NCBI GenBank assembly: GCA_025602915.1
Contig: JAHLJZ010000028.1
Coordinates: 124,001 to 188,000 of the forward strand
Direction: 5' to 3'
Length of the DNA: 64,000 nt
DNA from: Paraphysoderma sedebokerense
Lineage: Eukaryota > Blastocladiomycota > Physodermatomycetes > Physodermatales > Physodermataceae
The notes below the pieces were generated by a model that was given only the letters and a program-made list of their open reading frames with translations, had not been told where the DNA came from and ran no database searches. This document shows, piece by piece, positions 1 through 64,000 of the stretch. The translations under genes and the position numbers were made by a program. The first letter of the stretch is position 1, and every line of letters begins with the position of its first letter.

Positions 1-1
1 G

Positions 2-460
2 GGATACTTGATGGGATTCATCATTGCATGTGTATTAGAGTCTGTCAGTGTGGCGAGTGCTAACGCGGATAGTGGAAGGAATGGAGAAAATGTTTGGAGT
101 TTGAGTATAGGATCTTACCCGCTTGTTGGCATGATTTGCTGTGGAGTGGTCGCTGTTGGAATTGTACTGGTTGTCGTTGCTAGATTTAAAAATGAGGAGG
201 TCAATCAGATTGCCGCCCCCGAACGAAATTTAAGACCCGAGACGGAACAGTTGGATGTGCCCTCGCGAGGAGGGAAGAAGCGAGAAAGTAATGTGGGGTT
301 ACTATATGGCGGTGCTAATTTAGAAAAAGCGAGACATTCATCTGAATCATTACACGAGTTTGCTGACAATATTGTTGGATCAACGGATAGTGTCGGAGAC
401 CAGCCTCACGTTAGGAAACTAAAACGGAAGGAAAATTCAGAGAGAAGAGGAAGTTTGTAA
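2..460 (+). CDS. C-terminal part of an unrecognised single-pass membrane protein (partial at window edge)
   Basis: The frame is open from the first bases of the window to a TAA at 458-460, so this is the 3' end of a gene that starts to the left. The visible part (about 150 residues) has a luminal or extracellular-looking stretch rich in Ser/Asn, one strong hydrophobic segment (around residues 38-60, containing VGMICCGVVAVGIVLVVVA) followed by a charged, Lys/Arg/Glu/Ser-rich tail of about 90 residues ending in RRGSL. That is the usual layout of a type I membrane protein with a cytoplasmic tail. I recognise no domain. It is convergent with the next gene on the minus strand, 146 bp away. Confidence 0.55.
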   Translation, partial: GYLMGFIIACVLESVSVASANADSGRNGENVWSLSIGSYPLVGMICCGVVAVGIVLVVVARFKNEEVNQIAAPERNLRPETEQLDVPSRGGKKRESNVGLLYGGANLEKARHSSESLHEFADNIVGSTDSVGDQPHVRKLKRKENSERRGSL

Positions 461-606
461 AGCATTGTTGTAAATATCTGAGTCAACTGAACGCTAATGT
501 ACCCGAATCAGTATGCTTGGCAAAATTTATTTATTTCCTAAACCTATATAACGCTAGCTCATGCTATCCTTAATTTTACTATCTACTATCTGTGGTCTCC
601 ATTACA

Positions 607-2298
607 TCACTTTCGTGAATTCTTGTAGTAAAGATAACCTGCAACTGCAAAACTGATGATACCAATACCAAATCCGAACGGAAAGAAACTAGAATAACTA
701 TCATCTGATTTAGCTTTTCGCCTCTTCCTCCTTTTCTTCTTGCTACGTGTTTCGCCATTTGAAGTGGGTGCAGGTGGTGACGGTAGTTGGTTATCGCTCG
801 CTTTTACAGATGGAGGTGACGTAAGCGAAGCCTTCATTGACAAAGACGACAGGGGTTGTCCCGGCTTGATAAGAGGTGTTGAAGACGTCGTTTTTGGTAA
901 TTGATTCTCTGGTTCCTTGGATTCCGCCGAGCGACCAGAAAAATCTAAAACTGCCTCTCCAGTTTCAACCATGTCCAATGTTTCCTCACTTAAATCTTTT
1001 AAAGCTTCTGGTAAAGTTAGTTTTCCAGAACTGTCCAAGTTAATACCACGTCTTAGTAACTTGACCGCCGTCTGTACGTTTTGTTCCACGCCCCATCCAT
1101 TCAACAACAAAACACCTAGATTGTACAAGCTGGCTGCATGTCCTAGCTGAGAAGAGATAGCGAAATAATGATAAGCTTTTGCAGGATCAGTCGTTTTAGG
1201 TGGAGGCGGAGTAAGGTAAATGAGGGCCAACTGAAAAATCATGGAAATATAGAGTGATGTTGGCTTGGTTTGGGGGTCAAAGAGTGAGATTGGTAGTATG
1301 GGAATCTTCGATGTGTCTATCGTATCAGGAGTTGGACCGACTGTGGGGGAAGTGAACCCGGAGGGGATACCGATGTAATTTTCTAGTATGGATATACCTC
1401 TATGAAGCCATTCCAGTGCGTTGTCGCCGCTACATTCTGCACCGTCACCAGAAGCATATGCCGTTCCGACTACATAAGCGGCCTCTGCAATCGATATCTG
1501 TTCTTCACAGCGCCGAATAGGGACATCGAAACTCGCGGTAGCTACTGGTTCGGCATCCGCATTTCTCGTAGTCGGCGAAGACGGATTTGAAGCCTCATTC
1601 GAAACATAATATACATCATCCAAATTTGCTGCCTTTAGGTGCCAATAAAACGCTTTCTTCGGATCCCGCTTTAATGGAACTCTTTCGTCAGTCTCCTGAC
1701 CAATCTCATGATAAGCTGCGAGCTTTAAAATGCTGCGAATGTGATTTTTTCGTGCAGCATAAGTCAAATACAATAACTCCAAATCATGATTACCTGCCGC
1801 ACTGTGGAAAGACGATAAAGAGAATGCCGATATTGGATCAATTTCCAGTTCGTACTCGTTAATATCTGATTCCGGGAGAGGCTCCGGTAGAGCTGACAAT
1901 GGAGATGATATCAAGACGGGCCATTGCAATCCATGGTTCGCTTTTTCTGCATGAATCGTGATGACTTTGGAAGTTTTAAGAGATTCGAATTGCCACAATG
2001 TATCAAATTTATCCACTTCAGCAAACAACGTTCCCTGTTTTTTAAAATCGAGACTTTTGTCAGATTAAATAAACAATTTTTTACGGTGTCAAATACCCAA
2101 TACCATCACAACAACACACTCGGTGTTTTCATCAACTCTCCAACCTGCTCTCAGTTTCGTTCCATTCTCCTGCAAATCGAAAAGTACATCCTTTCCTGAG
2201 AGCGTTTTCGGAACTTCAAATGTGATATCAATAGACTCCGGAGTCTGAGAGTATGTGTACTTTTTTACTCTGTCCTGCGACATACTGTGTTGCAGCAT
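607..2298 (-). CDS. CS (p23/NudC-like) domain protein with Sel1-like repeats and a C-terminal tail anchor
   Basis: Two exons: about 2298-2104 and 2034-607, joined across a 69-bp GT..AG intron; the sum (1623 nt) is in frame and gives 540 residues. Residues about 10-110 read as a CS domain: YTYSQTPESIDITFEVP at the start, then a 'G-T-L-F-A-E-V' strand and a 'LQWPVL' end, as in NudC/p23 co-chaperone folds. The middle holds Sel1/TPR-like helices (for example AEAAYVVGTAYASGDG and ASLYNLGVLLLNGWGVEQN). The C terminus has a basic tract (KKKRRKRRKAK) and then one hydrophobic helix ending YLYYKNSRK, which fits a tail-anchored protein of the ER or outer mitochondrial membrane. NUDCD1-type proteins lack this tail, so family placement below 'CS + Sel1' is uncertain. 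The role is inferred to be chaperone or adaptor-like. Confidence 0.75.
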
Positions 2299-2634
2299 GC
2301 GATATTTTGTAGATTCCGTATCCTTTCTGCGGTATGTTTTTCATGACACGTGACTGTGAATTGATTCAGTGGTAAAGTTTTGCCGTGCCATCTTCGTGGA
2401 TTATCCGTACTTTGACTATCGTGAAGCGTACTGTTAAATTTTTATCCGCATGCGAAAATTTTTATTTACCAATTTTCCACCAATAGAAGCAATGAAAAGA
2501 CAGTGACTGAACCTTCAACTTTGATCTGCCAATCGGCTATTCGGATGAGTAGCCGCCTTTGGCGTCCCGATGGCTTTCCTCGGCGAATTTGTATCTTTAT
2601 GATTTCAGAGTAGTTTTAAAATTGCCTATTTTGA

Positions 2635-2642
2635 TATATAAA
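2635..2642 (+). promoter_or_regulatory. TATA box of the first AA9 gene
   Basis: TATATAAA lies 46 bp before the ATG at 2688, giving a short leader. The same TATATAAAG core occurs upstream of the AA9 gene at the right end and of the repeat-protein gene at 32781. The 389-bp gap it sits in is a divergent promoter region shared with the CS/Sel1 gene; nothing else stands out there. Confidence 0.5.
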
Positions 2643-2687
2643 AGCTCACAAATATCTTCCCGAAATTTTCATTCCTGTAGCAGCAAT

Positions 2688-3861
2688 ATGAAGATTTTGA
2701 TTATCCTCATTACACTTTCCGTACTCGCGTCTTCTGGCAGTGCGCACACATATTTACACTCAATCAAAGGAAGTCAGTCTTGTGTTCGCCAGCACGCTAA
2801 CCCGAAAATGAATCCTATATCAGTTAGAGCTATCGGAAGTAAGCAAATAATGTGTAACGCGGGTATATCTCCGGCGGTATCGTCTTGCGGCGTGAATGGT
2901 GAGTGACCGAGTTAATCTGTCAGTGTAATCATATCATTATGTACTGGAAAATAACGCATATTTAATCAGCCGGAGAAAAGCTGACCTTACAATGGTTTCA
3001 CCACGGAAACACTGCTGATGACCAAATTATACATGAATCGCACAAAGGTGAGTATTTATACAAGCATTAAAAATTCAAAACCGCTGCCCATAAAAGTTTC
3101 TGACTCACTGAATTCTCAACACAAGGACCATGTTCGGTATATTTATCCAAAGCCGATGCTTCGGGTAACCCAATGGGTTGGTTTCGAATTTATGGTGCTG
3201 GTTATAATTCTCAATCTAAAAAGTTCTGTACGGGTGCGTTGAAGATTGAACCTGCTTTTGATATGTGTTAACGTGCTAATCGTAAATCCCCAAAAAACCA
3301 GAAAATCTGATGCGAAGACACGGTGGAAACGGCCAATTGGGTGTAAAGATTCCAGCCGGATTAGAAAATGGCAGATACATCCTAAGGGCAGAGCTCATTG
3401 GATTACATCAAGCTGATAATAGAAATGCCGGTAAGCCAAATTCGATCAAGGAAAGTATGGCACAGACATTTTCTAATCATGCATTGGATTTTCCTCATCA
3501 GGTGCAGAATTTTATGGTAAGCCCCTTAGTATTAATCCATGTTAAACTCCTTCCATTGATATTAATTTGATATCCGTTAGTTGGATGCGGAGACCTCACG
3601 ATTACAGGTGGAAATGGTTCTCTGAATCCTGCCACATTTCAAATTCCATCCGCACAATACATGACGGCCTCATCACCGGGTCTCCATTTCAATATCTGGA
3701 ATAACACTGCGGGAGAGCGATATGAGCTGCCAGGGCCAAGAATTGTTTCTGGGATAGCAGGTAACAGCAACAGCAGACAACCCACCAGCATAAAATCACG
3801 AAATAATTCGAGACAGGGACAAGTTCGAAGGCTTAGGGCACGGTCGATTCAGAAATATTAA
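2688..3861 (+). CDS. AA9-family lytic polysaccharide monooxygenase, single domain
   Basis: Secreted copper enzyme expected to cleave cellulose or related beta-glucans oxidatively. Six exons, about 2688-2898, 2971-3048, 3133-3240, 3302-3430, 3502-3516 and 3581-3861; the total of 822 nt is in frame (273 residues). A 19-residue signal peptide ends at Ala, leaving His20 as the N-terminal copper-binding His of mature HTYLHSI. The second His is in SHKGPCSVYLSK (AA9 HxGP motif), and the axial Tyr is in AEFYVGCGD. The AA9 helix-strand block IPAGLENGRYILRAELIGLH is clear. Cysteine pairs fit the family. The residue two before the Tyr is Glu rather than the usual Gln. The catalytic Tyr is carried on a 15-nt microexon. 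There is no CBM; a short basic tail (about 40 residues) follows the PGPRI end of the domain. Its paralogue starts about 480 bp downstream. Confidence 0.88.
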
Positions 3862-4340
3862 ATATAATTAATCGTACATATACTTTATATAAAGATATTC
3901 ATTAGAAATGCAATAAAGTCGTTAAAGCATTATTTACTGTTAAAGATAGTTGTTCCTCCTTCCCGCCATTCTAAACAGTGACATTCTAAATTTGACGGTT
4001 CTGTATATCATCTACAGCTCAGAATGTATTTATCTGCTGTTCCAGTTTACTTTTGAAGGGTAGATATTTCTTGCCGTTCCAGGAAATATCGTAGACATAT
4101 GCACAGCGAAAACCTTATTATGGAATTGACATTGAACGTAAAAGCTACAGATAGGAAGTAATAGCGTCAATTTCGGATAAATTTTAATGAAGTTAAATTT
4201 CCCAAGATGCAACATTGGCTTTAATTGCCAAACGAGCCCTAAATTTGTGCGCGAATAGTGGCGCATCGGAATCGACCAAGCACAAAAGAGGCAGAAATGT
4301 CTCAAGAACTAGATTTTGACGACATTTATTAGAAATTAAA
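3862..4340. other. Intergenic, AA9 3' end and next AA9 promoter
   Basis: A 479-bp gap between two same-strand AA9 genes. It holds a canonical polyadenylation hexamer AATAAA at 3912-3917, 51 bp after the stop. I see no further coding signal. Confidence 0.5.
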
Positions 4341-5716
4341 ATGATTACCATTGGGGCTTTATTTCTCAACTTATTCCTGTTATCGCAATTTGCTGATCGG
4401 ATTCATGCCCATACGTATCTTTTTTCAGTCAATGGGTCCCAAGACTGCGTAAGACCACATCCGGACCCAAAAATGAATCCGATAATGGGGATTACTGATA
4501 AACAAGTAATGTGTAACACTGTAGGTAACAAGTCTCCTGCGAAAAGAAATTGTGGTATCAAAGGTAATACCCAAGCCATCAAACTCCTGCTTCCGGTACT
4601 CATCTGACGGCATTCTTCTTAGCGGGGTCGACTGTTCAGTTTCAATTCTATCATATGGGTCCTAGCCAATATGATCAAATCTTAGATCCATCTCACGCTG
4701 GTATGTTATATTTTTAATTGAATTCATCTTCGTTACAAGCTAACAGACTCTCTTAAAAGGTCCTTGTTCGGTTTATTTATCGAAAACAGACAATCAAGGC
4801 CGACCTACAGGATGGTTCAAAATATTTCAACAAGGATATAATTCCCAAGACAAGAAATGGTGTACCGGTAAGGAAAAAATAGATAGACCTAAAATCTTAG
4901 AGCTTAGGTTTTGTTTTCACTGACGCGAACTTTCTGCATTAGAGTATTTAATGCGCCGAAATCCGAAGGATGGGCAGAGAGGTGACGGCAAATTATCGGT
5001 GGCAATTCCGAGCGGACTCGAGGATGGAAGATATGTTGTGAGAACTGAAATTATTGCACTTCATGGAGTCCTCTCTGGTGGTGGTATGTTAGGCTCATTG
5101 TATTGACCTGCGAAAAGATACATTGATTAACGTTAATTCCATTTTTAGTGGAGCTCTATGGTGCGTCTAATTTATCTAATCTATCGCAACTTCTGTCTAA
5201 CCACAGTTCTCATTTTCTTCGCTTATAGTTAATTGCGGTGACATAAATATCAGTGGAGGAAGTGGGTCATTACGACCATCAACTATTCAGATTCCCTCTG
5301 CACAATGGGCCACTTCCGATTCTCCCGGAATGAAATTTGATATCTTCAAAACTGACAACTCCACCTATGTCGTCCCCGGCCCGCCTGTTCTCGCTTCATC
5401 TGAAACTTATAAGTCGAGTCCGACAAATGCAGGACGTCAAAATCATGGGATGCCTTCGTTCTCCGAAGGAAGAATCCCTACTTACGATGGAAGAACTGAG
5501 GATTCGGCGAAACCAATCAATTCTTCACCTGATTACGCAGAAACTTTTCCGGGGGAAAATTTTCCGTTATGTAAAGGGAATCATGTAACAGTTGTGGGCT
5601 CTGATGGTAGGCGTTGGGGTTGGGAAGATAGCAAATCTTGCATTATGCCTAAAAATAGAGAAATCATTGGACTAAGCACCCCGAGATGCAGGGCCCGAAT
5701 TGGGAGTGCGAAATAA
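4341..5716 (+). CDS. AA9-family lytic polysaccharide monooxygenase with C-terminal CBM10-like module
   Basis: Six exons, about 4341-4563, 4623/4624-4701, 4761-4868, 4944-5084, 5149-5160 and 5229-5716; 1050 nt in frame, 349 residues. Signal peptide of 23 residues (ends IHA), then His24 as mature N-terminal copper ligand (HTYLFSV). The second His lies in PSHAGPCSVYLSK. The axial Tyr is in GVELY, again with Glu in place of the usual Gln, and again on its own microexon, here only 12 nt. IPSGLEDGRYVVRTEIIALH matches the AA9 core. After the PGPPVLAS end of the catalytic domain comes a Pro/Ser/Thr/Asn linker and then a small Cys/Trp module at about 299-328 (FPLC..DGRRWGWEDSKSCI), similar to CBM10/fungal dockerin-type modules and to both modules of the next gene. 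It is a tandem paralogue of the gene at 2688. Confidence 0.88.
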
Positions 5717-6400
5717 GATTCGCCGGTGTACAAGTTGGTTGCCATGCACAAGTGGAGAGAAGATTATGAAACCCCAACAACTTTGGCCCTTGCCTTTGTA
5801 TATTAAGTATTTGTACTATTATAAATCATTGTAAAGAATATATGTATCATTATTAGCGTTGGATCTATAAATAGAGATACTGCTTATTAACGCCGACAAG
5901 AATTTGCATACAACTAGCTTTCCGTCAGAGATCTGCTAGGCTCTTCGTCCTCTTGACTGCATCCAGACCTAACAATCGATGCTTCTAAAATCAATCTTAT
6001 TTCTTTGAATTAATCCGGTTGCAATGTAGGAAAATGAATTTCATGATGTACACTCCATCCGCCGACACTGTCACCGGGATTTCTATTTCCCGCCTTCCGT
6101 CGCGTCCTTTCTGCGGACCGGCAAGGCTTAAATAACTTATTGATGAAGAATAAATTGCCTCATTTATCTGAAAGTTTAATTCACAATAGCATCATGTTAT
6201 TTGCTCGTTTACACTTGCCGAATTAGTCTTACATTAAGTGAAATTAATCATCCGATCCACCGCTCCTGGAACAAGCTTTTTTCACTTTTCATCCTAGGCT
6301 TCCAAAAGATTAGTGCTTCTTCCTATCAAACTACAAATACAGAGACTATTCATCTCAAAGAATCTCCAATCGTTTTATTCCAATTACTTATTCAGCAAAA
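5717..6400. other. Intergenic region between AA9 and CBM10-like genes
   Basis: A 684-bp gap. It contains an AT-rich stretch with CTATAAATAG around 5866-5875, but that is over 500 bp before the next ATG, so it is unlikely to be its TATA box. No other gene or repeat seen. Confidence 0.4.
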
Positions 6401-6924
6401 ATGAAATTCCAAATCTTTCTCGCATTGCTTTACCCATTGGCTGTCACTTCCATGCCCGCACCATTGCCGTATTGCGATGAATTACCAGCCGCCGAACAGC
6501 CCAAAAATCCTGCCCCTTCTTATCCGCAAAACGGCTCAAACAATTCTGGCAACACAGCTGAGTTTCCGGTATGTAAAACCGGCTTTGTGACAGAAGTCGG
6601 CCCTGACGGCAGACGTTGGGGGTATGAAAATAATAAATCTTGTCTCATCGCAAATGAGCAAGGAGCGAAATCAGTAAGTTATCCTATATGTACTGGGTCA
6701 GAGGTCACTAGCACGGGTTCGGATTCCAGGAAATGGGGTATGTTGAATTTTATTTAATGTATGTAATTAGTGCGTTTGGCTCATCAAGTGAACTAGGCTA
6801 CGAGAATGGTCAAACTTGTCTATTCAATGATTCGGTGAAATCTTCACCAAATAATGGTTATTCTTCCGAGAATAATAATAACGGCAATCAGCAACCCGGA
6901 ACATACGCAGACACCACTTACTAA
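6401..6924 (+). CDS. Small secreted protein with two CBM10-like modules
   Basis: Two exons, 6401-6737 and 6797-6924, 465 nt in frame, 154 residues. The intron (59 bp) falls inside the second module between W and G of 'KWG'. A signal peptide (MKFQIFLALLYPLAVTSMPA) is followed by a Pro/Asn linker and two copies of a Cys/Trp motif: FPVC....DGRRWGYENNKSCL and YPIC....DSRKWGYENGQTCL. The pattern (aromatic-P-x-C, about 12 residues, W-G-x-E-N-x-x-S/T-C) fits CBM10 or the related fungal dockerin fold, which also ends the AA9 protein just upstream. There is no catalytic domain. Possible roles are cellulose binding, or docking if the modules behave like dockerins; the sequence alone does not decide. 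The tail is rich in Asn and Ser. Confidence 0.78.
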
Positions 6925-7159
6925 GACAACTATCAACATATATTATGAAACCTCTGTCCGATCCCCACAGACTTGTGACTCAATCCATATTCAATTTAGA
7001 TGTAAGCGTTATAAAATATCATTGTAAATAGTGCCTTATCAGTTCGTTGTTTGTTCATGACGCCAAAGTAAATAAACTCAAAATACGTACACTACTAGTA
7101 TATTATACAATACTATTAGTAAAATACAAGGCCGGGACCTACATTACAGTTTTTTTAGT

Positions 7160-9377
7160 TTATACAATTCCCCCTCTGCGGACCCACAAGAACAACAGAA
7201 ATATCATGACAACCATACCACCAACAATACTCCAAAACCACGTTTGTGAATCCACCTCCTGTCCAGGGACTTTCACCTTCAGTTGAAACTTCGTCAGTAA
7301 TTCGCCCTTGAATATTGTAGAAGTGCCGCAAAGTGTACTTACATTCATTCCCCATAATCCTGTGACTAGATTCAGCGGTACAACAATCGACGCCAGAGCC
7401 GTCAATTTTGCAACTACGTTATTCACAGCTTCAGATGACTGCGTTATTTCAATGCTTATTTGAGCAAGATAGTTCGAATGCGACCTCGCTAAAGTTTTGT
7501 CGTAATATTGCAGATTTTGCAGCATCGTTATGACGTGATCTACGACGAACATAGTTGATATGTCATGTCTTGAATTATTGTTTTGTCGCCCGAGATAGTA
7601 AACAGACCTTGTATATCTCCAAGATACAATGCGGTTTCATTCCCGACCCTGCGCAATCCAACCCGCTTGACAAGAGCCTTAACCACATCTGGTTTGGTAC
7701 TAAGCAGACGTAGCAGCAACATAACTGTCTTTCTAGCATTACCCACCCGCCTGAGCATGTCACTCTGCTCGCTGCCTGGACAGGACTCTAGATATAATAC
7801 CAAGTCATCAATGGCATCGACTTCACGTTCTATCATGCGTATTGCCGGAATGTAACCGTCGACAATATCATCCATCAGGGCATAATTGATCCACGAAGCA
7901 GTCAAGTTGAACCCAAAGTCCATTAGCTGTGTTATTCTATAATTCAAGTGAATTAGTACAACAGATAAAGCAAGCATTGCAATAAGACAGACGACTTTCG
8001 CACCGTTTTATCACATTCTTTGGATGTTGGCAGGGTTTAAAATGAAAGGATATTATGCCTGTCTCAAATATTAACATATATACATTGAATGGGTTCATGT
8101 AAGTCGAAGAGTATTGATTGTGATCGAATGATTTGATGCAAACAAAGTAGTAATTCGAGAAAACTTCTACTTTTTCGCGGGTGTCTTGGGCAGTATCCGG
8201 TTCCATTTCGAGAGTGATATTTGAATTCCATGTTGCATAGTTAAAGGTATCAAAGTAGCCGGGGGAGGAAGCGGCCGTTTGAGTCCGGCCTCGGCCAAGT
8301 TTCGGTGACATAGGGAATGATGGAGCTGATTGAAAAATATCTTCACTCGTGAGTGGATGAATGTGAAATACCCGGGACAATATTTTCATATCCTCCATAG
8401 TCGGTGATAATACGTCTATCCACCAGGTGGCTTTGGTTGTTAAGAGAGATTGGAGGGGCGGGGCTCCTGATGGACCAGGACTGACAGAAGGGAGGTCTTT
8501 CAAGTGTTCTGACGATCCACCAACAATAAGCTGCTCCAGATTTTGAGTGTATACGACCCCAGCATCCATTGAAAAGAACATGTACCTCCTCCCCTGTTCT
8601 GAACCCTATTCCGGTTGCGGAGTGTGACAGCCAACGGATCAATAACGAAATTTATCAAGCAGATAATTTGAATCGAGTCCTTACCAACACTGGAAACCGG
8701 TACTTCCTTTTGCTGCCAAACGGTCCTTTACTTTCAGGACTATCCGGACTTTTTGCTGTTTCAGCGCCTTGACCAAACTTATCCGATGCTTTCTTCGAGG
8801 TAGCCCACGGTTTTCGCTCACCCTTAGACAATTTGTTAACGTATTCCTGCAATTCTCGAAATCCTATCCCAGCAGAGGCTATACGGGGGTTAAAGCAAAC
8901 ATCGGCGAAGTCTTGATCTGCGTCCGAACCAAAATCATTCAAAAACGATGTATTGCACTCACTATCGGACTGAGGCCCACCTACTGGCGGTTCGAAATTA
9001 GAATCCAGTTCTTCCGGATGCAGCAGCGGTGTAGATTCATGGTCATCAGATGTCCTCAACCGACTAGAAGGGCGGCCCTGGCTTCTCGATCTGCGTTTTA
9101 ACAGGCTAGAACTGAAGGGATGTGGGATGTGTAAACTAGAGTTGGAGTTATCTCGGACGATTGGAAACGGGACAGCGGGTACCACCTCGCAACTCGAAAC
9201 ATCGGATGAATCTCGGGTCGCTTGGAATGCAGATAGCAATTCGTCGTCTTCATTCATGTCATTTCTGAATTCGTAATTGTCGTCAAACGTATAGGAATGT
9301 TGAGAAGCGGTTGAAATAGACTTCGAATTCTCGAAGGACCGACTTGTCGTATTGGCAGGAGGGTCAGAGTTTTGCAT
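7160..9377 (-). CDS. CorA-type magnesium transporter, Mnr2/Alr1-like
   Basis: Five exons, about 9377-8685, 8605-8004, 7936-7608, 7539-7343 and 7276-7160; 1938 nt in frame, 645 residues. The N-terminal 230 residues are polar and disordered. The CorA soluble domain follows, with the family block YLGDIQDHVITMLQNLQYY restored across a spliced junction. Near the C terminus lies TM1 with the diagnostic Gly-Met-Asn gate (VTGLWGMN) and TM2 (WFWSIVGGMVVMIFLLF), then a short basic end. The long N-terminal extension and the sequence around 'IISFHF..VIKRI' resemble yeast Mnr2 (vacuolar Mg2+ release) more than plasma-membrane Alr1, but that choice is an inference. The GMN codons abut the last intron. It ends 235 bp from the CBM10-like gene, convergent with it. 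Confidence 0.88.
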
Positions 9378-10668
9378 AATAGTGTCCTGGGGATGGTAAA
9401 CTCGCTGTCATCTAAAAGAGTGAATTGAATGTCTAACTATTTACAGTGTTGTGATATCGTCAGTGAAATTTTCATTCCCGTGACTTGCAATATTTGACAC
9501 ACAATGTCATTAAGATCACCAGATCATAACCGTGTAAACGCGGTCACCCTAGTGCTTTCATTTAACAAATTTGTGGCTACCGTTTTCGACCTTCCACTGC
9601 CGGTAGTTTCGATTCATGCAGTCAGATTTCAATTTTGGGTGCATGCCCCAGTACTAATGGACAAGGTTCGCATCCGTCTACAAGCATCTGCAATTGATGT
9701 GGAAAACCTAATGCAAGCGAATACCATAGTGACGGGGACCTTCCAAAATTATATACAAAATACAATTCTATCTATAAAACAATTGGCTCGGCATAGCCAG
9801 GACCCTATATCAATCTGAATATGGTGGCGGTCTAAATTAATACGAGAGGCAGGGATGGAATCCTCACAGGTTCAGAGCCATGTCGATTTTAATAGTTCCT
9901 TGCCGTGAAAGGAGGATACCAGACATTCATGAGTGGGAACTATAGATTTGGCTTCAAGGAGCTTTTTAGTGCCAAGTCTTTTAATGGAGTTCATTTATAA
10001 GATATACGTGTCCGTTGGCACTGGAAACCGAAGGTCAAAAGAATTGCATGGTTATGATGGCCTAAAGTTACAGTGTCAACGGTTGAATATAATACAGCGG
10101 AAAAAGTCTTTTGTCACTCAATCCATGAAAGGAAAACAGTTCCGAATCTCAACGCTCCTAGAAAGGAGAATTACTTGTTGCATCTTAAGAGTCAGACGCG
10201 CAGTGCGTGAACGTTCTCAACGGTGATTATGATTACTCATGATTTGGGAAGAAAGCAAAGAATTCAAACCGGGCTCATTGGTAGTTGATATCAAAGATTG
10301 TACGGATAATGAGTTCTGTCTCTGTACGATACTGTCTGTTGGCAAGTCTGGATGTGTTGCGATATTGTTCCGATACTCTACAATGCAAATGTAAAAGATA
10401 TTGATCTGTTTTGTGAACGCCTAAAGCCTAATAGAATTTACTCCTACTCTTTGTAGAGCCATATACTATTATTGAAGTATCAGTATGTTAATTATTATAT
10501 GAAAGGAAACTGGCGGGGCTCTGGGTAAAAAGGATTACATGTGATATTCACGTGTCGACACTGAAGATAAATGGAACTGGAAACTGGCAAAGGATAAATA
10601 CACAGTAGGGAAAAGTCAATCTTCTGTCCGCAACTCTCACTCCAAAATCCAATTGGCATACTCACCAA
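9378..10668. other. 1.3-kb stretch without a recognised gene
   Basis: Only short open frames occur here (the longest, at 9504-9818, is 104 codons). Their translations show no domain, no signal peptide and no recognisable family. The right-hand part is the promoter region of the p24 gene at 10669. No tRNA-like structure or repeat was seen. Confidence 0.4.
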
Positions 10669-11953
10669 ATGGCATCCAGACATATTCTATCAGTGCTATG
10701 GCTTTTCATCGCCTGCGCCGGTCTATCGAACGCTTTGTATTTCTATCTCGACGGCCCGGAACAGAAGTGCTTTCTTGAACAACTGCCGAAGGATACGGTG
10801 TTACTCGGTATACCATGTCTCCTTATATATTTCCTGTTATGAATTATTGTATTTTGGGCAACTTCCTCGGGCGAATTGCCATTGTCTTCCATGCTTCTTT
10901 GTGTTGTTTACTAACGTGTTATGTTTACATCAACAGGCACGTATAGATCTGAAGAATGGTCCGAGAGTGCACAGCAGTATCTTGAAAATACAATGATTGG
11001 AATTCAAATTGTCGTAGATGTACGCCATTGCTCATTATTTCCAAAACTCATCGCTTGATACTTGAAACTGAAAAATTGACGTGTAATTTGCTCATCAGGA
11101 ATTCGAATCCAAGCATCGCATTGTTAACCAAAGAGGTGCCAGCTCTGGAAGGTTCGTTATATTCGAAAGAAATCCTGGATCTAAGTAGGCCGGCCGCTGG
11201 GCCGTAGGAGGGAGTGGACATTTCAGCTCCCGCAAAAAAGGCAAGAGTGGACTACTCATCATGCTCACGTATTTTTACTCGTTGATAGGTTCACATTCAC
11301 ATCTACCATCTCTGGAGAACACAAAATCTGTTTATCAACGAACAGTACTGGATGGTTCCAAGCTCCCAAAGTGGTATGCAGTCCTTGAACCGACCACCTT
11401 CTAGTTTCCTGATGTTGTCAATAACGGATTCTGTTTTATAAACCTAGAAACTCCATTTGGATCTGGTGATCGGAGATGCTGCGAACGCTCCAGACGACGA
11501 TCACAGCAAAATGAACGGTACGTTTTTTACATGTGATACGTGGGTGATGTACTAGGTAGTGATGTACTAGGTGCTGATGGAGTAACAATTCTTAGATATT
11601 GCCACTCGTGTTCGTGATCTCGTCCGCAAAGTCGGTGACATTAGGAGGGAACAAATTTTTCAACGGGTGCATTCTTTATTTTTCCTTAAACAATCAATCT
11701 TTTACTAAACTTCTCACGAAAAATAGGAAAAAGAAGCCGAGTTCCGGGATTTATCTGAGTTGGTCAATGCCCGTATTGTTCACTGGACGATTGTGGTATG
11801 TGAAAATATTTTGTTTTTATTTTATTTTTGTATTTGGCTGATGGTAATTACTAATCTCTACATATAACACAGCAAATTTGCGTTCTGGCTGTTACTTGTG
11901 TTTGGCAACTTCGACACCTTCGAACGTTCTTCACCGCCAAAAAGCTTGTGTAA
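10669..11953 (+). CDS. p24/emp24 family cargo receptor (TMED/Erp type)
   Basis: Type I membrane protein of COPI/COPII vesicles between ER and Golgi. The ATG at 10669 opens a signal peptide ending SNA, then the GOLD domain starts LYFYLDGPEQKCF. Six introns split the gene; joins that keep the frame give GTYRSEEW, EFESKHRIVNQRG, RFTFTSTISGEHKICLSTN, KLHLDLVIGDAAN, DIATRVRDLVRKVGDIRREQ and EKEAEFRDLSELVNARIVHW in order. The two GOLD cysteines (QKCF, KICL) are present. The coiled coil and a single TM (QICVLAVTCVW) follow. The tail QLRHLRTFFTAKKLV has the FF and KK sorting signals of the p24 family. About 215 residues, a normal length. The tail is most like the p24-alpha/Erp5-Erp6 group, but subfamily is not certain. 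Confidence 0.92.
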
Positions 11954-12204
11954 ATATTGAAGAAATGGTCACAAATGTTTTAGGGTAGTGGCAGGATATA
12001 AAGTGGTCTGTTCAGCCGTCGCCGCTGAGGAATAAATTTTATTGAAGATGCCACGTGCTATATTCGCAGAATGGAAACGCGAGTCTTATTGTTCATTTAT
12101 TGCGTCTGTCGTCATGCCAAGGAATTTCATCTCGATAATTCCCCGTCTTTTTAATCATTTATATTCAGCATCTTCCTCCCCACTTAAACTAAGTAGCCTC
12201 AGCG

Positions 12205-14358
12205 ATGACAGTATTCTACGCAATTGTTACCAACATCAAGGCGTTGTACGCTAAGGCAAAGAAAATCACTCTTTACAACTCTGCAGTGCTCATAGGCTCT
12301 GCTGAATCTTCAGTGCCGGAAGTAGCGGCTGTCTTGCCTAATGTCACGCATCCGTTTTATCATCTTTTATGGCTTGTTGGGATTGTTACTTCAGTGGTTT
12401 TAGGACAAGGCTTTTTGACGATTGAAGTAGCTTCATTGTTTGGATTAGTCCCTGTCGTTATGTACTGCAGAACATATCGAAGTACCCGATTTGCTGTCCT
12501 GTCTTGGTGGCTGACAGCGTTTGCCATGTTTTTGGGTTACAAAGGTATCGTATTCGGATTTGTTGTTGCCTATTCGATCTTTCCCTGTCAGCTCTCACTG
12601 ATTTTGTTTAATGCAATTTATTAGACTTTTGGTCGACACCTGACATCACGCCGCCTGCATATTCGCACGTTATCCTTTTTTTATGGTTGTGCTTTTGCAA
12701 TGTCTGCACTATCCTTATTCCACTCAGTGCCGATCTATTTTCATTTCACTGCAAACACATTTCGGATCCGCTCAAAATCTTCATATTCCCTGCATTCTTT
12801 TCCTTGGGTGGCTTTCTTTTCTCAAGAGCTAGTCCGTTAGGTAGCTGGTTTTTATGGGGTTACGCTGTTAGGAATGAAGATTTGGTGAGAGGTATTGGAG
12901 CGATGGGTGGAATACACGGTTTGTTTCATGAGTTGATCTTATTAATGCCCTTCCGTTCCTTAATTCCATACCATTGTAGCGTTGAACTTTTATGTTGCTT
13001 GGATTGCGTCATTGATATCGTACGAATATATCCAGCATAAACATAAACAGAATAATACACCCTGTCGCAATGGTTATCTTCTTGTGGCTGAACCGACGGA
13101 AAGCAACAGCAATTACGAAAGCGACGAGGACTCAGATGCATCTCTTGCCGGAAACATCGAACACAGAAGATTGCTAGAAGATGCGCATCCGGCACATACT
13201 CCTATCGAGGTAGAGTCCGTTGAAGTAATACAGAATGATGTAGTGATGAATGAAGCACCAGAAAAGAAGCGTAGATGGGGTGCTCAAATAATCTATCCTT
13301 TTCTCCGGGCGATGTCTAGGCCGACCGTAATTTTCATTATCGTTTCGACAGTTATATTCTTCCATTCATCATTCATGAAATACTTGTTCCAATCGAATCA
13401 TTTTTTCAATCCGTTTTGGACCCCTCCCATCCAGGATTACGCGCCGGTTGGAACAAGTATTAATGCCTCTTGTATATTGGGTCATTACAAGTTTAATCAG
13501 TCAGACGCCTCTGAGTATTTGACTCAAACGCGAATTGTTGCTGGTTGGGGTTCAAATTTGATTTTGTGGAGCGAAGCTGCTGTCGTATTGCCCGATGAGT
13601 CCCGCAAACAGATACTTTTCGCCCGAATTCTTAAAATAACTAAAACGCATAATACAACTGTGGGAATATCTTATTACATGCCCATTCAAGCTCCGTCACA
13701 AATGGTGCAAGGCAATTTCTTTGCGTTGATTGGACCGACCGGTCTGCTGTATGAATATCAGAAGGTACATCCTGTCTTTGGAGTGGAGACGGGAACGGCC
13801 CCAGGCGAAGGGAGTATGCCCGTCGTCGAAGTTCCTGGCGTGGGACGGGTCGGAATAGGAGTCTGTTTAGATTTGGATTTTGAAGGCTGGGCGAAGACTG
13901 CTGGAAGGGAAAAAGCCCAAATTGTTTTGAATCCTGCATGGAATTGGGGTAATTATCATCTATCATTGATATAGTTGACGAACTTTTTATTGATGGTTTT
14001 CTATTTATTATCACATGCAGGAGCTACCGGAGCTCTCCATACGCTCCATGCCCGCCATCGAGCTGTTGAGCAAGGATTCACGCTTTTCCGATGTGCTTCG
14101 TACTCTTTATCAGGAATTTACAATCCAGACTTCACAATTGCACACGAACGGCCGACACCAGTAGGAGAGGGATGGGAATATGCTATTAAATTGGTATCCT
14201 TGAAAGTGGGTGAACGTGCCAGAGTTGGAACGCTGTATGCGATGTGGGGAGATTGGATCATAGTATTGTCAGTTCTGCTGCTCTTTGCCGCACTGTTGCA
14301 GGAAATGAAAGGCAGATGGTCAGTGATAAGAAGACGTCACAGTATTGAAACATTGTAG
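12205..14358 (+). CDS. Multi-pass membrane carbon-nitrogen hydrolase, apolipoprotein N-acyltransferase (Lnt)-like
   Basis: Four exons, about 12205-12544, 12625-12918, 12980-13948 and 14021-14358; 1941 nt in frame, 646 residues. About seven to eight hydrophobic segments cover residues 40-235, then a polar acidic loop, another TM (residues about 325-345), a nitrilase-superfamily domain (about 355-610) and a final TM (WIIVLSVLLLFAALL). The catalytic triad can be placed as Glu410 (LILWSEAAV), Lys473 (YEYQKVHPV) and Cys507 (GIGVCLDLDFEGW), in the spacing of Lnt. The overall architecture (TM block, CN-hydrolase, one C-terminal TM) is that of bacterial Lnt, which N-acylates lipoproteins. Fungi have no bacterial lipoproteins, so the substrate here is unknown; an amide- or acyl-transfer reaction on a lipid or lipid-anchored protein is an inference. 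The extra soluble loop at about 235-320 is not part of Lnt. Confidence 0.82.
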
Positions 14359-14585
14359 TTACAGATAGTCCATGTGGTAGACTATACCTGTGTTTGTATA
14401 TAATATTCACAACTTTTATGAATTGTGTCATGTAACCATTGAATGAACCTGTACTTTCCGAGATCGTGTTTGCGGGCACTAGACCTCATTTCGACCCATC
14501 GTAACTTATCAATATTGCAGAACATACACTAAACTGACTTTGCTACAATATTCGCTCTCAAATATCATTTATATTCACAACCTAA

Positions 14586-16232
14586 ATGTTAAATTTAGAC
14601 CACTATATCGATTTACTATACAAACGGCAACTGCTACCAGAAACCGTGATCAAAGAGATCTGTTCCAAGACGAAAGAAATCTTGATGACAGAGTCAAATG
14701 TAAAATACGTTTCCGCCCCCATAACGATTGTCGGAGATGTCCATGGACAGTTTTATGATGTCTTAGAAATATTTAAAATCGGGGGCGCCTGCCCAGATAC
14801 GAATTATTTGTTTTTAGGTAAACCGACATTCCTTTCTTCAGTTACCGCAACTTGCCCGCGGAAATTTAAATCGGTTTACAACTGGACAGTAATCAGTAGA
14901 AATCCTCATCTTGAGACAGTAGTATTAAGGAAGTACCCAGATTTTAAAGGGACCATAGTATTGAAAAGTGGAAAATTCATGAAATCTGCTTTTCGTCTGT
15001 GAACATGTTGAAGCAGATATTGTACGATGGAATATCTAAAGTCTTTTGGATATGGGACTCAAACTTTTCACTTTATATCTCACCCATGTAGGGGATTATG
15101 TCGATCGAGGATATTATTCAGTCGAAACGATATCACTGTTAACGTGCCTGAAATTGCGATACCCTGATCGAATAACGCTACTTCGAGGGAATCATGAATC
15201 GAGAGCGGTTACGCAGGTAAGACAATCGCTGTCTTCATTTGGTCTATTATGCCTCTTAACTCATACGATTGTGTCGTTTCAAAGACATATGGATTTTACA
15301 CGGAATGCATGAGGAAGTATGGCTCCGCGAACGTATGGCAGTATTTCACCGATATGTTCGACTTTCTGACGTTGAGTGTGGTCATAGAGAACAGTATTTT
15401 TTGTGTCCATGGAGGTTTGTTTTATTCCATGTTACTGCTGTTAACGTTATCTGAAAGTTTAGTTGTTGATGACGATGGGTGTAGGTCTGTCACCGTCGGT
15501 ACATACGCTGGATCAGATACGTATAATAGATCGATTTAGAGGTAATTTGCGATTTTATTCAGTATTAGTCAAATGCAGATAAACTCAGCGTATATATTCA
15601 CAAAACAGAAATACCCCATGATGGTCCAATGGCCGATCTAGTGTGGTCGGATCCGGACGCCGAGAAGGAAGATTTCGGTATATCACCGAGGTGAGTTTAG
15701 ATATACTTATGCGGGCAATAATGAATACTGATCATTAGCATTGTGCAGGGGAGCCGGGTATACATTTGGCTCGTCGGTTGTTAAGCATTTCCTTGAAATT
15801 AACAACATGAGCCATATATTGCGGGCTCATCAGTTATGTATGGAAGGGTATCAGGTAGATGCACAATGAGCATTATAACATCATCACTTTGCGGGACCTC
15901 CACTAAAGTCTTGTATTCAGGTTCTCTATGATGATCATTTAAGCACAGTGTGGAGTGCCCCAAATGTTAGTTGATTGTCTAACCCGTTACTTCCATATTT
16001 CGAATACTAACCACCCATATTCAAGTATTGCTACCGCTGCGGTAATTTGGCATCAGTACTAGAGATCAATCCCTCATTAGAGAGATATTTCAATGTTTTC
16101 TCGGCTGCCCCAGACTCAGAAAGGGATGCGCCAGGCAAGGAAGGATCCATTCATCAGCGTTCATCTGATGAGTTAGATGGAATTGAAATGCCGAAAGCAG
16201 CTGGGAACGCGAGTGTGCAGTATTTTCTGTGA
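14586..16232 (+). CDS. PPG1: PP2A-like serine/threonine phosphatase Ppg1, catalytic subunit
   Basis: Eight exons, about 14586-14817, 15092-15216, 15285-15414, 15485-15541, 15609-15690, 15749-15854, 15921-15965 and 16026-16232; 984 nt in frame, 327 residues. The PPP signatures are intact: GDVHGQF, GDYVDRG, RGNHE, HGG and the C-terminal half [30 protein letters not shown]. The start ([16 protein letters not shown]) and the block [21 protein letters not shown] match yeast Ppg1 better than PP2A, PP4 or Sit4/PP6. It ends in QYFL, a PP2A-type carboxymethylation tail. Ppg1 acts in the Far/STRIPAK complex, dampening mitophagy in yeast. The first intron (274 bp) is much longer than the rest. 'SRAVTQ' replaces the usual SRQITQ. 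AATAAA is at 16334-16339. Confidence 0.9.
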
Positions 16233-16333
16233 CCTACAACAGTTTGTTAATGCATGAATGGTGTATATAAATGGCTCGCTCATTTCTGCAAAGTTTGTTT
16301 TAATGCTATGTACAATTAGGATGTTTATTCGCA

Positions 16334-16339
16334 AATAAA
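16334..16339 (+). promoter_or_regulatory. Polyadenylation signal of the Ppg1 gene
   Basis: AATAAA, 102 bp after the stop codon and before the convergent RBR gene. Confidence 0.5.
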
Positions 16340-16414
16340 GAATGCTTTCAAGATCACCGAACCCCCTTCGATGTCATTTTTCCTATCACCAAATCCTGCT
16401 AGCTTCCTTCACTA

Positions 16415-17593
16415 TTAGCCAGGCCTGTACCTTGGCGGTCTCCATCTTAAATCGACGACGTCAACACAAGCACATCCTTGGAATGGTTGCTTGTGCATTC
16501 CGCATCCATAGCACCATGTTGTTTTACAGACAACGCATTTCATGGCATTACACCCTTGATTTTTTTCAACCCACATCCCACAATTAGCTCCCGGACACTT
16601 TTTCCATTTTGCTTTTAAACATAATTGAATGAACTTTACGTCGGCAGCCGTTATATGCGGCGGCAAGGTGTCGAAAATCGGCGTATCAGAATCTGAATTC
16701 GGATCTCCTCCAAATTCGTTTTCGCAGTTTTGATCATCAAAGTCGAGTGTGATGAGGCGTGCAAGATTACTAGAACGCTGTTCATGGGATCTTCGAACGT
16801 GTCGCTGAATGTCGAAACACGTAAATCCATCGTGATATGGACAGAGGCAAAATCCACATATTTTGTGCTTGTTACGGCACTTTACTTTGGCGGCATTCAT
16901 AACTTTTGGTGGCACGCCTTTATATTTCAGCCGATTAAATTCGACAGCTACATTACACATCGGGCAATACACGCCTAGTGGGGGATGCAACAGTCAATCG
17001 AGAGTTCAGAATGAAAGGGAAAGTAAAACAACGAACGGTGAGCCATCCTGGATTCTCGGTCATAGTCTTTGAATCGCAGATAATCTGACCGCTCAAGAAA
17101 CGTTTTGCTTATTCGTGAAGCGATCTCTTCCTGATAATCGGAGAAAGATTAGCGATTTATATTCTCACTTTAAGCATATGAAATATTGCCAGCATCGTAC
17201 CTGACAACCAAACTCTGGGCATGTCAGTACTCGGGGATCAGTGTTTGACTGGCTTTGGTCGTCGAGGGTAGATTTCACGTAATATCGTAGACAGGATTTG
17301 CAGAATGAATGTGAGCATCGCAGAGTAGTACATTGCTTCCGATCGCACTGATGCATTGATAACATTAGTATGCAAATATATATATATAACATTTAAAAAA
17401 AGCTATATACCGTATCAATATCTTCGAGACAAATGCCACAGGAGGCTGATGATTTGCAGCTATGGCGGGTTTCAGAATTTGTTTCAGAGGTAACAACAAC
17501 TTCTGCGGCTTGAAAATTCGATGGCTCAACCCTATTTTTTCTCGATACGAAAGATCGCAGTCGTCGAATGATCGGGGGTGGGGCAAAATGCAT
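16415..17593 (-). CDS. RBR-type (RING-IBR-RING2) E3 ubiquitin ligase
   Basis: Four exons, about 17593-17411, 17347-17201, 17130-17037 and 16974-16415; 984 nt in frame, 327 residues. RING1 begins CGICLEDIDT and continues over the first intron with CDRKQCTTLRCSHSFCKSC and LTCPEFGCQ. A helical spacer (EEIASRISKTFLERSDYLRF) leads to the IBR domain: YCPMCNVAVEF, KVKCRNKHKICGFCLCPYHDGFTC. RING2/Rcat is CPGANCGMWVEKNQGCNAMKC, then CYGCG near the C terminus. The likely thioester-forming Cys is that of GCNAM. RBR ligases of the Ariadne type usually have CNHM there, so the catalytic-triad His is Ala here. There is no Ariadne domain, and the protein stops soon after RING2. The start at 17593 is the first ATG that stays in the RING frame; about 55 polar residues precede RING1. 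Substrates unknown. Confidence 0.83.
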
Positions 17594-18189
17594 ACGGGGA
17601 ATAGTGGCAGAGACAGTACTTCGAATTCTGTTACATTCGTGAAGAAACTGAGATTCAAATGTGCTAGTGTCCCCGAATGCTCAAACTTCTAAATGGACCC
17701 CACTCCATGACCATCGAGTGTAGACATGAAGCCCATCATGACGTCACATTTCTTTTCATCCTTCGCAGTTAGATTTTGAGCCTTGTGACTCAATGATAAA
17801 TGTCTGATGGAAATAGAGTTCGTCGTTAGTTATTCCTTCCGAATAATAACGAATCTAGTAGATCGCCAGAATCATGTCAGGAAATTCCAGAAGGATTGAA
17901 TCTGTTTCAATTGAATCGCGATGCTGTAAGGCTTCGACATCAACGAATCGAATGCATGTTGGGACAGTTCGAGACTAAATATCAAAGTATGGCAATGATT
18001 GTTAGCAGCTATATTATAATAGAAAGAATAGATGGAGGTAGAGCAAAAACAGAATTGGGAGGACAACGAATTCTGATATTACATTGAATACGACCCAGCA
18101 ACAGTCACGTGTGCATGCAAAATAGCTAGTTCATAGATGGAAATAATTCAAAGGATGGACTGGTATATCGGTAACAACATTGACATTAA
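17594..18189. other. Divergent promoter region between the RBR and uS9m genes
   Basis: 596 bp between two genes transcribed apart. Short ORFs inside (for example 17896-18087) look spurious. No TATA box near either start is obvious. Confidence 0.4.
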
Positions 18190-19297
18190 ATGGCGGCATT
18201 GTTGCGGACATCCTCTTCTTCTTTATTAAGTCGACAATTAAGTCGAAGAATATTATCTCAATCGTCTTTTCCGGCTCTGCGTTCCGCCCAGGTATATTCA
18301 AACCAATCTCGCACTCACATTACCACCACTCCCGGCTTCCTCGGAGATCACGCACCCATTGCAAATATAAAAAGACCCACATCGCCAGCATATTTTACCG
18401 GAAATTCGCCATATAATGACCTTCTTGTTCGAATCGATCAGCTCGCTGCTTCGCTTTCGCCATCAATCAAGCCCGTAAATCAATCCGTGTCGGCAAACTT
18501 ACCAAGCGACGATCAATTAGACTTGACCAAGGTTTACCTATCGAAGGAAAATATATGCCTAAAATTCGATCTATCATTAACGCCAAAGCAATACATGCAC
18601 TTATTGTCCAAACTCCACACAACCCTCTATCCGAGTGCTTCTTCAAACCCCGAAGTTCAAGAGTTTTTATCACAATTTCAACGTCCGCCAAGCGAATCCT
18701 TGCTTTCATTAAAGACCGCCAGTCTTGATCAGTTTGGGCGAGCATTTGCTACAGGTGGAAGAAAAAAATCATCGTCGACAGTGTGGGTTGTTCGAAACAC
18801 CCCGGAGTTGCAAGATAAATTAAGTAACGACAGAGAAGCAAAATGGGATCAAGACATTTATGTTAACGGAAAACCGTTAGGGGAATATTTTATTAGGAAC
18901 AGTGATGTGGCTAATGTAGTGTATCCGTTGCAAGCTGTCCAGCAACTGAATGAATTTAAAGTGTGGGCATTAGTCAAGGGTGGTGGTCCATCCGGTACAA
19001 TTTAAGATTGTGTTGCGTTTGATTCACAGGAGAAGTATTTACCCTTGGTTGCTTTCTTAGGACAATCACAAGCTATCGCGAACGCATTATCGAAAGCTCT
19101 AATTATACATAATGCTGAATGGACACCTTTATTTGATGAGCTTGGTCTGCTAAAACGAGACCCGCGAATGGTGGAAAGGAAGAAACCGGGGCAGAAAAAA
19201 GCGAGGAAGAAGTTCACTTGGTGCGTCACTAGATGTTAATTTTATGTCGTCACACATCTGTGCTCACGCTTCTCTTATTTCTAGGGTCAAACGATAG
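18190..19297 (+). CDS. MRPS9: Mitochondrial small-subunit ribosomal protein uS9m
   Basis: Three exons, about 18190-18994, 19061-19220 and 19285-19297; 978 nt in frame, 325 residues. The N terminus (MAALLRTSSSSLLSRQLSRRIL) is a basic, Ser/Leu/Arg-rich mitochondrial targeting sequence. The last 130 residues are the S9 domain: ATGGRKKSSSTVWV, VNGKPLGEYF, VKGGGPSGQSQAIANALSKAL and, at the very end, LLKRDPRMVERKKPGQKKAR followed by KKFTWVKR, the tRNA-contacting S9 tail. The final exon supplies only four codons, restoring WVKR; without it the ORF would read into intron. The domain of about 200 residues before S9 is typical of fungal mitochondrial S9. It acts in the mitoribosome. Confidence 0.92.
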
Positions 19298-19671
19298 TAC
19301 CATGGAAAGGAAGACTGTTTCAATGTTGAAAATAAACAGCTCGTTACCCTTTATCAACCAGATACTGTACCACTGGTTGAGCTATTGTAAACCAGATTAA
19401 TATTACCAGAATGCAGATGATCCCCCAATTTGCATGATCACAACCTGACTATTCTGACCATTATCATTCCAAATTCAAAGCTAAATATAAGACTTCAAGG
19501 AAAATCTTGTTCACCTCACTCGGCCTCCGGTGGTTGTTGAATCTGTGATAAACCTGCTAACATCCGTTTTTATTCAAAAAAAAACTGCAGCTCGTCTCTC
19601 GTACAATCATACAATTATGTCGAAGTTAAAATTATGTACATGTATCGTTTACGAACAACTATTAGAACTCT
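19298..19671. other. Convergent intergenic region
   Basis: 374 bp between the 3' ends of uS9m and the MYND gene. AT-rich; an AATAAA-like AAAATAAAC occurs near 19328. No gene seen. Confidence 0.35.
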
Positions 19672-20424
19672 TCAAACGAAGTCAGGTGGTTTGAGGAGGA
19701 CTTGTGCCCTCCTTCGCCGTGGATAAGGTATAAGCGTTGTAAGATGACTATAGAATGAATGTTGAAAATTTCTGATAACAGGATGGCGAACAGCTAGTGA
19801 GAACGGGAAGCCATCTGCATTCGAGGCGTTAGCAATGTGAAAAAGTTGTAGTTCAGGAGTTGCAGGCAGAATCCGCTTTTTGTCGATATAAACAGTGCTA
19901 ACTTTTGAACAGAGGATCGAAAGACCTTCGGGCTCCAAAGTAATTTCAATTTGTTTCATCCCCGTTATAGGATTAGTGACGGTCTCTCGCGGCTGCCCTC
20001 TCAAATAGGCAACCGTTTCTTTTAACTCTTCTGGGCTCTGCATGATGAGTTGAGTGCATCCTTGAAATATCGCCCATCTATCACGAAATACTGTCCTCCG
20101 TCGGTAGCAAGTAACCCATTTAAGAAATTGAGGAATGGAACTCAGAAGGCTGTATAATTCGTTCAAAAAGTTTTTGGTTTGTCGTTGTCTATCGAAATCA
20201 TTCGCGACGATACCGCATACTGACTTATGGATCGGCCAATGCTTCTTCTGGCAACTTTGTGAGCAGTAGGACGCATCGAGACATTTTCCACACTTTTTAA
20301 AAGTGATTCCTGGCAGCTTCGAGATTATTTTATCTTTTGATGGCATAAAATAGCAACAATCGGGTGACGAGCACATCGGGTTTTCTTTCGGAATGGCAAG
20401 ACTCGCCTCAGTTAAGGAAGACAT
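19672..20424 (-). CDS. MYND zinc-finger protein
   Basis: Intronless, 250 residues. An MYND-like zinc finger spans residues about 18-70: CSSPDCCYF, then CGKCLDASYCSQSCQKKHW and HKSVC, giving the Cys/His ligands of the family (the gap after the first pair is longer than usual, about 20 residues). The rest (helical, Arg-rich, ending RRRRAQVLLKPPDFV) matches no domain I recognise; there is no SET domain. MYND fingers bind proline-rich peptides, so a protein-protein adaptor role is inferred. The gap on its 5' side (1.1 kb) is a divergent promoter. Confidence 0.75.
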   Translation of the reverse strand: MSSLTEASLAIPKENPMCSSPDCCYFMPSKDKIISKLPGITFKKCGKCLDASYCSQSCQKKHWPIHKSVCGIVANDFDRQRQTKNFLNELYSLLSSIPQFLKWVTCYRRRTVFRDRWAIFQGCTQLIMQSPEELKETVAYLRGQPRETVTNPITGMKQIEITLEPEGLSILCSKVSTVYIDKKRILPATPELQLFHIANASNADGFPFSLAVRHPVIRNFQHSFYSHLTTLIPYPRRRRAQVLLKPPDFV

Positions 20425-21539
20425 TTTGGCGTGACCGGTGTAGCTTAATCAATGCAGACTGAGTTATATTGCTGAGATTGTGGTGAAAGGCAGATTTCGT
20501 TCAAGACCAAATCGTTACTGATATAATTAATGCGATTTGCCCGAGAATTGTCTTGGAGAAAAGAGTGAGATGAAAGATCAACGCGACCAGACAAATCTAT
20601 TTGCATCTGTGGTCATGCAACGAACGTCTCCCGATGGTAACATTCCTTTAAATACAACTCAAATACAGTTAATGCCACAATATCCAACTAATATATTCTT
20701 TTCACAAACTAGGGTTAAAAAGATAATAGTAAAAATTATCTGGAGGAAGACTGGATCGTCAAATGGATTTGCAGGTCAAGGTCTCGGCCGAGTGAACTGA
20801 TTATATTTTGCAGAAGTGCCACAAAAATCTGTAAAAAAAAGTCTAGACATGATCAATATCATCTTATCTTATAGTAACGATGATCGGTAAACTGTATTGG
20901 AACCAGTTTGTCTAATAATATTCATGATTACCAACAGAAATCGCGAGAGCTTTTTCTTGGAAGTAAATGGATAATAAGTGTCCCGAAAATGAAACGTAAT
21001 TTTCTTGGCTATCTATTGCAGTTGATTCACAAAATATTAATATTGCCCACTCAAATACAAATTATGGGTTAAGAACATCAGATTCTTGGTACCACAGCAG
21101 AGGAATAGAATTGTTTATCTTGATGGATGAGCAGAATCATAAACTCCCTCGCAATATTTGCGAATATTGCGTAAGGTCACGTTAGCGAAGTGACGCACTT
21201 GGTCCGCCTGCTGGCGACATCACAAATTAAACGGAATCCGTTTCATTGGGGGTCGTCCATGCTTGTCACCGTTTGTAGAGATATTAGCTAGATAGATGCA
21301 TTATGCTGTCTACTGCATGCATGCATAGTTGATAAATCCATAATTGATCTAGTTTAACGTAGAGTAGCGAGTAATCATTCTAGAATGCCCAAAATAGGCA
21401 CAGCACAAATGGCCACGTGAGCAGCATTCATTGAGGCTTTCCTCGTTTGTCAGCCATTGCGCTCCGTTCCATCCCATCCGTCCCATCCCATCCCATTCCA
21501 CCTCCGACAAAACAGCTCTCATCCCTCATTTCCGTCACA
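20425..21539. other. 1.1-kb divergent intergenic region, no gene recognised
   Basis: Only short non-homologous ORFs (for example 20537-20800). A GC-richer patch with an inverted repeat, GCGAATATTGCG-like, sits near 21160-21172. Just before the Bsd2/Ndfip start is a pyrimidine-rich tract with tandem CATCCC/TCCCAT units at 21467-21500, probably a core promoter or leader element. Confidence 0.4.
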
Positions 21540-22733
21540 ATGAGACCCCCTCAGTACGAAGAGGTATGTACCGCACTCTCAGCGATACGGATGCTGCTTA
21601 AGACTCTTGAAATCTTCATTCTGACCCTCCATCCGCTTCCTTTTAATCTTCCCAGGTTCCAACCAATGAAGCCGACTCCGAAACTATATTCGAACTGCCT
21701 CCTGAACATCCGGCTATCAGTGAACAAGCAACTAGTACTGCCAACGGACAATATGTCTCGGTTTCAACAACTGACAACGTAGAAGAAGAAGCGGCATCGA
21801 CATCTCAACCGAATGAGGCATCAGAAGCCGATTCTTTGGCCAACTCTCAAGTTGTTTATGGATATGACGGTGTGTTTGCTACTATGAGTGCAAAACCGGA
21901 AGCAGCCAAAAAGAAATTGGATGACCCGAATTCGCCGAATGCCGATGAAAACCTTTCCGGCGAAGCCCCTCCAGTATGTAACCATACATATTGTTTTTCC
22001 AACGTCAAGTTGAATTATTGCATTACTGACAATCATATTATCTTGACGATGTAGGAATATAATGAAGTTGCCAATGACTCGGCACCCCCATACTTCGATA
22101 CAACCATTATTACAACATTAGACAGTGATGAGATTTTGGTGGAGGGCTTGCCTGTTGGCTCAGTTCTATCCTTTTTCACAACCATGCTTGGTATGTACAC
22201 TCTCATGCATTTTACAAGTACCATATTAGTACAATGACAACTGACTTGTATTTCCAGTATCCATGAGTTTCCAATTTGTTGGTTTCCTGTTAACTTATTT
22301 ATTGAGTACCACTTGGGCCGGTAGAGTAAGTATTTCATGAATACATTTTTATATACATCCCCCTATCCAATTTTATCAATTCTAAAAACTGACTCCTTGT
22401 CTCCTCGCTTCTTTTTTCTTTTTTCACAAACAGCGTGGCTCGACAGCTGGGTTCGGTGTCACACTTCTTCACTACGGCCTCTACCTTCGCACTCGCATCC
22501 AACATTTTATGGATCCCAGCACCCCTCCATTCCCGTCCTCCGATGACGATTTATCTTTCCCTCCCAATGTTACCCCGGAAGAAAGGGCTGCAGTGTTAGC
22601 TCGAACAGAATGGCTTGCGTATTTGTTGATGCTTATTGGTTGGTTTATGGTGATAAGAAGTTGCACGGATTATATTAGAGTCAGAAGGTTGCAGCATTTG
22701 ATTATGAGCCACCCTGAGGGCTTTGCTGTTTAG
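21540..22733 (+). CDS. Bsd2/Ndfip-family membrane adaptor for Nedd4/Rsp5 ubiquitin ligases
   Basis: Five exons, 21540-21563, 21656-21973, 22055-22190, 22258-22325 and 22434-22733; 846 nt in frame, 281 residues. Three PY motifs are visible: PPQY at residue 3, PPEY and PPYF in the middle; these bind the WW domains of Rsp5/Nedd4-type HECT ligases. The family signature VYGYDGVFATMSAKPE precedes them. Then come IVEGLPVGS-like LVEGLPVGSVLSFF, and the TM hairpins VSMSFQFVGFLLTYLL and GFGVTLLHYGLYL, ending with a third TM (WLAYLLMLIGWFMVIRS). Bsd2 in yeast sorts metal transporters and other membrane proteins into the multivesicular body in endosome/Golgi. The first exon codes for just the eight residues with the first PY motif. 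Confidence 0.92.
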
Positions 22734-23058
22734 ATGGTGTCAAAACTCGAGAGTTGCTCGGTTACCGCACTTGGCGTCGTTGTTTCTTGAAGTGACATTT
22801 ATTGGGTAATTAAAAAACATTGTATAACATCACTCAGTTCATTATTCCAATATTGTAGATGTAAAATCTGTGCAGTTTTATGATAGTGTTTAAACCGTGG
22901 TATAATAGATCACGATGCAACATCCTTCTTTTGAAAATTCGACATGAGAATGTCCATGACATTGCGTGGGCGAATTATACTATATGGAGGAAACCAGCCA
23001 AAATTACGTTTAATACCCATGACAAACGGCCCCCAATTTTAATTGACATAATTAATGA
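22734..23058. other. Convergent intergenic region
   Basis: 325 bp between the 3' ends of the Bsd2/Ndfip and OSBP genes; AT-rich, no gene seen. Confidence 0.35.
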
Positions 23059-24746
23059 TTATGAATCTTGAACATAAATCCAAGCACCATAATCCATTTT
23101 CGCCAGATTCCTTTCGTCATCCTTTTTCTTCTTTGAGCCACTAGCATTCAAACTGGCCTGGCTACCTTTGGCGCTACCCAAACCAAAATGATGCAGCGAT
23201 TCATCATCCTCTACAAACTTGAAATACTTTGGATTCCAAACTTCCCCATTCGCAGCACGCTCCTTTCTCATTGATCTCTGGTACTCTTCAATATCCGTTT
23301 TCTCTTTCGTAGCCGTACTATAATTTTGACTGTTCAAGGCATCTGCCACTTTTTGCCATAGTTTTCTAGATTCAATATCATTCTGTTCTGCTATAGGTTT
23401 TACAGAAGGTTCCTCTATTGGGCTGGTGTCGGCATCGAATAAAACTGTCGTTTCATTTGACTTAGTTTCGGTGATATAAGTAACATGCGGCCATCGACCA
23501 GAAATGGTATATAGTGATTTCTTTTCTTCTCCAATTTTATATATTGATCCTTTCATGTGATGATATTCTCCGGAAAACCAGGGCTTAGGGATGTACTCGA
23601 TATCGCAGTTGAATCCGGATCGTGACGTAATGCGGGAAGTTCCAGCGAGTTCGACAAACATTTGGCCAGAAAGAAGACCGCGAACGAAAAGCTCGGGATA
23701 GGATACTAGGTATTCGTCCAATCCATCAGCAAGCGTTATGTGGATGCGGCCGGTTTGTTCAACTTTAATTGAAGCGGTTTTAAACTTTGTTTTCTGGCCA
23801 CCTGTTTTGAAAAACAGTGAGCTACGGTGGGGAGAGTACATAATGTAGACAATAAAGTACTTACAGTGACCGTTCATATATATTCCCGCCTCCTTATTAT
23901 CGAAGTGGAACGCTGTAATCGGTGGATGGTGGCAAACTAAGAGCCGAAAACGACTGCGTGTCAACACCATCTACTCAAGACAACAAGAAGAATCAACAAG
24001 AACAAAAAAAAAGAGGAAAAAAAATTACCTTGCTCGACCACCATTGTAGTTTCTCCCAAATTCCTCTTACTATCCGTAGGCCATTTACCCAAAAACAGTT
24101 CTCCAAGAACAGGGTTGAATGGTTTTTTTTCGGTGCCCGTAACACATCTTGATAAATACGACCCAAAAAGGGATGACGTAAACCATCTGGCAACAGCCAC
24201 CATTCGTTCTGTTGGTGAAAACATCAAGTCGATACATAAAACAACGACGGGTAAGTGTGTAAACAAATGAGGGTCAAATTAACGACGTGTATTGAGACAC
24301 ATACCCGCAGGATCTTTGACTCTTGGAATTGCAGCGAATAACTCGGGATGGTCTACCCAATGTGCACTAAAATACGATTATCAGAAATAAATAAAAATAA
24401 TAGATAGTTTAATCAACCTCGAATCGCCTTTATCGTACAACATCAGAATGGATACGATGACTTGAGCCGTGACATACCTGTATTCAAGAAGTGATACTCC
24501 GCTCAGCAAAAACGCTGGACAAGTTAACTGAGATAAATCTCCGGTGAAGGACGCTAATGTTTTTATAAACTGCAGAAATGCCGACTTGTGCTGAGCAGGT
24601 ACTTCCGCTGCTTCCTCTCCGGTCGCAGTGTTGACGGTGTCATCCGAGTTGGCTCTGTTGGTCGAGCCATTCAAAGTGGGTTGTGAGGTTTCCTCGGAAT
24701 CAAAAAATTCTTCCTCTTTGTTGGGTGACCCTGACGAATTAGACAT
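23059..24746 (-). CDS. Oxysterol-binding protein homologue, Kes1/Osh4-like
   Basis: Lipid-transfer protein exchanging sterol and PI(4)P at membrane contacts. Five exons from 24746 to 23059, with joins restoring SLLEYSAHWVDHPELF, KDPAERMVAVARWF, VVEQVCHHPPITAF and NGHCGQKTKFKT. The ORD signatures are there: KKPFNPVLGELFLGKW (PI4P-binding Lys/Asn) and EQVCHHPP in place of the canonical EQVSHHPP, with the double His kept. An acidic/Ser-rich 50-residue N-terminal tail precedes the lid region. There is no PH or ankyrin domain, so it is a short ORP like yeast Kes1. The C-terminal part has WQKVADALN and EYQRSMRKERA, as in the family, and ends MDYGAWIYVQDS. The Ser-to-Cys change in the signature is conservative. 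Confidence 0.9.
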
Positions 24747-25046
24747 GACGGAACGTTGGTGTGTTGGTAATTTGATACCGTTGAGCTGAATTTCTTCGGT
24801 TCAGCGCTGACTGCTTTGATAAATCAAACTTATCGTCGACACGTGACAAATGAAGTGCAACAAAACGGATGATGAATTGAACATCCTCTCCTTATAGAAA
24901 TTACAGAAAAACAGAGTCATTTATTTAAAAATCAAACAAGTGGAATTTCGAAATTAAATTAATTCTATGCCCACAACAAAGCATGAAACATCACATTCAA
25001 ACTAATTACAAATCAATGCCAACTAGAATTGCTGTTTAGGAATGTT

Positions 25047-27089
25047 CTACACTTTATTTCTCAGTTTCTCTTCAATTTCATATTGTTTGGCTTCTTCCTT
25101 GCCCTTGATGGGATCGACCATGTAAAGCTGAGTAATGAGACGACAGGTTAAAATAACGATAAAATCAACGGTACATATAAAGCTCACTCACCAGGGGAAG
25201 GGGGATTGCAATCATTGCAAGAATGAAGATAAAAGAGTAACGTAAATCGTTTGTGGCATTGGAAATGATACCGACGACTAAAGGTCCGACCCAAGAAGAG
25301 CCTTTGTTGGTGATTTCGTAGAGGGAGAAAAACTCTGATTCGCAGCCACTAGGAATCTAAAACCTTGCGATTAACAAATGGTGCACTGATGTGACAATAC
25401 AAGATAACGGAGGAAATTACCAAATCGGACATCATAACTCTGGAGAAACTACTCCAACTTCCGAGACAAAATCCAAAAAAGGCACCGATGGCATAGAATT
25501 CCGGCCTCGTTCTGAACAGGGGAAACAGTAACCCAAGAGTTCCGTATAGTGGAATAAGACAGAGGAGGGTTAAAATGATAAGAAGAGTCTTTTGCGTCGA
25601 CCAGCCCATTCGTTGAGAAAACCATAGCCAGAAGAAATTCCCCAAGAAGGCACAGAATGGAATGATAATAGCAATGGCGATTAAATCTGTAGCCTGCAAT
25701 TTAAGCTGAACCTGACCGAATAACACGGCTACGGATACACTGGAATGAAAACTTAGTACGCTTTCCCAAACGCAGATTGCACTATGAGCATGTCTTACAT
25801 TGTATTGGACCCGTCAGAATACAAGAAAAAGCAGAAAATATTAAGGAATGCATTCGGAAGTCGCTTGTATTGCCTGATTGTTGTGAAGACTATAATGAAA
25901 TTGTCAGTTGCAAATTTTACACTATAAATCATTCCTCGGGCACTTACCCTTTTTCCACGATAAAAAGAGAAAGTTTTCGTTCGCTGGAAGAGGTGGTCCC
26001 GGACGGTCTTTTAAGGTTCGCCAAGTATAAGTAGAGAAAAACAGCCACCAAACCTGGAAATAATACGCAATGTCAAGCGGCATAGAAATAAAGTGACAAT
26101 CAGAAATTTACATACCCCGTTAAGACCCGCCGCGACTTGCTTACTGTAAGTAGTCTGTCCCATCAAAGAAACCACTGCAGCGGAAATTAAGAGAAGTATC
26201 ACACCGCCCAAGTATCCGATTCCGAAACCTTTCGAACTAATTTGGTTTCCAAGACGAGCAGAAACGTCAAGGTATTCTTGCATTTTGTTGTGGTCGTGAA
26301 TATCTTGATCTGATAAATCTACATCCTCCGCGGAATCTGATTTCATTGGCCGAAGCTGAATATCACTGGCAGAAGTCTCATTTGAAGAATGATGAGAAAA
26401 GATGCGACGTTTCGCATCAAGGACTTCAGGATGATTGTTGACTAAAAGTGGCAGATATGCATTGTAAAAAACATTGGCAGCCCCGAAGCAGATGTTTCCG
26501 ATAATCGCCAAAGCACCGGCGAATGCGTAATTTCCGGCCGGAACAACGAAGAAAAGCAAGGCGGACGTAGCCCCAGCCTATTCAATTTCATCCCCTTAGA
26601 ACTGATCGTTTACAGATTGAAGAAGCCTCCTGAAATTGGTACATACCACCGCAAATATCTGCAAGAATAACTTCTTGTACCGGCCATAATCTGCTAAACT
26701 TCCCATACTGATAAAAGTGATGGCCTGAAGTCCCACTGATATGGCTGTAATATATAGAGCAAAACCGACGGTTGTGGTTTTCCAAGGGCCGAAATCAACA
26801 ACACAAGAGACCTTTTCGGAGCCTTCGGCTGATCTGTCGGGGCACTTTTGATCAGTGCCGTCGATTTTGCCGACACTGTGTGTGATTTCTTCTAAAACCA
26901 GTGGTATGAAAACAGAGATGGCACAAGCCGACATCACCTCCGCTATAGAGCAGTCACAACCAGGAATTAGTATGTGAACTAGCGTATGAAGTTGAGACAG
27001 CTGCTGATATTACCTGCCCAATTGTACATATACCATCCTCGCAACTCTCTTTTCGTGGTAACGGGTTGCTGAGGAAGATCCGAATTCAT
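25047..27089 (-). CDS. ATG22: Atg22-like vacuolar amino-acid effluxer (MFS)
   Basis: The start (MNSDLPQQPVTTKRELRGWY) and the next residues MYNWA match the Atg22 N terminus; about six introns follow. Family blocks are SACAISVFIPLVLEEI, GKIDGTD, FGPWKTTTVGFALYITAISVGLQA, SLADYGRYKKLF, FYNAYLPLLVNNHPEV, SSKGFGIGYLGG and LQATDLIAIAIIIPFCAFLG. The terminal exon is MVDPIKGKEEAKQYEIEEKL, ending at a TAG at 25047-25049. There are about 11-12 TM helices with a polar cytoplasmic loop (KRRIFSHHSSNETSASD) in the middle. In yeast Atg22 exports amino acids from the vacuole after autophagy. Roughly 560 residues, a normal length. The 5' gap of 473 bp separates it from the end of the OAS-like gene on the same strand. 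Confidence 0.87.
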
Positions 27090-27562
27090 CTTTTCTGGAA
27101 GCTGCATCAGATTTCAGAGGTCAGCAATCTTTATAAGATCTAGATTGACGGTGAGGTTAAATGCACAAATTCAAGGAATATGAGAGACTCACAGAGAAGT
27201 TATCCGGATATTTCGTTTTTGGAAAAACTTTGACGTTACGGACTGATCAATGCAAGCCCGTGTATAGAGGAGCACTTGCAGGGAACTAAATTAACCAAAT
27301 TCAACGCAGGAGACCCTTTTTTTAAAATCAGCTCGGTATGCAATCTCCGATAAACCAAGGGATGAGAGTAGTTTCATTTTTTACGGCACGAGGACAAACG
27401 TTTGAAACGAGCCACGGCCCGAAGCCCCCAGCGTGGAAGAAATATGCGCATTGCATTGAGTAACAATGAAGCACAATCGCAAAGTTAACATGCCATAAGA
27501 CGGCAACATTGAGTATAACATGAGGTTTATATATAGTACGAGATTTGGCTTTGTTTATTCAA
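27090..27562. other. Intergenic region upstream of the Atg22-like gene
   Basis: 473 bp. It holds the 5' leader/promoter of the Atg22-like gene and the 3' end of the OAS-like gene. TATATATAG near 27530 lies on the OAS side. No gene seen. Confidence 0.35.
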
Positions 27563-29545
27563 CTAATATTCATGTACAGTTATAGTGACGTTATATTCCC
27601 CACTGAACTGATGCACTGATTTTAAGGGAATAATAAGGGTACATTCCCCAACCTCAGTGTGTTGGGTTCTTCCATTCTCTTTTGGAGCCTCAAAGATTTC
27701 GTTCAATCTTACTGCAAGCTCTGAATTTAACTTCCCAACAATATTACCCAGCACCAGCTGTTCTTCAACTTTGCCTGTTGTAGGATTGGGATTATGAGTT
27801 CGAAGGCTTTCAACATGGGCAAGAATGGACAAGCGATTTAGGAGTAAATTCCCAATTCGATATTTTATCATCTGATGAATTGCATATGTAGAACCCTTAT
27901 ACACGACCTTCGAAAGCTTTGATCCAGGCATTCGGGGGTCGTTATGATCAATACGAAAGCTCGACACACAAATTGTCGGTCGGAAAATATGAGGTTGGAA
28001 AATATCAAGAAGAACTTGTGCCGATACCTTAATGAATGGAAATCAGGGAAACGTATAATATAAGTGAAAGAAGAACTTCCAGTCAAATAAAAAATAGACA
28101 CTACAAGTTTACTCGACAACTTTTCCAGTCCTTCCTGATTCGTGCTCCATCGCATTCTGTCAAGATAATCATTAACAACTACCAATGTTTGTTTAGCTGC
28201 CTTCTGGAGCTCTACCCATGGCACGCGATCTTGACGTCCGACGTTGTTGAGAGGATTAGCGGGGTCCAACACTAAGGGCCTTTGACAACGAATGGAGGAT
28301 GGTACTGCCGTTTCAGCGTAGAATTTAGTCCACACAATATTTATATTTGGATAATCGGAGATTAATGTGAGAAAATGATAGAAAGCAGCAAGAAACGAAA
28401 AGTCTTTATCATTTTGGCCGTGAACAGCTCGTTCCTGGTTTAAGACTGTCGTAAAAATCGACATAGACAGAAGGAGAGGGGTGATGCTTAATTACCATTT
28501 CTGATGCTTTCACAGCCAGTAACTCAAACAGATAACTCTTTGAATCGAACTTAGAAATAACCATAATCATGGATGCCCATAATTTGGCCATACGAACGAA
28601 AATGTTGGTGTTCCCGTGTTGCTGTTCAATGAATGCGACGCTAGTCTCTGAAAAGCAGGTGGAATAATAACTAACGATATCGTCCGATCGACAATCTTCT
28701 GGAATCTTTGCAAGGTATTCAATGGCTAATTCTAGCTGACGTCTTACGATTCATATGAAATATACCGAGTCAAGATTCCGACAAGATAAATCGGAGACTA
28801 GCAAACACACCTACTTTTGGTCGAAACTATGAGCAAAAAGCAAGTCGACTTCTACACCCATTAATGTAAATTGGAGAGATCGTTTCCCTATCACTAAGTC
28901 TTTGCACTCCAAGTCTTTTTGTAAGCCAGTTTTCAATATGTCGGCAACACTCTCGTAAATGTCATGTTGGAACGGAGGCCGTCTATCATTCAGAAAAGCT
29001 ATGATGTCTACATCGGAAGAAGAACCCAAGCTAGTATTTTTCCCACTTGAACCACTCAAAATCAACCGATCAATCGAAACCCGTCCCTTTCCATGTTCAC
29101 GAAGACATTTCGAAATATGTCCGAGAATTTTATGCGAAGAGTTCTCTGATTTATTTGGAATGAACAATTTAACGAGGGATAACAGGTGAAAGTTGAGAGA
29201 ACTGAATATATAATTCGTTTCGTCCGGGCATTTCAAGTGGGGAAAGCGATCAAGAAGAAAGCAGGATTTCAAGAGGGCATCAGCAATGTCGTGCTTTTTC
29301 CCCTTCGAATTCGAGTAGTACGGGCCAACCAGATTTTGGATGGTTCCACCGTCTAAGTTTTGAATTATTACTGAGTATTGTATAATTTTATTGTAATTTC
29401 CTAATTCGTTTAGGTGCTTCTCGGTCCAGATGGGAGTCAAGCGAAATTGAGAGAGATCTTTTTGAAAACGATTCCACGGGCCTTCTTCCGTAATAGCGAC
29501 GGATTGATGAAACTGGTCCGACAGAAGTGATGTGTTGTCGGCCAT
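27563..29545 (-). CDS. 2'-5'-oligoadenylate synthetase (OAS)-like nucleotidyltransferase
   Basis: Four exons, 29545-28815, 28742-28496, 28434-28105 and 28027-27563; 1773 nt in frame, 590 residues. The catalytic core has the NTase motif LSGSSGKNTSLGSSSDVDII (residues 164-182), with Asp178 and Asp180, and the third Asp234 in GVEVDLLFA. This is closer to animal OAS (GGSSGKGT...SDADLV; VEFDVLPA) than to poly(A) polymerases or CCA enzymes. Exon 2 matches the OAS helix FIEQQ..FVRMAKLWA..KSYLFELLAV, and exon 3 has INIVWTKFYA and RPLVLDPANPLNN (residues 378-390), the OAS1_C signature. Vertebrate OAS makes 2'-5' oligoadenylate when bound to dsRNA; the product and trigger here are unknown. Two extra parts, an N-terminal 150 residues and a C-terminal 150 residues, match nothing I know. 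Splicing style matches the neighbours, so contamination is unlikely. Confidence 0.86.
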
Positions 29546-29802
29546 GGGATGAAATTTGACTATATTGAATGGAGGTCCTGTAACAGATGAAGAGAGGGCA
29601 GGGATCCATGAAATTATGATGATGAGAATGCTGAGAAGACTTTAGAGATCCTATTGTTCTTTCAGGACAAGAGTTGGACAAGAACTGGACATCCGCGGTT
29701 AACTGTGGCACGAGGGAGAGCCTGTTCGCGCACATAAAACTACGAGTTGTTGAATTATGCTTGCACGTTAATATACACAGTCACTCTATAATATATGATT
29801 AA

Positions 29803-32053
29803 TCAAGCCTCGCCCTGCAACATCTGATTAATCTCTTCCACTTCTTTTTGCATCAACTGAATCCTTGCCAATGCCTTTTTAGCCAGCTCCAACTTTCCAA
29901 ATTTTTTGCATGTCAGCGCATGTTTCTTTGTCTGGGTAATTGCATTTTGTAGAGTTTTTGAGTACGCTGTATTTTCAAAGACACAATCTCACATGTCAGT
30001 ATCCGTCCATTAATCGAAAGACATGGAACCAGGAAATGGGGACCCTACCGTCCATCGTTAATGTCCCCATTTGCACCTGCAAGACCAAAAGATTTAGCTT
30101 CAATTCTAAGGCTTGTTTTTTATCCATTAAATCTTCTGGAGGAGGTTTTTTCTGAGATTGAAATTTAGTTATCTGGGATGTAATGGCGGCAATCTCATTT
30201 TCCAAAACGAGATTCGACACAATTGTATCCGTGCTGGCGAGAACAAAGACAGGTTAGCTATTGAGTGATGGGTACTTAGATGAGAAAGTTACCTTTCAAT
30301 ATAATCCTCAGCCTCTTCCAATTCTGGGACAGATTCAGTCGGTGAAGTTTGCGAGGGCGAAACTGTATTAGGAGCATTCGTCGGTGAAGGCGAAGGAGAT
30401 GGTGTTTGTGGCGAACTAACGGGCTTCGTTGTGGACGGTTTCTCCGGGAGAACAGGTGGTTTGGTATTTTTTTCAACTCCTTTTGCAGGAGTCGCATTTG
30501 CAATTTTTGGAGACACTGGCGGCTCAATTGAACTCGTTGGCGACGTCTCTGCCAGAACTAACCATCTTTCAGACATATTCTGAATATCGGGTTTCAGAAT
30601 TGGCTGGCGCAAACGAATTTGTATTTCCAACTTAGCACCGTTCGATCGTCGATTTGAGTCTGTCAACTGACATACACAGTTAACGGGCGGAAGTGATGGG
30701 GTAAAACAACGGACACTTACTTCGACGACTTCGTGAATCTCAGACTTATTCAATAATGGATCCAATTTTAATATCGCCCTCCCAAGCGTTACGTTCTTTG
30801 CAAGAATGCCGAACCCTAGAATGCCGGCACTCTTATGGAATACTTCAAATGTTGCTTTTTTCCGCTCTAAATGGCGCTGTAAAGTCCTATTCCGCTCTAT
30901 TTTAACCGTTTCTTTATAGCCGTATTCTAATCAAGAAATAATATTTAGTAATTAATAAAATAATTACACCTACAGCAGGCAGTACCTGGATTGATGGATT
31001 TTTTAACAATTTGGGTCTCCCCTTTCCCTGTGTCTCCGTCAAATCCCAAGTCCCATACCACAAAACTGTCGATATCTGCCGCTTGCACTTCTTTTGAACT
31101 TAGACCGTATGCTTTGGTAATATGAACGTGCATTTCCGTCATTGGAATATCGAGATACACGTTTTCAATTTGAAATGAGAAAGTTTGGAAATGGAATTGG
31201 GGCAGTGGTATTTCTTCAATAGATTTGCCTAAGCGAAGTTGAGCATCCTTATAGGAACGGAGAGTAGCGAGGTCGGAAGTGAACGTCTTTTTATGTTTAT
31301 GATACTCTACTGCTTCTTTCTTGAGACCTTTAGAAAGGTAATGTGCGGATATGCTTGTACAACTTTTGATTTGTGATTCTAGTTGGGTTTCTAAATCTGC
31401 CACTGTAGAGAATTGATTCTACATTCATAAAGAGGAAATTTAAAGTCACTTCAACAGACTATAAATAGACAAATAAAAGTAATGCTTACTGTCGGTTCAG
31501 ACAAATTTGTCTTTATTTCTACTGAAGTACTGACATTTGCTTTCTGTTTGACGGCCGGAGATGCTTTCCCTTTCGCCACTGTTGCCGAAGCTACGGGAGT
31601 TGCATTCGTTTGCTTCGATGCGGCAGGATTGTACTCTGTGGCTAAGGCAGGAGGGGGAGGAGGAAGTTTTATATCCGCTTTGGCTTCTTCCAATGACGAT
31701 ACCCCCTCTTTTACGAAATCTAATTTCGAAAGGGCTTGCTGTAATTCTTTGACAACTTTTAACATCTCTTTTGCCTCGTTGAGATTATTTTGTCGCTTGT
31801 AAAATACAGCAGCTTGACGATACTGCTGCAATCGTCCAGAAACTGTCTGATAGTACTGTTCGAATTCTGGAGACGTCTGTAAAGGCTCATTCTTTTTGGT
31901 TGAAGTTTGGGTTGGAGGTGACGAGGACTCTGTTGCATCGGGAACGGCGACAGTAGCATTTGGTTGCTGGGCTTTCGGAGCTGTACTACGCTGTAACGCA
32001 GCGAGTTCTTTTAACAGCGCAGGGTCATTTAAATCTTCGTCCGGGAAGTCCAT
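29803..32053 (-). CDS. CC2D1/Lgd-like protein with DM14 and C2 domains
   Basis: The start MDFPDEDLNDPALLKELAAL is at 32053. Several exons follow. DM14 repeats: SGRLQQYRQAAVFYKRQNNL with LKVVKELQQAL, and QIKSCTSISAHYLSKGLKKE with AVEYHKHKKTF. Between them lies a Pro/Ala/Ser-rich linker. A C2 domain follows (MTEMHVHITKAYGL, SFVVWDLGF, LGRAILKLDPLLNKSEIHE, LEIQIRLRQPI), and a C-terminal coiled coil ends with KALARIQLMQKEVEEINQML. The TGA is at 29803-29805. CC2D1A/B and Drosophila Lgd bind ESCRT-III Shrub/CHMP4 through DM14 and control endosomal sorting. A role in endosome-to-vacuole traffic is inferred here. About 640 residues, shorter than the animal proteins (which have four DM14 repeats). It is on the same strand as the OAS-like gene with 257 bp between them; these are separate transcripts. 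Confidence 0.85.
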
Positions 32054-32780
32054 ATCGTTGAAGTAAGCTAAATTGAAATCTGTGCGAATTCGTACACGCG
32101 AAACTCACTCCTACGCCGTTCTTGCGTGTGCTTTGCAGAGAAGTCGGCACAATAATAATTACCGACAAGGAACATGGGATGGCAGATCGTGCCAGGACCA
32201 CCTCCAACATTCTGTTCCATTCAGTATGTAAATAAGAATGCTAGGATCCACTTTGGTAACTATGTTTTAAAATGACAAGGATGTATCATCGAGCTTCTCC
32301 AATAGATAATATAATCGAGAAAGACAAGCTCGATACAAGCTTAATAACAATCGTAAGCAATAATTCGCAGATTTTCATTGTTTTTTGAAAAGCTTTTGAA
32401 GCGCCAAATTTATAGTCAGTATAGTCGACTCCGACAGATTGTAGCGCTGATGGAAAGCCTCCCGGTTCGCTCACTTCATTTGCCTCTATCCTCCCTAAAA
32501 AGAAAAATTTGGACTACTGTAGTGCTAAAGACGGCATGCCCGTTGAAATTCGCATTGAATGAGGAGACCGAGAGAATGGAGGGGGCGTTGAACAATAGTC
32601 AGTGACGTCACGAACTTAAAGGATTGATACAATAAGCTATCAGGCCTCGAATGAAATTATATTGAAAAACAGTCAAATTGCGCCTCGATCAGGATATATA
32701 AAGCGGTCAGAGACTTTGCTATCTCACTCACAGATTCAAGTTCTGTTTCATCAAAATCAATTACGCAATCACAATTCAAA
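32054..32780. other. Divergent intergenic region
   Basis: 727 bp between CC2D1 (minus) and the repeat-protein gene (plus). Short ORFs here (for example 32378-32605) lack homology. A TATA box for the plus-strand gene is listed separately. Confidence 0.4.
32695..32703 (+). promoter_or_regulatory. TATA box of the repeat-protein gene
   Basis: TATATAAAG, 78 bp before the ATG at 32781, in the same form as before two AA9 genes. A strong TATA box suggests regulated rather than constitutive expression. Confidence 0.5.
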
Positions 32781-34848
32781 ATGTTGAGTTCTACTGATAT
32801 TTCGAAATCCAAAACCGAGAAGGTCGAGGTCTCGCCAGGAGAAGAAATCAAACTCGTTTCTAAAACTCCTGAAGAGAAAGTTGTGACCACCGTAAAATCG
32901 GAAGCTCTTCCCACCGGTTCAGAAGGAACAGCTTCCTCCGGAATCATGGGAAGTACAGGTCCTCAACCTCCGATGTACTCCGGCCTCGAGTCCCCTGTGC
33001 AAGGATTGGCATCAAGCGCCAGCGATATGGCAAGTGCGACCGCTAATACAGCCGCAAATGTCGCAGGTCAAACAGAGCAAACTAGTATGTTAACCCTTCC
33101 ATTCGACAGCTGTTACGTTTGACTGATTTACGAAATGTAATTAAATGTCGCTTTATAGTTTCAAACGCTGCGTCTGGTCCTGCCAATCTTGCTTCAGACG
33201 TGACATCAAAAGCTATCGACACTACAGCTAATGTCGCTTCAAGCGTGGGACAAACCGGTAAGTCTTAATTCTTGCGCCTTTGCATAAGGTATTAACGTAT
33301 TAACTATAAATTCCTGCTACGTATTATAGTATCCGGAGCTGTCACCGGAGCCACAAATCTTGCTTCAGATATGACTTCTAAAGCCATTGATACAACAGCT
33401 AACGTTGCTTCAAACGTCGGTCAAACTGGTAAGTACTATTTGAAGATAACGAAAGGTTAAAGTTATACTCACTTCTACCACTTGGCAGTCTCTGGGGCCG
33501 TTTCTGGTGCAACCAACTTAGCATCAGAGGTCACCTCACAGGCTGTTAATACAACTGCTAATGTTGCTTCAGGCGTCGGCCAGACTGGTAAATGATTATA
33601 GTCTTCTTCAATCTTCTAAGTTCATACACTAATTTACATAATTGCTGAAGTTTCTGGTGCAGCCCATGTCGCGTCTGACGTCACATCGAGAGCTGTTGGC
33701 ACTACAGCAGGAATTGCTACATCTGCTGTTGGCACTGTTGTTCATGGTGTTGAAAATCTTGCTCACAAAGGTAAATATTAGTAATCATAAGGCGACCGAG
33801 TGAAAATTAACTCGATTAATTTTTCTTTCTTAGCCTCCGAGGTCATTGGTTCCGTTGTCGGAAGCGTCACCGGAACTGTCAGCGACGTTATTCACGAGAT
33901 GAGCGGCGCAACGAAAGCAGCAATGGAAGGTGAGTTGACACAAACTTTAACCGTAACGAATGATTAGGGAATTGATTGTAGTTCAAATTTAATGTAGGTA
34001 CCGAACGTAACATTCCAGGGGAAGCTCAAGATACTGCTGTCGAGGTGACAACTCAAGCAACTGAGCTCGCAAAGGAAACCGGACAATTGACTCTCGAAAA
34101 AGCACAGCAAGCAACCGGAACTGCAGCAAACGTTTTAGAATCCACTGCCCACAAAGCTGGCGAGACTCTCGAGTCCGCAACCCAAATTGTATCTGACGTT
34201 ACCGCTATTGCCGCCGGAACCGCCATTGCTGCTGGCCAACAAACTCTTGAAGCAGCTAAAAATGTAGGGCAGACCGCTCTAGAGACTGGCAAAGCAGCCG
34301 CCACCGGAACCGCGCAAGGCATCAAAGGAATGGGCGAAGAGCTGTATGAGACTGGCGAAGCTGTTGGTAATAAGGCTTTAGAAACTGGTCAAGTTGCGGG
34401 CGAGAAGGCTGTAGAAACTGGCAAGGGAGCCGTTGAAGGAGCGAAGGGAATGGGTCGCGAGATGAAAGAAGGATACGAGGCTGGCAAAGCTAGAGGCCAA
34501 CAATCCTCGGGAATTGGCAAACCGCTGCCAATGACACCAGGTACCGGTAGCTCCCGAGGTCTCGGTTCTAGTATGTCGAGTGCGCCTTCCTATGCCCGAG
34601 CAGTGGGGTCTGGCGGTCTCCAATCCTCTCGCACCTCGCAGCCTACCACCACTACAATCACCTCAACAACAGTTCACCAACCAGAGACTGTCGTCGAAGT
34701 ACATCACCGTGGTAACTTCGGTCAAGAACTCCCAACTCAAGTTTTTGTTGAAGAACAAAGTTTTGAAAAGCCAGGGTCGCTCCGAAAGTTGGAAGAGCAG
34801 GAAAGACGTGAACGCTTGACCCCTGGTAGTATTAAGCGTGAAGAGTAA
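32781..34848 (+). CDS. LEA/perilipin-like amphipathic repeat protein
   Basis: Seven exons, 32781-33084, 33159-33257, 33330-33428, 33489-33587, 33651-33770, 33834-33929 and 33998-34848; 1668 nt in frame, 555 residues. Every intron is in phase 1. Exons 2-4 are each exactly 99 nt and code for a 33-residue repeat (pattern VSGAVxGATNLASDxTSKAI plus DTTANVASxVGQT). The body is Ala/Thr/Gly/Val-rich with the periodicity of long amphipathic helices (also KAAATGTAQGIKGMGEELYE, then a Lys/Glu-rich helix), and has no Cys. The C terminus is a Ser/Thr/Pro-rich tail with a KPGSLRKLEEQERRER end. This looks like group-3 LEA proteins, perilipins or apolipoprotein-type helices, which bind lipid droplets or protect during drying. 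I cannot tell which of these it is. Confidence 0.75.
33159..33587 (+). repeat. Tandem exon duplication: three 99-bp exons with their introns
   Basis: Exons 33159-33257, 33330-33428 and 33489-33587 are the same length, same phase (1-1) and code for near-identical 33-residue units; the fourth exon (33651-33770) starts the same way and then diverges. Unit starts are about 160-171 bp apart, so the duplicated unit was exon plus intron. Nucleotide divergence is clear mainly at third positions, so the copies are not very recent. Confidence 0.85.
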
Positions 34849-35282
34849 ACCATACCTGTGTTTAATATAATCAGATTTGTACATAATAGCATCTACAATG
34901 TGATCAATTCGTTCAAATCTTGCATTTAGTATTTTATTAACAAAGAATAAAGCTTATGAGTTGATTGTTGCCTACATTTTGCATTTCAATTTGAGTTATC
35001 AATTGACGTTGCTTCACATTGAGCGTATGTTAGCATTATTTTGATTCGGAGCAAGAAGTCAGTATTGCCAAGTCTACAGTGTAAGTCCTCGTTTATGGTG
35101 AAAATTCTGAAGCGGGGTTTTAATTCCGCGAACGATTGTGAAAACAAACAAGTTAATTCAAAACAGGAGATAATTACAGAACTCACCTCACCTCTTCACA
35201 TCGATCAACCCATCTTAAGTTATTAATCTATACGACAGACAGATATCACTTTCACGAGATTGAATTTCACTCACTTTAGCTG
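34849..35282. other. Intergenic region with polyA signal
   Basis: 434 bp. AATAAA is at 34946-34951, about 98 bp after the repeat-protein stop. The rest is the promoter of the DUF6787-type gene. Confidence 0.4.
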
Positions 35283-36002
35283 ATGATTCAACTTCGGTCA
35301 AATTTGCCAAACTTCGCCGCCCCCCGAGTCACAAAATTACATCTATTTAGACACACCAGGATATCGACAGCTTACCCTCAGCTTCGCTCATTCAGTTTCG
35401 GCCAAATATTCAAGTCACATTCATCCTCCTCATATCTACAGCTATCTAAATTCCCATCTCGTTCTACTCGCTTTTATACGACTCCAGCAACTCCGCCTCC
35501 GCCAGCAACCCAGTCAAAAGTTCAAATGTATCTGTCAAAATTTGCTAATGGCACACAACCAGGGACACTGCAATTTTATAAAGAAGTGTTTATAATATTC
35601 ACCGTATTTGGAGTGACAGGGTCTAGTTCTATGTGGTTTGTTCGAAGGTTGGTGAAAATGTTGTGCGGCGAGGGTATGTGTCGTTGGCTTCCGGCTGTGG
35701 GTTGAAATGGATAAAGCTTTGGTATTGATGCACTCCAATATCTGTAGGATCTTTAGCAGAAGGACCAAACGCATACAGATTGACCTATCTGATGACAAGT
35801 CTGCCAATGTATAGCTTAATCCTGCTCACCTTAGGTAAGTTGGTCGAGGACGCAGGTCGAAATCATTTACGAAAAATTTTAACGACTGCTTAATTGAATG
35901 TCAGGTAATCTGTCGGGGCGTGGAAGGTATTTCAACAATGTCATCCTTAGGATGTGGGGTCGAGTGCTACCAACAAATGTCAAAAGCCGCCTGAATTCAT
36001 AG
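35283..36002 (+). CDS. DUF6787-type mitochondrial membrane protein
   Basis: Three exons, about 35283-35673, 35748-35834 and 35905-36002; 576 nt in frame, 191 residues. The N-terminal 85 residues are basic and Ser-rich with few acids (a mitochondrial presequence; RFYTTPATPPPPATQSK at its end). The C-terminal part has two hydrophobic helices: FYKEVFIIFTVFGVTGSSSM and, after EGSLAEGPNAYRLTYL, PMYSLILLTLGNL. The motif set 'VTGSSSMWFVR', 'EGS..EGP..YR', 'P.Y.L.L...G.LSGRGRYF' and 'RMWGRVLP' fits the conserved fungal DUF6787 family as I know it. Function unknown; an inner-membrane role is inferred. Confidence 0.7.
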
Positions 36003-36158
36003 AAATAAGCCGCTGCAGGGAAGGACATGGTGCTAATTCTAAATAAAATATGAAAATCGAATCACAATGTCTAAATTATAATTTTGCAATTCAACGATCT
36101 CGCTAGTTTATGATTACAAGTGATTCCAGGTTGTCGTGCCTTCTTCAATGCAATCACA

Positions 36159-37302
36159 TCAAGTCATCTCCACGTCATCCACTGCCATGGTTCCTTCTTG
36201 TATATTTTCTAAAATCTTCTTCTCAATTTCCTTTCGTTGTGTATTTAAACTAACTTTTCGCGTGCGTACTCCTTCGCTGTTGACCTGAACTCCAAAAGCT
36301 TGTATTATTGGCGTAGGTGGTGGAGCCTTTACTCCGGAACATAGCGGTGACGAAGGTTCATTCTGAATTGATGTGCGTCGTTGCAATGGAAGGGGTGTGG
36401 GTGGAGATGGGAGGGACACACAAATATCAGCAGAGGGAAGAACTGGCGAAGGCTTGAGACGGATTGTTTTTATCTGCTGGATACAATTGATGTCACCTTC
36501 CCATGTTCGAAGATATGATAAATTTTTGCCATTTGAAAGATCGGGTATTTCTAAGGATGGAAAAAGAGCATAAGAGACTGAAGCATTCCAGTGCCTCAAC
36601 CAAATGTCGCTTACCGATTCCTGCTGTACTAAACTCCTTTTTTTCTTTCTCAATCAGAGCCGTTATGAATGCTTCCCGGGATGATGGCTTCGCAGTATGT
36701 TGCTTTCCCTGTCGGGTCAACCGCAGTGATTCTAATTCTGCATCGTGTCTAGAGAGATACCTAAATGAATCAAAAGATTCATTAATATTTGAGATTCTCC
36801 TCAATGTTAAAGGCAGAGTGCAAAACTTACATATCAATGAGCTCATACATTTGAACTTTCGACAGCAACTTGGCTTCGGGATCACAGGCGAATTTAAACC
36901 ATAAAGCCCTTTCCACTGCGTTTTAATGTTAGCTCACTCAATTTCCGGTCATTCTAATAGCTTCTCCAAGCTAAAGGTCATTGTAATCAATGATTACCTT
37001 TAGGATTTTTGATCAATACATCTCTTTCTCCTTTCTTTTTGGCTATTTTATCATCTCGGAGCATTGCCCTTTTAGCTTGATTTGCCTTTCGAGAATACGG
37101 ATGTGCAGAATCGACTCTTATCTTTCTAGATGATTTAATTTTGTTGTTCGGCTACAAAATTTGACAAGTGTTGATGGATACAGTTAGCATTGGTGCCGAA
37201 GGAATAAATCGACAAATTGGATTCCAAAGCTCAATCACTGGCCGATAAAATCTACCGATGGACTATGATCGACATGAATGAAAGAATGTTCACACATACC
37301 AT
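36159..37302 (-). CDS. TMA16: Ribosome-biogenesis factor Tma16
   Basis: Tma16 binds pre-60S particles. Five exons; the first is only the ATG itself (37302-37300, then GTATGT), joined to exon 2 at 37151, which begins PNNKIKSSRK. The family motif AHPYSRKANQAKRA is next, followed by KGERDVLIKNPK, then VERALWFKFACDPEAKLLSK (the 'WF' helix), YELIDMYLSRHDAELESL, RLTRQGKQHTAKPSSRE and the conserved 'GIEIPDLSNGKNLSYLRTWEG'. After that comes a divergent Pro/Ser-rich tail of about 110 residues ending AVDDVEMT. The ATG-only exon is supported by a good donor and acceptor and by the fact that no other in-frame ATG precedes the family motif in exon 2. Divergent to the Rrp3 gene, 215 bp away, a likely shared promoter for two ribosome-assembly genes. 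Confidence 0.85.
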
Positions 37303-37517
37303 GACGTCTATGTGAAATGTAATATCAATATCTGTGTATGTGTATCAAATTGATGGAGTAAAAGATCCTCGCAGTTGAGGATAAGTTCGAGCATGATCTT
37401 GCCGCCCTTAACACGTGTTCGTTGCCATGACTGCCGTAAGCAAGATTTCGTCAAGTATTCGGTTTCCTCCACATTTGGGCACTGAACTCAATTTGTACCA
37501 ATAATTACATTGAAGCA

Positions 37518-39183
37518 ATGTCTCCAGATCCGCATAACCAAATTCTCGCCCGCGGAGATAATCCCAACACCCAAGATGACGTTACATTTAAATCTCTGGT
37601 AGGATTTCCGTCATTTGCTGCGATTTATCAGTTACCGAGTCTAATCTTAAAACGACGAACCTGTTTTCTGCTAATAGGGCTTGCTAGATTCTTTGTGTGA
37701 AGCTTGTGACCGAGTAGGTTTCAAAAATCCCACCCAGATTCAGCAGGAAGCAATTCCATATGCATTGCAAGGTACTATAGTTAATTATATCCATGTCTGA
37801 TAGGATTTATGCCAAAGGTTTACTTGATGTTCCGATGATAGGGAAAGACATTATCGGTCTGGCACAGACTGGATCCGGTAAAACAGCTGCTTTTGCGTTA
37901 CCAATACTCCAAGCGCTATGGGAGAATCCAACTCCTTTTTTCGGACTCATAATGGCCCCCACCAGAGAACTTGCATTTCAGATTTCCGAACAATTTGAGG
38001 CGTTGGGCGCTACGATTGGGGTCAGGACTTGTGTCATTGTTGGTGGTGTAGATATGATGAGCCAGTCTTTGCAGTTATCCAAACGACCTCATATTGTGGT
38101 TTGTACCCCCGGAAGATTGGCTGATCACTTGGAGAACACAAAAGGCTTCAGTCTTCGTGGACTGAAATACTTGGTACACAAACTATAATTATATTTTTAT
38201 CAAATGTTTTAGTGATGGTAAGCTAATTATGGGATATTAATAGGTACTTGATGAAGCCGATCGGTTATTGGATATGGACTTCGGTCCTAAAATTGAACAA
38301 ATTTTGAAAGTCATCCCGAGGGAACGACGAACCATGTTATTTTCGGCCACCATGACTGATAAGGTTGCTAAATTACAAAGGGCCAGTCTTACAAACCCTG
38401 TCAAAGTTCAAGTAGCAACAAAGTATGTATCTTATACAATCGGCTGTAATATCGATGCAAGCCTAATTCATTCGTTCAAATTTCTTTCCATTCAGGTACT
38501 CGACAGTATCATCGTTACTTCAGTACTATCTGTTCTTCCCCCTTAAACACAAAGATTGCTATGTTTCTTATCTTTTAAACGAATTGGCCGGACAGACTGT
38601 CATCATTTTTACCACCACCTGTACCACAACACAAAAGCTCTCCCTTCTCCTCCGCAATCTCGGTTTTCCAGCTATTCCATTGCACGGGCAAATGACTCAA
38701 CCGAAACGCTTAGGCGCACTCAACAAATTTAAATCTGGATCCAGATCAATTTTAGTTGCCACCGATGTCGTGGCTAGAGGTTTAGATATCCCGAGTGTAG
38801 ACGTTGTCATCAACTATGATGTGCCCAGTAATTCGAAAGTGTATATTCATCGTGTTGGACGAACAGCTAGAGCTGGTAAAAGTGGGAAAAGTATTACATT
38901 TGTAACCCAGTATGATGTTGAGTTATTCCAGAGAATTGAGAAGGTCATTGAAAAAAAATTGGACGAATTCCCTATTAGGAAGGAAGAGGCATTGTTGTTG
39001 ATGGAACGAGTGGACGAAGCCCAGAGAATGGCAAATCAGCAAATGAAGGATTTGAGTAATGGGCACGGAAGGAAAAGAAAAGGACGAGGAGGTGATGATG
39101 ATGACAGGGAGGAAGCTAGTGAGAAGGTGAGAACGACAAAGAGCAAGTATGCGCATCATAATAAGAAGAGATCAAGGAACTAA
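37518..39183 (+). CDS. RRP3: DEAD-box RNA helicase Rrp3/DDX47
   Basis: Nucleolar ATP-dependent helicase for 18S rRNA processing. Five exons starting at 37518; joins restore [54 protein letters not shown] and [14 protein letters not shown]. Motifs: Q ([10 protein letters not shown]), I (AQTGSGKT), Ia (PTRELA), II (DEAD), III (SAT), V ([21 protein letters not shown]) and VI ([10 protein letters not shown]). The stretches [27 protein letters not shown] and [18 protein letters not shown] are distinctive of Rrp3/DDX47 rather than Dbp8/DDX49. The C-terminal tail is basic and acidic low-complexity with no extra domain. AATAAA is at 39243-39248. About 455 residues, a normal length. Confidence 0.93.
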
Positions 39184-39389
39184 GACAGTTTCAAGCAACA
39201 TCGAAATATTATACTTTTTGCTTTTCATCTTCTGATGCCCAGAATAAAATAAATTATTCCCTTTCAAAGATTTGGTTTTGTTCGGTTTAATGGATTTATA
39301 ATCTCACAAACTATCACCCATGCAGCTTTTGAACATATCATTACGATTCTATTGCAACTGCATCCAAATACATCAATTATTGATACAAC

Positions 39390-40790
39390 TTACAAATCCG
39401 GATCTTCATCACTTTCTTCGTCGCCACTAACTTCCTTATTTTCTTTCTCGACTTTCGCCATCAAAGCCGCCAACTCCAAGTCATCATTCTCGGTAACAGC
39501 TTTCGGTCTCATCTTCACAATACAGTTTCCTCCAGCTTTCTTAATACTTTCTTCAATTACACTTACACTTTTCTCTAAAGTTTCTATGCCGAGTTGTTTA
39601 TCGAGTGAATGAGTAACCATGACGTAGAGAGGAGGAGCGACAAGACGTATTTTAATTGGAACTGTCTCGGTGGAAAGTGCTTCACCGGCCACCAGAGCCG
39701 ATTTGACTGCATCAATGCCTTCGTATCCGAAGCAGGTCACTTCAAGATCTATTGATTCGATAAAAAGTCATTAATTCATGAGCACTGAAAACTAGATAGA
39801 GTGGCGAGCGGAAAGACGAAAAATAATACATACCAGAACGAATTTTAATCGGTTGAGGAGTCAGCCTTCTCTTTATGTTTGAGATCAGTTCATTATATAT
39901 CTCTGGAGACATCTCGATTCCTTCAAAAACCTTTTCGGGTTCGCTGGAAAAATACAAAATGTATTATTATGACTTTCACAAGGCGGCTCGGCAGCACAAC
40001 TCAAAAAAAATAAGTTGCCTACGTTATAGCCAATTTAAAAGCATCATAAGCGTGCCCAAATTTCTTGTACAAAGGCCAAGCAATAAGTTGATTCAATTCT
40101 TCTAATACTAAATCTTGCTTCTCCGCAACATGACGCATAATCGAATGGACCTGGAGAGATCGACAATATAGATGCAAAAATAAGACGATGCTTCCTCTCG
40201 TTGTCGGCACCAGGCACAAGAAAACTGTCCCTAACGTACGGCTTTTGATTTATTAAATTTTTCTTCGCATTTCGCTATTTCTTCCGGAGAAACTCGACGT
40301 TTTGAAAGATCAATGTAACCTATATAATGGAACGATGGGACGGATGGAAATCATCAACGGTAAGAGGACGTTAGCGACGTTAATCGATTCGACCCACAAC
40401 ATAAAAAAAGAGAAAAGAAAAAGGAAAGAGGGAAAATAATAGAAGCGACAACAAAAAACAAAATCCAGATGATTAAATAGATTTAAAGATAGATTTGCCC
40501 CGAAAATAACTCAAATATGTGAATATATACCGCAACGAACCTTTATCTTTATCAACTCTCAAAACAACGACCACTTCGTTCCTCCCTATTCTGATTAACT
40601 TTTGGATACTCCTGATACGCCGTCTACTCAATTCACTCAACAGAATCATCCCTTCGATATTATCATATTCCATTAATTTGACATAAGCCCCCATTTCGGC
40701 GATTTGTCGGACATTAACCATCACCAAGTCGTCAACTTCAGGATAACGGTTTTCGTAAAATCGACATTGAAATTTTGATTTATCTGCCAT
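39390..40790 (-). CDS. SUI2: Translation initiation factor eIF2 alpha subunit
   Basis: Five exons. The N-terminal S1/OB fold reads [20 protein letters not shown] with [20 protein letters not shown] and [20 protein letters not shown]. The regulatory Ser (Ser51 of the mature human protein) is Ser55 here, in the intact SELSRRR loop, so the eIF2alpha-kinase response should be available. Next are [13 protein letters not shown], the helical domain [20 protein letters not shown] with [10 protein letters not shown], the [19 protein letters not shown] strand region and the C-terminal alpha-beta domain. It ends in an acidic tail ([11 protein letters not shown]). Part of the ternary complex eIF2-GTP-Met-tRNAi. 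No unusual feature except four small introns and the longer N terminus. Confidence 0.95.
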
Positions 40791-41579
40791 ACTTGAAATT
40801 TTAACGGCCTAATATATATATCTAGAGGGCGGATGTAGAGATATTTATTGGAAATGAAGTTATGATTAAATTTGAGGTTTTGTTTTGATAGGGTGTCGAA
40901 CCGAAAATTTTGTTTTGCAATGATTCACCGTGAGTTCACCCGTGGTTCACCAGCGGGGAGGACAGTTGAGCTCATATAATCTATTATTTAAGTTACTTGA
41001 CCGCAATATCGAAACAACATTGGTGCGTAGTTTAATATAGTTCGATATACTATTTGACATCACTTCTGTCCTTTGTGCTAGTTAGCCTGACACAATTCAG
41101 ATGAATACATAATTAGATGTGCAGATTCGAAAGAGTCGCGACGATTTACAATTGGCCCTGACTGTATACTCATTCATTTGTTCGTGCAAATGGAAGCAAA
41201 TGATATCAAATGGAATTAAATCTGTTGTACTCTTTCCTGAATCAAAGCCCAACAGGTAGTTATCGACTGATCGTAACGAAGCAGGTTTTCTCACACATGA
41301 AGTTAATAAATCAGTTTTCACATTCGTCTTTGCACTTATTTTGTTCTTTCCCCTAATTAACTGACAATTGCAGGAATCGATGAAAGTGCCGACAGATTGC
41401 GACTATACAGCAGAGGCATCCCCAGAGGCATCATCTCGCGTCTCGTTGTCATGAGCAACCATCACATGTCTGCAGCTCCAGGGTCCTTGGATTCCCTCCC
41501 AAAAACTTCATTTTGCGAGTCTGATTCTTTCTTAGATCACATATCTTCTTTGACGTATTTTGTGAAAGGATAATCTGAA
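40791..41579. other. Intergenic region between eIF2alpha and eL22
   Basis: 789 bp of divergent promoter sequence. Short ORFs (for example 41097-41321) show no homology. No RNA gene was found by eye. Confidence 0.4.
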
Positions 41580-42104
41580 ATGCCTGCCGCTGTAAGTATT
41601 TCGCTTTGAGGGTATTGTTATTCGTCAGACTCAATCTGACCTCCGACATTATTTTTTTGTCTTTGCGTTGACAGCCCAGAAAATCAAAGAAGGTCGTCCG
41701 CAAGTTCACTTTGGACTGCTCCCAACCCGCCAACGACAGCATTTTTGATGCTGCTGCTTTCGTGAGTATCTAGATTACGACAATGTACCAAGCACAGAAT
41801 AGTTCACTAAACCCGTACTCTGTCTGTGTAGGAAAAATACCTCCACGACCGTATCAAGGTTAACGGCCGCACCAACAACCTCGGTGAAGTCGTTGTCATC
41901 ACCAGAGATGGCGACTCTAAAGTTACCGTCACGGCTACCGGTGTCGGCTTCCCTAAGCGTTACCTTAAATACTTGACCAAGCGTTTCCTCAAGAAATACC
42001 AACTCCGTGATTGGCTCCGTGTGATTTCCGTCACCAAGGATACCTACACCTTGAAATACTTCAACGTTAACCAAGATAACGAAGAAGAAGAGGACGAAGA
42101 ATAA
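41580..42104 (+). CDS. RPL22: Cytosolic large-subunit ribosomal protein eL22
   Basis: Three exons, 41580-41591, 41675-41761 and 41832-42104; 372 nt in frame, 123 residues. The first exon codes only for MPAA. The body reads [60 protein letters not shown], then [20 protein letters not shown] and [20 protein letters not shown], ending in an acidic tail EEEEDEE, all classic for eL22. An intron straight after the fourth codon is common in ribosomal protein genes. AATAAA at 42138-42143 ends the transcript. Codons are more C-ending than in neighbours, as expected for a highly expressed gene. Confidence 0.96.
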
Positions 42105-42579
42105 GCAGCATGAATGTTATAATATATTACTGTAGCCAATAAATGTTAAACCACTATACGGCGAGATGGCAACGAAGCCGTGGTTATTCATGCCTAAATC
42201 ACAATGCCCTTTCTCTGTGCAGAGAAAGTTCCTTCTTGTTCTCATTTGTGACGATGAACACAGTGAGAATATGAAGTCTCTTTCCATCTGCGGGGGCACA
42301 CTACCGTTAATTGTCGCGAAACTGATCGATTTCTGAGAATTACTTCGTGCACTACTCTTAATACAGTCGTCCAATCGCGAAACTATTGGATTCTTAAGAG
42401 ACGTAGTCTGCGTTATCTATTCTCTCGGAGGCATCATGCTATTTACACGTTATACTGCCATGTAGTTCCGTTGCAGTCAAGTCCGCTACAAAAAGATATA
42501 TCTATCCATTCTCCTTCCCGGATTATGTATCCTGTAATTTATAAGGTTCTGATCTTCCCACAGATTCATCATGTCATAT
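42105..42579. other. Convergent intergenic region
   Basis: 475 bp between the ends of eL22 and the F-box gene; apart from the polyA signal nothing was recognised. Confidence 0.35.
42138..42143 (+). promoter_or_regulatory. Polyadenylation signal of the eL22 gene
   Basis: AATAAA, 34 bp after the stop codon. Confidence 0.55.
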
Positions 42580-44142
42580 TCAGTTGACTTCCCGAAAGGA
42601 AATTCCCAATGCAACATCCGGATTTTTCTCTCCCCACTTCGCTAGGTCGAATCCCAAGAGGGCTGCGTGTTGGGACGGAAATGCAAACGTGAATTGTGCG
42701 AACGAATAATTTCGATGCTTTCTCACTAACCTGGGTAATTCCTCTTTAATGTAACTGAATACGGAATTTGTGACGTGAATGTTATCGGTATGAATATATA
42801 GACATCGAGGGTAGCTTTCGATTGATTCGAACAGACTGGCGTAATCGATTAAAGCGTTAAATAAACGTAACTCTTGGACTTGATGATTGGATATGATTAG
42901 GAATGAAAAATCAATCGTACAATACGAATCGAATGTACAATTATGCAATTCAATTGATTTCAGTGATGGGTGATTGTTAAATGAATCTAGGTCGAACCAG
43001 TCGTTCGATGTAAGATTTGATAATGCTAATGTTTCAATGTTGATACCGTGTTCGATTATTTCCGCTAAATTTGTAAATCTTCCGGTGAGCTTGAGTGATC
43101 TTAATGTCGACAGTACCTTCCGACAAGAGGAGAGATCAAATGAATCCACACTTTGAGGATAAATCGGTTTTGGGTTCTGTTGGTGGGTTAAATCTAGCTG
43201 AACAAGATTCGGAAGAGTTGAAAATAACCATGACAGTATTTCGGAAGTGTAGTAATAATCGACAACAAGTGATAATGAAGTGATAGTTGGTCCGTATGCC
43301 AAATCTACCAAGAAGGGAGGAGTGCAAAGACTTCTGAACTCTACATTCCCGAGGTCGATTCTTGAAAGCTGACAATTTGAAAGTAGATTTGCCCAATCTT
43401 GAGGACTGAAGACTGCTCTCGTAGCGTGCTTGTAATGCCTGTATCCGACACCAACTTCTTTAATGTTCGGACAAGTTGACAATATATATTTGAGCATCAG
43501 TGAGCTGACATTGTCAATGTGTAAATGTTTTAACCGGACTTCGTCTATTCTCAACCACGCTGCCTTCTTCTTTGGATCAAGTAAATTAGCTCCCAAAGTT
43601 GATAGATCTATGAAACAGATCGACAGATACTGTAGATAAGGGATCTCTAGCAACTTTTGTAACAATCTGTCCGTGATATGAGGGAATAGCTTGTGTATAA
43701 TCGTTTCACCGACATTGAGCGACGGAAAACCAATGCGACGTAAATTCCGACATTTCGATATATGATGAAGAAAAAGCGGCATAATATCGGCATTAAAAAC
43801 ATGTGGAGTGACAGTGATCCATTCTAGGTTGATTTCTTGGATGTAGTGATAATAAGGGCGGTTCAACGGTGCGTCAATGAGACAAGTAGAGAAAATTTTG
43901 AAATCTTGAACAGGATCCGACACTATCTGAGGATATCGTAATTTGTTATAGGATCTCCATTTCTTGAGAATTGTCAATTGAAAGAACTTTTGACAGACAG
44001 CGGTGCATTGAATGATCGATTTGTCGTCAATGTACTTGAATATATGCGTTAAAATTGAATCGTTTAATCGAAGGATATAGCATTTTTCGCCTTTTCGATG
44101 GTACTGAAAGTCAGTGAATCTCGTTAGCGATGCCGACAGCAT
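42580..44142 (-). CDS. F-box/leucine-rich-repeat protein
   Basis: Intronless, 520 residues. An F-box lies at about residues 24-62 (LNDSILTHIFKYIDDKSIIQ, CTAVCQKFFQLT). The rest is a series of degenerate LRRs (for example LPNLVQLDLTHQQNPKP, STLRSLKLTGRFTNL, HPSLKSIELHNCTF). Proteins of this form are substrate adaptors of SCF ubiquitin ligases, bound to Skp1 through the F-box; the substrate cannot be told. It is one of the few genes here without an intron, as is common for expanded fungal F-box families, so it may belong to a lineage-specific set. Confidence 0.75.
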   Translation of the reverse strand: MLSASLTRFTDFQYHRKGEKCYILRLNDSILTHIFKYIDDKSIIQCTAVCQKFFQLTILKKWRSYNKLRYPQIVSDPVQDFKIFSTCLIDAPLNRPYYHYIQEINLEWITVTPHVFNADIMPLFLHHISKCRNLRRIGFPSLNVGETIIHKLFPHITDRLLQKLLEIPYLQYLSICFIDLSTLGANLLDPKKKAAWLRIDEVRLKHLHIDNVSSLMLKYILSTCPNIKEVGVGYRHYKHATRAVFSPQDWANLLSNCQLSRIDLGNVEFRSLCTPPFLVDLAYGPTITSLSLVVDYYYTSEILSWLFSTLPNLVQLDLTHQQNPKPIYPQSVDSFDLSSCRKVLSTLRSLKLTGRFTNLAEIIEHGINIETLALSNLTSNDWFDLDSFNNHPSLKSIELHNCTFDSYCTIDFSFLIISNHQVQELRLFNALIDYASLFESIESYPRCLYIHTDNIHVTNSVFSYIKEELPRLVRKHRNYSFAQFTFAFPSQHAALLGFDLAKWGEKNPDVALGISFREVN

Positions 44143-44792
44143 GATGCTGCTTGAAATGTGAATCTAATGATAAGACGATTCAATGATTTGATTTGGATCA
44201 GCAAGTGTTTGACTGATTGTCAGTGGATCTGAAGGAAAATCATTTGTTGTTCCAGAGTTCATCGCATAATTGGCCAATCGCGTTTTTCAAATCTCCGAGT
44301 TCTAGAACACATTGAAGTGTGCAACACTGCGACAGGCCAACAAACTTCTACAAAACACCCAAAACATATCACACACATCGACGGACGAATATGAAAAGAT
44401 TTCTCACATAGACCCATACTGTCTGTAGTTTTTCGTATGTGAGAAACAATCCGAGAATAAATCATTGTAATCTATATGAACGGTGCAATCAAGTGGAAAG
44501 TTAAAGGCTCGAATAATCTGCAGGCAGACTGGTTATATTGATGATAGGCTTCTCAGTGCGGTGACAATGATTTAAACAACGTATAGAGAGAAGCCATATA
44601 ATAGGTTATGATACAATGAGCGATATAATTAAGATCAACGTTATCCCACAGTAATATACCATTCGTGTCTATCTAGGCGATAATGCATTCTTTTAAGATT
44701 GAACTTTGATACCTTCGAACTAATTTTTTCGGTTTACTCCTATCTGTTTACCTGCGTATCTTTCCACTCGTTACATTTTCATTCAACCGCTA
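44143..44792. other. Intergenic region
   Basis: 650 bp between the F-box promoter side and the 3' end of Mps1. Small ORFs (44259-44465, 44699-44884) have no homology. The right part is AT-rich; no RNA gene or repeat. Confidence 0.35.
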
Positions 44793-47700
44793 TCATTCCC
44801 ACACGACATCTACATCATCCCGGTACCCCGCCTCCACAAATACTTCCGGATGTAAAAAGGGATGTATCAATAATTCATCTATAGTACTTCGTCTTTTAGA
44901 TTCTCTATGTAAACAACGTTTGATGACGTCGATGACCAAATTTTCGTCCATACATCTAGTATGATCGATTGAAATTTTCCACTCTTGGGATTTATATGTT
45001 GTTTCTGTGGGTGATGTCGCGTTCGATGAGGAGTGGGAGGAGTTAGACATTGTTGGAGACGACGAATCGACGGAAGAAGAGGAAGAAGCAATCGGGATGC
45101 GAAGTTTAACTGAAACTGAAGTTACCGGTTTTGAGGGGGATGATGGAGGAGTGGTCAGAGGAAGTTTAGGGAATATGCGGGGGTATTGTATCTCATAATT
45201 AGGGTCGGGAATACACCGAATTTTTTGAACAACGCTTAAGTCGGAAAAAGGTGTCTTGTTATATACAATTTGGTAAAGTATACATCCTAACGACCAAACA
45301 TCGGAAGCTCGTGAGAGTTTATGTTTCGTCAATGTAGGAGGAGTAAGGATTGCTTCCGGGGACATGTAGGATAATGTGCCAACCTTGGACATCGAACATT
45401 AGCATGTTTGTTTTCGGGATGGGTCGCAAGTATGAAGAAAGTATACCTGATGATCTCTTTGAATATTGGTGGTATCACCACGAATCATCTTCGCGATTCC
45501 AAAGTCAATCAATTTAACTTCACCATCAATAATCAAGAAATTTGCTGGTTTCAGATCCGTATGAATGATTTTTGAATTATGAACTGACCGAACCGCAAGA
45601 AGAATCTACCAAACGTAGAAGGTTAATCCTCGATAACATTGCCCAAACACATTACTCGAAAACCAACCTGTTCCCAGTGATCACGAACAAAATTCATTCT
45701 TAATGGTTCACCTTTCTTTAGCCGTTTTTGCAACAGCTTGGACAAGTCAGTATCGCCCAACTCCATTACCTGCATTATTACGATTGTAAATGATCAGTTG
45801 ATTGCACATCTCGCCAGAGGTAGGAGCAAAGATTTTAACTTACAATAGAAATGAGACCTTTATCCATATCGACTTCGCTTTCCAAGATTTTCACAATTCG
45901 GTCGACGCCTTCTTCGTTTAACTTTTTTAATAACGTAATTTCCTCAATGTATCCTTTAATCGCTTCGTTATCTGGATCGTCTTCAAGATCTCTCTCTGAT
46001 GGGTCGGCGGAGGTAGGTGGGACTGTCACTCTTTTTAAGGCATACAATTTGTTAGTGTGGAGAGACAGTACTTTATATACTCGGCTGGAGCCACCGCGAC
46101 CGAGGAGGTCTAATCGAAGATATGGGTGAGAGTTCACCTAATTTATGAGAAAGAAGCCTTAGCATGAGCAGCATAAATCATAGAGACGTAAGGATACACT
46201 TACTGTCCAGATTTCTTTTCGGGTTTTCGGCGCGCTCTGAGGATGAGATTGAGGCTGTGTAGGATGATGTCTTTTCGATTCGGACGGGGTCATCATTTCT
46301 TGCTTAGGTTTGGACGATAGAATAGGAATACCATTATTATTGCTTATCGGAACAGGAACTGCCTTAATCGGGTTCTTCACCTGAGAAGGGGGTAATGGAG
46401 CAACTTTGCGTTCTTCCTGTGGTTGAGATGGTATATTGGCAAGGTGTGGTGAATTCTTCCCAAATGAAGAATCCGAAGTTGGAGAAGCCGATGGTGTGAT
46501 AGATGGAGCAGAATTTGTGATGGAAGCCTATTCACAAAATTTAGAGTGATGGTTCAAGCTGCCGAATATATTAAATCAATACGGACCTTGTTATTCTCTA
46601 TATTATCTGGAGTAGACGACTGTTTATTGGAGAGTTTCGAATTTGAAATGAGATGCGACTTAGGAGACGGCGTAGAATGGATGAATGAATTGTGCATTGA
46701 CTTGTCTGAATCGGAATTACATATTGATATATCGCCTGAGCCGGAGGCAGAGGAAGATGAAGCGTGACTTGTATTGGCGGGATGAAAATCTAAAATTTGT
46801 GTAATATTGTTGCCAATAGATTTAGAGATTATTTAATTATCATCTTCAGTGTAAGTCAATTTACCTCCAATATCATGATCCAGTTCAGCTAAGTTTTCGG
46901 GTACATTAGTTGCCGTTGCTGCATTTTGTGACGGCTTAGCTGGTACATTAGGTTTATCACCTCCGCTACTTTCCACCTCACCAAGAATTGATCTTTTTGG
47001 CGGACCTAAAAAGTTACGGACGACATTAATGCTTCACACGTCATGTCGTTTGAGCCAATGAATGTAAAATTCACCTAGTCCAATTCTACCCAGACGTCGC
47101 ACACGTGTGGAGTGAGTTTTACCTGACACTGTCACTGTCGATTTCAATGCACTATGTCGTGAAGGGAGTCAGACGTGTTATCGGGTTTGTATTCTTGTAT
47201 GGCATCCAGAATCATTACCTTTTAAGACCAGTTGAGGGAGTGACGAGTTTTGCAGAATTATTTGAATTTGATATTGGAGTCTCTGGAATCGAAGACAATT
47301 TATCGGCCTATTTGAGAATTCATATTTAAATCTGCACTTAACGGACAGTGAACTTCACTTGATGTTGCCTACCTTCTTTGCATGTAAAATTGAAGATCGA
47401 GAAGTGCTGGTTGGTGTAGGAATAGCATTAAATTTAGTGACTGTGCTATGCGCCGTCTGCTTAGGAACCACATTACTAGATGTCATTGACGATGAGGAGG
47501 ACGACGACTGTAAGCGAGACTCGTTGACGGATTTTAATGACGACTTTAGGCTCGAGTTACTAGCCGATGTCGATTGAGCAGTTGACAGAGAAGACAATGA
47601 TGATAAGTACGGAGCGCTGCCACTCTTGCAAGAATTCGAAGCTGAACACGATGACTGGTTTTCCCCAATTTTCAAGCTTTCAACTTTCTCTTCCCGAATA

Positions 47701-48429
47701 TCACTTTTCTGATTACTCTCGTCCTTTTTATCTGAAATCTTATAATCAATCATGCCCGGTTTCGTTCCATTTTCCACTGCCCCTATCTTTTTCGCGAAAG
47801 GCGAAAACGGAAGGTTAAACACCTCACGTTGAGATTCTGGTTCTCCATTTTTATCTCCTATTTCCATATTTCCACCTGAATCTCCTAAACCATGAATTAG
47901 ATTAGAGTTCCAACTATCATTGCTATTCTTCGAGAGTGAAATCTCATGAGAAGGGATGTCCCATGACGATTTGACTTTGAATTCGTCAGGATTCAAATTG
48001 ACAAATACATCATTTGAACTCGCGAATTGTGATAAACTGGTGACATTTGATTCTAGTAATTTAGAAGGAACTGAGGCGTCGACATTAGACTTGTTTTGGG
48101 TAGGCCTGTTGGTGACTGTAGTAGGATCGGGATGAGGTTTGAATAATGAATCGCGTGTTGACAGAATCTAAGGTAAACATAAAGCAAAAAACAAATTCAA
48201 AGGAAGAGTTGTTGAAGGAAATTGGCAAATTAATGAGCACGTATTCATGTTAGAGTTGATGAAAGTGCTGATGTTAGACTGATGCACATGAGAAAGCACC
48301 TACATCGTCAAATAAGGAAGGAATGTCGTTTTCTTTGTTGGATTCCTGGTGTAAAGAGATATTGTTAACTCTTGTTTGAATATCAGTAAAGCCAAATCAT
48401 GTTCATGTAAGATATATTACCTGCATCAT
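44793..48429 (-). CDS. MPS1: Dual-specificity protein kinase Mps1/TTK
   Basis: Spindle-checkpoint and spindle-pole kinase. The kinase domain is at the C terminus: glycine loop [12 protein letters not shown], Lys in ALKRV, catalytic loop [27 protein letters not shown] and [11 protein letters not shown]; the [11 protein letters not shown] and [17 protein letters not shown] blocks are diagnostic for Mps1. Unusually, the C-lobe has a Pro/Ser-rich insert of about 75 residues between [16 protein letters not shown] and the final helices ([19 protein letters not shown]). The N-terminal 600 or more residues are polar, Ser-rich and disordered, spread over many small exons. The start is placed at 48429: ATG ATG CAG, a 9-nt exon joined to [14 protein letters not shown]; there is an in-frame stop upstream. 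That start and the smaller N-terminal exons are less certain than the kinase half. Confidence 0.85.
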
Positions 48430-48777
48430 GCCATTTAGAGAGTAAGGAATACGGAAACTGTCAACTAATACTCATATTGAGATGAGAAAAGTGAATGTAA
48501 GAGCAACCAACACGAGCAATTGCAGGTCAACCCGCATACACGGGAAGGAATCGCATCTTCAACCAAAGAAACAACTCTATTACTCTTTTGATATCATATA
48601 ATAAACTTAATACATATCAATGATTGTACATACTTTATATCATTATTACTTAAGATTTCCACATTCGACGAAAACTTACGTATTCTACATGTTCTACTCG
48701 GACAAGTCTATCCTCCTCAATTCACCTGTTCCTCCCCTACAGTACACTCCTAGCTCCGTAAAAATCACGAACGTCTT
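48430..48777. other. Intergenic region
   Basis: 348 bp between the Mps1 start and the end of the ankyrin-DIL gene, both on the minus strand. AT-rich; no gene recognised. Confidence 0.35.
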
Positions 48778-51690
48778 TTACACTTTGTTATCCAATATCT
48801 TCACCACTTCCTCAGAAATAACCGGTGCTTCTTCTACATACTTCTCGTCTCCATTTTCTATCTTTAAAAGCACTCTTTCCCCGACATTACTAGGCACAGC
48901 AAATGGTAAATAATACTTTTCATCCAGCATGTAGAAGTTATATCTGGTATCCATAATCGCTGAATTTGGTGACGACTGATCTGGGGTCACCGGACGGGGA
49001 GAATTACTATTGGTTGAAGGTGAACTGACCTGATGATCCAGTCTGGATGGCGACGGAGGGCCGGATGTAGGAGGTGAGGAACGATTTGATGGTACTGAAA
49101 CTGCGATTACTGGACCTCGTGCTTTATTCATCGGTTTTAATTGCTCGGACGTCACAGGGCTAATCTCGTTCGCCGATAAAGGTGATGAGGATGGCGGGGA
49201 CTTGGTTTTATTTGTCGGTGAGAGTTTGGACGTATCAATCGAGGGCGACGGTCCGGCCTTTTTTATTTTCCTGGAGCTGTCTGCAGATGCAGATGTATTG
49301 ATACTCGGAATAGGCGTTGCTGGTGCATCCACTGGTGATTTTTTCGATGACGTTCCGTCAAACATAGAGCCCTTTGTGCGGCGCGGGGACACTCGAATTG
49401 GGCTGCTAGATTTTGAATTGTGCATCCCATCGTCAATGTCGGCATCACGAATAGACTGTGTACCGGATAATTCTGTCTGAATTGCTTGCTCAGCAACATA
49501 CAGATCTATATCTTCTGGCACTTTTGGCTCATCTATTTCGAAGGTGTATAAGTCCAGCGCACGACGAATATGTGACCAATTCATGATAGAAAGATGAGGT
49601 GACCCAGCCAACGCCTCCAAAAAAGCAGAAAGATCTCGTAGATGTGTCAAAATTTGTAAAAGCTGTAATAATGCCACCGCGGGTTGAAGGTGCTTCGTAA
49701 AGGTATCTTTTGAAGGGGAGGGTATATGGTTGGACCGAACCCAATCTTCCAAATGGGATAAATTCATTCGAATTTGTATGGCTTTCCATCGACAGCACAA
49801 CTCTGGTCGATTCAGGATTCGGTTGAACGTGGTAGAGCCAATGTAGTAAAATAATTGAGATATGAACTGATGAACCAATGACGGGTGAATATGGAATGTC
49901 TGAAGAACGTATAGGGTGGAGGACAAAATAGTAGTAATTGTTCTAGGAGTCCTAGGCGCCTTTTTCTTAAAAATTGAAGTGATGGCAGAGGAAGGAGAAG
50001 TCGACGCTGAACTACTGCTAGAAAAATAGGACGATAGTCGACTGATTTTCCGCTCTTCTCGTCGCTTTAAAACTATTGAAGGATGAATCTTTCTTTTCTC
50101 GAATTGAATAGTGTCGAACCCTGGTATGGTTTCATGATCCAGCAACGATTCGTCAATAATGGCATCAAGTCGATTCTGAGCATCTCGTATAAGCATTTGA
50201 TAAATTTCCTGTATCATTTCATTCAGTTGAACTTGAAATCCCAGTGTCGTTATCACTAATGCACTGTCTTTCTTTAAAAAGTACAACAACCGCGAGCAGT
50301 TCGATAGCCAATATCCCATCATCATCATATCTCTTTGATTATTCTATTTGTGACAAGAGATAATGAATTAAATCTCTGATGACCGTATCCGTCAACAATG
50401 GGAAAGTAAGAAGGCTCACCTTTAATGTCATTCTGATCAATTCGATTGCTGTTCCCAATAATTTATCTAACAAAGCTTGGTCGCAAAAATAAGAAGCGTA
50501 TCGAGCTGCTAGAAACAAAATATTTGCCGACACTGGACGTCGAGTAAATCCAGAAGGACTGGTATTATGACTTCGGATCAATTGAGGTTCAGATAGCTTG
50601 ATGACAGTTACATTGAGCAGATGTGGGATATCTGATTCCGAGAAGACAAACATTTGATCCGGTTGGCAAGTGGTATAATCGAAGTCGATGAGTGCTTCGT
50701 CTTCCTCCAAATACACCTCCTGGGACAACTCGAACGCATTCTAAAACAAAAATAATCAAAGTTCAAGTTAAAATTACGATACAACATAAATGCGTTTGAA
50801 AAATAACCGACCCCATCGGAACCACTCCGTGTACTCCCATTTTCGCTTTTTGAAGATGAATGTAAGTTCTGCAAAGCCGACGGAATCTGAGTGCCGACAA
50901 TGTCGCACATTTCGGCATAATCAACTCCATATAATGACGGAACATGATACCCATCTGTGGTCGTTCCAGTGGTGATAGTTGTCGATGCGCCGAAACTTCC
51001 TTCTCCTCTACTTCCTTCGCTACTTCGACTAGCACTGAAATTACTACGGGTGTCACTGGCTAGTACGGCAACAAGTTTTTCCCTCTTCATGAGCAATCCA
51101 TGTTCTACAAAATCTCGAACAGAGCGACCAAGTTTAGAGGTTACATCTATATCGGCTCCGGCTTCAAGCAATAATCTAACAGTCTCGTCGTGATTGTTGT
51201 TCGTGGCCCAATGCAATGCCGTCCAGCCATCTAAGAAACAACAAAGTAATGGCCACGGACATCAGCATAACAAGTCTACAACAGCAAATTCAATATTAGG
51301 AAAAAGAAAAGACAAACTTTTATCTTGTTGTTCAACTTTTGCACCATGTTCCAGTAACAAAAAGGCAACATCAGTGTGACCAAAGCATGCGGCATAAATT
51401 AGCCCCGTAATGCCATCATCATCGGAGCCATTGATATCAAATGCATCTTTTTTCGTCTTAATTAACTGTAGGACTTTTACTAAATCACCATTACTGCAAG
51501 CTCGGAGAAAGGAAGACAATATCTTCTTGCTCTGTTCTTCAGGCGAGGCCAGTTGGAGATCCTCCAAAGAGACAGAGACAGGTTCGTCGGAGGAATTTGA
51601 AGGGTCTAGGGGTTGAATTTGAACCACAGGGTCAAACTTGACGGAGGGGGAGGGATGACTTGTGGAAGGAGTTCCACTAGGTTCACCCAT
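48778..51690 (-). CDS. Ankyrin-repeat and DIL (dilute) domain protein
   Basis: Starts with MGEPSGTPSTSHPSPS at 51690, then two to three ankyrin repeats (DDGITGLIYAACFGHTDVAF, GWTALHWATNNNHDETVRLL), a Ser/Thr linker, and a DIL domain: LYFLKKDSALVITTLGFQVQ, VHQFISQLFYYIGSTTFNRI and ALLQLLQILTHLRDLSAF. DIL is the cargo-binding domain of class V myosins; fungi also have ankyrin-DIL proteins without a motor, and this has that layout. The C-terminal 200 residues are Ser/Pro-rich and disordered, ending with YLPFAVPSNVGERVLLKIE. Probable role: vesicle or polarity adaptor. Four or so exons. The open frame continues upstream of the chosen ATG with sequence that looks non-coding, so the ATG at 51690 was preferred. 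Confidence 0.85.
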
Positions 51691-52068
51691 CTGGGAAAGC
51701 GGGTTAAGTAGATGGTGTCGGGTTTGTAAGGGGCGGCCAAGAGCTATGGGTTGGAGAGGATAACGATGGTGGAATGAACTGTTATCCTGCTGACATTGCA
51801 GGACACAAAGACTGGCGGATGTGCTGATGTCGACGGCGAGAGATGCTTGCCGTTGCAGTTGTGGATGCGGATGTCGCTCTGTCGGGAATTGAAAAAGATG
51901 CGCAGTGAAACGCAACAGGAACTGGCTCGCCAAAACAAACACGAAACAATCTGCGACAATGGGGCCTGATTTAAGTAATGAATGGCAATGTGGAAATACA
52001 CTCCATGTTGTTGCTTTTATATTAATCATTCCGGCAGTCAAATAACCAATCTATGAATATGTACGGTA
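51691..52068. other. Upstream region of the ankyrin-DIL gene
   Basis: 378 bp. The frame stays open to 52041 but reads as low-quality coding (FHHRYPLQPIALGRP-like), so I treat it as leader or promoter. Confidence 0.4.
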
Positions 52069-53832
52069 CTATATTTCCATTAAACTCCCTCTTCCTCCAG
52101 GTATCACTTTCAACCGGCTGGCCGCATTAGAACTGCTACCATCTTGCCCGCTCGTTGTCCCATGAGCGCCTTGCTGAACAGTATTGGCGCCTTTGCTGCC
52201 TTCAATCTCAATAGTGACAGCTTGTACTTTCTTTCGTAAATCATCCATATGCTCTATCGTCCTCAGATTGTCGGGGCTCTCTCCATGCTGCTTTTTCTAT
52301 ACAACCAAATACATATGCTCGGTTAATAACCGTTGGAAATGCAATAAAAGTGAAGATATAAATTAAACAAACTAGTTTTGCCGTCTTACTAATACCCAAT
52401 CGCGGTAAACCTCTGTTCAATCCTTCTAAGAGTACACAAGCTTTACAGATCTTTTGAGAACTCATGTAGCCGCACCGTTCGCAAAACGATTGAATCGGCA
52501 TTTTCACACTAGATTCCACCTCAAATGCTTCTCCTGAATGAATGATGTCTGATAGTACACGTATAATTAATAAGCCGGGTCTGATGCAATGTCAACTTAA
52601 AGAAGACAAGAGATAATAGAGAATAAATCTCACCCATGATTGCGCTCGGCCTAATTGCCTCCAAATCCTTTAAAAACGTTCGAGCATACCCTCGATAAGC
52701 ATTGGGAGAGTATATACATTCCGTAGAGAAATAATCTAATTTTTTGAAATACGCATACCTACATTCAGTCAGATTTGTAAATTCTGATTTTGATCTTATA
52801 GAGAAACTCTACAGTTAAAAGTGACTCACATTACAATTTCCTTTTCATATGTATACTTAAACGGCTTTGATCGTTTAATTTGAGCATCGTTATTCGCCAT
52901 AATAGACGTGCATCTCTGCAACCTGGCAATGTCGCCCCTCAGAACTGTGTAGATATAATCATCTTGTCAGTACGCGAACAGCATGTAATGTAAATTCCAA
53001 ATCGCACATACTATTCATCAGTACAGTTTCAGCAATATCATCCGCATTATGTCCAGTCACAATATGGTCTACGTTCAGTAAAACGGCTCCTCGATCCAAA
53101 GCCTGTCGTCGGAATACTCCACAAAATGTACCTGTATCAACGAATAAAGAAACATATGGCAAATAAAGTCAGAGGAGTTTCTGTAATGTAACATCACCCG
53201 AGGAAGGAAAACGTACAATTATTCTTCAATCCGACTTGCTTTACAATCGCGTCCATGGACCATCCGTATAACTCATCATACGACACTATTTTCAACGGCA
53301 ACTCATACTGCTCTTGATTTCTCTTTACAGTCTGAATTGAACAAGCAACGCGGTTAATGTTTGATGTTTCATCTTCGTCGTTTAGATTTACAAAAGTGCC
53401 AAATCTTACCTCCAGTGAGTCATCTCGATATCCTGTAATGCCCTCATCAACACTCAACAAAAATAACTCTAATCCGTAATTGTACCGATCATTCAAGGTC
53501 TTCATTACATGTGCCAAAACGGTTGAATCTATGCATAATTCGTTTCGTCAATTCGTCAGTGGTCTTCACGAAATGTCTGGAGATTGTGTCTACTCGTTCC
53601 ATCCATTCCATGATTCTAGACTATTGCTTGAGAATGCTCAATACAAACCTTTACCACCACTAGCAGCAATGGCTACTCTTTCTCCTTTCTTAAATAATTG
53701 ATTATCAATGATGGTATGGTGAATTTCGGTTTCGAAAACGGTGTAGAAACAGGGTTTACATATCTGTTGACCTGTTTTGGGGCGTTTAAGGACAGCACGA
53801 TTCGTCTGACAAAGAATACAGAGCTTCGGCAT
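52069..53832 (-). CDS. NCS6: Cytoplasmic tRNA 2-thiolation protein Ctu1/Ncs6
   Basis: Adds sulfur to U34 of cytosolic tRNA-Lys/Glu/Gln with Ctu2/Ncs2, taking sulfur from Urm1. Start MPKLCILC at 53832. The N-terminal zinc ribbon is [24 protein letters not shown]; the PP-loop is SGGKDSTVL (joined across an intron). Then come [19 protein letters not shown], the [16 protein letters not shown] motif with two catalytic/metal Cys, [16 protein letters not shown] and [26 protein letters not shown], and the C-terminal zinc finger [20 protein letters not shown] with [11 protein letters not shown]. An extra final exon adds about 70 residues ([19 protein letters not shown] onward), ending at a TAG at 52069-52071; that extension is polar and not in typical Ctu1. 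About seven exons. Confidence 0.9.
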
Positions 53833-55197
53833 CTTATAATGAGGAATGTATAATATAAAATAGGACGTTGATAGTGAATTCAATCTTGAGGAGATTGTCT
53901 GTGAGGTGACTCGATAAATCTTGATTAAAATAACCACGTGATCTGTTGCGACTGGAAACTGGTGACCCCTGACGTTTGCAACCCGATTATAATTAGGGGC
54001 AATATTATTTCTAATTGAGATGCGCGTTGAAATAATATACATTAATAATAACTATGATTGATTATGTGAGTCAGATACATATATGTGGAATAAACTATAC
54101 TGAAGCCGGAATGTGGTCAAGATATTGTGAACCCTGGAAGTTGAGCTACAGCAACAATGCTACTTCATAGAGAACATCATTAAAGATTTTTCGTTGTGAT
54201 TTCAATAAGAGCACACTGAGATTCTTACGCAAATAAGCTTGCAAACTGTGGGGTTTAAGAATACAAAGCGGAGGCCTGAATCGGTCAAAAATTATACATT
54301 GAATTCAGTACTCAATTCGGTGGTTGACAACAGAAACTTCAACCCCATGCATCGAACTTAAATACATGATCTCTTCACTCTTCAGACAACTTAATTATCC
54401 TCCTGCGAGGGAACTTTGATGTTGGTTCATCTTATTATCATCTTGGCTCATAAAACAGTCATAAGACCCTTAAAAGGGTGATGTCATGGAATCGGAATTT
54501 CAAAAGATGATCTACACATTCTCATAAGTGCCGTCAAAAGCGGAGGTTCGGCGGGATTTATTCAAAGGACAAGGGTGGTCACAAATGGCCAGGGGAAAGG
54601 GGAATAAGGAGTACTGATTTTACGCCTCCCGCGTCCATCGGAAGTTGCAATCCCAAAGTCAGTAAGAGTACCTACTGTTGGATAATTGACTTTCAAAGTT
54701 ACTGAAAAAAATAAATACCAAAATTATTTAATAAAATAAAATAAGCTACATAATTATTTGTGGTAGAATTTCTGTTATGTTCTGCAGCTCCTCAAAGAAT
54801 TCGCTGGAAAGTTCTTGGGTGAGTGGACAACCCATAACTTGTGTTGCAGAAATGTCATGCACCAGCTTGATGTCATTGAAAGTCATGAACCGTTAAACAA
54901 CCACAGGTACATAGGAGCTGGGCCAAATTTGTGGTTGAAAAGAATTTTCTTTGGTTTTGGCACTGATTATATTCATCAATTGCAGGGGCTATATTCTGCA
55001 AATGGTATGTCTCATTGTAGCGTCGGCAATTTTCGGAAATTACGGCTCTCCGTGAGTAAGAGCCATAAAAATGTGGATGAGAACGTTCGCGTCCAAGTCG
55101 TTCATCTTTCACGCAATAACAGGGCCTAGTGAAGCAGGGTCCGCCATTTTACCAACTTTTATTACAGTCCTACCCTTCTCGGAACTAAACCAAAATT
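53833..55197. other. 1.4-kb divergent intergenic region, no gene recognised
   Basis: Between Ctu1 (minus) and the 7-TM protein (plus). ORFs here (for example 54815-55129, 54873-55112) overlap on both strands and have no homology. No repeat, tRNA or satellite seen. Confidence 0.4.
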
Positions 55198-56097
55198 ATG
55201 GCTACTTGCTCTGTGCTTGCCGGGCAAAAAATTGCAATTGCAAGTTGCTTTGCCGGAGTGGCCATTAGCTTAGTGCAAAAAATTTACACATCACAAGATT
55301 TTTACGCATTGAAACGGAACAAATTCGTCTTTTCGGCAATCACTTTGGGTTCGGCGTGTTGCTTAATTTTCTATTTAGCTGTCATGCATGGCTACATCAA
55401 CCCCGCACAATATCCTGGATACATTACATTCTGGGCTTTTTTATTGTACTCAAGCTGTCTCTATGCTGTACTCATCGAACGAACTCTGCCATTAATTGGG
55501 GCTTCTAGTGGCTGGAGTCCACTGATGCGTAGCTTGGTCCGATACGGAGGTCCATTTGTGCTCGCGTTGCCTCAATTTATTTCAGCAATCATTTGGTCCC
55601 ACCTCTACATCCTTATAGGAAATGGAATTGCATTAAGAGATTTTCCTCTCTCTGCTCTTGCCGCAGTTAAAGTGTCAGATGTGCTGGTTGCTCTTGGAAC
55701 ATTTATCATGCTTCTAAGTAATTCAATTCTTTCTTACTTGTTCGTCTATTCTCTTGCCCAACATCGCAAACAAAGCTTGAAAATTTTCATCATAGAAAAC
55801 AAAGCCGAATTTTTCAACTTATTATTCAATTTTGTTCTTGCGTGTGGCTTTATCATTATCAAAGTCATTGGTACCGTTTTTTCGACGACTGCCCCTGCCG
55901 CCGAACCTTACATCTTTTACCTGTTCCATAATTTATTCAACCCAATTATAACATTGAATACGTTCGGAGATTACATCTTCGTCACCAGAAAGCTTTCACG
56001 AGAACTTTTGTCAACGGGATTTGATGTAAACCAAAAGTCTGTGGCAGCAAAATCGAAGTCTCCAACAACGGGAACGAGGATCAGTGATTCCAAGTAA
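55198..56097 (+). CDS. Seven-transmembrane protein of unknown family
   Basis: Intronless, 299 residues. Seven hydrophobic segments can be counted: IAIASCFAGVAISLV, FVFSAITLGSACCLIFYLAV, YITFWAFLLYSSCLYAVLI, FVLALPQFISAIIWSHLYIL, VALGTFIMLLSNSILSYLFV, FFNLLFNFVLACGFIIIKVI and IFYLFHNLFNPIITLNTFGD. There is no N-terminal signal peptide; a short N terminus and a basic Ser-rich C-terminal tail (KSKSPTTGTRISDSK) suggest the GPCR-like orientation, with the tail inside. I do not see DRY, NPxxY or rhodopsin Lys motifs, so it is not clearly a receptor, although the NPIITLNTFGDYIF end could be a degenerate TM7. Single-exon structure is unlike most neighbours. Family unknown. Confidence 0.65.
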   Translation: MATCSVLAGQKIAIASCFAGVAISLVQKIYTSQDFYALKRNKFVFSAITLGSACCLIFYLAVMHGYINPAQYPGYITFWAFLLYSSCLYAVLIERTLPLIGASSGWSPLMRSLVRYGGPFVLALPQFISAIIWSHLYILIGNGIALRDFPLSALAAVKVSDVLVALGTFIMLLSNSILSYLFVYSLAQHRKQSLKIFIIENKAEFFNLLFNFVLACGFIIIKVIGTVFSTTAPAAEPYIFYLFHNLFNPIITLNTFGDYIFVTRKLSRELLSTGFDVNQKSVAAKSKSPTTGTRISDSK

Positions 56098-56830
56098 TTG
56101 TCGACTATCAGAAATGCTACTTTTATCCAAAGTGCACGTGTAAATGTTGAGATTGTTATTGTATTGTCTTGTATTATTAACTGTCGTCTCAATAAACTTT
56201 TTATATAACAATTTGAACTGGACTTTGTAATCGGAAATGCAATCGGAATTGTCGTCGTCCGGCGATACCGAAATAAATTTGACCGAGCTTATGCAGATAC
56301 TCAGTTCGAACACTAAATTAAGTTCACCGATTGATATCGAATTCTTCAAAAGGTCTAGGAAAAGTTGACCTTCCCGGTATCCGTGGAACCAAATACGCAG
56401 GCAGATGTCTCAAATGAACGCAAAAAGTCACTAATCACATGCAGGGGTTTAGATGAAGTATAAACGAAAACAAGATGTGATAAGAATGTGAACTAATATT
56501 CATTGCCTAAAAACTGTAATCAAAGATTCAAAAATATATTCATCGCTACTGATTTCCATTCCGACGATCTGCTATCATGCTGAAAACTCGCTTATTTTTA
56601 AGGTATAAAGTGGAATAGCGCGCCAACGCACATTAATTGATTGATTTTGGGGCGGGGTGTTAGAGGCTGAGAGGATTGTTATTTGTCGGGAATTATAGGG
56701 ACTGGATCAGTAGAAACTCCTCGGGGCATGTAAACGATGCATGCTATGGCCTAAAGGAATACCGCACCAACTTGTTCTCCCTGAATTCTTTTGAAGTCTT
56801 AGTTTTTATTCTCAATTCTTATCTCAGAAA
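56098..56830. other. Convergent intergenic region
   Basis: 733 bp between the 7-TM gene and the Qng1-type gene. AATAAA-like CAATAAAC occurs near 56190 (56 bp region after the stop at 56097). Nothing else recognised. Confidence 0.4.
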
Positions 56831-58239
56831 TTAAAACATTGCAGTTCCCTTTAGAATTGCTTTCTCGAACTCCTTAACTCTTCCATCTTTCCTCAATCCC
56901 CACAAATACGAATCCACTTCCCAGTTTTTCAATCCGCTCACCCATCTTCTTTCGTCTTGGTGCACGCGCTTCTTTATCTCCTCTCCTGCAACCACACAAA
57001 GGCCTCTCACAATGGCGGATTCGTCCGTAGTTAACTCTGTCTTACTAGATATCTTTATTCTTATGTCCTCCGGAATGTTCAAAACTTCGTGTGCTGTAAG
57101 AACGGCGATAATGGAAGGTGAAGGAAGAACGGTAAGAGAATTGATATCAGAGAAGTTGAATGGCGATGATGAATTAAGAAGGAAGTGACGGTGTAGAGTG
57201 ATCAATAGGAGCTGGGCTTTCTGGAAAATGTACAGGGGGATGCGCCGGGACGGCGTATTTGAAGTCGCGGGAAGAGACAGAACATACATGTCTCTGAAAG
57301 CCGGAAACGTTCTAACCAGCTACGAGTTGTACGAAAGCCATCCAGAATTTAAAGGATAAAAAGAGTCAAATAAAGAAATATTATGAGTGCTGTAATCAGA
57401 TGACAAACCGTTTCCAATACTTCAGCGGCTGCGGTCACTTCACCGTCTTTCTTACAACACCTCAAAACAAACTGTCCCAAACTTTGACAGCCCATACTTG
57501 TCAAAATATCTCCTGTATCTTTCAATACAATTTGAATCTTTTTAGCCAATGCCTGCAAAGTATGCGGGGAAGAGACGGTAATGGGTAATGATTCGTGTTG
57601 TTTTTCGTCATGGAGGGGCAGATTGAATAAGGATGAAATTTCCGACAGTGATAGATCAGTTAACGCTTTCGCAGTTAAATTGGGAGAAGTGATATGTAGT
57701 GAAATCGCCCCAAACGTTATTGTATCGAAAGCACCCTAGTTGAAGGTATTAGTTGTTGAAGCCAATCAGTCAACGTCATCAGCGAGATTCGCAATATCAT
57801 TCTCTTCATTAACCCAGAGAGGGCGGTGAAGAACAAGTCAAGTTTGAAAAAGCAGAACAGAACAAACCCTTCCGACAGCACTGTGAAGTTCCTGTCTGAA
57901 TCCAGTGCCAAAACTCAATAAAGCTCTTAGACTTAGTAAGTTGACCTCGGCTTCAATCGAGTCAAACTTTAAGGGCATTCGAAGTTCAGCCTGTTCTTTC
58001 AAGTCATTTAACTTTGATTCGTCCATTGCGGAGACAAGACTGTCGATAGCGGCTTGATTGATCTACATTTTAGGAAATGTTAGCGAATAACGGCAGGCCA
58101 ATGGTGTTTACTGATTTTAAAACATTACAGAGTCGGATCGGCAGTGCTGGAAGAGAGAATAGCACGAGGACTTGACGGCGTCCACATAGTTTCCGGTGGG
58201 GAATGGAGTGTTGTCTGCGGATTCGTGGATGACGGGCAT
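56831..58239 (-). CDS. QNG1: Queuosine 5'-phosphate N-glycosylase/hydrolase (Qng1, DUF2419)-like salvage protein
   Basis: Releases queuine base from queuosine monophosphate for tRNA modification. About five exons from an ATG at 58239 (MPVIHESADNTPFPTGNYVD). The joined product runs DSINQAAIDSLVSAMDES, FDSIEAEVNLLSLRALLSFG, GAFDTITFGAISLHIT, LQALAKKIQIVLKDTGDIL, FPAFRD, YIFQKAQLLLITLHRHFL, FSDINSLTVLPSPSIIAVL and VDSYLWGLRKDGR; order and spacing match the DUF2419 family (SFPSYRD, KRAQ, ITMFADYR, LDYYLWD in human). In the otherwise highly conserved FADYR segment this protein has LPSPS, and the last motif is VDSYLWG rather than DYYLWD. Whether activity survives is uncertain. Start lies 182 bp from the divergent GH20 gene. 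Confidence 0.75.
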
Positions 58240-58421
58240 TGTATGCTACTGATGCGGGAGTGATGAGAATTGGGAGTGGAGGAATTCAGCGCAGAGACGG
58301 AAGAGGGAACGGGAGACAGCGGTAACCTTAACTCAACCCAAACTGTCGGTGCCAAACTCCGCTCGCGCAATTCCCTCTCTCGTCCGCTCTCGAAAATTGC
58401 TCCATCCGCTGTCGACATTGA

Positions 58422-61002
58422 ATGCCTTCCTCATCTCGCTCCTCGCATTCCGACAAGGAAGAACTCAGCGTTGTCGACTATAACCCACGCAGTTCTCATC
58501 CCTTTCGTCATCTGTCCAAAAGGACAGCCCTGGGTATCACCGTGGCGGTCATAGTCGTCATCATCGCTGTGCTTTTGGGTGTTCTGTTGTCCAACAACAA
58601 CTCTACTCCCTCGTCCGCAGTTACTGGTGGTAAGAGTTTATTCTACTTCAAGATATCTGTATACTCCGTGCCAGAATTCTTTGCTCATGACATGTCGTCT
58701 AAAGAACCTACCAATACTCCAACGCCAAACCCAGAATCTCCAGTGCCACCCGTCCCACCTCCCAACGTCGTTCTATCGATATGGCCGCAACCACAAAACG
58801 TTTCGCAAGGAAGCGAAGTGATAAGCATCGTTCACCCTATCACTATAAAATCAAATTCGAACTCGCAAGTATTGCTAGAAGCGATAAACAGATACAAGCC
58901 ATACATTTTCCCTTGTTCGAACAATGTAACCGACTTCTTTGTCTACTCCGGATTGAACGACCCTCTTCAAATTCCATCGTCTTCAACTCCAAGTTCCAAC
59001 ATTTATATACATATTCAAACGGCCGATGAGTCCTTACATTTGTTGACCAACGAATCGTATAGTTTAAACGTGAACAGCAGCGGCGTCGAAATACGCAGCC
59101 AGACAGTCTTTGGTGCTTTGAGAGGGTTAGAAACTTTGAGTCAAATAGTAAAAATGAAAGGGGAAAATAACGAATTATTGATGAGTGCAGATATCTGGAC
59201 AGGTGAAAGTCAGGATCCGTTTATTCTCAATGCCGGTGTGAATGCTGAAACTCAGGGATGTCAATATGAAATACCAAATACGCCAATTGCTATATTTGGT
59301 AAGATTTACACTTTTGGCTTTGTCATCTGACGAGAAAAAATTTCAAATTTCCAAAAAATCCCTTTAGATTACCCGCGGTTTCCATATCGAGGGGTGTTGG
59401 TAGATACTTCACGGCATTTCATTCCGATGCCAGCATTAAAGAAAGTCATGCTTGGAATGTCATTTACGAAGCTGAATGTTTTCCATTGGCATATCACAGA
59501 TTCACAATCTTTTCCAATTCAATCTGTGAATGTGCCAGAACTAACGAAAGGAGCTTACTCGTCCAGAGAAATATACTCTACTGATGATGTCAAATCCATT
59601 ATCGCTTACGGGTATCTTCTCGTTTCTTTATTCCACTTTGATTGCTACTGCTGAATACTTACTCTGAGATTTAAATGCATCGTTGTTACCAGAAAATCTC
59701 TAGGAATTCGTGTCATTCCAGAATTTGATGTTCCTGGTCATACAGCATCGTGGAGTAGCATCCCCAACATCACAGTTTGCGTGAACGCTCAGCCATGGCG
59801 AGAATACGGGGCATCACCACCGGCTGGACAATTAAACCCTGTTTCAGAAAAGACCTATGAAGTGCTAAATAATTTCTTGACTGAGATGGGAGAACTTTTC
59901 CCTGGTTCGTTCGTTTTGGAATACTTCCCTAAGATGTTTGCTGCGGAAGGTAATAGGATTGAGTAATGTAACACTCACTAACGAGGAGTCTTAGATAACG
60001 TACTTCATCTTGGACATGACGAAGTGAATGAGAAATGCTGGATTGGAGCGAAAAGTATTCAAGATAATCTGCCAAGTGGTGTGGCTCTTAATATTAAATC
60101 ATTGACGGAGTATTTCCTCAATCGTGTCGTCAATACAATCATTAAACCCCAAAACAAAACTTTAATGGTACATTCCTTTCTTACTTTTCTCGGACATCGC
60201 TTCCTGCATTAGTGTTATTGTGATTACTGACTTTAACATCCAAAAGATTTGGGAAGAACCATTCACCCACTTGAATATCAACACCTCCATTTACCCAGCT
60301 TCGACTATCATTCAATTATGGCGTCAAGGTGATTCGACGACAATACAGAGTGTTCTAAACAGCGGTTTGAACGTTGTAGTGTCAAACTATAAAGCATGGT
60401 ATTTAGATTGTGGGTTTGGAAGTTTCTTAACAGGGGGCGGAAATTCTTGGTGTAAGTAACAATCCTTTCACCATTTCACAGTACTTTCTTACTCACTTTT
60501 TACCCTTCGATTGCATGATTAGGTGATCCATACAAAACTCCACAAACAGTCTACTCTTACGACCCATCTGACTCTATTCCCGCTTCTTTCCTCCTAAACC
60601 CTCTATCCCCTCCCGCCGACGGTTCCGAGATCAGCGCAAAATTACTCGGCGGGGAAGTCTGCTCGTGGAGTGAAATCACCGATGCTACGAACGTTGAGAC
60701 TAAGATATTTCCACGTGCAGCGGCACTAGGTGAGCGACTGTGGAGTACTGTTGGAAAAGAAGGACAATGGCAATGGGAAAATGTTGTAAGAAGGTTGAAT
60801 TTGTGGAGGCAAAGGGTATTGGTTCGCGGCATTAAAGCGGTACCAGTACAACCAAAATGGTGAGTCTCTGCTAATTTTTATTTCTGTTTTTCTCTTCAAA
60901 TCAAGGATTCCAAGAGAGATATATCTGAATCACGATTAATACGAACAAGGACTAATATTGCTTTAAAATAGGTGTATCGGACGAGAAAAAGACTGTGCAT
61001 AG
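58422..61002 (+). CDS. Membrane-anchored GH20 beta-N-acetylhexosaminidase
   Basis: Removes terminal GlcNAc (chitin oligomers or N-glycans). About eight exons from ATG 58422; the last adds CIGREKDCA and ends with TAG at 61000-61002. A Ser-rich cytoplasmic N terminus is followed by a single TM (LGITVAVIVVIIAVLLGVLL) and a Thr/Pro/Asn stalk, so it is a type II membrane enzyme with the catalytic part outside or in the lumen. The GH20b domain (IWPQPQNVSQG, YIHIQTADESLHLL) precedes the TIM barrel: YRGVLVDTSRHFIP, LNVFHWHITDSQSFP, RVIPEFDVPGH, LHLGHDEVN with the catalytic Asp-Glu pair, LWRQGD, GGEVCSWSE. About 640 residues. Many N-glycosylation sequons. A secretory or lysosomal (vacuole) hydrolase with family-typical motifs intact. 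Confidence 0.9.
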
Positions 61003-61788
61003 ATGATCTTACGGCCATAGATGACGTTCCGGATGTATCATATACAAATATTGGAAAAATCCGTTAATTATATTGTATATATTGATTAGAGTGACCAAAC
61101 TGTCAACAATACATGGAGAAGTTCAATATGACAACGAATGGCGTCCGCCTGAGAATACCAACTTCATGCAGGCCATTGTCAAATACCTCTAACACGCCTG
61201 AATTCAAAGCTTATCTTCAATTAATGAAAAACTTCACCGAAAACCACCATTTCCGTCGAAGCTGCTGCGGAGCATAAACATCGCACCTCGCGAAGCACTT
61301 ACCCAGAGCGGATAAACCCCATACATATTGACGTAATAACTCTCCATGAATTTACATCAGTTATCCGCCCGGTCTTGCATCCTTTCGTCGTACATACATA
61401 CCCGCCGCGTAAACTCATGAAAGATACGATCAACAACTTATATTCGTCTCATTTTTTGAAAAATCGCATCTTTACGCAGAAGATTTCGACGGGTATCGAT
61501 GCATGTAATGTCTGCAGAATTGTTGAACAAATTGATGCTTTATTTGAACATACAAGGTTATAAAATTCAGAGCTTAACCTTTATGGTTTATAAATGATAG
61601 TTTCATATCCATATACAATTTTTTTGTTACATATTTTGCTTTGACAGGAGGATAATAATATAAAGCTACATTTACAGAAATGAGAACTATAATTTATAAA
61701 ATTTATATTTGGTTTAAAAACGCTTATATGGAATGGACTAATACTATACATGTCTTCACTGATCCAAAATACCAATCACTCATTGAAC
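61003..61788. other. Convergent intergenic region, one orphan exon-like ORF
   Basis: 786 bp between GH20 and AA9. At 61090-61194 an open segment after a GATTAG acceptor reads GEVQYDNEWRPPENTNFMQA then IVKYL and a stop; it looks coding but fits no neighbour. Otherwise AT-rich sequence with no feature. Confidence 0.35.
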
Positions 61789-63305
61789 TTAATAAGAGCC
61801 AGAGTTGTAATTGCCGCCATTATGCTGTCCGTTGTTTTGTCCGTTTTGGCCATTGGTTTCACCGTTATTTTGGCCGTTATTTTGACCACTGTTTTGACCG
61901 TTAGTCTGTCCATTACCGTTATTCTGTCCGTTATTTTGGCCATTGTTTTGACCTCCGGTTTGACCGCTATTTTGGCCATTGTATTGACCACTGTTTTGAC
62001 CGTTATTCTGTCCGTTATTTTGGCCATTGTTTTGACCGTTATTTTGGCCATTGTTTTGACCACTGTTTTGACCGTTATTTTGTCCGTTACCGTTATTCTG
62101 TCCGTTGTTCTGCCCATTATTTTGACCGTTGTTTTGGCCATTGTTTTGGCCATTATTTTGACCATTGTTGTAACCTGGGTTGGAAGGATTGGAAGGCACT
62201 GCAGGGGTGGAAGACGGCGCGGAAGGAGCAGAGGAGGGAGCAGAAGGCGCGGAAGTATTGGAAGGATTGGAAGGAGTAGTTGGATTTCCAGATCCACCAG
62301 TGGAGACTGATGCGGCTAGTACTGGGGGCCCAGGAACCTTATATGAGCTAGCATCTCCTCCGTATGCGTTAAATAGAACACCGGGAGATTCATCGGTAGC
62401 CCATTGAGGAGATGGGATTTCAATCGTGGCGGGTTTTAGGGTACCTGCTCCGCCAGTGAGTTCCATATCACCGCAGTTGACTATCAAAATAGATTATTGA
62501 GTTGGAACTGCGCAAATATAATTAATTAGGAATTGAGGAGCAACTTACTGTAAAATTGGGCGCCACGTCCTTGACCTAATGAAAGATTGAAGAAATAAAT
62601 TGTTAATTTTTATATTTTTGTATCATGAATAGAAGAAGCACTACTTACTTGCTTTCGCATCTGCCTCATGTAAGGCGATCAATTCAGTTCGGAAGATATA
62701 CTTTCCATCTTCCAAGTCGGTGGGAACTGTCACGTCCAACTTTCCTCGGGCAGCAATGATTTGATCTAACAAATAAAATATTAGATCACAACCGTATCAG
62801 TATCATTTGAGTCAGCTCAAGACATACCTGAGCACCACTTGCCACCATCATATCCTTTTTCAAAGATTTTGAACCATCCTGAAGGATTGCCAGACGCATC
62901 TGCTTTAGACAAGTAGACAGAACAAGGACCCACATGTGTTCTAAGATTGAAGCAAATAATTGATTAATCACATAATAAAATCAGTCATTCAAGAAATATT
63001 GAAACGACTTACGGATCGAGGATGTCATCGCTCGGGCCTGGTCCGTTATGGTAAAATTGAAAGGTCACTGAGCTACCAGCTTTCACACTGCACGAGCTCT
63101 TGGCTGCTGAAGTGCCTGCGCTGCACATCATTTCTTTTCCACTGACTTGTTTAAGAGGGAAATTTTTTTGGGCAGGGTATGCACGAATACATTCAGTTGA
63201 TTCCGCGCCGCCAGCGACGAAGGAGTGAAGGTATATGTGGCCATGGATAGCAGCCGATTGAATTAAGACGAGTAGAGGAAGGAAAACGGAAATTTTGAGT
63301 GCCAT
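61789..63305 (-). CDS. AA9-family lytic polysaccharide monooxygenase with Asn/Gly/Gln repeat tail
   Basis: Starts at 63305 with a signal peptide (MALKISVFLPLLVLIQSAAI-HG); mature protein begins HIYLHSF with His23 as copper ligand. Exons: 63305-63013, then about 62940-62828, 62766-62650, a 27-nt microexon (62575-62549) and the last from about 62480 to 61789. The second copper His is in PTHVGPCSVYLSK; the microexon carries GAQFY, so the second-sphere Gln and axial Tyr are both intact here, unlike in the two left-hand paralogues. FRTELIALHEADAKA matches the core. After the PGPPVLAAS end of the domain comes a Ser/Pro/Thr linker and then about 120 residues of NNGQ/NGQ repeats, ending NGGNYNSGSY. 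There is no CBM. A TATA box is at 63367-63375. 55 kb from the other AA9 cluster. Confidence 0.88.
61810..62172 (-). repeat. Coding minisatellite for NNGQ-type repeats
   Basis: Tandem units of 12, 15 and 18 bp (plus-strand core CCATTGTTTTGACCGTTATT) that code on the minus strand for NNGQNNGQNNG. Base use is strongly skewed, with long antisense ORFs appearing on the plus strand (61750-62310) and in a second minus frame as by-products. Copies differ by a few bases, so it is an imperfect, moderately old repeat. Confidence 0.85.
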
Positions 63306-64000
63306 GTTTAGATTTCAAATGATCGATATCTTTTAGATTGTTGTAGAAAAGAAGGGAATGTTATTGCTTTATATAGCTGGGCAGTAACTATTAAATTGAT
63401 GAATAATGAACCTATTTTCGTGTTGCGCAGGGACTGATCACAATATGGATATCTTCAAAAACCGCGGAATGCTGTGACTCCTTAATGAAGGTGCATGTAA
63501 ATCAAATATTGCGGTGGCTCGAGAATCATATTTGAGAGCATATTTATTCAGATATCTATGGAACTGCATAGCACAATCGATGCGAAGAACAGCTAATCCT
63601 GGGTGCCATGGCTGGAATATCACCTTCCATTGTAGTTATGAGAAACGGATCAGCAATTGGAGTTGTCGACAATTTCCGCACCGCAGCTTTCGTTCGCTAC
63701 GGAGGTAACTACGAACAGTCTAAAATAGAATCAGGCAATTCTTCGTTTTTCATGGAATTGCGTTGCCTGCCAGTTAAAGACCATTCTTTAGATTCGCATT
63801 GCAACGACGTTGGATCAAATTTTTCATTGCAATGTCATGCAATCATTCCACTTATCCAGTACCCTTTAGTAGGCCTGCTTCATTGATGTGCATTGAATCA
63901 GGGTCCCATTGACCAGAACTGACGTTACGAACAAGTGGAATTTTGATAAAATCCAGAAACAGGTCAATTTTTCGTCAAAGAATTTGACGCAACTATTTGA
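63306..64000. other. Right-edge region, AA9 promoter and unassigned ORF
   Basis: Promoter of the AA9 gene plus about 600 bp. An open frame at 63608-63886 (92 codons, starting MAGISPSIVVMRNGSAIGVV) could be a first exon (a GT donor follows VRYGG near 63705), but no family is recognised and it runs off no clear structure. Confidence 0.3.
63367..63375 (-). promoter_or_regulatory. TATA box of the right-hand AA9 gene
   Basis: On the minus strand TATATAAAG, about 61 bp before the ATG at 63305; the same core as upstream of the AA9 gene at 2688. Confidence 0.55.

What the first reader, a model, noticed from the sequence alone, without database searches (positions are those of the whole stretch)
27563..29545. 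OAS-type 2'-5'-oligoadenylate-synthetase-like enzyme in a fungal gene neighbourhood
Seen: GSSGKN..SDVD motif with Asp178/Asp180, a third Asp234 in VEVDLLFA, an OAS-like middle helix (MAKLWA, YLFELLAV) and the LDPANP signature of the OAS C-terminal domain at residues 382-387, in a four-exon gene whose joins were checked to be in frame. Known: OAS enzymes sense dsRNA in animals; the family belongs to the CD-NTase/cGAS fold group that acts in antiviral signalling. Inferred: a nucleotide second-messenger or RNA-sensing system may exist in this fungal lineage. It carries about 150 extra residues on each side of the OAS core; the C-terminal one (to residue 590) could be a sensing or partner domain.
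Basis: partly seen in the sequence, partly recalled or inferred. Interest (0 to 1): 0.88.

Follow-up and report, generated by a model that had tools for sequence, protein, structure and literature searches.

The report
OAS-family enzyme in a zoosporic fungus
A parasitic zoosporic fungus carries an apparently intact gene for a relative of the animal virus-alarm enzyme OAS, but without the surface with which animal OAS feels double-stranded RNA and without the known partner enzyme being found.

Summary
Four minus-strand exons (29545-27563) with GT-AG introns encode 590 aa that match OAS1_C at 69.4 bits (cut-off 19.9) and solved OAS2/OAS1 at about 1e-17. The organism is Paraphysoderma sedebokerense (Blastocladiomycota), by 100% identity to a public protein from a contig of the same length. 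That public model is mis-spliced and lacks residues 327-590.

Two trees join it to vertebrate OAS (100/99), apart from CBASS CdnC-type enzymes, with long-branch warnings and no invertebrate or protist OAS included. Asp178/180/234 are intact; R222, L236, S271 and T272 match the OAS1 acceptor pocket and occur in 0 of 30 bacterial rows. None of the four basic dsRNA contacts checked is basic here. The only 2-5A-type nuclease gene found looks like IRE1.

Best reading: an active OAS-superfamily oligoadenylate synthetase, probably not triggered by dsRNA in the vertebrate way, perhaps controlled by unexplained terminal extensions. OAS is already reported from 8 of 12 eukaryotic supergroups (PMC10732462), so this is a new member of a known kind; six searches listed no fungal OAS. 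Product, trigger and effector are untested.

The parts
28815..29545 (-). Exon 1, residues 1-243 and two bases of 244: N-terminal extension (about 1-100), then the nucleotidyltransferase lobe with GSSGK, D178, D180, R222 and D234
   Evidence: public protein P0001 is identical to residue 326
28743..28814 (-). Intron 1, 72 bp, GT..AG
   Evidence: the same join is used in P0001
28496..28742 (-). Exon 2, to residue 326: start of OAS1_C, acceptor residues S271/T272/S275, donor residues K297/Y314
28435..28495 (-). Intron 2, 61 bp, GT..AG; the public model instead uses a 191-bp intron 28305-28495
28105..28434 (-). Exon 3, residues 327-436: rest of OAS1_C with LDPANP at 382
28028..28104 (-). Intron 3, 77 bp, GT..AG
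   Evidence: reading through it gives codon score -0.117
27563..28027 (-). Exon 4, residues 437-590 and stop: C-terminal extension; low-to-middling-confidence model with two strands, two long helices and a beta hairpin
   Evidence: no Pfam or PDB match up to E=10

Best explanation
[quoted passage not shown] Metal ions held by D178/D180/D234 would drive transfer of AMP from a donor ATP (K297, Y314) to an acceptor adenosine held by R222, L236, S271, T272 and S275, making short linear oligoadenylates, probably at least partly 2'-5' linked. Shown here: family membership and conservation of the catalytic and most acceptor-pocket residues. Inferred: activity, product and linkage. The enzyme is probably not switched on by dsRNA along the vertebrate groove; like the sponge enzymes it may be basally active, or be gated by its own N- or C-terminal extension or by a partner. 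The effector is unknown; RNase L was not found.
For: OAS1_C 69.4 bits, against none listed to 25.3 in 6 bacterial relatives; tree support 100/99 with vertebrate OAS in two trees, and joining it to the CdnC-type rows rejected at p-AU 0.002 and 0.03; triad intact; R129, L149, S186, T187 and Y230 of pig OAS1 identical, the first four in 0 of 30 bacterial rows and Y230 F in 30 of 30; loss of RNA contacts; sponge OAS reported to work without dsRNA and without RNase L (PMC6307210, passages).
Against: No activity data. Q193 is S and T190 is S. Catalytic residues are shared with bacterial enzymes that make cyclic products, so a cyclic product is not excluded. One of the 6 bacterial relatives (L007) also exceeds the OAS1_C cut-off (25.3 against 19.9). 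Trees have long branches, the larger one an unsettled bootstrap, and hold only vertebrate OAS.
Confidence: 0.6

Rival explanations
1. A dsRNA-sensing OAS: dsRNA from viruses activates it through a diverged groove or an extension domain, and 2-5A switches on an unrecognised effector.
For: OAS family. RNA viruses occur in early-diverging fungi: 72 of 333 isolates, 15.9% of 44 Blastocladiomycota but 0 of 2 Physodermatales (PMC7482067, passages). The K66-E233 pair of the OAS1 switch is present.
Against: None of the four basic contacts is basic; net charge of the core -2; the K66-E233 pair is also in 30 of 30 bacterial rows; no dsRNA-binding domain in Pfam up to E=10 in the extensions; contacts T24, N27 and N31 lie outside the fragments aligned and were not tested.
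Confidence: 0.15
2. A domesticated bacterial CBASS cyclase (CdnC type) taken up by the fungus, making cyclic tri-adenylate.
For: CBASS_cyclase_a matches at 56 bits and a PADLOC cyclase at 1.3e-13; the OAS group nests beside a CdnC-type subgroup.
Against: 56 bits is far below the 200-bit cut-off; grouping with CdnC-type rows rejected; OAS acceptor residues present; introns; best bacterial identity 24-25%.
Confidence: 0.08
3. OAS gained by horizontal transfer from an animal or protist rather than inherited from the common ancestor of fungi and animals.
For: No other fungal relative was returned.
Against: About 28% identity to pig OAS1 and local GC3 (0.403 against 0.407): any transfer is old. The search sees only relatives sharing exact 5-residue words, so absence elsewhere is weak. 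This concerns origin, not function, and is compatible with the main reading.
Confidence: 0.15
4. A catalytically dead or regulatory OAS-like protein, as in OASL.
For: Human OASL lost activity by changes at the triad (PMC6307210, passages).
Against: Triad, donor lysine and most of the acceptor pocket are kept.
Confidence: 0.1

Closest known systems
Vertebrate OAS1/OAS2 (PDB 4ig8, 1px5, 9h1z)
   Same: OAS1_C domain, catalytic triad (OAS1), acceptor R129/L149/S186/T187, donor K212 and Y230, LDPA.P..N signature; 27-28% identity
   Different: No basic residue at the four basic RNA contacts checked, lower core charge, about 100 extra N-terminal and 160 extra C-terminal residues, no RNase L found
Sponge and other lower-metazoan OAS (from PMC6307210, not aligned here)
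   Same: OAS without RNase L; sponge enzymes reported to act without dsRNA (passages)
   Different: Sponge enzymes are said to have changed both T187 and T190; here T187 is kept and T190 is S
OAS superfamily of diverse eukaryotes (PMC10732462)
   Same: Defined there by clade and PF10421, which is met here
   Different: The text read names fungi only among well-sequenced groups with absences; single members were not available for comparison
Bacterial CBASS CdnC-type cyclases (PDB 6p80; L004, L007-L009, L014-L019)
   Same: Fold, triad, donor lysine; 22-25% identity
   Different: Acceptor pocket, F instead of Y230, tree position, and in 6 tested SMODS scores of 24-38 bits against 12.9 here

Membership tests
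OAS superfamily (as defined in PMC10732462) | PF10421 (OAS1_C) over its cut-off | tested here: met
   69.4 bits against 19.9; note that 1 of 6 bacterial relatives also passes (25.3)
OAS superfamily (as defined in PMC10732462) | Falls in the OAS clade, apart from bacterial CD-NTases | tested here: met
   100/99 with 4 vertebrate OAS domains in trees of 17 and 37 rows; no invertebrate or protist OAS included
OAS (catalytic) | Asp triad (human D75, D77, D148) | tested here: met
   D178, D180, D234
OAS (catalytic) | Seven acceptor contacts of pig OAS1 (PMC6307210) | tested here: inconclusive
   4 of 7 identical (R129, L149, S186, T187), 2 similar (V78 to I, T190 to S), 1 changed (Q193 to S)
dsRNA-activated OAS | dsRNA-contact residues of human OAS1 | tested here: not met
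   1 of 7 sites kept (Q200); K60, R195, K199, K204 are L, V, E, N. T24, N27, N31 not tested
OAS/RNase L pathway | RNase L in the same genome | tested here: not met
   PF06479 found in two exon pieces of one gene that also has a full-scoring protein kinase domain and no ankyrin match in the frames scanned, read as IRE1
OAS (biochemical) | Synthesis of 2'-5' oligoadenylate from ATP | not testable with these tools
   needs purified protein
CBASS cyclase (NF041116) | Curated cut-off of the family model | tested here: not met
   56.4 bits against 200
cGLR (Mab-21, PF03281) | PF03281 match | tested here: not met
   not among the 3 families listed up to E=1
Poly(A)/CCA/TENT polymerases | PAP, CCA or PAP-associated Pfam domains | tested here: not met
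   none listed up to E=1; such sequences were not put in a tree

The most novel reading that the evidence does not exclude
An early-branching fungus runs an oligoadenylate second-messenger system of its own: an OAS whose trigger is not dsRNA on the vertebrate groove but something read by its unexplained C-terminal domain or N-terminal extension, signalling to an effector unrelated to RNase L.
Probability: 0.25. Interest if true: 0.75.

Novelty: new member of a known kind. Interest (0 to 1): 0.5.

Why it matters
OAS enzymes are held to be ancient in eukaryotes (PMC10732462), yet early animals with OAS are reported to lack RNase L (PMC6307210), so the original signal and effector are open questions. 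A fungal OAS with intact chemistry but without the vertebrate dsRNA surface would let one ask what they were, in an organism that is kept in axenic culture (PMC11797010, abstract in a search listing). The case also shows how a gene model can hide such a gene: the public protein stops after residue 326 plus 10 foreign residues and has no precomputed Pfam domain.

Tried and rejected
Relatives elsewhere. Protein search with the full sequence (8000 candidates scored) and with residues 150-415 (1056 candidates) each returned one protein, the public record of this same gene. A search with a 4-row alignment gave 3762 proteins, of which the best 120 were listed; each listed row carries the SMODS domain and the names shown are bacterial, so animal and protist OAS could not be collected. 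Viral contigs: 95 pattern matches, 0 confirmed. Bacterial and archaeal genomes: 88 pattern matches, 3 confirmed at 24-25% identity. Plasmids: 2 records, best E=0.6.

Partners. STING, Mab-21, the PDE12 N-domain and SAVED gave no match, but each control was silent too (0 of 14), so these are not evidence of absence. SMODS gave no match while 2 of 14 controls rang. PF10469 (AKAP7 type; members that degrade 2-5A are recalled) hit one gene; a KH domain lies just before it, so I take it for ASCC1 (architecture recalled) and not a 2-5A partner.

Extensions. A by-eye likeness of residues 28-100 to a dsRNA-binding motif (note) was not supported: no Pfam match up to E=10, chance-like PDB matches (15 retroviral protease sequences, best E=0.0079, its single alignments at 20), and an unusable model there (pLDDT under 50). 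The exon-4 model (pLDDT 61.6, pTM 0.56, one sequence) was not compared with known folds: 6 fold search tries for it and 3 for the other model found the machine busy. The first exon join tried was one base off and gave 588 aa; one search corrects it. Reading intron 3 as coding instead of exon 4 was rejected on codon score (-0.117 against 0.015).

Literature. Searches (3 of 3 papers listed; 3 of 4; 20 of 705; 15 of 746; 20 of 98; 20 of 301) listed no title on a fungal OAS. Eight papers were opened, passages or sections only. Supplements and figures of PMC10732462, where single fungal hits could be shown, were not seen.

Full report
What is there. On the minus strand four exons (29545-28815, 28742-28496, 28434-28105, 28027-27563) with GT..AG introns of 72, 61 and 77 bp give 590 codons and a stop. 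Pfam lists three families up to E=1: OAS1_C at 3.8e-19 (69.4 bits, cut-off 19.9), NTP_transf_2 at 0.01 and SMODS at 0.13, the last two under their cut-offs. Against solved structures there are 8 distinct sequences up to E=1: seven OAS enzymes and bacterial CdnC, best 9.2e-18.

Whose gene. One database protein is identical over residues 1-326: BKA69DRAFT_422412 of Paraphysoderma sedebokerense, longest contig 263,613 bases, which is the length of the window's contig C28. The species is in Blastocladiomycota, Fungi. The public model uses a 191-bp intron (28495-28305) into another frame and ends after 10 foreign residues, so it lacks residues 327-590 and has no Pfam domain recorded. Ten neighbouring frames were scanned: seven match CN hydrolase, IBR, ribosomal S9, MYND, oxysterol-binding protein and ATG22 (two frames), three match nothing; I see no known defence gene among them. 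The gene's GC3 (0.403) equals that of 21 other long ORFs of the window (0.407, sd 0.021), while its GC (0.411) is about one sd lower (0.439, sd 0.025). PF10421 occurs once in the 27.3-Mb assembly, and neither exon 1 nor exon 4 has a second copy.

Is it OAS. Of 6 bacterial relatives, five score 25.3, 19.7, 13.5, 11.5 and 11.2 bits on OAS1_C (the first above the 19.9 cut-off) and one has no listed match; a pig OAS1 fragment scores 271.2. On SMODS the order reverses: 24.0-38.4 bits in the six, 12.9 here. CBASS_cyclase_a scores 56.4 bits, under its 200-bit cut-off. A tree of the fungal core, 4 vertebrate OAS domains, 10 CdnC-type bacterial enzymes and 2 outgroup CD-NTases gives fungal + OAS at 100/99; joining the fungal protein to the CdnC-type rows costs 26 log units (p-AU 0.002), and holding OAS and CdnC-type rows together without it likewise (p-AU 0.0016). 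The label CdnC-type comes from the match of L008 to E. coli CdnC (1.5e-167) and the choice of relatives. With 20 more bacterial rows (37 rows, 36 different) the support is again 100/99, the first test gives p-AU 0.03, and the second was not repeated. Both trees warn of long branches, the larger bootstrap had not settled, and no non-vertebrate OAS could be included. The OAS group sits beside one CdnC-type subgroup (83/70, 95/96), in line with PMC10732462, which places the superfamily inside bacterial clade C.

How it would work. The triad is intact. Of the acceptor contacts listed for pig OAS1 in PMC6307210 (section 13 read), R129, L149, S186 and T187 are identical (R222, L236, S271, T272), V78 is I, T190 is S, Q193 is S. 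In 30 bacterial rows R129, L149, S186 and T187 occur 0 times; V78 occurs in 5 and Q193 in 4; OAS Y230 is Y here and F in 30 of 30. I read this as favouring OAS chemistry, a linear oligoadenylate. PMC6307210 links change of T187 and T190 to mixed 2' and 3' products in sponges; T and S here hint at 2' preference, which is inference.

What switches it on. Contacts of human OAS1 with dsRNA were taken from PMC6019448 and PMC11359028 (passages); PMC6019448 writes K205 for the lysine that falls at 204 in my register, and the number K204 is recalled. At S56, K60, R195, K199, Q200, T203 and K204 the fungal protein has D, L, V, E, Q, G and N: one of seven kept, none of the four basic ones. T24, N27 and N31 lie outside the aligned fragments. 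Human K66 and E233 are kept, but also in 30 of 30 bacterial rows. The core's net charge is -2, against +12 (pig OAS1), +13 (human OAS1) and +6 for each OAS2 domain. The vertebrate dsRNA switch is therefore not expected. Sponge OAS is likewise reported to act without dsRNA and without RNase L (PMC6307210, passages).

Extensions. About 100 residues precede and 160 follow the OAS core. Neither matches Pfam up to E=10; exon 4 matches no PDB sequence up to E=10. The single-sequence model of exon 4 is of modest confidence (pLDDT 61.6, pTM 0.56): two strands, two long helices, a beta hairpin. The model of P0001 has mean pLDDT 52 and is unusable before residue 132. Exon 4 is supported by its open length (6e-5 by chance for one frame), its splice borders, and a codon score between the coding and wrong-frame means.

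Partners. PF06479 is found in two exon pieces of one gene. That gene also has a protein kinase domain, and no ankyrin match in the frames scanned; by eye it has a secretion-signal-like start and a membrane helix upstream, so I read it as IRE1, though Pfam does not confirm its luminal part. Searches for STING, Mab-21, PDE12 and SAVED were negative with silent controls and prove nothing. Piwi-domain genes are present, so RNA interference may be the dsRNA defence of this fungus (inference).

Known or new. PMC10732462 (outline, sections 6 and 7, and passages) defines the OAS superfamily by PF10421, finds it in 8 of 12 supergroups and, in the text read, names fungi among groups whose good genomes lack these proteins. 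Six searches (most with capped lists) listed no title on a fungal OAS. I file it as a new member of a known kind with unexplained extra domains. Interest 0.5: real and testable, but the wide spread of OAS was already known and no partner gives it a pathway.

Noticed in passing
28305-28495 (minus): The public gene model BKA69DRAFT_422412 uses this 191-bp stretch as an intron into another frame and so loses most of the OAS1_C domain; a likely annotation error.
   Followed up: yes
L005 3254-6996 (G000:C19:23753-27495): Kinase plus 2-5A-type nuclease gene read as IRE1; kinase and nuclease domains confirmed by Pfam, the luminal part only by eye.
   Followed up: partly
L024 1417-2702 (G000:C7:301416-302701): KH domain followed by an AKAP7-type 2H domain in two frames, ASCC1-like.
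   Followed up: partly
G000:C38:205185-211696 and G000:C13:355483-356639: Piwi-domain matches: three places close together on C38 and one on C13 (10 matches), so Argonaute genes are present.
   Followed up: no
29803-32104 (minus): Multi-exon neighbour rich in coiled-coil-like sequence that by eye recalls CC2D1-type proteins; the two frames scanned match no Pfam family.
   Followed up: partly
33982-34848 (plus): Long frame of repeated Ala/Gly/Thr/Glu-rich segments that by eye recalls LEA-type stress proteins; not scanned.
   Followed up: no
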